The notes below the pieces were generated by a model, which made no database searches, was not told the origin of the DNA, and saw nothing but the letters and a program-made list of their open reading frames with translations. From Capsaspora owczarzaki ATCC 30864 (taxonomy: Eukaryota > Opisthokonta > Filasterea), in the NCBI RefSeq assembly GCF_000151315.2, contig NW_011887306.1, positions 280,549-344,548 on the forward strand: 64,000 nucleotides of DNA, read 5' to 3'. Positions 1 through 64,000 of this stretch are shown in pieces. The first letter of the stretch is position 1; every line of letters starts with the position of its first letter. The position numbers and the translations under genes were made by a program.

Positions 1-529
1 AAGAATGAAGTTTTCGTTTTGAAAGTCATACAAAAGAGTTTGGAAAAGAAAGAGTTACGCCCCACCCCCACCCCCACCCCCACCTCCCTCTTTCAACATG
101 CCACCGACGTAAGTCCGTTCGCAATCTAGCATGTTCAACCACATCTGTCTTCTCTGTCAGCGACAGTACATGTACTTTCGGGGCTGCTCCGGATTGTTTT
201 TTTTTTGTCTCGTTTCTTTGGCTTTGGCGATCCACAACTAACCGTTGCTATCTGTTATGTTCATCCTTTTTTTTGGTATGGTTGGTTTGTTGTTGTCGTC
301 ATACTCCATTTGGGGCGGGGCGTCATCCAGTCTTCAACGTTTACGGCCACATCATCGCTCGACATCACACCTCCACCCTCCCTCCCTCGCAACACTGCCG
401 ATTTGACGCTCATAGGATAGAACGGAACACGTACACACAAAAAAACGCTCCATTCTTCTGGCATATCACGACATCAACACACAGACCGATAGTACTTGTT
501 GAGGCGCGACTTCAACGTCATCCGTTCTG
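1..529. other. 5' spacer, no gene seen
   Basis: No convincing gene. It holds a short CCCCCA-type repeat near 61-86, a T10 run near 197-206, and the presumed promoter and 5' UTR of the glycosyltransferase starting at 530. The ORFs here are short, lack family resemblance and overlap one another on both strands. Confidence 0.5.
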
Positions 530-1627
530 ATGCCTACCGACCTGCGCCAAGTGCTGCGGCGGTGGGGCGCACCGAGCACCAACTCGCCGATAGCGCGGCG
601 CATCCGCATTGTCATTGTGCTGCTGGTTGTGTTTGGCGTGTTCTGGTGGCTGCTCCAGATGGCGTCGAGCGACCGCTTGCACCCGATTGACCAGAGCGAG
701 GCCCTCTTCCACGCCGTCTACGGGACGCCGATGCCGTCGCGCGACTTCAAGTGCTACGAGTCGAGCAGATTCCAGTACCAGCTCACGGCGTTCGCCATCT
801 TCCGAGACGCAGACAAGTACCTCAAGGAGTGGATAGAGTTCCACAGACTGGTCGGCTTTGACCACTTCCTCATGTACAACAACAACTCGACAGACAACTT
901 CCGCGAGGTGCTCGTTCCGTACATGCGAGCTGGACTCGTCACGCTGATAGATTTCCCGACCATTCTGACGCACGATATCTCGGGCTATCTCATCCAGAAC
1001 ACGCAAAAAGTCGGCATCATTGATGGCGTCCAGCGCTTCCGATGCCTGACGCGCTACATGGGCATCTTTGACATTGACGAATTCTTCTTCCCAACGTCGC
1101 CCAAGCAGTCGTTGCTCACACTAATGAACACGTTCGTGGGTAGCGGCAAATGCGGCGGCGTTGCCGCCTGGCGACTCAACTTTGGCTCCAACAACCACAC
1201 GACGACTCCGCCCGGACTGGTCCTGGAAGAGTACACGCGTCGCAGCAACGAAGTCATCACTGGCAAGAAGGTCTTGTTCAACCCAAGGCAGATGGCCGGT
1301 CTGCACAACACCCACAGCTTGTACTTTTACGACGGCAAGCCCTTGTGCGATGAAAAGTTCCGCGAGCTCGAGTACACGACCTTCTCTGACCACGAGGCCA
1401 AGGCCATCCGCGAGGTCGACGTTCTGCGAATCAACCACTACTACACCAAGAGCTACCAGGACTGGGATGAGCGGTTGAAGCGCGGCACCATCAGCGGCAA
1501 CAACAACGATTTTGGCTGGAAGCTGTTTTTGGAGGCCGACAACAACGAGTATCTCGACACTACCGTTGCGCGCTACCTTCCACAGTTGAGGCAAGCAATG
1601 AGTGCTCAAAATGCTGTTCACAGCTAG
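530..1627 (+). CDS. Type II membrane glycosyltransferase (GT92/GT2-4-like)
   Basis: Intronless 365-residue protein. A short basic N-terminus is followed by one hydrophobic segment at about residues 25-45 (IRIVIVLLVVFGVFWWLL), which fits a Golgi type II signal anchor. The lumenal part has the hallmarks of the DUF23/GT92 and Glyco_tranf_2_4 families: an acceptor-side stretch with YLKEWIEFHRLVGFDHF and MYNNNSTDN, then the metal-binding FDIDEFFFP (DxD-type) near residue 185, and a late INHYYTKSYQDW block. The family transfers sugars, often galactose, onto glycans from nucleotide sugars; the exact donor and acceptor cannot be read from sequence. The start is the first ATG after the pyrimidine-rich 5' region. 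The next gene converges from the minus strand about 140 bp downstream. Confidence 0.8.
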   Translation: MPTDLRQVLRRWGAPSTNSPIARRIRIVIVLLVVFGVFWWLLQMASSDRLHPIDQSEALFHAVYGTPMPSRDFKCYESSRFQYQLTAFAIFRDADKYLKEWIEFHRLVGFDHFLMYNNNSTDNFREVLVPYMRAGLVTLIDFPTILTHDISGYLIQNTQKVGIIDGVQRFRCLTRYMGIFDIDEFFFPTSPKQSLLTLMNTFVGSGKCGGVAAWRLNFGSNNHTTTPPGLVLEEYTRRSNEVITGKKVLFNPRQMAGLHNTHSLYFYDGKPLCDEKFRELEYTTFSDHEAKAIREVDVLRINHYYTKSYQDWDERLKRGTISGNNNDFGWKLFLEADNNEYLDTTVARYLPQLRQAMSAQNAVHS

Positions 1628-1764
1628 CATTTGCTACTTGTGAGTGTTTTTGTATTGTTGTTTGTTTTTTCCAATAAGAAAAATCCTCAGATTCAACTAC
1701 AGTTTGAACAACGTCGTGTCTTATTCAATCATGCAAACAAAAGGCTACACAAATTGTGACACAA

Positions 1765-2146
1765 CTACTTTTTGCCTGGTGGTGCGTTAAAGGCATCGTC
1801 GTCGTCCATGGTGTGCATCAGACTTGGAATGGTGCCTTCGCGCAACTCTCGCAGCAGCAGCGCGAGTCGCGTTCGGAGTGCAGGCACACACGACGCCGGG
1901 CTGCCTTCGCTCGCCAGCGCATCGAGGATGCACTCGACCTCTTCCTCTGGGATCAGTGCAAGTGCAAGTGCAGCGACAGGCCGACCAACCCCAACCGCAA
2001 CCAACCACCGTCAGTCAGTCAACAAAACCTCTTTCAGCCAAACCTTCAGCACAAGTCTGAGCAGAGTATCGCGGTCATTCAATAACACTGTTAAAATCGA
2101 AATCTCGAAACTCACCGCTCAAGACAATCGGTGCTCTGGCGGGCAT
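1765..2146 (-). CDS. Small 70-residue protein, two exons, unknown function
   Basis: Read on the minus strand as exons 2146-2116 and 1946-1765 around a 169-bp intron with a GTGAGT donor and a CCCAG acceptor after a TGACTGAC branch-like stretch. Joining restores one frame: the protein starts MPARAPIVLSEEEVECILDA and ends AFNAPPGKK. It is acidic and alpha-helical looking, with a regular leucine pattern (LRTRLALLLRELREG), and has no signal peptide or membrane segment. I do not recognise the family. The tidy splice, clean frame and charged C-terminus argue that it is real, although it would be missed by a length cut-off. It is convergent with the upstream glycosyltransferase and divergent from the RasGAP gene. 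Confidence 0.55.
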
Positions 2147-2359
2147 CTGAGTATTCTGACCAAAAACAGCGACTGAGGCCCGCCAAATCCGGATTGAATC
2201 ATCTACCAGCGAACGAGATTCCTTCCACGGCTGGATTCGATGACTCATGTCGAAAGAGAACCTCTAGTGTGACTCATCTTCTGAGCGATTGCGTGTCGTA
2301 CATTTCCATACACAGTGATCAGTGATTCAGTTTCGCTTTCTTCTTTTGGTTTGGTTTCA

Positions 2360-2955
2360 GTCAACCTTTTTTTTTTTTTTTTTTTTTTTTTGCTTGTTTG
2401 TCGGTGTTTTTTGTCTCGTTATTATCGTCTGTGATCATTGTTATATCGTTGTTATTGTTACTGAAGCAAGCACGGGGAAGTTGCACTTTCAGCCCCCCCC
2501 CCCCGCACCTCTACATCACAAAATGGACGTGGATCCCAAGTACAAGCCGCTGTGCAAGGTAAACCCACCCCACTGACGAGCTTCTCACCCCACACACACA
2601 CTCCCAACCGCCCCGAAACCCTCCCTGCTTACACTACATACAGAATGAGCAGCACACTTGGGTTTTGCAGCCTGACAAGCCGTGATCGGCTCACTGCGCT
2701 CGGACGAGGCCCGCAGTTCAGCAGCAGTGACTTTCGCAAAAAAAAAAAAAAATAAAAAAAAATAAAAAAAAATAAAAAAATGAAATAAAAAAAGGCGCCA
2801 ATTGTTGTGCGTTTGAGTGGGTTGCTGCTGGGGTTGAGTTGCGTGCGTGTCGCTTTGGGTTGGTGCTTGTTACCACGGCGTGCACATTGACACTGGACGA
2901 CCTGGTGCTGTCGACAAACATCGACACCAAGAACGGAGCGAGCAAGCGAGAGATT

Positions 2956-2987
<32 letters not shown>

Positions 2988-3380
2988 GTTTGGAGAACGA
3001 GAAGTGAGAGAGAGAGAGAGAGAGAGAGACACCGACAGAGCGACAGAGATCCAGAGACAAGAGAGGTGCTTGCTGTCGGTTTCCAATCGATGCAAGTCTG
3101 CTGCTGCACATCATCAGCATCTCCTTACCAAAAAAAAAAAAAAAAAAAAAAAAGCGGGACGTAGCAACCTGATTTCAATTGAGTTTCGGAAAGGGATTGC
3201 TAATGCAATGGAGATCAGGACCCCCACTGGACCACAATCTGAACCCGAATCACTTTGCCGTTCGTCGTGATTCAGATCTCAACGATGGACCCCCAAACAG
3301 ACAACAAACCAGCAGCAGCAGCAGTAAAAGTGGTTCAATCGGAATATTTGGTTCCAAAAAAAAAAAAAAAAAAAAAAAAA
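2360..3380. repeat. Homopolymer and GA-repeat rich upstream/intron region
   Basis: Contains T-runs near 2368-2391 and 2959-2987, A-runs near 3130-3153 and 3357-3380, repeated AAAAAAAT units near 2741-2790 and a GA microsatellite near 3006-3030. It probably belongs to the promoter, 5' UTR and first introns of the RasGAP gene. Confidence 0.7.
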
Positions 3381-6300
3381 GGAAAGGCGAGAAAAAGTTA
3401 CCATATTCAGTAACCGACTCACACCTCAGAGAAACACACAAAAAACACAAAAACATAAAATCACCCGACAATGAGTAAACAAGATCAACAAGATTTTGTT
3501 ACAAACAACGGGTTCGAAAATCACAACATCATCAAAAACAGAACAGTCCACTCGTCGTTACCAACTGGTACTCATTTTGTCACCCTGTGTTTGTTTTTTT
3601 GTTTTGGTCAGCTACTGCTTGCAAAAGACGAAACACTGCTCACAGCGCTGTGCAATGAGATCCCGCAAGATGTGGCAGACGACACTGCACAATCACTGGT
3701 CGTCTTGTTCAACTCGGCCAACCAGATGGACCGCTTGATTCGCTGGGCCGTTCAGAAGGAGATTGACCGAACTTGTAAGACCCCCCCCCTCCCGTTCCTC
3801 TGCGTGCTTGGATTGAGTTCTTTCCTAACGCTTCCAATGCGCGATCGCTAATAACCACAATCGTGTCTTTGCCACTCGCCATCTCGGTTTGCCTTGTCTT
3901 TTTTTTGTTGACTCTCGCAGTCGAAGTCGAGGACGCGAACGGCTTGTTCCGAAACAACACTGTGCCGATCAAAATCATTGCAGAGTACCTTAAGAGCGTC
4001 GGCGAAGGCTTCCTCAAAGTAGTCTTGAAGAAACCGCTCAAAAAGATTCTAGAAATCAAAACGACGCTGGAAGTGAACATGAACAAGGCCAAGGACCTGA
4101 CTGTGCCCGTCATGAAAAAGAACTTTGACAAGCTGTTATCGTTTGTGGAGATGATGCTCGAGGAAATCACCAAGTCTGTGTCTGCGTGTCCACGGTATGC
4201 TGCTTTACATCCGGTCGTTCCTTTTTGGTTATCGTTCTTTTTGTTTTTTGTTTCTGAGGGATGGCCTCTCATCTCTTGAAACGTCTCTGGGACTTCCATT
4301 TCGCTTTGCTTTTTTTGTTGCAGAGCCTTTTTCACACTCTTCCACATCATCTCGAACGAAGTTGGCAAGGTGCGACCAGACAAGGTCGATATCGCCATTG
4401 GCGGCTTTATCTTTTTGCGGTACTTTTGCCCCGCCATCGTTTCTCCCGGTATGTGTGTTTTTTCTTGATTGGATTGGCGCGTGTTGTTCTGCTACCGAGC
4501 AACGTTTGTGATGAGTTTTGTCGCCACGAATGGACTGATTGCACTTTCCCACTTCAACATTCGCAGAGGGCTTCAACCTGGTCAAGCAACCAGTCACCCC
4601 CGAAGCACGGAAAAACCTGATTCTCATCTCAAAGACACTCCAAAACATGGCGAGCGGTGTCGAGTTTGGTGAAAATGAGCCATACATGCTGAACGCCAAT
4701 CAACTCTTGCGCGATTCCAAGCTGGGTGTGCACCTGTACCTTCAATTGCTCGCGGTAAGGTTCCCCCCTCCCCGAAAAACAACGATCGTATGGACCATTC
4801 GTTCACCTTTGGTCACGTTTTTTTTTTCCCAGGTGGTGCCACCAGATCAGCCTGCCGATGCACTGTCGTTCGGTCAATTGGGCCAAACCATCGTAACAGA
4901 CGCTGTTGGCACCTTGCACTATCACCTGAAATTGATGCAAGCCAAAATTGCAACTGCAGTCGCTTCCACCAGTTCTGTATGTTTGTCAAGCGCCATGCTG
5001 CCTCTCCTCACCCTTGTTGCTTCTCGCCCTTCTCACTTTTTCGACGGCGCGTTTTCTTTGTTTTTGTGTTTTCAGCACCAATCGGATGAATTTGTCGAAG
5101 CCATGTCCACACTCGGCGAGCCGCCCAAGCCCACTCGCGCAACGGCATTGCGCGCAGCCATCAACGCTGAGATGCAGCAGCGGCACGACGACTTTGAGTC
5201 CACCAAGAAGGAGCGCAAGGGCATTTTCCATCTAAAGCGTGCCATGCTCACCGAGTTGGTCGACAAGAAGGGGGAGGACGACGAAGCCACGCCACCACTG
5301 ACTGCGGCTCAACCTGCAAGCGAAGAGGCGCCAGTCCCGCGATACAACCGGCCCGAAATTTCGTTTGACGAGTTGGAACGTCGGCTGGGGTTGATCCAGC
5401 GCAATTACGAAAACAACTCTGACGAGCCTTCAGCACCGCCCAGTCCAAAGCTGTCGGCAGATACACCTTCTCTTCCGATGCCTCCGAGCAATGGCGGCGC
5501 AGTTCCCAACTCGGCGGGCAACTTCCCGCCAGCAACGCGCAAGAAGACGTGGGAGGATGTTGGAAGCAAGCCTTCCGCAGCGGCGCCTCCTGCAGGTCCG
5601 CCGGCAAAAGCACCCAAGCCAAAACCCAACATGAGTGTCTCCACGTCAAACCTGTTCCAACCGTCTCCTTCTGCTGGAGCAAGCCCGGCCAACGACAATT
5701 CGTCAGAGCCTCCCGTCACGACCGGGATGTCGCGCAATCTAAGCAGCTCGGTGGGATCGCTGTCCCAGATTTCGACAGGCGACGCGGTTGCGACGTCCAT
5801 TTCCAATCACATTTCCCAAACAAAGGCCAATATCGCCGCTGGCCTGTCCAACCAATCCCGCGGTGCGGCCGAGGCTGCCGCCAGCCGTCGTGATCACTCA
5901 CGCCAAGGCACTTCGAACGGGGCTCCAGCAGCCATCAGCAGCCGGCCTGAAGCAGGCACCGTGCCATTGCAACACCAAACGAGCATTTCATCGTCCAGCA
6001 GCGACGAATCGACCGTGGACGAGTTGGCGGCCTCTGGAACTCTGGGTCTTGCAGGTTTCGGGAACCCAGAGAATATCGATCGCGATCTCCAAGAGGTGAA
6101 GAGCTGGTGCGGCAAGATTGCCTCGAAACTCACCGCCGTCAATGCCGCGCTGGCCACCAGCGCTCAGGAAATGGCCGACCTTCGCACGCTTCGCGAGGAC
6201 GTTTCCAGTATCCAAACAAAAGTCAATGGCATTGATCAGCTGACACACTCGCTGAATGCTGCCGTACTTTTGGTCCAGCACCAGCTGGGCTCCACACACA

Positions 6301-6557
6301 GTATCGTCGCTGCTGCTTCCTCACCAGACAGTAGCGCAACCGTGTCTGCGGCTTCGAGTCCCGGACCTACTCGGGCTCCACTCTCGCGTCAAGGGTCGTT
6401 GAACGGCTCGCCTACCGACGAGATTGCCATGCTTCGTGTTCAACTTGGTCGCCTGGAGCGACAACTGACTGATGAGCGGAAAGCGCGTGTTGACATGCAA
6501 AGCTCGCTCACTCAGTTCAAGACCGAACTCGAGCTGATCAAGCGTCGCCTGACGTAA
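2522..6557 (+). CDS. RasGAP-domain protein with C-terminal coiled coil
   Basis: Exons supported by splice sites and phase: 3612-3774, 3921-4194, 4324-4448, 4567-4754, 4833-4976 and 5076-6557, giving 791 residues. The first 300 or so form a RasGAP domain: an arginine-finger block NGLFRNNTVPIKIIAEYL, the FLR..PA signature in IFLRYFCPAIVSP, then NPEARKN-like VTPEARKNLILISKTLQNM and a helical end with FGENEPYMLNAN. A Ser/Pro/Ala-rich linker follows, and a C-terminal coiled coil (LRVQLGRLERQLTDERKA), a layout reminiscent of SynGAP/DAB2IP. The protein should speed GTP hydrolysis by Ras-type GTPases in the cytoplasm. The 5' end is unresolved: a short exon at 2522-2557 (MDVDPKYKPLCK, then GTAAAC) is the best candidate start, but exons between it and 3612 lie among long A/T tracts and could not be placed. 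Confidence 0.8.
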
Positions 6558-6868
6558 CCCAGCCAAACGCTTGCGTTGGTGTGTTTTCGAACTGGTTCCA
6601 CGTTTGGAGGCGAGTTGCGAGGACCAATCGTGACCTCGTTTCTTTTTTTTTTGTTTTTAAAAAGGTCTATTTCTCCTCTTTGTTGTTTTCGACACCGTCG
6701 ATTTGGTTGTCTCATGCTCCAATTGATTTTCGGTGCGCTGTGATTATCTTTGTCTCATTAGCACATTCCCATCCTTCCCCCCCCCCAACCGCATTTCATT
6801 TTCACGTTAACGGTTCAAAACACAATGATTTTTTTTTGTTTGAGAGCACCTTGCGTTAACTATCTCGA
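6558..6868. other. Convergent 3' spacer
   Basis: Lies between the stop codons of the RasGAP gene (+) and the ZNG1-like gene (-). It is T-rich with C and T homopolymers near 6778-6787 and 6830-6838. No gene is seen; it probably holds both 3' UTRs. Confidence 0.5.
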
Positions 6869-8731
6869 TTACTTTGTGCAGCACATGGCAACAAAACTCT
6901 GACGCAACAAAGTAGGATTCAGATACCGTCCGACAATCACCAAACGCGTGGCTTTGGTGAGCGAGTCCCGCCAAGGGAGGCCGGGTTGAACGTCGTAGGT
7001 TTCGCACACACCTTGGAGGGTGAGTTGAACAGGGGAATCGAGTTGATAGATGATGCCCTTGGATCGAAGAATCTCCATTGGTGGCTGCTGCTCGACGAGA
7101 GGTGCTGCTCGGTGTTGCTCATGAGAATGAGAATGGCCATGACCGTGGCCGTGATGATGATGGTCTGTGCATTCGCAGTCCTGGTCGTCGTGCTCTTCCA
7201 CGTGAGTGGCAAACTGTGGAAACTGGACGTGCAACGTCTGCTCCCACAACAAAAGCTGAATCCAGCGGTGAAAGTTTGAAAGTGATAGCACGGGGCACGA
7301 GGCATCAAACTCCAAAGTGACAGTCGAAACTCCCGAGAAAGCCGACGCGCTAGTGCCATCAGCGTTGGGGGCGTGCACTCCACCATGGGTCAGGCTGTGC
7401 TTGAGCGAGGACTCGAGCGCCGCGACACGCTGCGCCTGCATGTCGGGATCGAAATCAGCCGTGCCACGAAGCACAAAGTCCACGGGAACGACGGATCGAA
7501 CAGCATGAATGACAGTGGCAGCAGAGTTGATGATGGTGATGGCGTCGAGCACTTGTGCTAGCGTTTCGGGCGAAACGAGATCGGTCTTGTTGAGGATGAT
7601 TCTGTCGGCAAGCGCAATCTGCCGTACGGCTTCATTGATTGCCTGTGGTCGAGCCACATCTGCAGAAGAGCCTTTGGCCGATGTAGAAGTGGACGGACTT
7701 TGTGCCAACTGTTGGAGACAGCGCTGGGCATCCACCACTGCGAGAATGCCGTCGAGAGCCAAGGTGCTCTCCACATCGTCGTCAATCCAAAACATGGCAG
7801 CAATCGGCCCAGGGTCGGCGAGTCCCGCCGTTTCAAGCAGAACGTGGTCAAAGCGTCCCTTCTTTTCCATGAGTTTCTCGATGGCAGACACGCCAGCGTC
7901 CTTGGACGAGCAGCACATGCAGCCGTTCCGGAGTTCCATCCATTCGTCTGTCAGCAATTGGCCATTTTCGCCGACTGCACGCGGACACAGCATCATAACA
8001 AATGGTGAGTAAACAACCAGCAGCCACGCCGCTAAACCGCTCAGAATGAAGATCGGGATGCTCGCTACCAGTCAATGGGGCCTCCAGATTCTCGTTATTA
8101 TTCTCGGATGTGTCTCCAAAGTCGTTGACAATCACAGCAATGCGTCGATTATGATCGTCCGTGAGCACTACGCAAAAAAACACAGCATGCAAGGTCAGAA
8201 TTGCAATTTCGGACATCATCATGCAAAAAAACATAAAAGTGAGCAGGGGATTTGCATTGTTTTCAAGCCAGCGTCTTCTAGTAGTCATAGATGACGGAGG
8301 TGGTGTTGCTTGTGATTGGAAACCCAGCACACACACGAATGAAACCGATGATAGCGGGGGGTTTTCTTGTGTTTGATGACGCGCCCCATGCTGTCTGCAC
8401 AACCCCCGACCCCCACTTTGAGCACCAAGCATTCCATCGGAGCCCCTAACTTTTTCTCCCAACGCTGGGAGACGTGCGGGTGAGCGACGAGAGCGGGCTT
8501 ACAGCGCTTGATCAGCGTGGTCTTGCCAGCGCCGAGGAAGCCCGTGATGATGGTAACAGGCACTCTGGACGCCGCAGCGACAGAAGACGAATGCGTTGAC
8601 GTTAAAGTCGCTGAAGCAGTTGAAGCAGTGGAAGCAGTGGACGCAGACGGGGCAGGCGTATTGGGTGAGGGAAGGCTCAGCAGCCCAGCGTCGACCAGCA
8701 TTGGGCAGTCATCATCGTCATTGAGCTGCAT
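6869..8731 (-). CDS. ZNG1: CobW/COG0523 GTPase, ZNG1 (CBWD)-type zinc chaperone
   Basis: Three exons: 8731-8503, 8167-8069 and 7974-6869, 477 residues, all phases consistent. A Ser/Thr/Ala-rich N-tail leads to the P-loop in TIITGFLGAGKTTLIKR, then RRIAVIVNDFGD, the CxCC metal site in RNGCMCCSSKD, LLETAGLADPGPIAAMFW, and the guanine-specificity motif LNKTDLV. A His-rich loop near 7130-7170 (DHHHHGHGHGHSHSH) and a CobW_C domain at the end (YLNPTLLRQSF) complete the family layout. Members load zinc into methionine aminopeptidase or otherwise traffic metals using GTP. An ATG eight codons upstream (8755) is in frame; I prefer 8731 because the extra residues are not conserved in style. The promoter is shared head-to-head with the large glycosyltransferase gene. 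Confidence 0.9.
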
Positions 8732-9031
8732 TGGAACCCTTAAGTAATGACACAAATGCTACAAAATACAAGAGTGAGCGGGACATGTTTGTGGTGCTGA
8801 CTGTATTGATGGTGTTGATGCTGAATCGCCGTTGCGACCAGCACAAGGAGACCTTGAACGCCTCAATAATAGGACATGGACTCGAGGATCGAAATGTACA
8901 GTACTTCCATTCATCTCAAATACATCCACACTCTACTCTTCCAAAAAAAAAAAAAACTACACACAAAAACCCAAGACCAACGCAAGCAAGCAAAGACGAC
9001 GCTAAAAAAAAAGAAAAAAAAAAGGCGGGGA

Positions 9032-12000
9032 ATGGCCACTCTGACAAGGGCGTACCGACATGCATCACCGTCTCGCTCACGGCTCGGCTCGTGGACGCAT
9101 TGGATTCTGCGACCAAGTGCACCCGTCAGGAGCAGGCGAGGTCGGGTCGTGTTGATCGCGCTCAGCTTCTTCTGCTTGTTGGCGTACCATCTGCTTCTGT
9201 CCGAGGCGCCAGACTGGCATCAGCAGCTGAATGCTGGTACGTACTCTTGATGCGTGCAGTCTGCAACTCTTTCAGGCCTAGCGACGGGAGGGGCGGGGCT
9301 TGACGCTCGGGTTCTTGTGATTGTTGTTGTTCTGACTTTGCCCTCCCCCTCCCTTGTGCTCTCCCGTGGGACCAAAGCCTCCGAAACAACAGAACCATCG
9401 TCTCAACCAGAACAGGCGGCTTTGGTATTGAGCAACAAGTTCAGTGAAACTATGGCGCCTGAAGCTGAAATCGAGTTGGACCCGACTCGTGTCGTTCTCA
9501 GAGTCGAGATGGAAGAGATCGTCGACACCAACGACAAAGAGCCCATCCTCCAAGATGGATTGCTATCAGATGATACTGCTTCACTTGTGATTGAAGAGCC
9601 CAGCACTGAAATGGAGCTCGAATTCAAACCGGAGCCTGTCGCGCCGCCATCAATCCCTGAACTGCTTGCTGCTGTTGAGGAATGGCAAGAGTCCGCGCCG
9701 TGGCTGCAGGATGTTAATCAGACTCTCCCCGAGTGGCTCCAGTCCAGCCGCTTGCAAGGGTCCTCTCCAGGTGACAATCAGGCCGTCGACCCGAATCCGC
9801 CACTCTTTCGCAGAAAACCAATCACCGCAGGACCTCGCGAAGCCACGCCCATGCCAACGACATGCCCGCCATGGGAGTCGTTTCGTCTGAAGCAACATCG
9901 CACCCAAGTCTTGCTGTATGCACCCGTGAATGTCAACTGGATTGACGGCTCGAGCGCGTGGCTGGTCTCGCTCGCAACGGTGCTTGTCACGGCGCCGAAT
10001 TGCGACGTTCATGTGGACATTCTCTTGCAAAACCCATTGGTGACGACGCACACAAGTCAAAACGCACTCAAAGCGCACAAGCCCGTGCAAGGATCGTTTG
10101 TTGACACTGCACCCATGGGGCTCTACATGGATGAGAAGGCGCTTGTGAGCACCGCTCCAGTCGCAGCTACGCTTCAGCCGCTCCTCAGCCAAGGGCGAGT
10201 ACGCTTGTTGGATGCTTGGAACCCTGCGCATCTGGGCGATCAAGCAGTGACCGCAAAAGTACAACGACTTTCACCTGCACTCGCTGTTCGAGCCATCCGT
10301 GCTCTTGACGCCCGCGAAGAGTACAATCTCATCCTCGTCCGCGGCCTGGACGTTGGGCAGCTGCTGGCACGAGAGCCCAACATGGCGCGCCGCACATCTG
10401 TCGTCTTTGTGAGCGACATCAAAGAAGAGCAGGTTGCGCAACTCCGCGAAATTGTCCAGTCGCCTGCCCGTTTGGTTTTCTCGACTCCGCACATGCGGGA
10501 ATTCTCAGAGGAGAATTATGGTGTTCCTCATGGCTCTGTTGTCATCCCACCGATGGTCCCCGATCCTAGCGTCGCCATGACCTCGCGCGCCGACCTGCAG
10601 TCAACCGACAGGCCGTTAAAGTTTTGCTATTCTGGCAAGGCAGACTCGCTGTACATGTCGCTCGAGCTGGTCGCAGGCTTTCAAGAGTTTTTGCGTCAAA
10701 ATCCGACCACCCAGGTCTCAATGCTCCTGATGGTGAGCAAGGTGAAGGGCGACGCCGCATTCCAACAGCAGCTCTCCGACCGCATGGACGCTGCCGCTCC
10801 ACACATTGAGGTCAGGTCGGGACTCGTCCGAACCGAAGTTGCGCGCATTTTACGAACAGAGTGCGATGTCGGCCTTCGTTGGATGCGGCACGACTCTGGC
10901 CACGAGCTGTCCACCAAGCTGATCGAGTACGCAGCCAACGGTCTCCCTGTGCTTGTGAATCGCTCGCCGGCTACCGAGAGCTTCTTGGGAGTCGACTACC
11001 CATTCTTCCTGACCGTCGATGGCGGCCCGATTTTGACTGACCCGCTTCCCGAGGGACAAGTCGAGTTTAGCGAGATTGATGTTCAAACCTTGTCTGTCGC
11101 AATGGGACAAATGGTTGCGAATCGCCATCTTCTAGCCGAAATCTCGGCCCATGTGCGAAAGCGCGCCGAGCCGTTCTTTTTCTCGTCTGTCGCAACCACC
11201 GTTTTCGGCATGGTCAATCCTTACCGTTCGCAGAATCCTGTTGCTCTCTCGGCTCCAGAAGCACCAACACTGCTCCACCGGCGCATTCGCGTTCTTTTTG
11301 CAGGATTTCAAATGAAATTTGCCAGCCAAATCATCAAGCAGTTTCGCGCACGCAGCGACGTCGAGGTGGAACTGGACATGTGGAAATCTCACACCGGGCA
11401 CAACGAAACTCGGAGCAAGGAGCTCGCCGAGTGGGCGGATGTCGTCTGGTGCGAATGGGCACTTGGCAATGCCGTCTGGTATGCCGACAATTTGGCCCTG
11501 CACAAGACTTTGGTTGTTCGTCTTCACCGTCAGGAATTGGTCACCAAGTTCATCCACACTGTCAATTGGTCCCGCGTCGACCGCTTGCTTGTGATTACTC
11601 CGTGGATTTACGCCTCTGCAAAACAGTGGTTGCCTGCCAACGCCACTGTCCAGGTCGAATTGGTGTACAACTCCGTCGACACCGAAAGTTTTCTTCGACC
11701 CAAAACCGACCAGGCTTTCCGAACTCTTGGTCTCCTTGGTTATGTGCCTCTTATGAAGCGCGTTGATTTGGCCGTCGAAATCCTTGTCGAGTTGCGTCAG
11801 ACCGATTCGACTTGGAAGTTGATGGTCGCCGGTGAATCCCCGTTCGCGTATGATTGGATTATCAAGCGGACAGAAGAATTGAACTTCTACTACAACTTGG
11901 CTGAAAACATTACGCAACTCGAGTTGGAGTCTGCTGTGCAGTATTTGACCCTCCCCGTGTCTCCACCAGAATGGTTTGAGAATGTTGGCTACATCTTGTC

Positions 12001-14341
12001 CACGTCCGACTATGAGGGTAGCCATCAAGCAGTTGCAGAGGGCATGGCGGCTGGAAGTATTCCTGTTGTCCGCAATTGGAACGGATCGGAACTCATCTAC
12101 CCGACCGCTTTGCACTTTAATACACCGAAAGAAGCTGCTCAGCAGATTCTCCAAATGGATGCCAGCTTCATGGCAGTCGAGGGCGCGAAACGAGCTCGAC
12201 TGATTGCGTCCACTGTCACACCCTATCTTGAAGAAGCGAACAACCGATTTGCGCTGCAGCGATGCGTGCATGCGGCTTTTGGCATGATGCTGCCACCCGG
12301 CGTCCCGACCGTTGTCGCGTCAGAGACGGAATGGCAGGCCAACTTTGGTTTGGAGATGATCAAGGCTACTCCGACGCTGCGGCAGCCCATCGCTCCGCTG
12401 AACCCGCTCAAGGTGAACATTGCAGTGTGGATGAGCTTGGAGCTCAAGTCGGCTATCGCATCGTACAGCCAGGTTGTTCCACTAAACAGCACTAGTTGGC
12501 GCGAGCTGTTCAAAAATGTCCAGTTCGACTTGCTGCTGGTTGCTGCGGATGACTTGGAGGACCCGCTCGAGGCGTTTGGTGCCGACATCAGCGAACTTGT
12601 TTTGATGGCACACGACATGCACGTGCCGTTCGTGTTTTGGGACGCTCGTGCATCGGCCGAATCGCTGCTGCCGACCGTTCAACCCCATCAAAAGACTCTG
12701 GAAATGGCGAGTGCAGTTTTTGTCACGACCAAGCTCCTTGAAGCCGAGTACGCCACGCTGCTGAAAGCATCTGAGGTCCCGGTGCACCGAGCGTGGCACC
12801 CGATTCAGCACCTTGTGCACAACCCGACCGGCTCTCGGCGTCCAAAGCTTGGCAAGAGCGTTTTCTTTGGGCCTGACGCTTCCTTGCAAGAGTATCCCTC
12901 AAGCACGACCGCCTTGCTGGCTCCAGCCGTGGAGCATGGTCTGGTGATTTTTGGCGATGCAACTGCGGTCGTGCCGAAAGAGTTGGTGACGGCGCTGCAC
13001 CCTCTGCCGTTGCAACAAGAGACGAATTCTACGTTGCGCCAATTCCAAACAGGGCTGGTCGTCGGCCAACAATCACACCAGCACCTTAGCCAAGCCGTTC
13101 ACGCGGTCATGGCAGGCACCGCCATCATTGCTGACTCTGCTTCAGTGGACGAGCTGCGACAAGTCCTTGGTTCGAACGGCTTTGTTGAGGCTGACTCGGC
13201 TGATGCCGTTTCGGATGCGTTGAAGCGCCTGTCCAGCTCGGCGCAGCGCGAGGCGCTGACTTTGAACGCCCAGCGGCACATCCTCGCCTCACGCACATAC
13301 CAGCATTTCCTGGGCGAGATCTTGCAGGCAGCTTCAATTTACACTGAGGCACAGTTTGCAACCGCATCCGCTACTTCTGGTGTTTCCGTTGTCGCCTGCA
13401 TGGAGCACAATGGTGCGACTGCCGAGCAAGATTCTTCCTCGCTCCCATTGGTCCCGTTGGTCGAGGATGACTTGTTGGACGACATTCTGGAGTGTCCATT
13501 CCCCGAGCTCGAAGCGCACGTCGAGAGCTATTTGCGCATGGAGCATGCGCAGAAGGAACTGGTCATTGGAGTGTATGGCCGACAGATCTTCCCACTCTCA
13601 GAGCATGCTCAAGCTCGCGTCGAAGCCACATTGAATGGAGATGCCAGTGTCGCTGCCGACCTCTCGCTTGGGCTGAGAGACCTGTCAGAAATGGTCGGTG
13701 GCACGATCGAGCGCGTCCCTGTATGCTCGCCACAACGGTTGTACCGCGCAGGAGCTGTCGAGCGCATTCTCGCTCACCGCTACCCGTCCCTGGCTCGCGT
13801 GGTGTTTGAGACTCGCGATTGGGGTTCTGGGCTGTGCATGAATCAAGCAGTCGTGGTTTCGGGGAAGCAGCCGTCGCCGATGCCCCTGATGCTCTTCCTC
13901 GAGTCGGGGCATTACTATGGCAGGAACTTTTTGACCGATCTCGTCCCCATCTTTGGCTTCACGGACGCCAAGATTGTGGGCAAAAGCAGCGTCCACGTTC
14001 CTCTTCCTTCCGATGTCGCTGAAGACCTGAGCGCGAAAGCCAGCCCCGACAGTCCATTGAGTGCAGGGCTGTTTCACCGCCAACCCGAGGCAGAGAACGA
14101 GTTTGTCGATGTGATTACTGCGAGTGCAACTGCAATTGTGCAGCGCGAGCTGTTCCAAAGCCAGTTGTCCTTCTCAATCACCTCGTCGCGACCGCTGGAG
14201 CGATTGCTGTTGGAAGCCCGCAACCAGCGTATCGTCATGTATTCAGGAAATCGCCATGGCTTTGTCCACGTTCCGACGGACCAGTCAGGCTATGAAGCGA
14301 CGCAGGTTTCTGCCGCCATGCGAAAGTTTGTCGATGTGTAA
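9032..14341 (+). CDS. Giant multi-module glycosyltransferase-like protein
   Basis: Two exons, 9032-9236 and 9378-14341, 1,722 residues. Exon 1 encodes a basic N-terminus and a signal anchor ([19 protein letters not shown]), so this is a type II secretory-pathway protein. After an acidic stem come at least four transferase-like modules: residues ~240-640, GT4-like with [16 protein letters not shown]; ~700-1010, GT4-like with [20 protein letters not shown], typical of Glycos_transf_1; ~1075-1400, a CgeB/GT4-like Rossmann pair; and ~1500-1722, GT2-like with [16 protein letters not shown] and [10 protein letters not shown]. In the last module the place where bacterial relatives carry a DDD metal site reads ESGH, so it may be inactive. 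The domain order resembles bacterial multi-GT proteins. The substrate is unknown. It is transcribed divergently from the ZNG1-like gene. Confidence 0.8.
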
Positions 14342-14399
14342 CATTTTGTATTCTAAATCATTATTCGGTTCTACTATTTCGTTTCGTTTTCCACTACTG

Positions 14400-14522
14400 A
14401 GATTGCAATGCAATCTGAGCGCACTCTTTTTTTTTTTTTTTTTTTTTTTCTCTATTGAGCCCCAAGACCTCGCAGATCGACACTCCACCAGCCCATCCAT
14501 CCAAACGCCAGCATTCAGCAAC
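14400..14522 (+). promoter_or_regulatory. Poly(T) tract upstream of DHX8
   Basis: A T run at about 14427-14449 lies some 75 bp before the DHX8 start codon on the sense strand, in the 181-bp gap after the glycosyltransferase gene. Rigid poly(dA:dT) is known to exclude nucleosomes; a promoter role here is inference. Confidence 0.35.
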
Positions 14523-14961
14523 ATGTCGACTGCACCACCGGCTGCACGGAGTGAGCTGGAGCAGCTCGAGTACCTTTCGCTGGTCTCGCGTGTGTGCACC
14601 GAGCTCGAAGCGCACTTGGGTCCCGAGATGGGCGACCGCACCGTCGCCGAGTTCATCATCTCGCTTGCCGAGCAGCAGCACTTGTCATCGGCATCGGCGT
14701 CAGTGTCGGCTGCGGCGGCTGCAGAGACCTTCCGATCCATGCTCAACGACAATGGTACGACGACGACGACGACCACGACGATCTGCACTCGCTTTGTTCT
14801 CTCCCGCTCCATGATGAGATGGTCATAGTGCATGGCAATGGGCGTTGACGATTTGCAGGGGAGAAAGCAACGGAAAAGAGGGAAAAAGGGGGAGAAAGGG
14901 CAAAAAGGGGGATTTTGCTGGACTTTCCATTGGAAAAAGGTTTGTATGGAAGTCCATTGGA

Positions 14962-14996
<35 letters not shown>

Positions 14997-17900
14997 GCAG
15001 CAAACCAGCTGGTCGACACATTGAAACGCAAGAGAGAAAAAAAAGTCGCTGACGAGTCATTGACATACATTTACCATCATATCGAAAAAAAAATAAGAAG
15101 GGGAAAACTGGATGGATTGAAATTTACAACTCAATGTCTCACTTGACAATCTGATCCTGGATTTGATGATTGACAGGCGCCGAGTGCACTGCTGCGTTTG
15201 CAGGCAAATTGTACAAGCTCATCCAGAACATGCATCCGTCAATCAAGAACGCGGCGCACGGGGCTGCTGCTGCTGCTGCTGCTTCCACTTCAACGGCTCG
15301 GGCCGCCTCCTCATCATCCACGATGATGGACACGTCGTCGTCGTCCTCGGGCGAACCATCCGACGAAGCTGCACGTCGCGAAGAGCTGGAGCGACGTCGT
15401 GAGCTCTTCCCAGGTCTGGCCATCCGGGATGCCAAGCGGCCAGACGTGGCTGCGCTCGATGCGCAAATTGCTGCCAGCGCCATGGACGAGCTCGATTCCC
15501 TGCTGCAAACTTCCAAGACCCTGCCAGTAGCGTCATCGTCCTCTTCGTCTGCAGCGGTTGCTGCTCCCTCTTCTTCTCGTTCTCGCGACGCGGCGGATGA
15601 CTCTCGTGAACGTGGACGCGATTCTCGCTCGGACTCTCGTCGTCGCTCCCCAGAAGGACGCAAATCGCGGTTTGATGACGACTGGGACGACAAGCGGGAC
15701 GATCGTCGTGACCGCGACCGACGAGATGACCGGGACGATCGTCGTGACCGCGACCGACGAGATGACCGCGACCGACGAGATGACCGCGACAGACGTGACG
15801 ATCGAGACAGACGCGATGACCGCGACAGACGCGACGACCGACGAGACCACCGCCGCTCCCCGTCGCCCCACCGAAACAGCAGCTCGGCATCCAACGATGC
15901 ACACATTCACCCGTCGCGCCGTGCTATCATTGATGCATCGCGAGAAGACAGCCGATATGGCTCTTCGTCTTCCGCTTCGTCTTCCTCTTCTTCGGCCGAG
16001 CCCGAGGTGGGTCGCATCTACGACGCGAGCGTTACTTCCATCAAGGAGTTTGGCTTTTTCGCGCAACTCGATGGCTTCCGACGGAAGGTGGAGGGCTTGG
16101 TGCACATTTCTGAAATCCGACGCGAAGGCAAAGTCACCAATCCAGCTGACGTCGTGTCGCGTGGGCAACAAATCAAGGTCAAGCTCAAGTCGATCGCCGG
16201 CCAAAAAATGTCCCTGTCGATGAAGGATGTCGATCAAACCACAGGCGAGGATCTCAACCCCACTCGCTCGTTCGATAAGCCTGTTCTGACTGGTGCGAAT
16301 GCCAGCATGATGATGGACATGGCTCACAACCCCGAACGACCTGGCGGCGCCTTTTCGGAAGCTGCTGCCGCCGGTGCAGCGGCAGCGCGGGGCATGCTGA
16401 ACGCATCGGGTGTGCCATTGTCTGGTGATAGCGATCCGTACGGAGGCACCAAGCGCCAGCGAGCCAAGAAGCTGTCCACGCCCGAGCGCTGGGAAATTGA
16501 AAAGCTGATTTCCGCGGGCGTCATGGACCGCACCGAGCATCCCGAGTACGACGAAGAGCTCGGCGTGATGCGAGACGCGGACGAGTTGGACGACGTGGAG
16601 GACTTGGAGGTCGAGATTGTGGAAGAGGAGCCGCTCTTCCTGCGCGGCCAGACCAAGTTTGCACAGGCTGCCAGTCCCGTCAAAATTGTGAAAAACCCCG
16701 ACGGCTCGCTGCAGCGCGCGGCCATGACTCAGACGGCCTTGTCCAAGGAGCGCAAAGAAGTGCGCGATGCACAGCGTGCGGCGGAGACCGATGTCGCTCC
16801 CGCCCAGCTCACCAAAGGTTGGATTGACCCCATGGCGCGCGACGACGAGCGCTCGTTGGCGCAGGGCGTCCGCGGCATGAACGCGGCTGCTAGCGCCCCT
16901 CAGGAGATGCCCGAGTGGAAGAAGGTGTCCATGGGCAAAGGCGCTACTTACGGCAAGGTGACTTCGCTCAGCATTGTCGAGCAGCGAAAAACGCTCCCAA
17001 TCTACAAGCTCCGCTCGCAGCTGCTGCAAGCCGTCGAGGAAAACCAAATTCTCATCGTTATCGGTGAAACTGGCTCTGGCAAGACGACCCAGATCACCCA
17101 GTACCTGGCCGAAGCTGGTCTCACTGCTCGTGGACGTATCGGATGCACGCAGCCACGTCGTGTTGCCGCCATGTCGGTGGCCAAGCGCGTCTCGGAGGAG
17201 TTTGGCTGTCGTCTGGGCGCCGAAGTGGGCTACACGATTCGCTTTGAGGATTGCACGTCACAGGAGACCCAAATCAAGTACATGACAGACGGCATGCTCT
17301 TGCGCGAGTGCCTGATTGATGGCGACTTGAAATCCTACTCTGTCATCATGCTCGACGAAGCCCACGAGCGCACCATCCACACCGATGTCATGTTTGGTCT
17401 GCTGAAGAGCTGCGCCCAGCGCCGTCCCGACCTCAAGCTGATTGTGACCTCGGCCACGTTGGACGCGGAAAAGTTTTCGTCCTACTTTTTCGGCTGCCCG
17501 ATCTTCACCATCCCCGGTCGTACCTTCCCCGTGGAAGTGCTGTACTCGCGCGAGCCCGAGAACGACTACTTGGACGCGTCTTTGATGACCGTCATGCAAA
17601 TCCATCTGACCGAGCCCCCAGGCGACATTCTCGTGTTTTTGACGGGTCAAGAGGAAATTGACACGTCCTGCGAAATCTTGTACGAGCGCATGAAGTCGCT
17701 CGGGCCGGACGTGCCAGAGCTGATCATCCTTCCCGTGTACTCTTCGCTGCCCAGCGAGATGCAGACGAAAATCTTCGACCCGGCTCCGCCCGGCGGCCGC
17801 AAGGTCATTATTGCAACCAACATTGCAGAAACGTCGCTCACCATCGACGGCATCTACTATGTCGTCGATCCGGGCTTTGTCAAGCAGAACGTGTACAATC

Positions 17901-18964
17901 CCAAGACCGGCATGGACGCGCTTGTCGTCACGCCCATCTCTCAAGCTCAGGCCCGCCAGCGCGCAGGCCGCGCGGGTCGAACAGGCCCTGGCAAGTGCTA
18001 TCGCTTGTACACCGAGCGTGCCTACCGCGACGAAATGCTGCAGACCAACGTCCCCGAAATCCAACGGACCAACATGGCCAGCACGGTGCTGTCGCTGAAG
18101 GCGATGGGTATCAACGATCTCATCACGTTTGACTTTATGGATCCCCCACCGCCGCAGACGCTCATCAGTGCCATGGAAAACCTCTTCTCGTTGGGCGCCC
18201 TGGACGACGAAGGCCTGCTGACACGCCTCGGCCGGAAAATGGCCGAGTTCCCTCTCGAGCCGCCGTTGGCCAAGATGCTCATCCAGTCGGTCGAGTTTGG
18301 CTGTTCGGACGAACTGCTCACGGTTGTCGCCATGCTCTCGGTGCAGAATGTCTTTTTCCGACCCAAAGACAGGCAGGCGATTGCAGACCAAAAGAAGGCC
18401 AAGTTTCACCAGGCGGAGGGCGATCACTGCACGCTGCTTGCGGTGTACAATGGCTGGAAGGCCAACAAGTTTAGCCAGCCGTGGTGCTTTGAGAACTTTT
18501 TGCAAGCTCGAACCTTGCGCCGAGCTGCCGATGTGCGCAAGCAGATGCTTGGTATCATGGACCGGTACCAGTTGGACATTGTCTCTGCTGGCAAAAACTT
18601 CAACAAGGTGCGCCGCGCCATCTGCTCTGGCTTTTTCAAGAACGCCGCCAAGAAAGACCCCACGGAAGGGTACAAGACCATGGTCGACAACCAGGTTGTG
18701 TACATCCATCCCTCGAGCGCACTCTTCAACCACCAGCCCCAGTGGGTGATTTACCACGAGCTCGTGCTCACCACCAAAGAGTACATGCGAGAGTGCACCG
18801 CCATCGAGCCAAAGTGGCTTGTTGAGCTCGCTCCCGCCTTCTTCAAGGTCGCCGACCCCGCGTATCTGTCCAAGCGCAAGCGCATGGAGCGCATCGAGCC
18901 AATGTACAACAAGTACGAGGAGCCAAACGCCTGGCGTATTTCCAAGCAACGTCGCAAGAAATGA
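14523..18964 (+). CDS. DHX8: DEAH-box spliceosomal RNA helicase DHX8/Prp22
   Basis: Two exons, 14523-14754 and 15177-18964, 1,339 residues. The N-terminus ([20 protein letters not shown]) is the conserved PWI-like helical start of DHX8. It is followed by a low-complexity Arg/Asp repeat (about 15690-15845), an S1 RNA-binding domain at residues ~353-430 ([21 protein letters not shown]), and the DEAH helicase core: [10 protein letters not shown] near 705, DEAH near 802, SAT, and [12 protein letters not shown] near 1004, then HA2 and OB domains. The protein releases spliced mRNA from the spliceosome in the nucleus. The intron contains an A30 run (14965-14994) and CGA repeats. Long antisense ORFs across exon 2 are by-products of codon bias. 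Confidence 0.95.
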
Positions 18965-19544
18965 GCATGTTTTTTGTTTTTGCTGCTTCTTTTTTTTTTT
19001 GGTTCGAGCTTTTTTTCGAGCTTGTTTTGCTTTTGATTTCTTTTTAAATTGGCGTGTTCTTGTTGTGCCGCTTTGTGTTTTGTTTGTGGAATGTATCATT
19101 TCGCTGAAAGCTTTTGTTCTATGCTCCGACTACAATCTTGTTTTGAAGTGTTCCAAAGTACGTATATTGTCATGAAGAACATCACGCCAATCAGCTGTAC
19201 AAACCATCTGGCGAAAAAACGAAAGGTAAATGGGTAAAACGCAAAATCAAACTAAAATGAAAATCAGCAGAAAAAATAATCAAAACCAAGCAACAACCAA
19301 AAAGCAAGAAAATTCACAAAGGCAAACAACGGGAGGAGGGTAAATGAGGCAAAGTAAATAACAAAAACGAGATAGGACTTGAGACGATTTTAAAAAAAAA
19401 CAACAACAACAAAAAAAAAAAAAAAAAAACAAAAAAAAAAAAACTTGAGACGGAAACAACGCTTGAGATGATAACAACTCGAGACGATAAAAATATGGAT
19501 AACAAAAACAAAGGGGGCTGGTGGTGTGAAGATCAGTGTGATTT
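18965..19544. other. Convergent 3' spacer, T-rich then A-rich
   Basis: Lies between the stops of DHX8 (+) and the T-box gene (-). The left part is T-rich and the right part (19180-19450) A-rich, so each half is T-rich in the sense of its own transcript, as expected for two facing 3' UTRs. No gene seen. Confidence 0.5.
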
Positions 19545-21906
19545 TCACATGTAGGCGTGCCAAGAACGTCGTTCGATGCACCTGACGAGGTGCTGCTTGA
19601 GCAAAGCAGGAGGGAGCGGCTCATACAAGACGTCTTCAACACCGCTTGCCAGGATGCTGTCAATCAGCGAGGGCAGTGTGTTGGGAGGAACGACCACCAT
19701 CAGTGACAAGTCGGCCGAGACGGGGTTTGCCCGCAGGCGCTGAAGAGTGGTCGGGGTGAACACAGCGAGGTCGCAAACGACAATTTGGATTTTGGCGTCG
19801 TTCATGGCCAGCTTCACTTGATGCGCATACTCCTCCGAGGAGCGGAACTGAGGCGAAGTTGCGTGCATCTTTGTCATCATTTCTATGGCAGCCTCCTTGG
19901 CAGAGCGGGCTACAGCGCCAATCAAGCCTTCAAGCTCTTCGACAGTCGAGGTGTTGGCACTGTCCAGGTTGGCCGACTGTGTAGCGTGCTGAAACGCGTC
20001 CCAGTTGGCGCGGTTTTGGGAAATGCTCATCACACGCGGACGCGCGGTGGGTTGCGTTCCTTGCGTCCCAGAGTGTCCGAGACCCGGAGTGGGCAATGGA
20101 GTTGAGTCCGCCGAGCTTCCGGGAAAGTACGTGTGGCTCAGGTGCGGCAAGCCCGCGGAGCGCGAATTCGTGGAAGCCATGGAGCTGCAAGATGCCGAGG
20201 TCGTCAAGCCGCCGTGGCCACTGTTGCGGGCATTGGCATTGGAGAACATGCGCTGGGCGTCGAGCAGCAAGTCTGAAAAGTCACTGGAATACATCGACTC
20301 GAATGAGAGCTTGCGAGCACCACCTCCCAGAGACGTGATCGACCTGAGACCCTGCGAGTGGTCCAAGCGAGCGCGCTTTGGCGATGCACTTGGGAGGGTC
20401 GTGAATGGGAAGGCAGTGCTGCCTTGCTGGATCATGGGCGAAGGCGTGTGGTTGCGGCTCGCCAGAGAGTGCGCGGGCGAGAGACTGGCGGTCGAGTCGA
20501 CGGCATCCATCTCGGAGACGGTCCGGTTTCGTCGGGCGGTGATGCGTGTCGGAATCGGCGTGGGCGGAGTCGGCGCCGAGGACAGCGCCGCTGAGCGTGA
20601 GCGTTCCGGCTCAAAGCAGAGCGGCAAGAATTGCGGGCGCAGCGGCGTGCCGTCGTCCGTGGTGGCCGGGGAGAGCATGTCGGCGCCGCCAAACGACGAG
20701 CGACGCACGGGTGCTCGCTGAGGTCCCACCATTGCCACTGGGATGGGCGACGCCTCGCCTGCGGACGAGTCGTCCTGATTCTCCAGCGCTTGAGTGAGGG
20801 CGCGCGCCGTCTCAATGTCGCCCCTGGCACGGTCGGTGAAGGCGCGGGCGAACGGGTTGTGGCTAATCTTGAGGGCGCGAATGTTGGGGTTGCAGTAGGC
20901 GGTGACGGCAATAAATTGGGTCTCTTCAAACAGCTGCGAGTGCACCAGGCGATGTCCAGGCAGGTGCATGCGGTTGGCGCCAGCTGGAGCCTCCAAGTCC
21001 ACCTCGAGCATGCTGGACTCGTCCTCCGCGAGCGGCTCAAACACTTGGACGCAGAAAATGTACTTGTGGAGGGCATGCAGCAGGACGGCGTCGCTGGTAG
21101 TCGAGGTGATTTCGTTGTTGGTGATTTTAAAATCAAACATGAAGGGGTGTTCAACCCAGACCGAGCCCAACGCTGGCGAGCTGTTGTGCACAAACTGCGT
21201 CACAACATTGCAGTCCAGCGACTTGGAGGTGGGCACTTCCGCCCAGGCCTCACCGACATAGCGGTGGGCGACTTTGGAGGCCTAGACCAAGAAAAGCAAC
21301 CCATCCAAACCAAATGAATACATGCACACCAAACCAACCGCAAGGAATTGAGCAAAACAAAAACAAAAAGGACGTAAACAGACGAAGGAGAAAAATTAGC
21401 AGAGTTGGAGCGCATGTTAAAAATGACACGACTAATTAAGAACGAATTGCGAATTGCGAACAACAATGATAAGCGGTCAAGCGGTCAACGCTCAAAATGG
21501 ATTGACCAATGGCTGAAGACGTGAACTGCGCAATTCGCATTCACGACCGCAACAACCGCCAGAGCGACCAACAGAAGAAGAAAAAAAAAAAAAAAAAAAA
21601 AAAAGCCAACCAGTTCCTTCAGGAATCTCCCGAGGAATGAAAGAATGGAAGGCATTCAATAGACTACGAGATGAGATAGATATGATAGATAGGAGGACAA
21701 ATAAAAAAAAGGAAACAAGAGTAGAGGAAAGCGAAACAAGCCGACAAGTCGATGACTCAGGCGGAGAAACTCCAATCCCATCGAATGAAACAACGACTCG
21801 CACCAATGGTTCATGCCCCCTCCGCCGCCACCGTAAAAAAGCGAACTCCAATCGCACCACAATTAGCGGAGCTATTAGAAGATCAAACGCTCGACTTTTC
21901 GATGCG

Positions 21907-21942
<36 letters not shown>

Positions 21943-24073
21943 GCTCCAAAACAAGCGAATCACAAAAGACAAAATAATCCGGACCATCCGCCCACCGCTT
22001 CTTTTAAAAGAACATCAACAAAAAAGGATACGAGGAAAAAAAAAGTGGGTCTGAACTTGCTCTTCTAGCAAGCAAGAAAAAAAAAAAAGGAAAAATGCAC
22101 GAGAGGGGGCTTCTTCGACGTACCGGGACAAAGTTGATGACAATGGAGAAGGAGCGGTGCTCGGGGAGGCCGGTGATGGTGAAGCTCGGCGTTGGGAAGA
22201 GGCGACGCCCCTTCTTGGTCAAAATCATCTCATTGCCGTGGCGGAAGAAAGTCCGCCAGAGCTCCTCTTTCTCCAGTGCAATGTGGACGCCGGGCATGCT
22301 GATGAGGCGGAGTGGGCTGCCCATTGTGAACTGCACGCGGCGGGAGCAGGGCTGATCGACAGAGGCAGTGCTCAGAGTTCTGCGTCGGGACCCCGATTCG
22401 GTCGCCTGCTGCTGCGGGTGCTGTCCTGCGGCCACCGACAGGGTTGATCCTGCGAGAGCTGCGCGAGTCGACATTGACGAGAGAATCTGCTGCAGCTGCT
22501 GAGCCTGCTCGGTGAGCTGGGCTGTTCCGGGCCGCGACCCAGATTGGGACGTGATTTCGCCGAATGCGGTTTGTTGGTGGAGCTGTTCGAGCCAGGGCTC
22601 GGCGGCCTCACGCTCCAGGTCCATCAGCTGCTGCTGCTGTTGATGATGATTCTGCGAAAAGCGCTGGTGGAGCTGTGGCTGCTGATGCTGCTGCGTGAGG
22701 CGCATGGGTTGCTGGTTGTCAAGGAGCATCAGGGTATGCGAAGATGTCGCGTTCGACCTGCCCAAATTTCCGCCCACGAGCGAGTCGTCATAAAAGGCCG
22801 AAACTGCGTTGCGAGCAGATGCGGGCGAGCCGTTGGGTGCTGAGCTGGTCGCGCTGCTGGCGCTGCTGTAACTCACGCGGTGAAGAGCATTTTGGTAAAC
22901 AGCGCCAGTGCTGGTGCTGGTGCTGCTGCTGCTGCAGGTGTCGTGGACAATGCTGCTGCTATTGGTCATGTTACCACCATTTTGGATATTGGTGTTTCCG
23001 CCCATTCTCACGGGTGCTGACAAGTCCATGGCGAATTGCTGCTGAGCTGCGGCCGCCTGAACCATTGCAGACGTCAATATCGAGTGCGGTGCAGAGGCTG
23101 CAGGGGGCAGGACGTTGCGGGTGGCGGTGTTGTTGTTGTTGATGTTATTGTTGTTATTGTTGTTGTTAACGTCGGTGACGAATTTCACACCAGAATTCCC
23201 AGCGAATGAAGAGTGCACTTCCATTTGTGTTTTGACGCCGTTGTTGTTGTTGTTGTTGTTGTTGTTTGCGGTGCTGCTGCTGCTGGCATTGGCGTGAAGG
23301 TTGTTGCTGTTGTCAATGGGCTTGCCCATGCTGAGCGAGTCGCTGGCAGCGTTGATGCGCGAGGCATTATTGGCGCTGGAATGGAAGGGGAATATTTCGT
23401 CGCCCAATTTTGGGGAGCCCGACCAATCCAACCCCTCCAACTCCTGTGACCCCAGCAGCGGCGAGAAGCCCAGCGACGAAGCGGTGGGCGACTGCGACTG
23501 CGACGACGAAAGTAGGGGCAGTGCGCTGGCCGTCAGCTTGAAGGCCGACTCGGGGCGCTGGAAGAGGAAATTCGCATTGTTGGCTGCGTTGGCTGCGTTT
23601 GCTGCGTTTGTTCCGTTTGTTGATGCTGCTACTGCGCCAGACGATGCTGCCGACGCTGCCGCCGCCTGAGTCATGGCCGCACATGTTGCCTCCGTTGTCA
23701 TCGCCATTAAGGCTGGAATGGTCGCGTCGGGCATGACTACATCCGACGTAATCACGAACGGGCTTGGCGCAGATTTGTTATTTTGATCCAAATCTTTGGT
23801 GCGTGCCAGCATTCCATTGGCGCCCTTGCTGCTGTCGTTGCTGTCGTTGCTGTCGCTGCTGGCGCTGGATGCATTGCTGGTCGACGTGTTGCTGAATCCA
23901 GCGTTCACCGAGGCTGCGCGGGCAATCGGCGGGACTGCATTTGGAGGGAAGCGTGTTGCGTCGCTGCTTCTGTTTCTGCTGTTGCTGCTACTTGTGCTGT
24001 GACTTGGTCTGCTATTGCGTGCATTGAATGGGGGTGGTTGATGCTGCTTTGTCTGATGCTGATGCTGCTGGTC
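19545..24073 (-). CDS. T-box transcription factor with C-terminal receiver-like segment
   Basis: Main exons 24073-22124 and 21281-19545 (1,228 residues, in phase across an 842-bp intron). A long Gln/Asn/Ser-rich N-terminus precedes the T-box: LWRTFFRHGNEMILTKKGRR at the end of the first exon, then RYVGEAW, FDFKITNNE, LLHALHKYIFCVQVFEP and the diagnostic FEETQFIAVTAYCNPNIRAL with KISHNPFARAF. This DNA-binding domain regulates transcription in the nucleus. The last ~85 residues (near 19557-19860) resemble the C-terminal half of a response-regulator receiver domain: IQIVVCDLAVF, LMVVVPP, then GVEDVLYEPLPPALLKQHL. No in-frame ATG opens the 24073 exon, which begins at a TAG acceptor, so a 5' exon is missing; 24633-24616 (MTAELY, donor GTAACT, right phase) is a candidate. 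Orthology among T-box classes is not decided. Confidence 0.9.
21282..22123 (-). other. T-box intron with long homopolymers
   Basis: The intron splits the T-box domain between FVP and ASKVAHRY. It has a GTACGT donor and a TCTAG acceptor and carries A runs on the + strand at about 21582-21604 and 21907-21938 (T in the sense of the gene). No other gene is seen within it. Confidence 0.75.
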
Positions 24074-24633
24074 CTACGAACGAGCGACACCCCGAAGCAC
24101 GGCGCTGGATGCAAATAGAATAACCAAAAAAAAAAAAAAAAAAACAAGATCAAATTGTTGTTAGAAAATGAGATGAAACAAGAAAAGAAAAAAAAAAAAG
24201 CGCAAGATCAAAGTTAAAAAACAAAGACTGCCTTCCAAAAGTGATCCAATGCTTAAAAACACACAGTTTTAGGATCTTAAAACTTAATTATAAAGTACAA
24301 TTTGTTAATGAGGGGACGAGGGGGTTGCGCGAACGCACAAAGCATGTGATTGGAGTTTTTTTTCTTTTTCTTTTTTCTGTTTCGCGCGCGTGCAATCTCG
24401 AAAAAAAAAAAAGTTCTTCTGGTCACGAATGGTTGGAAAGCAAAGCAAGCGCTTCGTTCGGCGTTTCGTTCACGCCCCAACTCGTCGTCGTGCAAGCCAT
24501 TGTGCAGGGTGGTAAACAAAGAGCAATAAAAACACAAAAAAACGTGCCAAAATTGCAATGCTCCAAGGCAACACACACACACCAAAAAAAAAAAAAAAAA
24601 AAAAAAAAAAGTTACGTAAAGCTCAGCTGTCAT

Positions 24634-25427
24634 TCGTTCCACCTCGAATCATGCCTGTGTGTCTGCTGAGCTCGCATTCTGATCTTCCCCATTCCATTGC
24701 CCAAAGACGCTTCTTGCACACATCCGCAAGAGGGGGGAGGGTGCAGCAGGCGGGCGGGAAATAAGCGAGGAAAACGCAATCAAGCCACACGACCGCGCCC
24801 CTTTCGAAAAAGAAAAAAAAAAAGCGGAAAAAACCCAAAAGCAATAGAAAAACAAAGGAACAAAGGAAAAAAAAAAAAAAAAAAACAAAACAGCGGATGG
24901 AATGGATCGCGGTTCGGGGAAAAAAACGCAAAAACAACAAAATAAAGCGCGAGGATACACGCGACAGGCAAGCACAACCACTCGTCGTTGCTGCGACTGG
25001 CGACGCGTGGAGGGATGAGCGAAGAAGTGCTTGTCGACTCTCTTTTTTTTATTGTTTGTGTCAATGACTCATTTGGGTCTCTAATCGCTTTTGCACGAGA
25101 TCCTGACCTTGAATTCGCCGAACAAAACCCGCCCCATGTCGCTTGATTCCGACAAGATCTGAAAAACCGCCCTTGTCCAATCACGCGCGGTATGTACGCA
25201 GTGTGGAATGGAGCAACAAGGCACCAAAAAGCACAGCTGGAGCAGAGCAAGACTCTCGTCTCTCCAGAAACCCTTCTTGCTTCACAAAAACGAGTCCCTG
25301 ATATGCTAAGGTACGTTGAAAAACAGAGTCCGGGTGTGTTTTGTTGTTGTGTTGAATCTTGATGGAATGTTTTGTTGTTTTTGTTGTCGGTTTTTGTTTT
25401 TTAAGGCAACAGCAATAAACCAACGAA

Positions 25428-25481
<54 letters not shown>

Positions 25482-28400
25482 CAAAAAAACAAAACGAGGA
25501 GGGTGATCCATCTCGAAACCAGGTGCAACTAGCCGTGTCCAACGAGTGCTGAGATAAACAACCAATCACAGAAAAACGATCGCCACCGCAGCCGATAGAC
25601 GGTCGCACGACTGTGCGAACGAGCCATCAACACAGAGAGAGAGCGAGAGACGCCCCTCGTGGACGCTCGTGCAGGTTGATAAAGCACAAAAACAAGGTCT
25701 CCCAAGCATTGGCTTGTCTGCAACTCGCAGGGAAGGAGAGGAAGGGGAGTATGCAAGAGGCGAGCATGTGCAGATGATTCAGCCGCCAATCGGATGAGAT
25801 GTGCATGGAGGGCGGAAGAGGATGTGTTGGAAAAAATTGGATCGAGGCCCGACGGCTTGTGGTTTGTTGCATTCGCTTTTGATTCGTTTTTCCCTTTTGT
25901 GCAAGCGCTCGCGATCAACTCGGAAGCACGGGTGCTGCACTGACATGTCGGTCTCCACCGTACACCCCCCGGTCAGGCGCAACGCATTGTCATTGACGAG
26001 CTGCAGCCAAACACTTTTGCCTCAGCTGTTGTTGGTGGACTCTTTTTTTTTTTCCCTTTTTTTTTTGTTTTTCGTAGTGATGAGACAGAAATTGAATTCT
26101 TGGTGGGGGTGACATACCAGGAATGCGAATCAATTGCTGAGATACACAAGGAGATGAAAATGAAGAATGGTCTCACCCCTCACGTCCAAATCGAGGGGGA
26201 AAACCGGCTTCAGCAGGTTTTTTTTGAATTTGCTGACCAAGATGGTGGCTGGAAGTGGCCTGCAGCTGCGACAGGTTGTAGCACAATAACGAACGAGCGC
26301 GCTCGGTTGCTTAGTCACCGCGTTCGCACTTTGCGATGGCCCCCCCTCATTGCGTCGCAACATTACTGGGCTTTTGGTCTCTGGTGCCCTTGATTGTGAT
26401 TCGAATAAGAAGGCACGTACTAGCGAAAAAGCCGGGGGCCCCCATGCGAATTCTGTGGTCGGGTCGGGGCAGGTGCCCACGATGATGACGCGGCTCGAGG
26501 CCCCAGATGCGCTCGGGGCCCCGGCAAGGTGCTCTCCGCCTGCATTGCTACCAGCTGGTGTTTCTCTTGCCATTCAGGCACAAACAGTTGTTTGTGCTGT
26601 CAAGTAGGATGGACGAGCGTGTCACGAAAGCTGGCCTGCCCTCGAGCGTGGACCAAAAAAAGTAGCAAACAAACAGAATCTGGCCAATTGGAGCTCGGTC
26701 CTTCCATCGATTTTGGTGATCAAGCTGGCCAATCGGCGCCATCGATTGTGTGGATTTGTCGGTAGTGATCTATCGCTCCCTGCATCACGAGAAGTGCGAC
26801 TCTTGCGTGTGCGCTGCATGGTGGTTTGGCAAGACTGATTGTTTGACAGGAATTAGCTCGTGCCCGCGTTCCTGCGCTTCGTGGTGGAAGGACTCGACTC
26901 AACAGGAGGTTGCATGATAAACCAAAAAAATTCTGCGCGAGTGAACACAAATCCCCGACAAGCGCAAGACCGCTGGTGGTACTTGAACCCTGTGCTTGCG
27001 TGCGCGCGCCCCAACCGATCCTTTCAACTTGGGGCCTGTCTCCAATGGGATGCAAGCCATACGAGCCTTCGCCGCAAAGCGGAATGCGCACGAAAAGTCG
27101 TCGAATGGCCACACAACCTTGGCGCTCAACTACAGCGCCCAACCCGCAACAACTCGCCTTGGCTTTTTTTTTTTTTGTGGGACGTAGCAACGTCCGCTCG
27201 CGCTGACAAACCCGCTCGCCCTCCCCATGCAAGGGCAGCACAGTATGACCACCAACCAACTGTTGCGAAGACGAGTCGACATAAGACGCGTTGCCAATGA
27301 CACGGAGACTCTGACGAGGCGGACAAAGCCACAAGGTGTGCCAAGCCAGATTGTTGTAAATTTGCGATTCGCTTAGCTTTGGACTCAAATTGCATCAAAC
27401 GAAAAAAAATCTTCCAAACTCAAGTAGTTCCCCAATAAGCGGAAAAATTCCACATAAACCCCTATTCGAGAGGTGCACGCGCAGGATTGAGCATGACTGG
27501 TTGAAAATTGAGTCAACTTTTTCATCTCTGTCCACCTCGGTTGTGCTTCCAAGCCACGGCAGCATCTTTTCGCTGCACGAGCTGTTGCTTGGCAGGCGCA
27601 GCATGGGTCGCTCTTCGAAACAACAAGTCTATGGTCCCGAGCCTCGGTACCTCTCAACAATAATGCCTCGCGCTGGACTTTGAATTCTGCGCGCATATTC
27701 ACGTCCGGCTTCTACCAGACAGCGCCCTGGACCCCGGCGTCACCGTCGCTCAGGCTGCCGGGACACTGCTCGTCGACGACCGAGGCAAGCAAGCGCCGCA
27801 CAAAAGCCTTCAGCAGCGTTGGTGGATGAGAGCAGAGTAAAAAGTTTACAATGTACGAGAAAACAAAAAAAACAACATGTGCCTTTTTTTTTGTTTCCAA
27901 CATTGCAATGGCAGTTGCACAGTGCAGCACAAGTTGCTTGAACAGCTCGCTTGGGTCCACGATGACTGAAGCAGTGTCGATTGTCGCTCAAATGCAATGG
28001 CAGGAGATAGACGAACGGGGATGTGCGGGTGGGAATTCATTTGAAGCCTCGCAGCCCGAAGCCCCAGGCAAACGAACATGACATGCGGCCACCACCAGTA
28101 GGAAACAGCGCGCAGTCGTCCACACTTGCTTTGAGGGTACTGAGGCAGGGGACGAGGGCGAGGGTTGCAGGATCGAACGAGCAGCAAAAAAGAGCATTGC
28201 TGCTCTTTACCGCTGTCCTTTGTGATGATCCTGTTTGGTGCTCGGTGGAGGAGCGTCCGCACTCCCCGCGGAGCAAGACAAGATGGATGGACGAAAGCAC
28301 TGATGATTTCTACTAGACTTACAGCTCGACGAGGGCGATCCAGCAAGAACAGAAGGACAGCACGCGCCCACACACCAAATGGCGGAAGAACAACAAAACG

Positions 28401-28860
28401 CCATGCAGGGATCGAGTCCCCAATGCTGTCTGATCTCGGAAATGCATTGGCAAGGCTCTGCAAGGACTGCGAGGACTCAAAGAAGCGTCCGTTTGGCAGA
28501 GTGCGTGCTCTCTGATGTGCGGGTGTTGACAGCGTGGTGGCTGTGTGGGTAGGGGTGGTGGTGGGGGGAAAAGGAGGAGGCAGAAGAGACTGACCTTTGA
28601 CCACCCTGACGCTGACATCCAGACATTCAGACATTGCTTTTTTTTGTCTTGTACCTCTTTTGTCGGAGTTGGTTGTCTTCCAAGCACACTATCAATTTCG
28701 AATCATCATTGACGATGATTTCTTCTCTCTGAACCTTTTTGTATGGAGCTCCATTGCTCTTTTTTTTTTTTATTTGAATTTTCGTCTTTTTTTTTTTTTT
28801 TTTCTTGTTTCCCTGCTCTTTCGTACCCCTTCCCCACCGCCGCCGCTCTCCCAGACGACC
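24634..28860. other. Gene-poor region upstream of the T-box and CAF1 genes
   Basis: About 4.2 kb without a recognisable gene, the largest such stretch in the window. It contains homopolymers including A51 at 25429-25479, and T runs near 28761-28801 just before the CAF1 exon. Some patches read like coding sequence (+ strand near 25982-26035, 26063-26218 and 27712-27830) but could not be joined by splice phase or assigned to a family. It may be cis-regulatory DNA of the T-box gene, remains of a lost gene, or both. Confidence 0.5.
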
Positions 28861-28986
28861 ATGCCGCCACCACTAGGGAACAACTCGGACTGCAAGTTCG
28901 AAATCCGCGAAGTGTGGGAGTACAACTTGGAGGAGGAGATGGCAGTAATACGCGATGTTGTGCAGGACTATCCGTACCTGGCAATG
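28861..28986 (+). CDS. CNOT7: CAF1/POP2 (CNOT7/8) deadenylase, isolated first exon
   Basis: Forty-two codons with the family N-terminus ([20 protein letters not shown], then DYPYLAM) and a GTAACG donor in phase 0. CAF1 is the DEDD-type 3'-exonuclease of the CCR4-NOT complex that removes poly(A) tails from mRNA. The expected next exon, beginning DTEFPGVV, is not downstream on this strand: it lies at 32099-31906 on the minus strand. The exon is cut off from the rest of the gene by the left arm of the inverted duplication starting at 29166. The T-rich run ending about 60 bp upstream is the probable promoter or 5' UTR. Confidence 0.9.
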
Positions 28987-29165
28987 GTAACGCTCTCTCT
29001 CTTTCGCTCTCACTCGCTTTCCCCCCCCCCGCCCCCTTCCGCCTCCGTCCAAAGCACTTCATTCTCATCTTCGTCCAGTTGAACTCTGTGCTTTCGTGTT
29101 CAGTGACTCAAGCGAAGGGGGGGGGGAAAGACAGTTTCCCTCTTTTTTTTTTTTCTCGTTCGTTT

Positions 29166-30562
29166 CAAGCGATGGCTGCCCCTCGAGTCCAACCCCGAAG
29201 TGCGTTTGTTTTCGTGCTTCATTACGTGCTTCATGGCGAATTGCTGGATGGAGAGAGTGAGAGTGAGAGAGCGGGATTCGCATCGTAAGTCAAAGCCTCA
29301 CTGTTGAACTAACTCGTCCTTCTGTTTGGTGAATCCAGGTTATGAACAAGGTACAACACCCAAACCACATGCATCTCCAACACATCATCCTCTCCAGGGC
29401 GCCAACGTTTCTGGGCTGGGTCGCCAGACAGACAGACAGAGAGCGAGTGATGACGAAGGCCTTTATGCTGTTCTCGATTGGCGTTTACGTCACTGCTCCC
29501 AACGCTGATCCGCTCACATCCACATCGGATGGCGCGATTCGTCATCCTTCAATTCTGATTGACTGATTGTTGTTGATTGTTGTTGATTGTTGTTGGTAGT
29601 TTGTCTGGTCGCTGGGCCTGCCGCGAAAGTGGGGCTTCACGGACGTCTACGGCCTCGATGCAGACCTCCTCGCAATGGTCCCGCAGCCCGTCGTGGCAGT
29701 CATGATGCTCTTCCCTGTCACCAAGCCACACGAAGACCACCGCGTCGCAGAGGACGAGCGCATCCAGGCAGAAGGGCAAACACTCAGCCCCAATGTCTAC
29801 CATCTGAAGCAGACCATTGCAAACGCCTGTGGCACTGTTGGCGTGCTTCATGCTGTTGCAAACAACAAGGACCGATTGGAACTCCGTATGTACCTTGACA
29901 GCGGGATGAGGCGTTGCTCTCAAAGCGAGAGTTTTGCCGATCTGACCTGAACTCTTCGTTGTTGTTGTTGCCGGTTTTCTCTGGTTGTCTGGACACACAG
30001 CGGAGGACTGCTATCTGCGCAGGTTTGTGGAGAACGGCTCCGCCAAGACGTCAGAGGAGCGCGGTGAGCAGCTCGAGGTCAGCGAAGAGGTGACCAATGT
30101 GCACGAAGAGTGTGCCAACGAGGGCCAGACTGAGGTAGGGGCTTTTCGCTTTGTAGAGTTGGAGAGTATTGTACAAAGTGTTGTTTGTGATTCTGCATGT
30201 GCTTTTGTTGCCTGTCAAGTGGTTGGATGGTGTTTGAACAAGGGTGTCTGATCTCGTCGTTTAACTTTGCACCTTTCCAACCCTCCCCCCTTTTTATGGT
30301 TCCCCTTTCTTTGGCTCCCCTCCAACAGACACCCTCGCTTGACGATGACACCTTTTTGCACTTTGTGTGCTTGATCGAGCGTGATGGCTTCCTGTACGAG
30401 CTGGATGGCCGCAAGTCCTTCCCGATCAACCACGGCCCGTCCAGCCAGCAAACCCTGCTCGAAGACGCCGCCAAGGTCGTCCAAAAGTTCATGGATCGCG
30501 ACACTTCCCAGGTGCAGTTCAACATGATTGCCTTGACCGAGTTGCCTCAGGACGCCGAGTGA
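29166..30562 (+). pseudogene. UCHL3: 5'-truncated second copy of the UCH-L3-type gene
   Basis: Exons 29339-29350 (12 nt), 29600-29885, 30001-30134 and 30329-30562 match the complete copy at 34968-33528, but the copy begins in the middle of exon 1 at the arm boundary, so its start codon and first 14 or so codons are missing. The remaining part still encodes the catalytic Cys (NACGTVG), His (FLHFVCL) and Asp (LYELDGR). Upstream lies the CAF1 first intron, so any transcript from the CAF1 promoter would run into it; I see no evidence that this produces a protein. Confidence 0.85.
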
Positions 30563-31737
30563 TGTTTGCTGGTGCTTTTGTTTTTCTGTTCTTTTTTTTT
30601 TTTTTTCCCTTTGTGATGTTGCTTGTTTCCACCTGTGTGTAAAGCTTTGTTGTGTTGAATGTCAATTGAACAAATCAGCTATCTTTCAACGTTTTCTTCT
30701 TTTTTTTGTTTGAAAATAAGAGTCAATGGCATCCAGATCACAAAAAGTCGACAAAAAGAAACCCAAACGAACAAAAAGGTCTTACATGTAAACGCACAGC
30801 AGACCAGAACAAGAAGCAACAAGGACATCATTCAACGGGAGGGGTGGGAGAAGCAAAAAAACTGAGGAGAGCCCAGACAGCAGACACATGTGTGCATCTT
30901 GAAAACTCGCCCAGTTTTTAGTACTTTCGTGCATTCACGACATTGTTGGCCATGACCGTGCTTGGAGACTGAGGGACGGCGTTACTGAACGGCTTGGCAC
31001 CGCCGTTGAGGCCGTAGTTGCTGGGTGGTGTGCCGGGAGCACTGCTGGCGGCGTAGGTGCCGTTGCTGCCTGCTCCAGGGGTGGTTGAAGGTGAGTATGG
31101 GGCTCCGCTGGTGGCGGGCGTGGTGGCGCTTGATGCTGGCCCTTCCAACTTGCTGAGGTAGGATGTGCCGAGACCGTAAATGTGGCCTTGGAACTTGGAG
31201 TCGTCAATGTTGTCCTCAAAGAAGAGCTGTCGCATCTTGAAGAAGGCGAACGCGGTCAGCATGCTGTCGCTGCCCGCTTGGTGTTGAGGGCCGTATCGCT
31301 CCACCTCCAGGTCGTCGCTGACGTCTTGCAGGCCGCCCTTCAAGTGCTTGCAGCTTCGCATCATGAACTTGATGTCATAAATGCAGGGGAAGTACAAGTA
31401 CAACAAGGAGAAAAAGTCTGATTCTTCCGTTGGCAGCGCGGTGCACGTTAGAACCTTGAGCAAGTATGCAAAGTCGTATCCACTGCGAGCGGAAGAGCAA
31501 GGGGCGGGTGTGAAAGAAGTGGGGAAGGCAGCAAGAGTGGCGCAAATGGGAAAAAGAAAGGGAAAAAAGTCAGACACGTGGGTGCAAGAGTGCCACACTT
31601 TGTCGAGTATGTCAAAATATCATCAACAAACCTGTGGAAGGAAATCCATTTGATTTGATCGTTCAGCACGATGCCAGAGGGAATGAGCAACTCGGCAAAG
31701 TGGTGGACATCAATGCCGTCGGCTTCAAACCGCATGA
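29166..31737 (+). repeat. Left arm of 2.57-kb inverted duplication
   Basis: Reverse complement of 32351-34924. The coordinate sum is 64,090 over the outer part and 64,088 over the inner part; the 2-bp step is a length difference in an A/T run near 30854 versus 33230. Translations differ at only two places (Arg/Lys near 29397 and Pro/Leu near 31037), so identity is at least about 99.8%. The arm starts inside UCH exon 1 and ends inside CAF1 exon 3, so the boundaries respect no gene structure. The spacer is 31738-32350 (613 bp). Confidence 0.95.
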
Positions 31738-32099
31738 AATTGATGCCAGAGCGTGTCAACAAGTCGATCGAATCCTGTGCGTATGTATCCTCTCTGTCAA
31801 GTGCAAGAACATAGCCCCCAAAGAGCAAATGGCCATGTCAGTGTCAGGTGCAGGCCATCCAAATCTCAAAATGAAACAAAAAAAAAAGTGCCTGTTCCAA
31901 CTCACGATAGGCTGAACTTGAAGTTAAACTGCCATGTGCACACGTCTTTTGGTGTGTTTCCGTGCTCGTCAGTGAAGGTGATGCCCAGCTGGATCAGCTT
32001 GAGACGGTCAACGTTGCAGCGGAGGGTCTGGAACGTGAACTCGGCCTGCGATCGGAAGTTGCCCACTGGTTTTACAACCACGCCGGGGAACTCTGTGTC
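30918..32099 (-). CDS. CNOT7: CAF1/POP2 deadenylase, exons 2-4 (inverted, no first exon)
   Basis: Exons 32099-31906 (starting DTEFPGVV, with the first catalytic Asp/Glu pair), 31793-31632 (EDTYAQDSIDLL, ADGIDVHHFAELL) and 31482-30918 (SGYDFAYLLKVL, LKGGLQDV, IGPQHQAGSDS-like ERYGPQHQAGSDSMLT) are mutually in phase and, with the exon at 28861-28986, would make a full 348-residue CAF1. Exon 1 is absent upstream on this strand and points the other way 3 kb away. The C-terminus carries a Ser/Thr/Pro-rich tail not typical of animal CNOT7. The arrangement is best explained by an inversion of the segment starting in intron 1. Confidence 0.9.
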
Positions 32100-32350
32100 C
32101 TATTGTTTTTGATTTCGTTTTCGGATTGTTGCAACAATTGCAAGTGACAAAGAGTCAGACGATGTGTATGGCACAGCAAAGTGATGAGTAAGCAATGGGC
32201 GATCAGTTTTGACTTGCGTTTGTCCACTCCGTCTCTCCACTCCCCCCCCCCTCCACGCCAACGCGATTCTCGTCAGTGATCATCCATTTTCAGCATCAAC
32301 GTCCAGTGACCATCCCAATGGACAGTCGTGCTGGAATCGCTTAAAGAGCC
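31738..32350. other. Unique spacer between the inverted arms
   Basis: Single-copy 613 bp. It contains, on the minus strand, the 3' part of CAF1 intron 1 (to 32100), exon 2 and the start of exon 3. Because it is unique, it fixes the orientation of the rearrangement relative to the CAF1 first exon. Confidence 0.9.
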
Positions 32351-33170
32351 TCATGCGGTTTGAAGCCGACGGCATTGATGTCCACCACTTTGCCGAGTTG
32401 CTCATTCCCTCTGGCATCGTGCTGAACGATCAAATCAAATGGATTTCCTTCCACAGGTTTGTTGATGATATTTTGACATACTCGACAAAGTGTGGCACTC
32501 TTGCACCCACGTGTCTGACTTTTTTCCCTTTCTTTTTCCCATTTGCGCCACTCTTGCTGCCTTCCCCACTTCTTTCACACCCGCCCCTTGCTCTTCCGCT
32601 CGCAGTGGATACGACTTTGCATACTTGCTCAAGGTTCTAACGTGCACCGCGCTGCCAACGGAAGAATCAGACTTTTTCTCCTTGTTGTACTTGTACTTCC
32701 CCTGCATTTATGACATCAAGTTCATGATGCGAAGCTGCAAGCACTTGAAGGGCGGCCTGCAAGACGTCAGCGACGACCTGGAGGTGGAGCGATACGGCCC
32801 TCAACACCAAGCGGGCAGCGACAGCATGCTGACCGCGTTCGCCTTCTTCAAGATGCGACAGCTCTTCTTTGAGGACAACATTGACGACTCCAAGTTCCAA
32901 GGCCACATTTACGGTCTCGGCACATCCTACCTCAGCAAGTTGGAAGGGCCAGCATCAAGCGCCACCACGCCCGCCACCAGCGGAGCCCCATACTCACCTT
33001 CAACCACCCCTGGAGCAGGCAGCAACGGCACCTACGCCGCCAGCAGTGCTCTCGGCACACCACCCAGCAACTACGGCCTCAACGGCGGTGCCAAGCCGTT
33101 CAGTAACGCCGTCCCTCAGTCTCCAAGCACGGTCATGGCCAACAATGTCGTGAATGCACGAAAGTACTAA
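32351..33170 (+). pseudogene. CNOT7: CAF1 fragment: tail of exon 3 and exon 4 (second copy)
   Basis: Partial exon 3 at 32351-32456 and full exon 4 at 32606-33170, same strand as the isolated first exon at 28861 but lacking exon 2 and the beginning of exon 3. It differs from the other copy by one Leu for Pro in the C-terminal tail. It lacks the first catalytic motif, so it cannot make an active deadenylase as it stands. It ends convergently with UCH. Confidence 0.9.
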
Positions 33171-34924
33171 AAACTGGGCGAGTTTTCAAGATGCACACAT
33201 TCGTCTGCTGTCTGGGCTCTCCTCAGTTTTTTTTTGCTTCTCCCACCCCTCCCGTTGAATGATGTCCTTGTTGCTTCTTGTTCTGGTCTGCTGTGCGTTT
33301 ACATGTAAGACCTTTTTGTTCGTTTGGGTTTCTTTTTGTCGACTTTTTGTGATCTGGATGCCATTGACTCTTATTTTCAAACAAAAAAAAGAAGAAAACG
33401 TTGAAAGATAGCTGATTTGTTCAATTGACATTCAACACAACAAAGCTTTACACACAGGTGGAAACAAGCAACATCACAAAGGGAAAAAAAAAAAAAAAGA
33501 ACAGAAAAACAAAAGCACCAGCAAACATCACTCGGCGTCCTGAGGCAACTCGGTCAAGGCAATCATGTTGAACTGCACCTGGGAAGTGTCGCGATCCATG
33601 AACTTTTGGACGACCTTGGCGGCGTCTTCGAGCAGGGTTTGCTGGCTGGACGGGCCGTGGTTGATCGGGAAGGACTTGCGGCCATCCAGCTCGTACAGGA
33701 AGCCATCACGCTCGATCAAGCACACAAAGTGCAAAAAGGTGTCATCGTCAAGCGAGGGTGTCTGTTGGAGGGGAGCCAAAGAAAGGGGAACCATAAAAAG
33801 GGGGGAGGGTTGGAAAGGTGCAAAGTTAAACGACGAGATCAGACACCCTTGTTCAAACACCATCCAACCACTTGACAGGCAACAAAAGCACATGCAGAAT
33901 CACAAACAACACTTTGTACAATACTCTCCAACTCTACAAAGCGAAAAGCCCCTACCTCAGTCTGGCCCTCGTTGGCACACTCTTCGTGCACATTGGTCAC
34001 CTCTTCGCTGACCTCGAGCTGCTCACCGCGCTCCTCTGACGTCTTGGCGGAGCCGTTCTCCACAAACCTGCGCAGATAGCAGTCCTCCGCTGTGTGTCCA
34101 GACAACCAGAGAAAACCGGCAACAACAACAACGAAGAGTTCAGGTCAGATCGGCAAAACTCTCGCTTTGAGAGCAACGCCTCATCCCGCTGTCAAGGTAC
34201 ATACGGAGTTCCAATCGGTCCTTGTTGTTTGCAACAGCATGAAGCACGCCAACAGTGCCACAGGCGTTTGCAATGGTCTGCTTCAGATGGTAGACATTGG
34301 GGCTGAGTGTTTGCCCTTCTGCCTGGATGCGCTCGTCCTCTGCGACGCGGTGGTCTTCGTGTGGCTTGGTGACAGGGAAGAGCATCATGACTGCCACGAC
34401 GGGCTGCGGGACCATTGCGAGGAGGTCTGCATCGAGGCCGTAGACGTCCGTGAAGCCCCACTTTCGCGGCAGGCCCAGCGACCAGACAAACTACCAACAA
34501 CAATCAACAACAATCAACAACAATCAGTCAATCAGAATTGAAGGATGACGAATCGCGCCATCCGATGTGGATGTGAGCGGATCAGCGTTGGGAGCAGTGA
34601 CGTAAACGCCAATCGAGAACAGCATAAAGGCCTTCGTCATCACTCGCTCTCTGTCTGTCTGTCTGGCGACCCAGCCCAGAAACGTTGGCGCCTTGGAGAG
34701 GATGATGTGTTGGAGATGCATGTGGTTTGGGTGTTGTACCTTGTTCATAACCTGGATTCACCAAACAGAAGGACGAGTTAGTTCAACAGTGAGGCTTTGA
34801 CTTACGATGCGAATCCCGCTCTCTCACTCTCACTCTCTCCATCCAGCAATTCGCCATGAAGCACGTAATGAAGCACGAAAACAAACGCACTTCGGGGTTG
34901 GACTCGAGGGGCAGCCATCGCTTG
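32351..34924 (-). repeat. Right arm of 2.57-kb inverted duplication
   Basis: Reverse complement of the left arm. It holds the tail of CAF1 exon 3, exon 4, the CAF1-UCH 3' spacer and the UCH gene up to mid exon 1. Sequence to the right continues UCH exon 1 without a break, so this arm appears to be the copy in ancestral context on its outer side. Confidence 0.95.
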
Positions 34925-34968
34925 TTGCCAGACGGAGTTGGGCGAAAGTCGCTGGTAGACTCAGACAT
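33528..34968 (-). CDS. UCHL3: Ubiquitin C-terminal hydrolase, UCH-L1/L3 type
   Basis: Complete copy, five exons: 34968-34891, 34751-34740 (only 12 nt, VMNK), 34490-34205, 34089-33956 and 33761-33528; 247 residues, near the usual ~230. Exon 1 encodes NKRWLPLESNPE, matching the RWLPLEANPEV start of UCHL3; then VYGLDADLLAMVPQPV, the nucleophile in QTIANACGTVG, the general base in LHFVCLIERDG and Asp in LYELDGRKSFPINHGP. It cleaves small adducts and peptides from the C-terminus of ubiquitin in the cytosol. The microexon is required to keep the conserved NPEV-N-F spacing. The promoter lies in the 397-bp divergent gap with the Arf-like gene. Confidence 0.93.
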
Positions 34969-35365
34969 GGTGTTTGCTCAGCGTGTGAAAAAAACGAAAT
35001 GAAGCAAATAAAAACTGAGCTTTACGTTTCCGAACATTTAACATTATCTCAACATTTTTCAAGTCAATTCTGCCGCACAAGGTCCTGATGCTCGTGAGAT
35101 GGCTGTCAGAAAGCACAACACGGCTTTGCAAGATGTCAACAATAACCTCAAGTTGCAGTGGTTGTGCGGATCTCGGAATTCAGAATTGAGGCCATTTCAG
35201 TCGTAAACGCTCCTTTCGCCAAGCAGACGATCCGGCAACAGTCGTCGCACGACCAGCGTCATAGCTTCATTTTTTCCATTCAAAAACAAGCAAGTTTGAA
35301 ACCAACCAAAATCTCAGTCTTCATTTCTCAAACCAACAACAACATCATCCGCAAAACAGAAACAG

Positions 35366-35697
35366 ATGACGTCTGAATCCAATCCGTCCGATGCCGGCTC
35401 TTCGCCGTCGCTGCTCCGCACCGTCTTCAAGGCGACCAGCGAAGATACTCCCAGGTCCATCCTGACCTTCGGTACGTGTGTCTATGGCGAGATTTTTCCA
35501 TTGCCTCTTGTTCTATCGTTTGACCGACGTCATGCCCGCCATGCCGATAAACTGATGGATGATCGAATTTTTCCTTGTTTGTTGTTCTGGTTTTGTAGGC
35601 GACCTGGCGACCCAGCAGCCCTTCTTTGACTCGTTCGGCCTCGAGCTCTCCAAGTTCTCCTCCGAGAGCTACTATCAGCGTAAGTCTTTTTGCCTTT

Positions 35698-35740
<43 letters not shown>

Positions 35741-37206
35741 ACGAGCGTTGTGAAACAGGGGTTGGCGACATCACGCCGACGTCATGGAGGTTTCATTTTT
35801 AGCCTTCTCCATTTCCTTTTTTTGAAACAAACGCCGACAACAGCCTTTCATTCAATGTTATGACGACCGATTGCGCCTGCTGAAACTCACCATCTGACAA
35901 AATACATGCTGTTGTTGTTTGGTCTTGTGCGTGTGACATTTTACCGACCTCCACACACAGCCGAGAGGGACGCGTTGACGGCCAGCAAGGACAACCTCAA
36001 ATTCCTGGCGTTCGACACGACCAGCGGTCCCATGCACGCGGATGCCTTCCTGGATTATGGTGGCCGTGGCGGCTGGGTAAGTTTTGGCTTTCTTTTTTCT
36101 TTTTGTCAACGTGGCATGGTGTGGGGCGGGGGTGTGTATCTGTATTGTTCTGAACAACTCGACAACCGTGTCGTTTTGTTTTGGTTTTGGTGTCAACTGA
36201 CCATCTTCCTCCATTCTTCTCTGACACACTTCTCTTGCTATTGCAGCGCTACAGCTGGCGCATGGCCCTCATGAGCGGGCAAGGCATGCTGGCGATGGCG
36301 GATGCAACCAAGCCCGCCTCGCTTGCCAACTTGCGCCTGGAGCTCGACAGCATTACCAACATGCGCTACCGCATGTGGGACTCTGAAAGCATCAACTCGA
36401 CCACGCCTCTTTGCCTGCTGATTGCCAACGCCGACCAGCCCGAGGCCGTGGCGACTCGGACCATCATCCGCGAGCTTGGCATTGCCGACAGCTTTGCTCG
36501 CCGTGGCGTTGCCGTGTTTGCGCTTCGCGGCTCGATTGCGTATCAGCCTGCCGGTCAGAACGACGCAGCGCTGACGCAGGCCCTGCAGTGGCTGAAGGTT
36601 GGCATGGACGCTGTGCGCCGATCCCGCATGGATGACAGGAAGCGCGGCAAGTCCAAGAAGGGTTCGATCAAGGTCGCGCTGTACGACGAGGAGGAGCTGG
36701 AGGCCGAGCCCGCGCCCGCGCCACTCTCCATCTTTGACAAGGTGGCCAACTTCTTCTCCAAGTCACCCGAAAAGCCCACCGTGACCAAGAAGCAGAGCGG
36801 CGCTCAGACATACGATCTTGGCCTCGTGTTCAGTGGCGCCGGCCAAAATGTCTCCCAGCATCTGAGGGCCGAGTACGCTGCAACCCCGGCGCCAGTCAAT
36901 GAGGACGAGAAGGAGAAGCCGAAGCCTGCCGAGGAGAGCCTCGAGGACTTGTTTGAGAAGTTGACAAAGTCGTCCGAAGTCGCCAATGAAGCCGCTATCG
37001 CCGTTGAGCCGGCGGACGAGGTCCCCAAGCCGGCTGACACGACCGATTCGGATTCTGGCATTGGCGAGGATCAAGCACTGGTGCTGGCCGTGGCGGTTGC
37101 GACCAAAGAGCTCGAAGTGACTCTGCCAAAGCCCGAGGTTGTTCAGCAGCTCACCTCGTTTGATGTGGCTCTGGGTACTGCCCCGATTGTTCCGGCTGCC
37201 GTGTAA
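35366..37206 (+). CDS. Arf-like protein lacking canonical GTP-binding motifs
   Basis: Exons 35366-35471, 35599-35679, 35961-36076 and 36247-37206, 420 residues. The central ~200 residues track an Arf/Arl small GTPase in order: KFLAFDTTSG where Arf has its WDxGGQ strand, RYSWRMALMSGQGMLAMAD for the RPLWRHYF..GLIFVVD helix and strand, LRLELDSI, CLLIANADQPEAV for the NKQDLP loop, and ALQWLKVGMDAV for the final helix. The P-loop position (ILTFGDLATQQPFF) has no GxxxxGK[S/T], and NKxD reads NADQ, so GTP binding looks lost. A basic stretch (RKRGKSKKGS) and a ~170-residue acidic, Pro/Ala-rich tail follow. It is either a pseudo-GTPase adaptor or a very divergent family; function unknown. Intron 2 carries a GT microsatellite (35701-35736). 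Confidence 0.65.
35701..35736. repeat. (GT)n microsatellite
   Basis: Eighteen GT units within intron 2 of the Arf-like gene. Confidence 0.95.
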
Positions 37207-37610
37207 CCAGAGATTCTGTTCCCGGGACAATTATTGAGCGATTGAAAAGACCAAAAAGAAAAACAAAGAAATGAAAAAGGAAAAGAGAAAAACCAAATAA
37301 GAAATTTACAGCTTGATTTGTCGGACTTGCATTGTTCTGTCCAAAAGATTTGAAAAGACATGTAATCGGAAAATACAACACACGTGAATGCATGACCATT
37401 GTTCCCTCCATACTTTGCTCAGCAATGCCAAAACATGTTTGCAAAAGCGCGCTCACAGTCAATTTTTGGTTTGTTTTTTGTTGGGCGAGTTTCTAAATGC
37501 GATGATCAATGATCACGACGGATGCATGTGCAAATGCCACACTGTATTATGCTCAATGTGTCTCAGTTCCCAATTCTCAGTCTGTCTCAGTATCTCTTTG
37601 GTTTTGTCCA

Positions 37611-40146
37611 ATGCTGGCTCGATTCCATGCGACGAGTCGCTCTGCCGTCGCATTGACTGCTAATGCCGCTGCTTCTACGACGACGACCACTATTGCTGCT
37701 ACTAATGCTGCTGCTGGTACTTCCAAGTTGATCAGCAGTGCGCTTCCAGCACAGACTCCATCTCAATCTCAGTCCATTCCAACCCTGCGTCAGGCCAAGG
37801 CGCAGTCCCACCTGCACTCTCAGTATCAAGCTCGATGGATCCACTCGCACAGTGCACCGCATCACCATCCAGCAGCAGCAGCAGCAGCAGCAGCAGCGCT
37901 CCGCGCGTACAACGCACTGACTCGCAGCGTCGCTCCACTGCTCAGTCCCGACAGCAACAGCAACAGTCATACTCGTAACGATCTCACTCCAAACACTCTC
38001 TCGTGGTACATTTGCGGTCCAACCGTGTACGACGAGGCGCATCTGGGCCACGCAAGGTACACAGACAAGTTTTCTCAGACGTACAAATGTGGAAATGGCG
38101 TCCACAGCTTGTTCCAACAGAATGATCATGCATGTGCAGCTGACAACGTATGCTATTTTCTCTCTTTCTCGTTCTTCCCCCATCCAATCTACAGCTGCTA
38201 TGTTCGGTTTGACATCATTCGCAGGATTCTCACCGATCGAGCCGGTCTGCGCGTCTTCCAACTGATGGGAATGACGGATATTGACGACAAGATCATTGCG
38301 AAAGCAGCCAGCACCAACAGGTCTCACTCTGAGGTGGCGCGTCAATTCGAAGAGAGCTTTGTCCAGGACATGGCTGTACTTGGTGTCCGTTCTTGTTCTT
38401 GTGCGTTGTGACAAACCTCTCGCTCGGTCCAAGCACCTCACACCCTTTTTGTGTGTGTGTGTGCGTGTGGATGTATCTTGCTCTTTGAAACAGGTTCGGC
38501 CGCCAGACGCCATTTCTCGCGTCACGGAAAGCATTCCGGCTATTCAGCAGTTCATTACCAACATTATCGAGCGCGGGTTTGGGTATACCGCGAGTGACGG
38601 AAGCGTCTACTTTGACACGCAAGCGTTCGGCAGTCGCTACGGCAAACTCCGACCGAGTGCTACCGCCGACAAGTCGAGCGCAGAAGCGACCGAGCCTGCC
38701 GACAGCAACAAGCGCTCGCCCCGCGATTTTGCACTCTGGAAAGCAACAAAGTCTGCAAGTGAACCCGGGTACCCCTCGCCCTTCTCCCAAGGGCTCGGGC
38801 GTCCAGGCTGGCATATTGAATGCTCTGCCATGTGCAGGTATGGGAGTTTTTGGTAGTTGTCAGGGACGAACTTTTGTCATGTTGCTGAGATTCAGCTTTT
38901 TTTTTTTTGTTTTTGTTTGTGTTTTTTTGATTTTTTTTCTGCCATCATGATTGCAGCGCTGTCTTTGGACAGCATCTTGACATCCACTCTGGTGGAATCG
39001 ATCTGCTCTTTCCCCACCACGAAAACGAGATTGCACAATGCGAAGCGCATCACGGGGTGGATCAATGGGCCCACCATTTCTGGCACACTGGTACCGCTCG
39101 ACGTCGTTCACTCTGGCAATGTACTTCCGAGTGTACTAGACACTGGTCGCTCACTCCATGCCCTTCTCGCTGTGTCCTAGGTCACTTGCTCATCAACAAG
39201 GAAAAAATGTCCAAGAGCTTGAACAATTTTGTCACCATCAAAGTACGCACACACGCTTGCACTGCCGCAGAGCTCGTCTCGTCTTTGTACTCACGCACCG
39301 ACTCTACAGGACTTCCTCCGCAGCTACACTTCCAACCAGTTTCGTCTCTTTTGCTTGTTGACAAACTATCGACAGTCCGTCCATTTTGACGACAAAACCA
39401 TGCAAGGAGCCATAGCGCTGGAGCGTAAACTCGCTCAGTTTGGTGCCGTGTTGCAGACTGCTGGGGCTACCGGAGTGGCTTGGGACAGCCCGGCTACGCG
39501 CGCCTGGGGCACTTCCGAGGTGGCTTTGCGAGATCGGTGCGTGTTCTTTGCCAAGAAATGTTGTTGTGCCAGTCTTTGTGTTTTTTTGGAAAGCTTACCT
39601 GTTCTCCTGTTGCTTCTTTGGACAGAATCCTGACCTTTGAAGCAACGGTGGATGCCGCCCTCTGCAATGACTTTGACACGTCAACCGCAATGCAAGCGGC
39701 GATGACACTGGTGCACCACACCTATCTCTATCTCGATGCAGTACAAGGCCAGCAACCGAACAAGCTATTAGTAGGCAGTGTGGCGCGAGGCATCGATGGC
39801 CTACTCGTCTTGTTCGGATGCCAGTCTCTATTGTCGTCCCCGACAACAGCCGCGTCGGGGGCCGAGGCAGCGGCCCTGGCGTCTGCGTTTGCCGATTTCC
39901 GAGCGCAAGTCCGCAAAGTCGCAATGGCCAATCCTAAAGCAAACAAAGAGTTGTTCCAGCTTTGCGATCAAGCGCGAGCAGAGACATTCCCCAAGCTGGG
40001 CTTTGAGTTGCAGGTATGTCAAAGAGTTGCTTGACTCGATTGCTGCGCTTCGCTTTGTTGTTTCGCTGTCTCACAAATTGTTGGGAGTACTGCAGGACAA
40101 CAAGTCAGGGTGGCTGCTTTCCAAGCTCGCCAAGGCGCAACCGTGA
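37611..40146 (+). CDS. CARS2: Cysteinyl-tRNA synthetase, probably mitochondrial
   Basis: Eight exons: 37611-38056, 38195-38384, 38494-38837, 38957-39090, 39181-39242, 39310-39536, 39626-40013 and 40096-40146; 613 residues with all phases consistent. Class I signatures are present: [17 protein letters not shown] (HIGH-type), [24 protein letters not shown], the zinc-ligand region [18 protein letters not shown] and KMSKSLNNF. It charges tRNA-Cys with cysteine. The first ~125 residues are Ala/Ser/Thr/Gln-rich with an early basic [15 protein letters not shown], which fits a mitochondrial presequence; the compact size also suits the CARS2 type rather than the longer cytosolic enzyme. A CAG/Ala repeat sits near 37870-37897. 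Confidence 0.93.
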
Positions 40147-40299
40147 TCGTCCAATACATTCAAACGAATAAATGTTGTTCAAGTTTTTCCTTACAATTGA
40201 CATCACACAAATCAAACACACACACCCACCACATACACACACCCACCACACACACATACACACCACACACACAAAACCGCGCTCAAGAAGAAAAAAAAT
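40147..40299. repeat. (CA)-rich convergent 3' spacer
   Basis: The 153 bp between the CysRS stop and the OCA2-like stop contain irregular CACA/CCACA repeats at about 40203-40275. No gene. Confidence 0.7.
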
Positions 40300-43200
40300 T
40301 TACTGCCAGCCGAGCCAGCTGTGTGCAATCAGCAGGTAAATTGTCGCGACGACGAGAGAAACAATCATGATGGGGAAGCCCGTCTTGAAAAAGTTCAAGA
40401 ACGAGATTGGATAGCCGTGCTGCTCGCTTAGACCAGCGCACACAACGTTTGCAGAGGCGCCAATCAGTGTTCCGTTGCCACCAAGACACGCGCCAAACGC
40501 AAGTGCCCAGACCAGCGGCCCAAGAGGGAGGCCAACATCCGGATCTGTTGCGAGGTTGGTAACCACGGGGATCTGACAGAGGGGAATCAAAAAAAGAAGA
40601 GAGAGAGAGAAAAAGTGTGAGAATGGCATGCAACCAACAATCCTTTCTTCCACCAGCCAAAACAAACACTTACCATTGCGGTGGTGAAGGGAATGTTGTC
40701 AATAAAGGCAGAGGCCAGGCCAGAGACCCACAGAATAATGATGATGGCGACGGTCAGGCGGCTATCAGGATCGACCGACTTGATCAAAGTAGCCGTTTGG
40801 TCGCCGATAAAAGTGATGAGACCGAGCTCGGAAAGGCCCTCCATTAGAATGAAAAGTGCCGCAAAGAAAAGAAGCGTGCCCCATTCGACCTTGGCGAGAA
40901 TGTGCTCCATGTCGAGGTTGTTGGACAAGAGAAGCAGAGCCAACGCGCCAAGGATGGCAATCCAGCCCAAATCAAGGTGAATCTCGGGGAGCGAGTGCAG
41001 GAAGAAGAACAGGATGGAGATGCCGAGGACCAGGCACGAGTTGATAAACAGCGGAAAATTCCGCACCTTGTACTGCGCTTCCAGTTGCTTCGTGTTGATT
41101 TCCCACTGACCCATATCTTCTTGAGATGCGCGAGCCAAGTACTCGTTCAGCTGCGTGCGGACGGAATGGTTGAGACACATCAGGCGGTGAGCATGAGGTG
41201 CGAGACAAACAAGCACACAAGCACACGAGCACACAACCAAACAAACAAACAAACAAACAAATTCAACAGTTCGACTCAAACTGGAATCCCGACATACCTC
41301 AAGAACCTTCTTGTCCAAAAGCTCGCGAACGTGGCTTTCTTCGTGAGAAGACGCTCCAGAGACGTGGGCTGCTGCTCGACGCCAAATCACAATCTCGCGC
41401 TTGAGCTCGGCGACCTCGGGCGAATCGTTCACCTCGAGGTTTTTGTGTCGGTACATGAAGCGCAGCATGCCATAGCACGCTGCGGTGACGAAAATGACGC
41501 CGACCATCATGTGCAGGGTGAAATTGGTAAAGTTGATGCCATTGTCGCTCATCTGCTTGTTGGCCACAATCAAGACATTCGGCGGATCACCGACAGCCGT
41601 TGCTGTGAAACAACAATGGTGCGAATTACCGGACAGGAATGGACACGCAGTGAGCGACAAATGACATCATCAAACCACCAGCATCTAGTACAACGCTCGG
41701 TACCTGTGCCTCCAATGTTGGAAAAGAGCACTTGAGCGATCAACACAGGAAGGGGATCGAGATTCAGCACTTCGCAAAGACTGTCGACAAATCAACAACA
41801 ACGTGCAGAAATGAGAGCAAGAAAATCAACGAAATGATTGTACTGTAGTTCGACAAGCCCCCTCCCGGCTTACCGAATGCAAACGGGCGTCATGATCAGA
41901 ATAGTAGTGACGTTATCCTGTGCAATGGCAAACACGGAACAGAGCCGCCTCCCCACCATGAGTGACATGCATTTTTCACCCAAACATGCAGTCTGGCAAC
42001 ACCGTACCAAAAAGGCAGACACGATGGTCGAGAACATGCAGAGCATGGTGACAAGATACCAAACTTTGCCTTTCGAGAACTTGTACGCCTGGAAAAGCCG
42101 AAAGAGAGAGTGTGAGAGTGAGCACAAGACAATCGAGACATCACCAAGACACCAGACACTCTTTCAGCTGACCTTGACTGCGGCGTACTCGAAAAATCCA
42201 GTTTCGGAAAAAATGCCCACCATGGTCATCTGAGACAAAACAAAATGTGAGAGAAGAGCCTGGCAGCGGACATGAATGGACATCATTTAGGTACGTTACC
42301 ATGCCGAACAAGAGGCAAACGGTCTCGTAGTCAATCCAAGCCACAATCACCGTCAAAGCAGGTCGCTTGTTCAAGATTGCGAGAATGCCGAGCGTAAAGA
42401 AGCTGCCAAACATGGCGGCAAGAGTGCGATGAATGATTTCAAAGATGATCAGCACGTACACTCCGAGCAGGATGGTAGCGGCGAAGGCCACCTGTCGCAA
42501 TAAGAAGCAAAGTGAGTTCCAGCTCAAAGAGAATAAAAAAACGAAAAGCCCGCAAAGAAATGGCACAGGCAAGAGCAAAAAACCCGCCCCCCCAAAAAAA
42601 CCAAACACCCCCCCTCGTTACCTGGAAATGAATGAAATAAGGATGACCAATAACCTTGACAGAAACCGCAACTGGAAGAGGAGAGTCCGTTCCAATCACC
42701 AGCCGAAGCGCATCGACACTTCCAGTCACCTCGAATTCATGCTCCTTGTCCACGTTGATGAACGTGTCGCCGCTCGTCTCGGCCGTGGAAACATTCACAA
42801 CCCACTTTGTATCTGCCAAGGACCATACTCCTTCTGAAAAGCCCCATAAATGAAACGTGACGGTGAACAGCTCGTCCGGAGAGTGCTGGCCAGGTTGCGC
42901 GATGAGATGGACTCCAATAACGTCGTAAGGGTCCGAGACGCTAATGTTGTGATCTAAACCAAAGCACAAGTCATCGATGCAAGAAAAACAATAGGTGAGC
43001 CGAGCACAGGTGAGCGATACCATTGGACCACCCTGTTCAACCCAAAAACAAAACAAAAACGCTTTACGTACAAGCTGAGGTGTTGGAGGAAATGGCATAC
43101 ATCGGGGAGGACTCGGACATTTCGTCATTGGCAGTAAAGATGACGGCGGCAGCAATAAAGCAGCCTAGTAGGATGATGGTCTTGAGTGCGGATGCCCAGC

Positions 43201-44380
43201 GGGAGCCGCCGTGCTTGGTGCCGTGGCCGCCGCCGCTTCCAGCATGGCCACCGGCGCCGTGGCCGCCTGGAGGCTTTTTCGCAGCGACGGGACCTTCCGA
43301 GACCTCGCCGACTGTGCCACCAAGATAGGCCATGGCCATGCCGTTCATGCTATGCGCGTTCGCGTTGGTAGGAGCGTGGCTTGTGCCTGGGCGCAGCAGC
43401 GGAGTGTTGTCGTCGTCGTCGTTGTCGGCTCCCGTCCCTTCGCCAAGGAAGCGAGTGGAGCTGATGCGGCCTCCGGTGCGACTGACCGTACGCTGCTGCT
43501 GCTGCTGGGACACGCTCCCATATCCCGACGACGTCTTGAACGTGGTGGATCGGTTCAAGCCTCGCTCGCCGTCGTCCAAGTCCTCGTCCGAGTTGGCACG
43601 GTCTCGCCATGTATTGCCCACCATGGCCGACGCCGCGGCATTTGCGTTGGCAATGTTTGTCGCTGACGAGCCAAAGCTGATCGCAATGCTGTCGTTGAGC
43701 GGGTCGTACGCCTCTGCGAGCGCGCCAGTAGTAGCAGTAGCAGCAGTCGTGCCATCCATGATAAAGTTGTTGGCGAACGGAGATGAGGTCGCGTCCGCAG
43801 CCGCAGCCGCAGCAGTACCAGTAGTAGTAGTAGTAGTCGTCGTCATAGTAGTAGCAGTAGCACCACCACTGGCCGGTGTCTGGAAGGACGGCCGCTTCTT
43901 GAGATTGGCCACCTTGCGTCTCACTCCCGCGGGCGACGACGCAGTGAGTGATGACGGCGACGGTCTCCCGTTGAGCTCTTCCTGTTGCTGCTGCTGCTGC
44001 TGCTCAATGTTCAATGCTGCTGCTGCTGATGATGATGGTGGTGGCTGGTGCTGCTGAAGCGGTTGCACGGGTCGCTGCTGCTCAGGTGTCACACTCGTGA
44101 TCCTTGCAGAAGCCGCATTGCTCGGATTGGCAGCCAATGATGATGATGATGTACTACTACTACTACTACTACTACTATGGCCACTGACAGTGAAGCTATT
44201 GCTGCTGCCCTGAGGTTGAGCCTGCTGCTGCTGCTGGTGGTGGTGATGGTGGCGAGAGTGTTGGTGCAGCGGTGAGATTGGATCAAATTCGTCCAATTCG
44301 CCATTCTCATTCTCCGATGAGACTGCTGCTGCTGCTGCTGCTGCTGCTCCGGATGCCGCTGAATGGGGATCGGTCGACAT
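40300..44380 (-). CDS. OCA2: OCA2 (P protein)-like anion/proton transporter, ArsB/NhaD superfamily
   Basis: Ten exons: 44380-43072, 42953-42622, 42491-42300, 42229-42173, 42088-42008, 41917-41874, 41780-41704, 41602-41298, 41150-40674, 40572-40300; 1,048 residues. The first ~400 residues are low complexity (Ala, His, Gln, Ser), followed by one membrane segment, an extracytoplasmic beta-rich domain like that of P protein, then the ion-transporter core. Landmarks match OCA2: [58 protein letters not shown] and [12 protein letters not shown]. In animals OCA2 sits in melanosome membranes and raises lumenal pH; here an acidic-organelle ion transporter is the safe reading. The 5' flank is the 1.3-kb divergent region with the phospholipase B-like gene. 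Confidence 0.93.
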
Positions 44381-44989
44381 TTCTGGTTGTGTTTGTCGTC
44401 GCTCTAATCCGCGGTGGGGGGTGCAGGCTGAGGTGGGAGCGACTTTGAAAAAACAAAGAAAAGAAGAGAAGAGGTCACGCTGCTGCTGCTGGAGAGCGCT
44501 TTGTTGTTTGGCTCGAGTTCAGAATGGACGCGATGGTATCACAAGGAAAATAAAAAAGACAAGTTGAAGATTAAAAAGGACTGCTGATTGATTGGAAAGC
44601 ATCACAAGACCGTTAGCGGAGCAAATAAATAAATCAATGGGCATAAAAGGGAATTGAAAGAGAAGGAAATGGATGATGCATGCTAATGGAAATTCAGAAT
44701 GATGGTCTATGACAGAGCATACGGAAAACAAAGCCCCCTCCCCAAGAATGGGGGATCAAATGCCACCAAAGGATTGCAGAAAGAAGGGAGAAAGAAGAGA
44801 GAAAGGGAGAGTTGTCAAAATATCGAATGGAACGCTTCACGCGTATTGGCTCGTCTTCCTGTATTGCTTGCTGACTGACACTTTGCTTGCTTGCTTGCTC
44901 ACTCAGCAATAAATACATGCACTACTAATGCATGATCATTGATGATCTTCGTTTTCTTCCAAAATCGCAAACCAAACTCGTGTCAGTCC

Positions 44990-45031
<42 letters not shown>

Positions 45032-45684
45032 CCTTTCAAGTTAGTAGTGTTTTCCATTTGCTTTGTCGCTCGTTATGAAGAATCAGACAAAACACGTCAA
45101 CATTGAAGCGCAAGTCTGAACACGTCTGAACTTCCGACAACAGGCCGGTGAAAAAGTGGCTGAAAAGTGAATAAGGAAGAAGAAGAGGAAGAAGGAGGGA
45201 AGGTCACGAATTCATTACTGCAGCACTCAAATGTCACTTGACCGCTCGCCTATGAAATGACCATGAGTATATGCAGAGACAGAGAGAGACAGAGAGAGAG
45301 AAGAGGACGACTGCTTGAGACTCGGGGCGCAAGTCCATTTCATTGAGTTCGAGCTATCCATGGCACAGGACCAGATCACAGAGTCGAAGGGAAAAGGGAG
45401 ATGGAAACGAAAAAGCCACTTGATGCGAAATCAGTCATGATGGTCACAGCCAAAACTCAAAGCCACGATCCTACCGACGAGAGAGATGGATCATTGAGAG
45501 CCGAGCATTGTTTGGGGTGTGTGTGGTGATGGTCGTGATGGTGGTGGTGCTTTGGTTGTGATCTTTGAATCAAAGCGCGCGGTTTCAATACGTGTTACTT
45601 GTATTGCGGTTTGTCGACTCTCACTTGCTACTACTTGCTTTGTTTGCTGCTGTGCTTCAGGGTCCGCTGATATCCACACATACA
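44381..45684. promoter_or_regulatory. Divergent intergenic region with T39 tract
   Basis: 1.3 kb between the starts of the OCA2-like (-) and phospholipase B-like (+) genes. It contains T39 at 44993-45031, a GA/CA-rich patch near 45276-45300 and no convincing ORF. It must hold both promoters. Confidence 0.55.
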
Positions 45685-47825
45685 ATGACTCGTCAAGCAC
45701 TCGGTTGGATGGCCCTGGTGGCTGTCGTCCTCGCTGCTGCTGCTGCTGCTGCGACGGCAAACGCACTGCCGACACCAAACGCCGCGCAACTCCAAGCCAC
45801 CGTCTACATCAAGAACGGCCAGGCATCCCTCTCGATGGGCGTCCTGGACCCTTCTGGCGCTGCATACGGCACCTTTGAAGACGGCCTGATGACGACCGGC
45901 TGGGGCGTCTTTGAAGTCAAGACCAACTCGGCCTTCAAGGACGCCGAGCAGCTCTACGCCGCCGGTTTCCTCGAGGGAGCGCTCACGTACAACCGCATCT
46001 ACGACCACTACCAAAACATGTTCACCTACTTTTTCCCGAACGCCTCCGACCCGTCCGTCCAGCTGTACCGCAACTGGTTCAACCAGCAGGATGCTTGGAC
46101 CCGCCGCAACGTCCAGCTCAACCCCCAGGTCTCGTTCTGGGTCCAGACCGGCTCCATCCTCGCCCAGTTTGATGGTCTTGTTGCTGGTTACAACGCTGTC
46201 GCTGCCTCGTCGCGCAAGCTCGACGTCTTTGCCTTCCAAGTCCTCAACGGCAACGGCGACATTCTCGACCTCATGAACGTGCTCCAGCCCTCCACTCGTC
46301 CCAGCTGGAACGATATGACTCCCCAGCAGGCTCAGCTTGAGGTGAGCTCGGCGGACTTTGCACCAGACCTGTGTTGTTTTGTGTTGTTTTGTGTTGTTTT
46401 GTGTTGTTTGTGTTGTTTTGTTCAGTGTTTTGCTTTCTTTTTGTGACTGACCTTTTTTCCGACTTTCTGCGTGTTTGACCCCCCCCCCATCTTCTCAGGC
46501 TTCTCGTCGCGGTCACTGCTCTGGCTTTATCAAGATGCTGCCCGGCTTTGAGGACATTTTGATCTCGCACTCGTCGTGGTTTACCTTCACTGCCACCAAC
46601 CGCATCTACAAGGTATTTTCACGCGTTTCCCCCACACCCCCTTTCCAGCAATGCACATCCATCTGCTTGTTTTTTGGTTTCTTTTTTAAATGTCACCCTC
46701 TCCTCACTTGTGTGGCTTGTAACATTCGCAGCACTACAACTTCCAACTCAACGATCAGGCGACTGCTGCCAAGCGCACCTCGTTCTCGAGCTACCCCGCA
46801 TACCTCTCGTCGCTCGACGACTTTTACATCATGGACTCGGGTCTCGTCATGATCCAAACCACCAACAACGTCTTCAACATGTCGCTGTACGATCTCGTTC
46901 GCCCCGAGTCGCTCCTTGCTTGGCAGCGCGTGCGCCTTGCCAACACCATGGCCCACGATGGTCGCGAATGGAGCCACATTGTTGCCCAGTTCAACTCTGG
47001 TGTAGGTTTTTCTGTTGTTGAATTGCAACATCAAAAAAACCGCTTTTTGGGGTTTTGTGGGTTGGCGCTCATTTTGTTTTCCCGCTTGGTCCTTTCTCTC
47101 ATTCTTTACTCTACTTACAGACCTACAACAACCAGTACATGGTCGTCACTCTCGACCAGATCAAGCTCGGCCAGGCCGTCCTCGACGGTGCGCTGTGGGT
47201 GGTTGAGCAAATCCCCGGCTATGTCGAGTCTGCCGACGTTACTCCCATCCTTCGCGCTGGCTATTTCTCGAGCTTCAACGTGCCCTTCTTTGAGCGCGTG
47301 TTCGACATGTCCGGATACCCCGCGATGGTCGCCAAGTACGGCGTCTCCTTCACCCACGACCTCGCTCCCCGCGCAGAGATTTTCCGCCGCGACAGCAACA
47401 CTGTCGTCGACTTTAGCAGCCTCAAGCAGCTGATGCGCTCCAACAGCTACAAGACCGATCCTTACTCGGGTGGCTCGCCCGCCAACGCCGTCTGCTCGCG
47501 CTACGATCTGATTGCCAACGGCGGTTCTCCCGACGGTTGCTACGACACCAAGGTACGTGAATTTTTTTGAGGGGTAGTTGAAGTGCATCAAAAAAAAAAA
47601 AAAAAAGACTAATCCTTGTTTTCCCCCACTTCGTCGCACAAAAAAACACAACAGGCGACCAACTACGCTCGTGCCCGCCTTCTCCAGGCTGATGCCCTCA
47701 ACGGCCCCACCACTGCCAACTCGACCCTCCCCGCCTACTCCTGGAGCGCCTTTGCCAACCTTCCCCACGTTGGCTTGCCAGAGACGTACAACTTTGACTT
47801 TATCACCGTCCAGCCTGCACTTTGA
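45685..47825 (+). CDS. PLBD2: Phospholipase B-like lysosomal hydrolase
   Basis: Five exons, 45685-46341, 46499-46612, 46732-47001, 47121-47552 and 47655-47825, all phase 0; 547 residues, the normal family size. A signal peptide with an Ala run ([20 protein letters not shown]) is followed by the PLBL fold: [14 protein letters not shown], the nucleophile-type Cys in [41 protein letters not shown], and [18 protein letters not shown] late [19 protein letters not shown] matches the family's receptor-like C-terminal block. Members are N-terminal-nucleophile hydrolases made as secreted or lysosomal proenzymes acting on phospholipids or N-acyl amides. It could equally be PLBD1-type; the symbol marks the family only. 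Confidence 0.92.
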
Positions 47826-47945
47826 GCAAGCCATTGTGTGATACTTGTTGATGTTCTTTTCTTTTTTTTTTTTTCATGTAATCAGAAAGTTCATTTTGTT
47901 TCACCTTTCAAGCTTCTTTCTTCGTTCCTTCACTCCACATTTACA

Positions 47946-49904
47946 ATGCGTATCCTTCGTGGAGGAGCAGCAGCAGCAGCAGCAGCGTGGCGGGAAGTCG
48001 TGGCGCCACAATCACAGTCGCTGCAATCGCTCTCGCGCGCGCTCTCCTCGACCGTCAAGCGCCGCGCCGCCCCGCAGCCACTTCCAGCATCCACATCGGC
48101 AGTGCGCGCACTGTTTGACGCAACGACCGGGTCGTCGCACAGCAAGCAGCAGCAACAGCAGCAACAGCAACATTCGCGCAAGTCGTTTTGGCGCCAATCC
48201 AGCGCGGGCTTTCGCTCGTCCTCGACGGGGCAGCCGTGGTTCCGCCTGGGCGCCATGACGGCCATCGGGGGCGGCGCCATCGCCTCTGTCGTCCTGCTGA
48301 TTGGCGACGTGGTCTTCCCGCAGCCCATGCGGAGGGTCGTCCATGCGGTGCCGCCAGCCACGCCGAGCCATGCCGGTCCTCCAGCCAAGTCGAGCCAGGA
48401 CGCCAACGCTCGTCCACGATGCTCATCAGGACTGCCGCTGGACTTTGTCACCGAGGCGAAGCTGCTGCTTGGCGACGCCATCTCGTTTGACGACTCTGAG
48501 CCCGGGTCGCTCGTGCACGACCTGTCCTTCCATTCAGCGCCACCGCCCGCCGCAGTGGTCAGGGTCGTCTCTGCAGAGCAAGCCCGCACTGTTGTCCGGC
48601 TATGTGTGCAGTATGGCGTTCCAATCACGCCCGTGGGCGCTGGCACCTCGCTTGAAGGCCACACGCTGGCGAGCTGCGGAGGCATTGCGCTCGACATGTC
48701 GGGGCTCAACCGAGTCCTGTCCGTCCGGGTTGAGGACATGGATTGCACGGTCGAGCCAGGCGTGACATGGGAGGACTTGAACCACACACTCCGGCCGCTG
48801 GGTCTGTTTTTCCCGCCAGATCCCGGGCCGGGCGCAACCATCGGTGGCATGATCTCGACGCGGTGCTCGGGTCCCAACGCTGCCCGCTACGGCACCATCC
48901 GTGACAATGTCATCTCACTGGAGGCGATTGTGGCCACGTCGGACGATGCGCCTGTTGTTTGCACCGGGCAGCGCGCGCGCAAATCTTCCATGGGCTACGA
49001 TCTCACCCGGCTCTTCATTGGCGCCGAGGGCACGCTTGGCGTCGTCACGCAAGCCACGCTCAAGCTGCAACGCCTGCCTGCGGAAATCCGTGTCGGCATT
49101 TGCTCCTTCCCCTCCATCCGCGATGCTGCGGCCGCCTCTCAGGCCTTCACTGCCGCGGGTATTCAGCTCAACCGCTGCGAAATGCTCGACGACACGATGG
49201 TGCACGGCTTGATCACGCACCACTCGGGCTCGGCCGCCGTCGGCAGTCTCTTGAAGAAGGGCATTGAGAACTTTGCGACTCCTGCCGTCTTGTTGCTCGA
49301 GTACGCTGGCTCCAGTGCGACCATTGACGAGCAGCAGCGACGCGTTCGTGACTTGCTGTCGCACCACAGCGGTCGCGAGGTGGCCGCTGCACGAGACCCC
49401 GCGGAGTCGCAGCAGCTCTGGCAAGCCCGCAAGGACTGTCTGCTGGTTGCACAAGCCATGGATCCCAATCGGAGCGCGCTCATCACCGACGTGTGCGTCC
49501 CTCTGTCGCGCTTTCCCGAGGTGATTGGAGACACAAAGGCAGAAATCGCCGCTGCTGGATTGCTCGGCCCCATCGTTGCGCACGCTGGCGACGGCAATTT
49601 CCACGTTCTGCTCATGTTTGATTCTGAAAACGCGCAAGAAAAGGCTGCCGCTGAACGCATCAAGGAGTCCATTGTCATGCGCGCCCTCGCCGCCGACGGC
49701 ACCGCGTCTGGCGAGCACGGTTGTGGTATTGGCAAGCGGCCGTACCTCGCTCCAGAACTCGGGCCAGAAGCCGTGGCCATCATGCGTTCCATCAAGCGGT
49801 CTCTCGATCCCAAGTGGATTATGAATCCGGGCAAAATTTTGACAGTCGACGAGGCCAACACGGCCGCCTGGGGTTGTGCGCCACCAACGCATTCCTGTCA
49901 ATAA
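47946..49904 (+). CDS. LDHD: Mitochondrial D-lactate dehydrogenase (FAD-linked, LDHD/DLD type)
   Basis: Intronless, 652 residues. The N-terminal ~100 residues are Ala/Arg/Ser/Gln-rich (mitochondrial presequence), followed by a hydrophobic stretch near residues 100-120. The FAD-binding-4 domain includes ITPVGAGTSLEGHTLA, GPGATIGGMISTRCSGPNA, RYGTIRDNVI and FIGAEGTLGVVTQATLKL; the FAD-oxidase C domain includes NRSALITDVCVPLS, HAGDGNFHVLL and ASGEHGCGIGKRPYL. It oxidises D-lactate or related D-2-hydroxyacids to 2-oxoacids and passes electrons to cytochrome c or the quinone pool. It starts 120 bp after the phospholipase B-like gene, same strand; a T12 run lies about 75 bp upstream. Confidence 0.95.
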   Translation: MRILRGGAAAAAAAWREVVAPQSQSLQSLSRALSSTVKRRAAPQPLPASTSAVRALFDATTGSSHSKQQQQQQQQHSRKSFWRQSSAGFRSSSTGQPWFRLGAMTAIGGGAIASVVLLIGDVVFPQPMRRVVHAVPPATPSHAGPPAKSSQDANARPRCSSGLPLDFVTEAKLLLGDAISFDDSEPGSLVHDLSFHSAPPPAAVVRVVSAEQARTVVRLCVQYGVPITPVGAGTSLEGHTLASCGGIALDMSGLNRVLSVRVEDMDCTVEPGVTWEDLNHTLRPLGLFFPPDPGPGATIGGMISTRCSGPNAARYGTIRDNVISLEAIVATSDDAPVVCTGQRARKSSMGYDLTRLFIGAEGTLGVVTQATLKLQRLPAEIRVGICSFPSIRDAAAASQAFTAAGIQLNRCEMLDDTMVHGLITHHSGSAAVGSLLKKGIENFATPAVLLLEYAGSSATIDEQQRRVRDLLSHHSGREVAAARDPAESQQLWQARKDCLLVAQAMDPNRSALITDVCVPLSRFPEVIGDTKAEIAAAGLLGPIVAHAGDGNFHVLLMFDSENAQEKAAAERIKESIVMRALAADGTASGEHGCGIGKRPYLAPELGPEAVAIMRSIKRSLDPKWIMNPGKILTVDEANTAAWGCAPPTHSCQ

Positions 49905-50141
49905 CTGCCTTTTGGTTGGTTTGTTAATTTGTTTGTTGTACTTGTATCATTTTTTTTTGAAACCCATGTATGAATAAGACTCCCGATACCCACCTCACCT
50001 GCTTTGCTTTTTTGCAGTTCTTTCGAATCATTGCCTTCCAAAAAAAACACAGTTTACTGTTAAAACTACAAGTTTGTATGACACACACACGTACACAAAA
50101 AAAAAAAACCAAGAGATCCAACACCTCCCATGACCCTCTGA
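49905..50141. other. Convergent 3' spacer
   Basis: Lies between the stops of the D-lactate dehydrogenase (+) and ADCK2-like (-) genes. T-rich then A-rich; no gene seen. Confidence 0.5.
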
Positions 50142-52838
50142 TCAATCCATTAGATGGAACACAATACTTGGCTGCCCGAGGAGCTCGATATCACCCTTGA
50201 AGACAACCCAGCGCACGCCAGAGAAGGCACGGGCCATGTTGCGAATGGCACCGGCTTGGGTGTTGCTCAATTGACCCGCTGTGAGGCCGCGGTTGGCCTC
50301 AACCGCCTCGAGCATCGGGAGCGCCGCGTCCAGCAGATCAATTTCGGGATTGAGACATCTGCCAATGCCCTCCAAAACCATGATGCAGACGGCGAGCGAG
50401 ACAAAGTTGCTCTCAAGCTTGACGCCATACATGCAGACCAGCGAGAACATTTCAGAAAGGATGTCTGCAATGCGCACTTTGCCGAGCGCAAGGGTCTGCA
50501 CGCGCACGCGTGTTACGAGATTGTCGACAGAGCTGATAAACCCCTCACGATCGAGGTTTTCAGACTGGCCCCGCGCACGATCCACCATGAGCTCGCCGAC
50601 CGCCCGACCCTGGCCTCGAGCAACCGCCGTGAAGAGGTCGATAAAGTTGACACGGTCGACGGGGCTCAGTTCGGTGACGATGCCTGCGTCAATGAGCAGC
50701 ATCTGAACGTCCTTGGGTTTGGTTGGCTTGCCGTTGGGATAGGTCTCCTGGTACGGCTGGTAGGCGTGCTTTGCACCTGGGCGCAGGGAAAACGTAAAGC
50801 AGAGCGGGTCGTCGTCGTTGAGCACGCCAATGGGATTCTCCTCTTCGATAATCTCTGCCGTCTCTGCGTACTGGGTGGCAGACTGTACATTCACGTGAAG
50901 ATGCTGCGGGACAGTGTCCAACGTATCGTCGTTGAAGGGGACGTTGTGGAGCGACCGGCTGCTCGCCAGTGCCTCGGGGGAGAGCTGGGACGCCGGGAAT
51001 TGCATCTGTGCCAGCATGTTGCCAGGATGCAAATCGCCGTGGATGAAATTGTCCAAAATCATCATCTTGAGGAAGGCGCGCAGACCAAGCTCGCCGAGGT
51101 GGAGGTTGGCGGGATGGTCGTTGGCTCGAATGAAGCGATTGAGCGAGACGCCCGGCTCGTACGACTCGACCAGCATTCGCTCAGACGTCCACTCGGGAAA
51201 AACGGTGGGGAAGCGAATGCCGCGATAGTTGGCAAAGTTGCGGTTGAACTTGATCAGATTGGCGCCCTCGATGCGCAGGTCGAGCTGCCGGAGCATGAGC
51301 GACGAGAATTGCTCGACGCTTTCGACCAACGACATCCAGCGGAGTGGCGGGACGAGCGTTTCCATGGTCACCGCACAAGCGTATAGAATCAGCATGTCGC
51401 GCTCAATCTTTCGTTGGATGCCGGGGTGCAGCACCTTGAGCGCAACCACCGATCCGTCAGCCTTGAGGATGGCGCGATGCACCTGGGCCACGCAGCCAGA
51501 GCCGACGGGCTGGGGATCAATGTACGAGAAGGCATCTTCGACGGTTGCGTTGCGCTCGGCGAGCGCGGAGCGAATCACTTCTGCAGTTCGGGCAAAGCTG
51601 TGGGGTTGCGATCGGCCGTGCAGGCGCGACAACTGGGCGCACATGTCGGCCGGGAAGAGATCGCGACGCGAGCTTGCCCACTGGGCCAGCTTGATGAAAG
51701 TGGGTCCACACGACTCGATGGTGTGCACAAGCAGCGTCCACCACCACTGTTGCCACCCTGCGACATAGTACCTCGACGGCAGGAAGACGAGCGGAGCCAG
51801 AAAAACGACTGGCGCAAACCGGAAGGCAAGCTCAAAGATGCGCAGCGGAATGAGGATGCACTCGAGCAGGGTATCGTACAGTTTGCCAAAGAAGGTGCGC
51901 GGCTTTCTGGCGTGGCCGATCAATTCTGGCAGCGTGAGCTCTTGCGAGCCGATCGGCACGTCCTCCTGGTCGGCAAACGTCTGCTGCTCCTGGAGCCTGA
52001 GTTGGTCGAGCTTGGCTTCCCGGCGTGCACTGAGCAAGAGCGCGGCTGCGCTTGCCGCCGCAAACACGAGCAGTACGAGGTCCTTCCAGTCCTTTGAGGT
52101 GGTGCGATTCGAGGAGGACGACGTTGAAGCCGAGCTTTTGTTCGGGTTTGAGGATGACGAGCTTGATGCCACGGTACTAATAGTAGTGTATGTTGAGAAT
52201 GACCGGGTTGTCCTTGGTGTTGGTGTTGCTTGAGCATTGCATGTTGAGCTTGAGATCGGGTTGGTACATGAAGTAGAGAATGACCGGACTGAGCCTGTAG
52301 TCAAACTTGATGCCAGTCGAGTCTTGTTTGTCCATTGCAGTAATTCTAGTCCTACGAGTTCTTGTCCTACGAGTTCTTGTCCTGGTAGTGATGATGATGG
52401 TGGTGGTGGTTCGCCACAGCTTGAGATTGAAGCGGCCGACGAGTGCAACTTTGCAGCATTGAGGACGACGACGCCGTTGCGAGGACTGCACGTCGACTGA
52501 AGCAACGGCGATGACGATGACGATGATGAGGACGATGATGGCTTGCGTTGGAGTGAAGCAGTTGAGGACGAGGACGACCGAGCGAAGGCCACGCAGAGTG
52601 ATCGCCAAGACGAAGCCAGCGTAGCAGTAGCAGTAGCAGTAGCAGTCGTAGTCGCAGCAGGCAATCCAGACCACGATGAAGCGTTATTGGGATGATGATA
52701 GTGATGATAGTGACGCATTGAGACTGCTGCATTGGCGATGGACGAGGACGACGAGGACGAGGACGCCGGGATGCTCAATGCTGCTGATCTGCCCAGCACG
52801 CGCACGCCGCCACTCATCACTCGGCACAGGGAGGCCAT
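50142..52838 (-). CDS. ADCK2: ADCK2-like ABC1/UbiB atypical kinase
   Basis: Single exon, 898 residues from ATG at 52838. The upstream in-frame stretch to 52931 starts at a TTG directly before TTTCAG, which looks like a 5' UTR intron acceptor. A long Ser-rich, basic N-terminus is probably a mitochondrial presequence and linker. The UbiB core has SCGPTFIKLAQWASSR near residue 383 (the family's KxGQ, here KLAQ), VGSGCVAQVHRA (Ala-rich loop), VVALKVLHPG (ATP lysine), NFIHGDLHPGNMLAQ near 601 and LLIDAGIVTEL (DxG). UbiB proteins support coenzyme Q synthesis and mitochondrial lipid handling through ATPase-like activity. Repeated Ser codons and GTAGCA repeats occur near 52618-52665. Confidence 0.92.
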   Translation of the reverse strand: MASLCRVMSGGVRVLGRSAALSIPASSSSSSSSIANAAVSMRHYHHYHHPNNASSWSGLPAATTTATATATATLASSWRSLCVAFARSSSSSTASLQRKPSSSSSSSSSSPLLQSTCSPRNGVVVLNAAKLHSSAASISSCGEPPPPSSSLPGQELVGQELVGLELLQWTNKTRLASSLTTGSVRSFSTSCTNPISSSTCNAQATPTPRTTRSFSTYTTISTVASSSSSSNPNKSSASTSSSSNRTTSKDWKDLVLLVFAAASAAALLLSARREAKLDQLRLQEQQTFADQEDVPIGSQELTLPELIGHARKPRTFFGKLYDTLLECILIPLRIFELAFRFAPVVFLAPLVFLPSRYYVAGWQQWWWTLLVHTIESCGPTFIKLAQWASSRRDLFPADMCAQLSRLHGRSQPHSFARTAEVIRSALAERNATVEDAFSYIDPQPVGSGCVAQVHRAILKADGSVVALKVLHPGIQRKIERDMLILYACAVTMETLVPPLRWMSLVESVEQFSSLMLRQLDLRIEGANLIKFNRNFANYRGIRFPTVFPEWTSERMLVESYEPGVSLNRFIRANDHPANLHLGELGLRAFLKMMILDNFIHGDLHPGNMLAQMQFPASQLSPEALASSRSLHNVPFNDDTLDTVPQHLHVNVQSATQYAETAEIIEEENPIGVLNDDDPLCFTFSLRPGAKHAYQPYQETYPNGKPTKPKDVQMLLIDAGIVTELSPVDRVNFIDLFTAVARGQGRAVGELMVDRARGQSENLDREGFISSVDNLVTRVRVQTLALGKVRIADILSEMFSLVCMYGVKLESNFVSLAVCIMVLEGIGRCLNPEIDLLDAALPMLEAVEANRGLTAGQLSNTQAGAIRNMARAFSGVRWVVFKGDIELLGQPSIVFHLMD

Positions 52839-53239
52839 TGTTTGTTGGAGCCCAATGAATGAATTGAATGAATTGAACGAATGAATTGAATGAATTGGGG
52901 GACGATAGAGGTTTTGAGCCTGAAACAACAAAAGGACTGGACTGAATGACTGAGATGCAACAGAACAAAGGTCTGAACAATAAAGTTGGAGAAGTCAAAT
53001 ATACAGACAAAAACATAATGAGGTGGAAATGAAATGGGTCGGGCAGGGGTGGGGGGTGGGGGAGGGCAAAAGGAAGGAAAAAATCAGAGGCAACGCTGCT
53101 GAGATGCTCAGAATTGGAAGCAAGACAAGCAGGAAATGTCTCGAATGATACATCACAAGCGAACAATGCAATGGTTGATCTACACGACTACAAGAACCGA
53201 ACTAACCATGAATGCTCAAATCAGTCGTATTTCATAACA

Positions 53240-53400
53240 ATGGTGAGTGAACGTTCACCAATCCTATGAAATTGAAACCCGGCTTAAACGCTTTGTTTCC
53301 CCCATACCACTTTCTAACTAAATCGACCTTTTTTTGGTACCCTCTTCTTCATTCACAGCTGCCCTTGTCGCTGCTCAAGACAGCCCAGGCGCACCCGATG
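53240..53400 (+). CDS. LSM4: LSM4, first two exons (rest not visible)
   Basis: Exon 1 supplies only the initiator codon (ATG at 53240-53242, then GTGAGT). Exon 2 at 53359-53400 encodes LPLSLLKTAQAHPM and is followed by GTAATC. The join gives the strongly conserved LSM4 N-terminus MLPLSLLKTAQ-HPM. LSM4 is a subunit of the LSM1-7 mRNA-decay ring and the LSM2-8 ring that binds U6 snRNA. The next exon (expected LVELKNGETYNGHL-like) is not in 53401-53911, so the remainder probably lies in the assembly gap. It is divergent from the ADCK2-like gene, with a ~400-bp shared promoter. Confidence 0.85.
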
Positions 53401-53911
53401 GTAATCACAGCTCATTGACCCCCCCCCCCGTTCTACTCTCTGATAAAGCCAACCTGTGTTCCCCCCCGCTCGAGGCTGCCTTGCTTGTCTGTCTCTATGG
53501 CGCTCCATTGGAGATCTCGTTCTTTTGAGCCATTCCCGCCCCTTCCCCCTTCGTCGCTCAACCCTGGAGCCAAGTCACGAGTGGCTTGGAGTTGACGTCA
53601 ACAGCGTGCTTGTTCATTCGCGAGAGACGCGGACGCGGACGCGCCAAAAACGCTCCAAAAAGCAGGAGTGGACTTTGCATTGGGCTTCGTTGCGCCGTCG
53701 TCGTTTTGTAGCCAGCGGTCGGGGCTGCGTCAGTCACTCAAGCGGCATTTCGTGCAGATGTGGGGTTGGGGCGTGGCGTGAGTGTGCGGCGTTGGTGACC
53801 TGAGAGAGTGGGCGCCGGAGTCCAACCGAATGAGCGAACGAGCGATGACCTGTGGTTTGGCCTTGACGAGAAAGCGACATTGCAGAATCAACCAGTGCAG
53901 TATGCACATTG
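53401..53911. other. LSM4 intron or flank before gap
   Basis: Begins with the LSM4 intron 2 donor. It contains C runs near 53420-53430 and 53461-53467; no further exon is recognised before the gap. Confidence 0.45.
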
Positions 53912-54898
53912 NNNNNNNNNNNNNNNNNNNNNNNNNNNNNNNNNNNNNNNNNNNNNNNNNNNNNNNNNNNNNNNNNNNNNNNNNNNNNNNNNNNNNNNNN
54001 NNNNNNNNNNNNNNNNNNNNNNNNNNNNNNNNNNNNNNNNNNNNNNNNNNNNNNNNNNNNNNNNNNNNNNNNNNNNNNNNNNNNNNNNNNNNNNNNNNNN
54101 NNNNNNNNNNNNNNNNNNNNNNNNNNNNNNNNNNNNNNNNNNNNNNNNNNNNNNNNNNNNNNNNNNNNNNNNNNNNNNNNNNNNNNNNNNNNNNNNNNNN
54201 NNNNNNNNNNNNNNNNNNNNNNNNNNNNNNNNNNNNNNNNNNNNNNNNNNNNNNNNNNNNNNNNNNNNNNNNNNNNNNNNNNNNNNNNNNNNNNNNNNNN
54301 NNNNNNNNNNNNNNNNNNNNNNNNNNNNNNNNNNNNNNNNNNNNNNNNNNNNNNNNNNNNNNNNNNNNNNNNNNNNNNNNNNNNNNNNNNNNNNNNNNNN
54401 NNNNNNNNNNNNNNNNNNNNNNNNNNNNNNNNNNNNNNNNNNNNNNNNNNNNNNNNNNNNNNNNNNNNNNNNNNNNNNNNNNNNNNNNNNNNNNNNNNNN
54501 NNNNNNNNNNNNNNNNNNNNNNNNNNNNNNNNNNNNNNNNNNNNNNNNNNNNNNNNNNNNNNNNNNNNNNNNNNNNNNNNNNNNNNNNNNNNNNNNNNNN
54601 NNNNNNNNNNNNNNNNNNNNNNNNNNNNNNNNNNNNNNNNNNNNNNNNNNNNNNNNNNNNNNNNNNNNNNNNNNNNNNNNNNNNNNNNNNNNNNNNNNNN
54701 NNNNNNNNNNNNNNNNNNNNNNNNNNNNNNNNNNNNNNNNNNNNNNNNNNNNNNNNNNNNNNNNNNNNNNNNNNNNNNNNNNNNNNNNNNNNNNNNNNNN
54801 NNNNNNNNNNNNNNNNNNNNNNNNNNNNNNNNNNNNNNNNNNNNNNNNNNNNNNNNNNNNNNNNNNNNNNNNNNNNNNNNNNNNNNNNNNNNNNNNNN
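53912..54898. other. Assembly gap (987 N)
   Basis: Unknown bases. It probably hides the rest of LSM4 (+) and the 3' flank of the LRR gene (-). Confidence 1.
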
Positions 54899-54990
54899 CA
54901 ATCCACGCGATGTTGCGGGAAGGGTTGTACCCGAATGCATTGCGGTCACACAGAGATTTTTTACGGGTAGTGTTCGACATAGCCAACATA
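54899..54990 (-). other. Displaced 3' end of the LRR gene
   Basis: Read on the minus strand and continuing from the TA target, this flank would add VGYVEHYP and a TAA stop to the host frame after ESLY. It is now separated from the gene by the Tc1 element, and the stop used is in the transposon end. Confidence 0.7.
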
Positions 54991-55107
54991 CTATCCCGAT
55001 CATTAAATTTCGACCCCCCCCTCTTTTTTTCACTTTTTCGCCCTCCCTGGGACCTGTGTTGCTTTCCGTCTCGCCCCGCGGAATGTTCATTCATGGTACG
55101 GTGTACC
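54991..55107 (+). repeat. Left terminal inverted repeat of Tc1 element
   Basis: 117 bp, pairs with 56519-56633. It includes a C8 and T8 run and ends at GGTACGGTGTACC, itself a short palindrome-like motif. Confidence 0.93.
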
Positions 55108-55244
55108 GAACGTCTGATGAACACCGGGAGCGGGGGTTGTGAGTCATATCAGAGCAGCAGCGAGCAAAATAAAAAATATAAGGAAACTCAAAAAATTCAC
55201 TTTTCCCGCCCAAATTTTGGTTTGGGTTCAGTCTTTTTGTGCGC

Positions 55245-56354
55245 ATGACTCGCACACGCAGTCAGTCCACGTCCCGCGTGGCTCCCAGACAGCCCCCGGT
55301 ATGGCTGCGTCCAACTTCACCAAAAAGACCGCTGCCCGTGCTGGACAAGATGCCCAGGGAGGTCGTCCGCGGTCAAGTGCTCGCGTTGCGAAATGCTGGC
55401 CTCTCCTACAACAAGATCGCCACCCAGCTTCACCTCCCACGTTCTACAGTGATCAGCATCACCCAACGTTTCTCGGGAAGGGCGACGACGAGCGACAGCC
55501 CCCGCCCCGGTCGCCCCAGCAAGCTCAAGTCATTTCACCGCAACAACATTGTAGCACAGATCCTCCTCGATGAGTCCGACACCGCACCCGAAGTGGCCGC
55601 CACTATGCGCACATTGTCCAAAGTTCGTGTCTCTCCATGCACGATAAGAAGGGTGCTGCATGGTGCAGGACTTGTCAACGGAGCGAAGGTCAAAAAAGCC
55701 CTCTTGAAAGAGACACACAAAGAGCGACGCTTGGCCTTTGCACTCGCTCATCAGCATTGGACCGTCGATGACTGGCTGAGGGTCGTCTTCTCTGACGAGA
55801 CTGCTCTCTATCTCTGCAAGAACAACAACTGTGGACCGGTTGGCGAAACGTTGACCGATCGATGCGTGCAGGGCACGGTCAAGTTCGGCGGTGGCCATAT
55901 CAATGTTTGGGGCGCCATCTCTCGTTTCGGAATTTCGCTTTTCTGCGAGGTCGGCGACGTCATGAACGGCGACACCTACCTCTCAGTTTTGGAGAGCGAG
56001 TTGCTAGCAAGCATTCGCGTGTGGAACAACAAAAACGAGATGATTTTCATGCATGACAATGCCCCTTGTCACAAAAGAAAAGATGTGGCGAAGTGGTTCG
56101 AAACCAATCAGATCACCGTCCTGGACTGGCCTGCGAACTCTCCCGACCTCAACCCCATCGAAAATGCGTGGAACATGGTCAAGAACAAGATCTACCAGGA
56201 GAGGGAGATCAAGAGCAAGGCCGCGTTGTGGGAACGCTTCCAAGCGGTCTACGAAGAAGTGCTCACGCCAGAGGTCTGCCGCGATCTCATTTCATCGATG
56301 CCGCGCCGCATTCAAGCTGTGATAGATGCCAATGGTGGTTATACCAAGTACTGA
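55245..56354 (+). CDS. Tc1-type DD34E transposase
   Basis: 369 residues, uninterrupted. A helix-turn-helix lies at about residues 40-75 (GQVLALRNAGLSYNKIATQL), then a GRPSKL GRPR-like hook, a second helical DNA-binding region (TIRRVLHGAGLV), and the DDE catalytic core: VVFSDET, FMHDNAPCHK and the final glutamate in DLNPIENAWNMVK, about 34 residues after the second aspartate. Tc1 transposases cut and paste the element at TA sites. An in-frame GTG lies two codons upstream, but the ATG at 55245 is the natural start. No frameshift or stop is seen, so the element may be autonomous. Confidence 0.95.
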   Translation: MTRTRSQSTSRVAPRQPPVWLRPTSPKRPLPVLDKMPREVVRGQVLALRNAGLSYNKIATQLHLPRSTVISITQRFSGRATTSDSPRPGRPSKLKSFHRNNIVAQILLDESDTAPEVAATMRTLSKVRVSPCTIRRVLHGAGLVNGAKVKKALLKETHKERRLAFALAHQHWTVDDWLRVVFSDETALYLCKNNNCGPVGETLTDRCVQGTVKFGGGHINVWGAISRFGISLFCEVGDVMNGDTYLSVLESELLASIRVWNNKNEMIFMHDNAPCHKRKDVAKWFETNQITVLDWPANSPDLNPIENAWNMVKNKIYQEREIKSKAALWERFQAVYEEVLTPEVCRDLISSMPRRIQAVIDANGGYTKY

Positions 56355-56518
56355 AGTGGAGCGAAGGCGCTGCGACACGTTGTTTGTGTGCCATGTAATG
56401 CTTTGTGAAAATTGGGCAAAAAAGCCGCTCTTTTTCTGTTTTTTTGAGTTTTCATTTTTGTCTGTTCTCGCTTCGAATCTTAACTCCCAGCCCGCTGCTT
56501 CACTTCTAAAATGTGTCT

Positions 56519-56633
56519 GGTACACTGTACCATGAATGAACATTCCGCGGGCGAGACGGAAAGCAACACAGGTCCCAGGGAGGGCGAAAAAGTGAAAAAA
56601 AGAGGGGGGGTCGAAATTTAATGATCGGGATAG
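56519..56633 (-). repeat. Right terminal inverted repeat of Tc1 element
   Basis: 115 bp, the reverse complement of the left end apart from one substitution and small length differences in homopolymers. Confidence 0.93.
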
Positions 56634-58808
56634 TAGAGCGATTCCAGCACCACCTCGGCTTGAGATATGGAGGGTTGAACTTGAACTCCCCACCCCTCGC
56701 GCATTTGTCGAAGGATGGTCGCTGGCAGGACCATCACAACCTGAATGTCGTAACCGATGACAGCTGGTTTCACAGTACGCTTGTACCGAACAGCACCTTG
56801 CTCATCTCGGACAATCAAATCGACAACGGGATTAGTTGTGGCATCGAAACAGCCCGGCCAGTTACGAACCACTTGAATTGCTTTCACGCGGATCGAACTT
56901 CCGTTGCTGCCCCGAGGCACTGTAACATGCAGATCCTGCAAATGCGGCAACACCTGTTCTCGTTTGATGCCCTGCACGCCTTGCCAGTACTGCGCCTCGT
57001 TCATAATGAGTTCAGCAATCTCGGCTGGTAGTGCTGGTAGCGCTGCTGATTGATCCTCCAGCTCTTGTCTGCTGGTCAGCAAGCAAAGTACTGTCTGAAC
57101 ATCGTCGGCGGTTGCTAATCGTGGATGTATGGAGAATGCAAGAGGGTGAAACTGGTTGCTGAGGCTGTGCAACGAACAATTACAGTAAGTGGGCAGTCAG
57201 CACTACCATTCATGGTTCGAGGAACATTGGCAGAGGGGGGGGGAGATGGCGCTCTCATGTTCAAGTTCCAAAATGGACACCTACGTAGGATATGCCGACC
57301 CGGTGACTGAAAGAAATGCCCTGTCGATCATTTGAATACCAGCAATGCCCATGCAATTAAAAAGTAGGCTGTTGTCCCAATGGGGTGAGCAGGATGCACA
57401 AGCTAGCAAGATCTGGACCCGAAGTTCTGGACCCGAAGTTCTGGACCCTGGCTCAATGTCCGAGACGAGCAAAACGCACAGCAACTTACTCGAGGTGTCT
57501 CAATGTGATATTTTGGGTGATCGCTCGAGCAAACGCAATTGCTCCAGCATCGCCAATCCGATTCATGTCCAAACTGTTAACGCCCTAGCTCAGTGAATAC
57601 TCTGAATGCTCCTCTGCTGGATGACCCACTCGTGGATGCTTCAGCAACAGTGGGATGCCTTACACGAGCGTAATCACATTTGTGTTCACTTCGAGCGCCC
57701 GAGCCAACGCCTTCGCTCCAGCATTGCCAATCCAGTTCCGCTCAAAACTGCCCGTCTCATCCGTCAGTGAGCGCTCTGAACGCCCTCTGCTGCAACCACC
57801 CACATCACATGCATCCGTCCAAGCGAGCTGCTTTACTTGAGCTCGGTCAGCGTCTTGTTCCCCTTGAGTGGCTCAGCAATTGCCTTCGCTCCGGCATCGC
57901 CTATCTGATTGTTGTGCAGACTGTTCATCCCCTCCATCGGTGAGTACTGAATGCTATCTGGCTGAGTCACCCACTCACAAGCATCAGTCAAAGTGAGATG
58001 CTTTACTCAAGATAAGTCACCGTCGTGTTCACTTTGAGTGCTTCGGCGATCGCCTGCGCTCCAGCATCGCCAATCTGATTGCTACTCAGACTGTCCCCCC
58101 CCCCAGTGAGCTTGCGATGCTCTCTACTAGATCACGCACTCCAATGCATCATTCAAAGTGAGATGCCTTACTCGAGATATTCCAGCGTCTTGTTCACCTT
58201 GAGTGCCTCGGCAATTGCCTTCGCACCCACTTCGCCAATCAGATTCCGGTGCAGACTGTCATTCCCCTCCATCGGTGAGTTGAAACCGTCAACTCACATG
58301 CATCAGTCAAAGTGAGATCTCTCACCTGAGCCGGATCAGCGTCGTGCCCACTTTGAGTGCCTCAGCAATCGCCTGCGCTCCAGCATCGCCAACCCTACAA
58401 CCAGCCAGGCTGTCCACGTCCCAATCTCTCAATGAGCACTCCAAGCAGCCCACTGCTAAAGTCGCCCACTCACATGCATCTGCTCAAAGTGAGATGCCTT
58501 ACGCGAGATCAGCCATCGTCTTGCTCACCTTGAGCGCTTCAGCAATCACTTGCGCTTCAGCAGCGCCAATCTGATCGTCCATCGCACTGTCCCACATCCC
58601 CCCTCCCATTTTCGTCAACACATGCAGTCCGACTCGAACTGTCATCACACAGTTCCAGTACACACACGGCTTGGTTCTTCACCTGCAGAAGCGACCCTGG
58701 TCCCTGACTTTGAGATACAACTGGCGCTGTTGTGCAGTCATCACAAACGACAGCATTGCAGCTGGAAAAGGCTCCCCTTTGAAAAATGGACTGCCTTTTC
58801 ACCATCAT
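56618..58808 (-). CDS. Leucine-rich-repeat protein with F-box-like C-terminal region
   Basis: Seven consecutive 84-nt exons (58586-58503, 58409-58326, 58255-58172, 58090-58007, 57920-57837, 57747-57664, 57573-57490) each encode one 28-residue ribonuclease-inhibitor-type LRR of the form LxxNQIGDAGAKAIAEALKVN. A degenerate eighth repeat starts at 57368. A last exon (from about 57163 or 57121) carries ALPALPAEIAELIMNEAQYW, F-box-like in its P-EI-I-A-YW pattern, and a beta-rich tail. The stop codon at 56618-56620 lies inside the Tc1 end. A candidate first exon begins near 58808 (MMVKRQSIFQRGAF). RI-type LRR arrays bind protein partners; with an F-box this could be a ubiquitin-ligase adaptor, but that is inference. 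The exact first and last splice sites are not settled. Confidence 0.75.
57490..58586 (-). repeat. Tandem array of seven LRR exon-intron units
   Basis: Units of about 154-177 bp. Every exon is 84 nt in the same phase, and intron 5' halves are also alike (GTAAGGCATCTCACTTTGA type, then TGATGCATGTGAGTGGG). Whole exon-intron cassettes were therefore duplicated, not just coding repeats. Confidence 0.9.
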
Positions 58809-58819
58809 CGTTCATAGTC

Positions 58820-58860
58820 AAGTTCATAGTTCATGATGATGATGATGATGATGATGAGAC
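58820..58860. repeat. (ATG)n trinucleotide repeat
   Basis: About eight ATG units upstream of the LRR gene on its strand and of ABHD18 on the other, within their shared divergent spacer. Confidence 0.85.
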
Positions 58861-59031
58861 CTGAACATCATTCAAATCCTTGTTTGACGAAAGGGATAGT
58901 GAATAAGATACAGGAAAGAACCAAAAACAAAAAAAGCTCAGTCTCCCTCCCTTTCAAGTTTGGTTTCGTTTTTCTCAGTTTTCTTCTCAGTTCTCAGACA
59001 GTCCCGTTCTCAGCAAATTCATTCCAAACAA

Positions 59032-61006
59032 ATGGCAAGCAGCCTGGTCAAGGACGCGAGTCTGATCGACCGCGTCTTCCGCACCTTCATCATGCGCACA
59101 ACCTTCTTCAAGGAGGGCTGGGGCAGCAAGGAGGACATGCACCGCATCATCAACCTCCGGCGCTTTGCCTTCTCCAGCCGCGAGAACTTTGCCTCGCTGC
59201 TGCCCGACGCGCTCCACCCGACCGTCCACATTGACAAGGTTTGAGCAATCGCTTTGATGTTGGGGGTTGGATGGTTGTTGTTTCGGAGTCCTTTGCGGAT
59301 GACTGCGAGGTCGAAGGGTTGACTGCGGCCACATTGGTTCCTGTGTGTGCTCTTCCATCCACTTCCACTTCTCTGTCGACTTTGCGATGACTGACACACA
59401 CACACACACACACACTCTCTCTCTCTCGTTCGTTGGTCTTCATTCATAGGAGGAGCAGGTCGACAGCCGCACGCGCATCCTCAAAGGCCACTTCCAGTCG
59501 CCGCTGGTCGGCCTCCTGCCCGGCCTGCTGCCAAAGGAGTCCGAGACGGCCCACTTTGAGCTCGTGCTGCCAGTTCGCAGAAGCGCAGTCCCGCCAGCGC
59601 CGTACAAAAAGTCGCTCGAGCGCGTCGTGCGCGGCCTCGCGACGCCAGACGAGACGGTCGGCTCGGTCGGAGGGGCGCCAGGCACCGCGGCCAGATTCAC
59701 GGACGGGTCCTTGCTCAATCGATGGGTGCACTCCATGCTCAACATGGCCATCCAGGTCAACTCGGAGGCCGGCTCGGGCGGCCCGTTCTCGTCCAGCGCC
59801 CGTGCTTCTGCTGGCTCTTCTTCCGCTGCTGGCCCTTCTGCGCCGTTCTCATCGGCCATGCTCAACGATTGGCTGGCGAACGTACCTGCAGCGCGTGCCG
59901 CTATGGCGACCGCCTTGTCGCAGATGGCGGCAGCAGGATCAAAGCCGGATAGCGCCGTGGACGACATGGTGCAGCAGCTCTATGCCGCAGGACCGCAGCC
60001 CATACTCATCCAACTTGCTGGGACTGGAGATCACTACTTTTGGCGGCGACGCCACCTCCTGGCAAAGCCGTTGCTGCACGACAGCGGCATTGGCTCAATC
60101 ATTCTCGAGAATCCCTTCTATGGCCTGCGAAAGCCCGCGTACCAATGGCGATCGTCGCTGCTGCATGTGACAGACCTGTTTCTCATGGGAGTGGCTTTGA
60201 TCCTCGAAACAACGGTGCTCTTGCGCTGGTGCGAAGAATCTGGCTATGGGCAGTTGGGCATGCAGGGGTTTTCCATGGGCGGCCACATGACGTCTCTCGC
60301 CGCGTCGGCCTATCCCAAGCCGCTTGCCATCATCCCCTGTCTTTCTGCGAGCACTGCCTCCGCTGTCTTTGCCGATGGTGTCATGAGCAGCGCCTGTGCA
60401 TGGCCAGCGCTGACTGAGCAGCTCAATCAACTTGAAGCCGAGTCTTTGTCCTTGCCTTCCATGGTACGTCTCTTGCGTGTTTGTTTTTCGTGCATAGCTG
60501 TTCTTGAAGCACTGTGCAGCTCATCTTTTTGAGCTGTGTCGTTGGTCTGTTCCTGTTTCTTGTTTTCTTACTTTTGCTGTTTTTTCCTCTTCTTGGTTAT
60601 TTTTTTTTTCGCTCTTCACTTGCAGCCGCCATCTTGCAAAGTCAAAGGAGTCCTTCGCCCAGATCTTAGTCAAACCGCTGCTCAACGTGACGTGACGCAG
60701 ATGATGCGCTACTTTATGGACGAAGCGACGCACTTGTGCAACTTTTTCACGCCCGTTTCGACTGCCGCCACCGTCATCGTCGTGGCGCGCAACGATGCTT
60801 ACATTCCGCTACCATATGCTGAAGAGCTGTCTCACCTGTGGCCGGGCAGCGAGGTTCGCTACGTCGGTGGTGGTCACGTTTCGTCCTTCTTGTTGCGGCA
60901 GGGTGTGTTCAAGCAAGCCACAATGGACGCGTTTGCTCGATTGGCCAAGCTACAGCTCGAAGAAACGCAAGGACAAAAGACCAGCGCAAAATCCAACTCG
61001 GTCTGA
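59032..61006 (+). CDS. ABHD18: ABHD18-like alpha/beta hydrolase
   Basis: Exons 59032-59238, 59450-60463 and 60626-61006, all phase 0; 533 residues. Family features: an N-terminal TTFFKEGWGSKEDMHRI, then LIQLAGTGDHYFWRRRHLLA, LENPFYGLRKPAYQWRSSL, DLFLMGVALILET, the nucleophile elbow in MQGFSMGGHMTSLAASAYPK (GxSxG) and a late VVARNDAYIPLPYAEEL with the acid residue and VRYVGGGHVSSF with the histidine. ABHD18 acts on phospholipids or acyl substrates at mitochondria in animals; here only the hydrolase fold is certain. A Ser/Ala-rich insert sits at about residues 150-210. Intron 1 holds CA and CT repeats (59395-59428). It converges on squalene epoxidase. Confidence 0.92.
59395..59428. repeat. (CA)n(CT)n microsatellite in ABHD18 intron 1
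   Basis: An uninterrupted dinucleotide tract just before the intron acceptor polypyrimidine stretch. Confidence 0.9.
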
Positions 61007-61226
61007 ACCAAAAAAAAAAGAAAAAAACGTTTAAAGTCAGATTTTGTTTCTCTTCTCTGTTGTCCTTCCTTTGTAAATTATTGAATAGATTGTTGTGAAT
61101 CGACCTGACTTTGCTCCTTTTGCTTGAAACGTTACTTTACTACACAACGCAAGTCCTGAAGCCTCAGTAACCCGAGTAACCTGCTGAGAACACGTACTAG
61201 ACACAAAACTAACTCCAGAGATAACT

Positions 61227-64000
<2,774 letters not shown>

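Follow-up and report, generated by a model that had tools for sequence, protein, structure and literature searches.

The intron 22 inversion of F8, known from haemophilia A, turns a segment of ~0.6 Mb and involves the int22h duplicons, one of which sits in intron 22. The staggered-break inversions O4 and O8 of Drosophila carry inverted duplications of breakpoint sequence, and in O8 the duplication is described as coming from one breakpoint only (PMC5080602). The human Y-chromosome palindrome P6 has near-identical arms around a unique spacer (an arm of 104,230 bp and a spacer of 45,959 bp were compared between human and chimpanzee), is common to chimpanzee and gorilla, and undergoes arm-to-arm conversion and, rarely, inversion (PMC3723533).

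The locus described here lies in a 64,000-nucleotide stretch of the Capsaspora owczarzaki genome (the window) and is a rearrangement of this already known kind, to be compared with the F8 intron 22 inversion. Its arms are near-identical, one of them sits in an intron, and on paper a turn of the spacer toggles the deadenylase gene CAF1 between split and complete, as in the Inv22 type of F8. Unlike F8, the turned segment measures 613 bp, the second arm carries the gene's own 3′ part, and a single orientation is known, that of the assembly. The likeness to O4 and O8 lies in the inverted duplication, which here exceeds the unique inverted part and is known from the one displayed order. P6 is far larger; the present locus is built on a 2.6-kb scale and interrupts a gene.

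The inverted repeat and its ancestral order

Comparison of the window with itself recovered one long inverted repeat, in which positions 29166–31737 (left arm, 2,572 bp) match 34924–32351 (right arm, 32351–34924, 2,574 bp) over 2,574 columns at 99.77% identity. An ungapped search recovered the same arms, broken into two pieces, and placed their inner ends 613 nt apart. A 2.57-kb inverted repeat of 99.8% identity cannot have arisen by chance. The preliminary description had given these arms, as reverse complements around a 613-bp spacer, exactly to the base. Its count of two substitutions and a 2-bp indel between them was right for the indel, an A7/A9 run at 30855, but not for the substitutions: base-by-base alignment revealed four mismatched bases at three places, 29397/34693 (G/A), 30886–30887/33202–33201 (AC/GA) and 31036/33052 (G/A). 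The sole coding difference that results is one Pro/Leu in the C-terminal tail of CAF1, and identity between the arms ends abruptly on both sides. In the genome assembly (27.46 Mb, 29 contigs) the arms matched nowhere else, and the spacer (31738–32350) gave a single match, with no second copy.

The surrounding 264 kb (218,778 non-N bases, a sample of less than 1% of the genome) provided a measure of how unusual this structure is locally. Five inverted pairs spanning 100 or more columns were listed there, and the 2.57-kb repeat is the only long pair among them with close arms; the others are one 1.67-kb pair whose members lie ~42 kb apart and three pairs of 118–128 bp. No further fold-back of this type was listed among those bases. 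The same neighbourhood contains four runs of N, of 987 to 29,148 bp. A terminal-repeat element is evident in the region at 54986–56639, away from the arms.

The gene content of the repeat indicates which order came first. We write A for the left flank, X for the right arm, s for the reverse complement of the spacer and B for the right flank, so that the displayed order is A-rc(X)-rc(s)-X-B. The boundary 31737/31738 is continuous within CAF1 exon 3, such that the reverse complement of the spacer followed by X restores an uninterrupted exon; likewise, 34924/34925 is continuous within exon 1 of the neighbouring ubiquitin C-terminal hydrolase (UCH) gene, and X followed by B gives that exon whole. 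X in the right arm is thus in its ancestral position, adjoining B. An ancestral order A-s-X-B, as the preliminary description had also proposed, is well supported by this exon continuity, on the assumption that A and s adjoined without loss or gain of sequence between them. In that order, CAF1 intron 1 measures 430 bp. Two junctions are novel. At the first (29165/29166), A is joined to rc(X), and the word AAGCGAT (7 bp) is shared near the two ancestral ends; at the second (32350/32351), the spacer is joined to X, and the longest word in common is 4 bp.

CAF1, UCH and the orientation of the spacer

We modelled the CAF1 exons with GT-AG introns. Exon 1 (28861–28986, plus strand) comprises 42 codons, ends at a phase-0 donor (GTAACG), is in frame with exon 2 and matches CNOT7 from residue 13. 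The spacer holds exon 2, which covers the DTEFPG region (31906–32099, minus strand; exon model and protein search), along with the initial 56 bp of exon 3. The complete exon 3 (31632–31793, minus strand) crosses into the left arm, which supplies its last 106 bp, and is followed there by the copy of exon 4 that is joined to the spacer exons (30918–31482, minus strand). The right arm carries a second copy of the exon 3 tail (32351–32456, plus strand; exon model and protein search) and a second exon 4 with its stop codon (32606–33170, plus strand); both exon 4 copies were identified by Pfam, exon model and protein search, and the exon 4 frame passes the Pfam cut-off for PF04857 by itself. Joined in gene order, the exons encode 348 amino acids, of which residues 13–272 align to CNOT7 residues 10–271 (E=1.6e-115), including the DTEFPG region. 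The joined protein, a CNOT7/8-type deadenylase, scored 389 bits against CNOT7, 319 against the SPCC18.06c protein and 188 against POP2.

The UCH gene (peptidase C12) is complete on the minus strand at 33528–34968, with five exons, 247 amino acids and four of four introns of the GT-AG type. A second copy on the plus strand (29339–30562) retains exons 2–5, open, and lacks a start codon: its sequence opens with the last base of codon 15, so that codons 1–14 and the two preceding bases of that codon are missing. Genome-wide, peptidase C12 gave six matches, four at this locus and two on contig 2. Exon models thereby bore out the layout first read from the sequence, in which CAF1 exon 1 lies on the plus strand, exons 2–4 on the minus strand and the duplicate exon 3 tail and exon 4 on the plus strand, with UCH whole on the minus strand and startless on the plus strand. 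Both copies keep the CAF1 and UCH exons open, and those of CAF1 are without decay. CAF1 exon 1 precedes UCH exon 2 in the displayed order, and because the former ends and the latter starts in phase 0, an in-frame splice product is possible. Such splicing could yield a predicted chimera of CAF1 residues 1–42 and UCH, 263 amino acids in length.

We asked whether the genome encodes another CNOT7-type gene. PF04857 had three matches genome-wide. Two are the exon 4 copies described above; the third, on contig 16 (C16:521003–522481), was rejected as a second CNOT7-type gene because its frame aligns with solved structures of PARN (best E=3.5e-31). Since family searches may overlook a gene divided into small exons, we also searched the whole genome with the 348-residue joined protein. 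Six of the seven matches fell at this locus, and the seventh was a weak match on contig 2 to the C-terminal part (residues 199–342; E 0.0097, 29% identity). Protein and PF04857 searches thus found no other CNOT7-type gene in the 29 contigs, which may be incomplete. Exon 1 had no second copy in the assembly, and the other 12 of its 13 matches were 49–72 bp long and coincided with a T-rich stretch of the query. An uninterrupted CAF1 is accordingly absent as assembled: its exon-bearing pieces match only here, out of order, across those possibly incomplete contigs, and the other gene with a CAF1 domain is PARN. We found no paper linking Capsaspora, CCR4-NOT and deadenylase.

The orientation of the 613-bp spacer decides whether CAF1 looks dead. 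The same script that found no four-exon CAF1 model in the displayed order found one when the spacer alone was turned. In the resulting order, A-rc(X)-s-X-B, CAF1 exons 1–4 follow one another on the plus strand, all introns are GT-AG (3,002, 112 and 149 bp), and the 348-residue product is the very one that the ancestral order encodes; only intron 1 differs, having grown from 430 to 3,002 bp. To judge from the sequence of the arms, the locus has two possible isomers that could be interconverted by recombination between them. Markers that distinguish the arms divide the path from outer edge to spacer into distances of 231, 1,458, 31, 150 and 701 bp. The 1,458-bp interval is blank, and reads shorter than ~1.5 kb therefore cannot tie the spacer to its flank; orientation would consequently rest on mate pairs or long reads, and the displayed, gene-breaking orientation may indeed be backed by them. 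The initial claim that no intact CAF1 is present is true of the assembled order, but loss of the gene is not established, because two isomers are possible, short reads cannot orient the spacer, and a turn of the spacer alone restores CAF1. Loss of a core deadenylase is a tempting reading, but this assembly does not justify it.

Origin of the duplication

The reading that we tentatively favour, with confidence close to even, places a genuine inverted duplication within CAF1 intron 1 and takes the displayed orientation of the spacer to be the gene-breaking one. X, whose 2.57 kb reach from the latter part of CAF1 exon 3 into UCH exon 1, would have been copied in inverted orientation 613 bp upstream, into intron 1 of its convergent neighbour CAF1, to produce a spaced inverted repeat. 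As the arms are 99.8% identical, the spacer could then be turned by homologous recombination, or be mis-oriented by an assembler. In the orientation A-rc(X)-s-X-B, CAF1 would be complete with a 3.0-kb intron 1, and in A-rc(X)-rc(s)-X-B exon 1 would be cut off from exons 2–4. Insertion of the inverted copy followed by a spacer turn would take two steps, with CAF1 readable until the turn. No other CNOT7-type gene was found, which makes selection for keeping one working copy plausible, and we infer that the duplication is probably real and may be older than the turn, and that a CAF1-competent molecule may be present in cells. For human P6, three inversions are reported among 83 phased chromosomes (1.36–1.72e-5 per generation), against 56 conversion events (PMC3723533). 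Conversion homogenises arms, and so their similarity does not date the event. If real, the locus would let spacer inversion between inverted repeats be tested in a compact natural system of a eukaryote, read out through the integrity of a gene; its interest is modest unless both orientations coexist.

We regard it as somewhat unlikely that the inverted copy is an artefact of assembly or library preparation, in which chimeric reads or merged haplotypes falsely duplicated a true locus A-s-X-B. The assembly appears gapped, with four N runs in 264 kb, some of which may not be true gaps, and no unbroken CNOT7-type gene was found elsewhere in it, as expected if the true allele had been overwritten. 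A re-assembly of the Capsaspora genome reports that, for some genes, chimeric haplotypes were phased by hand (PMC12221973). However, the two junctions are sharp and free of overlap (shared words of 7 and 4 bp), and each would need its own chimeric read. Both end at the limits of one and the same X, as two independent chimeric reads would rarely do. Copied reads would, moreover, not differ at four bases and an indel, and no second fold-back is listed in the 264 kb.

A one-step staggered-break inversion, or repair by two template switches, is in our view somewhat unlikely as the origin. Either event would have turned s and X together and duplicated X, leaving CAF1 truly split, whether fixed or heterozygous. 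The displayed order has an inverted duplication of breakpoint sequence flanking the inverted segment, as staggered-break inversions require; one staggered and one blunt break predict this order exactly, in fewer events than a duplication and a turn, and the duplication in Drosophila O8 is likewise described as coming from one breakpoint only (PMC5080602). Two template switches yield the same order, and the 7-bp word near the first junction is compatible with guidance by microhomology. That figure is weak: 439 of 20,000 random breakpoint pairs (~2%) were as good, and we rejected the word as proof of template switching and treat it as suggestive only. Against a single inversion, the stagger, at 2.57 kb, would have four times the length of the unique inverted part (0.61 kb), and the event would split the only CNOT7-type gene found, yet its exons are without decay. 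The staggered-break model put forward in the preliminary description therefore fits in its geometry, but a one-step inversion as the event is not established.

An extension of the favoured reading, inverted duplication in intron 1, is that the spacer flips back and forth in living cells, such that a population would mix CAF1-on and CAF1-off cells, the latter possibly with the exon 1–UCH chimera. We consider this very improbable; were it so, the locus would act as a contingency switch that controls a core mRNA deadenylase and needs no recombinase. Least probable of all is that a mobile element contributed the arms as its terminal repeats, or that they border a programmed cassette inverted by a recombinase of its own: inverted repeats do flank a segment whose turn switches the order of CAF1 exons, but the arms consist of sequence from host genes, the exons of CAF1 and UCH, and had no match outside this locus, the genome search found no dispersed arm copies, and no recombinase or transposase gene was found in 13 frames of at least 80 amino acids from the left arm and spacer (some extending slightly beyond), for which Pfam gave CAF1 and peptidase C12 only. 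This reading is largely refuted by gene content, and a mobile-element origin was rejected on that ground, on the single-locus match and on the position of the terminal-repeat element elsewhere (54986–56639). The G+C content of the neighbourhood, over 219 kb, was 52.6%.

CAF1-related sequences elsewhere in the genome

The CAF1 nuclease domain was also found in a PARN-type gene (locus L003, G000:C16:519503-523981), in which it covers positions 1-320 of the profile. When the genome was searched with the CAF1 protein, a weak match was observed at G000:C2:452105-452530 (E = 0.0097; 29% over residues 199-342). This match is enclosed by a frame of 1,030 amino acids and may reflect low-complexity similarity.

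A transposon-like element and N runs

Self-comparison of the window and its neighbouring sequence identified an element of about 1.65 kb (54986-56639) that is bounded by terminal inverted repeats, each roughly 118 bp long, and adjoins a 987-bp run of N (53912-54898). A second copy, inverted and matching at 98.9%, lies at G000:C15:378810-380473, and the two look like a pair of DNA transposons. Beyond the window, the adjacent 200 kb of its contig that were analysed hold three more N runs, of 10,480, 4,607 and 29,148 bp. Within the window, self-comparison also showed two overlapping direct repeats at 57541-58546, spaced by about 340 bp and 73% alike.

5S rRNA matches and a partial tRNA synthetase domain

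Matches to 5S rRNA were scattered through the genome rather than confined to a single array. At least 25 share the same score, loci L032 and L033 among them; they are spread over 12 contigs and occur on either strand. This count is a lower bound, with 47 of 1,021 candidates scored. The catalytic domain of class I (C) tRNA synthetases (PF01406) is represented in part by a frame at 37506-38411.
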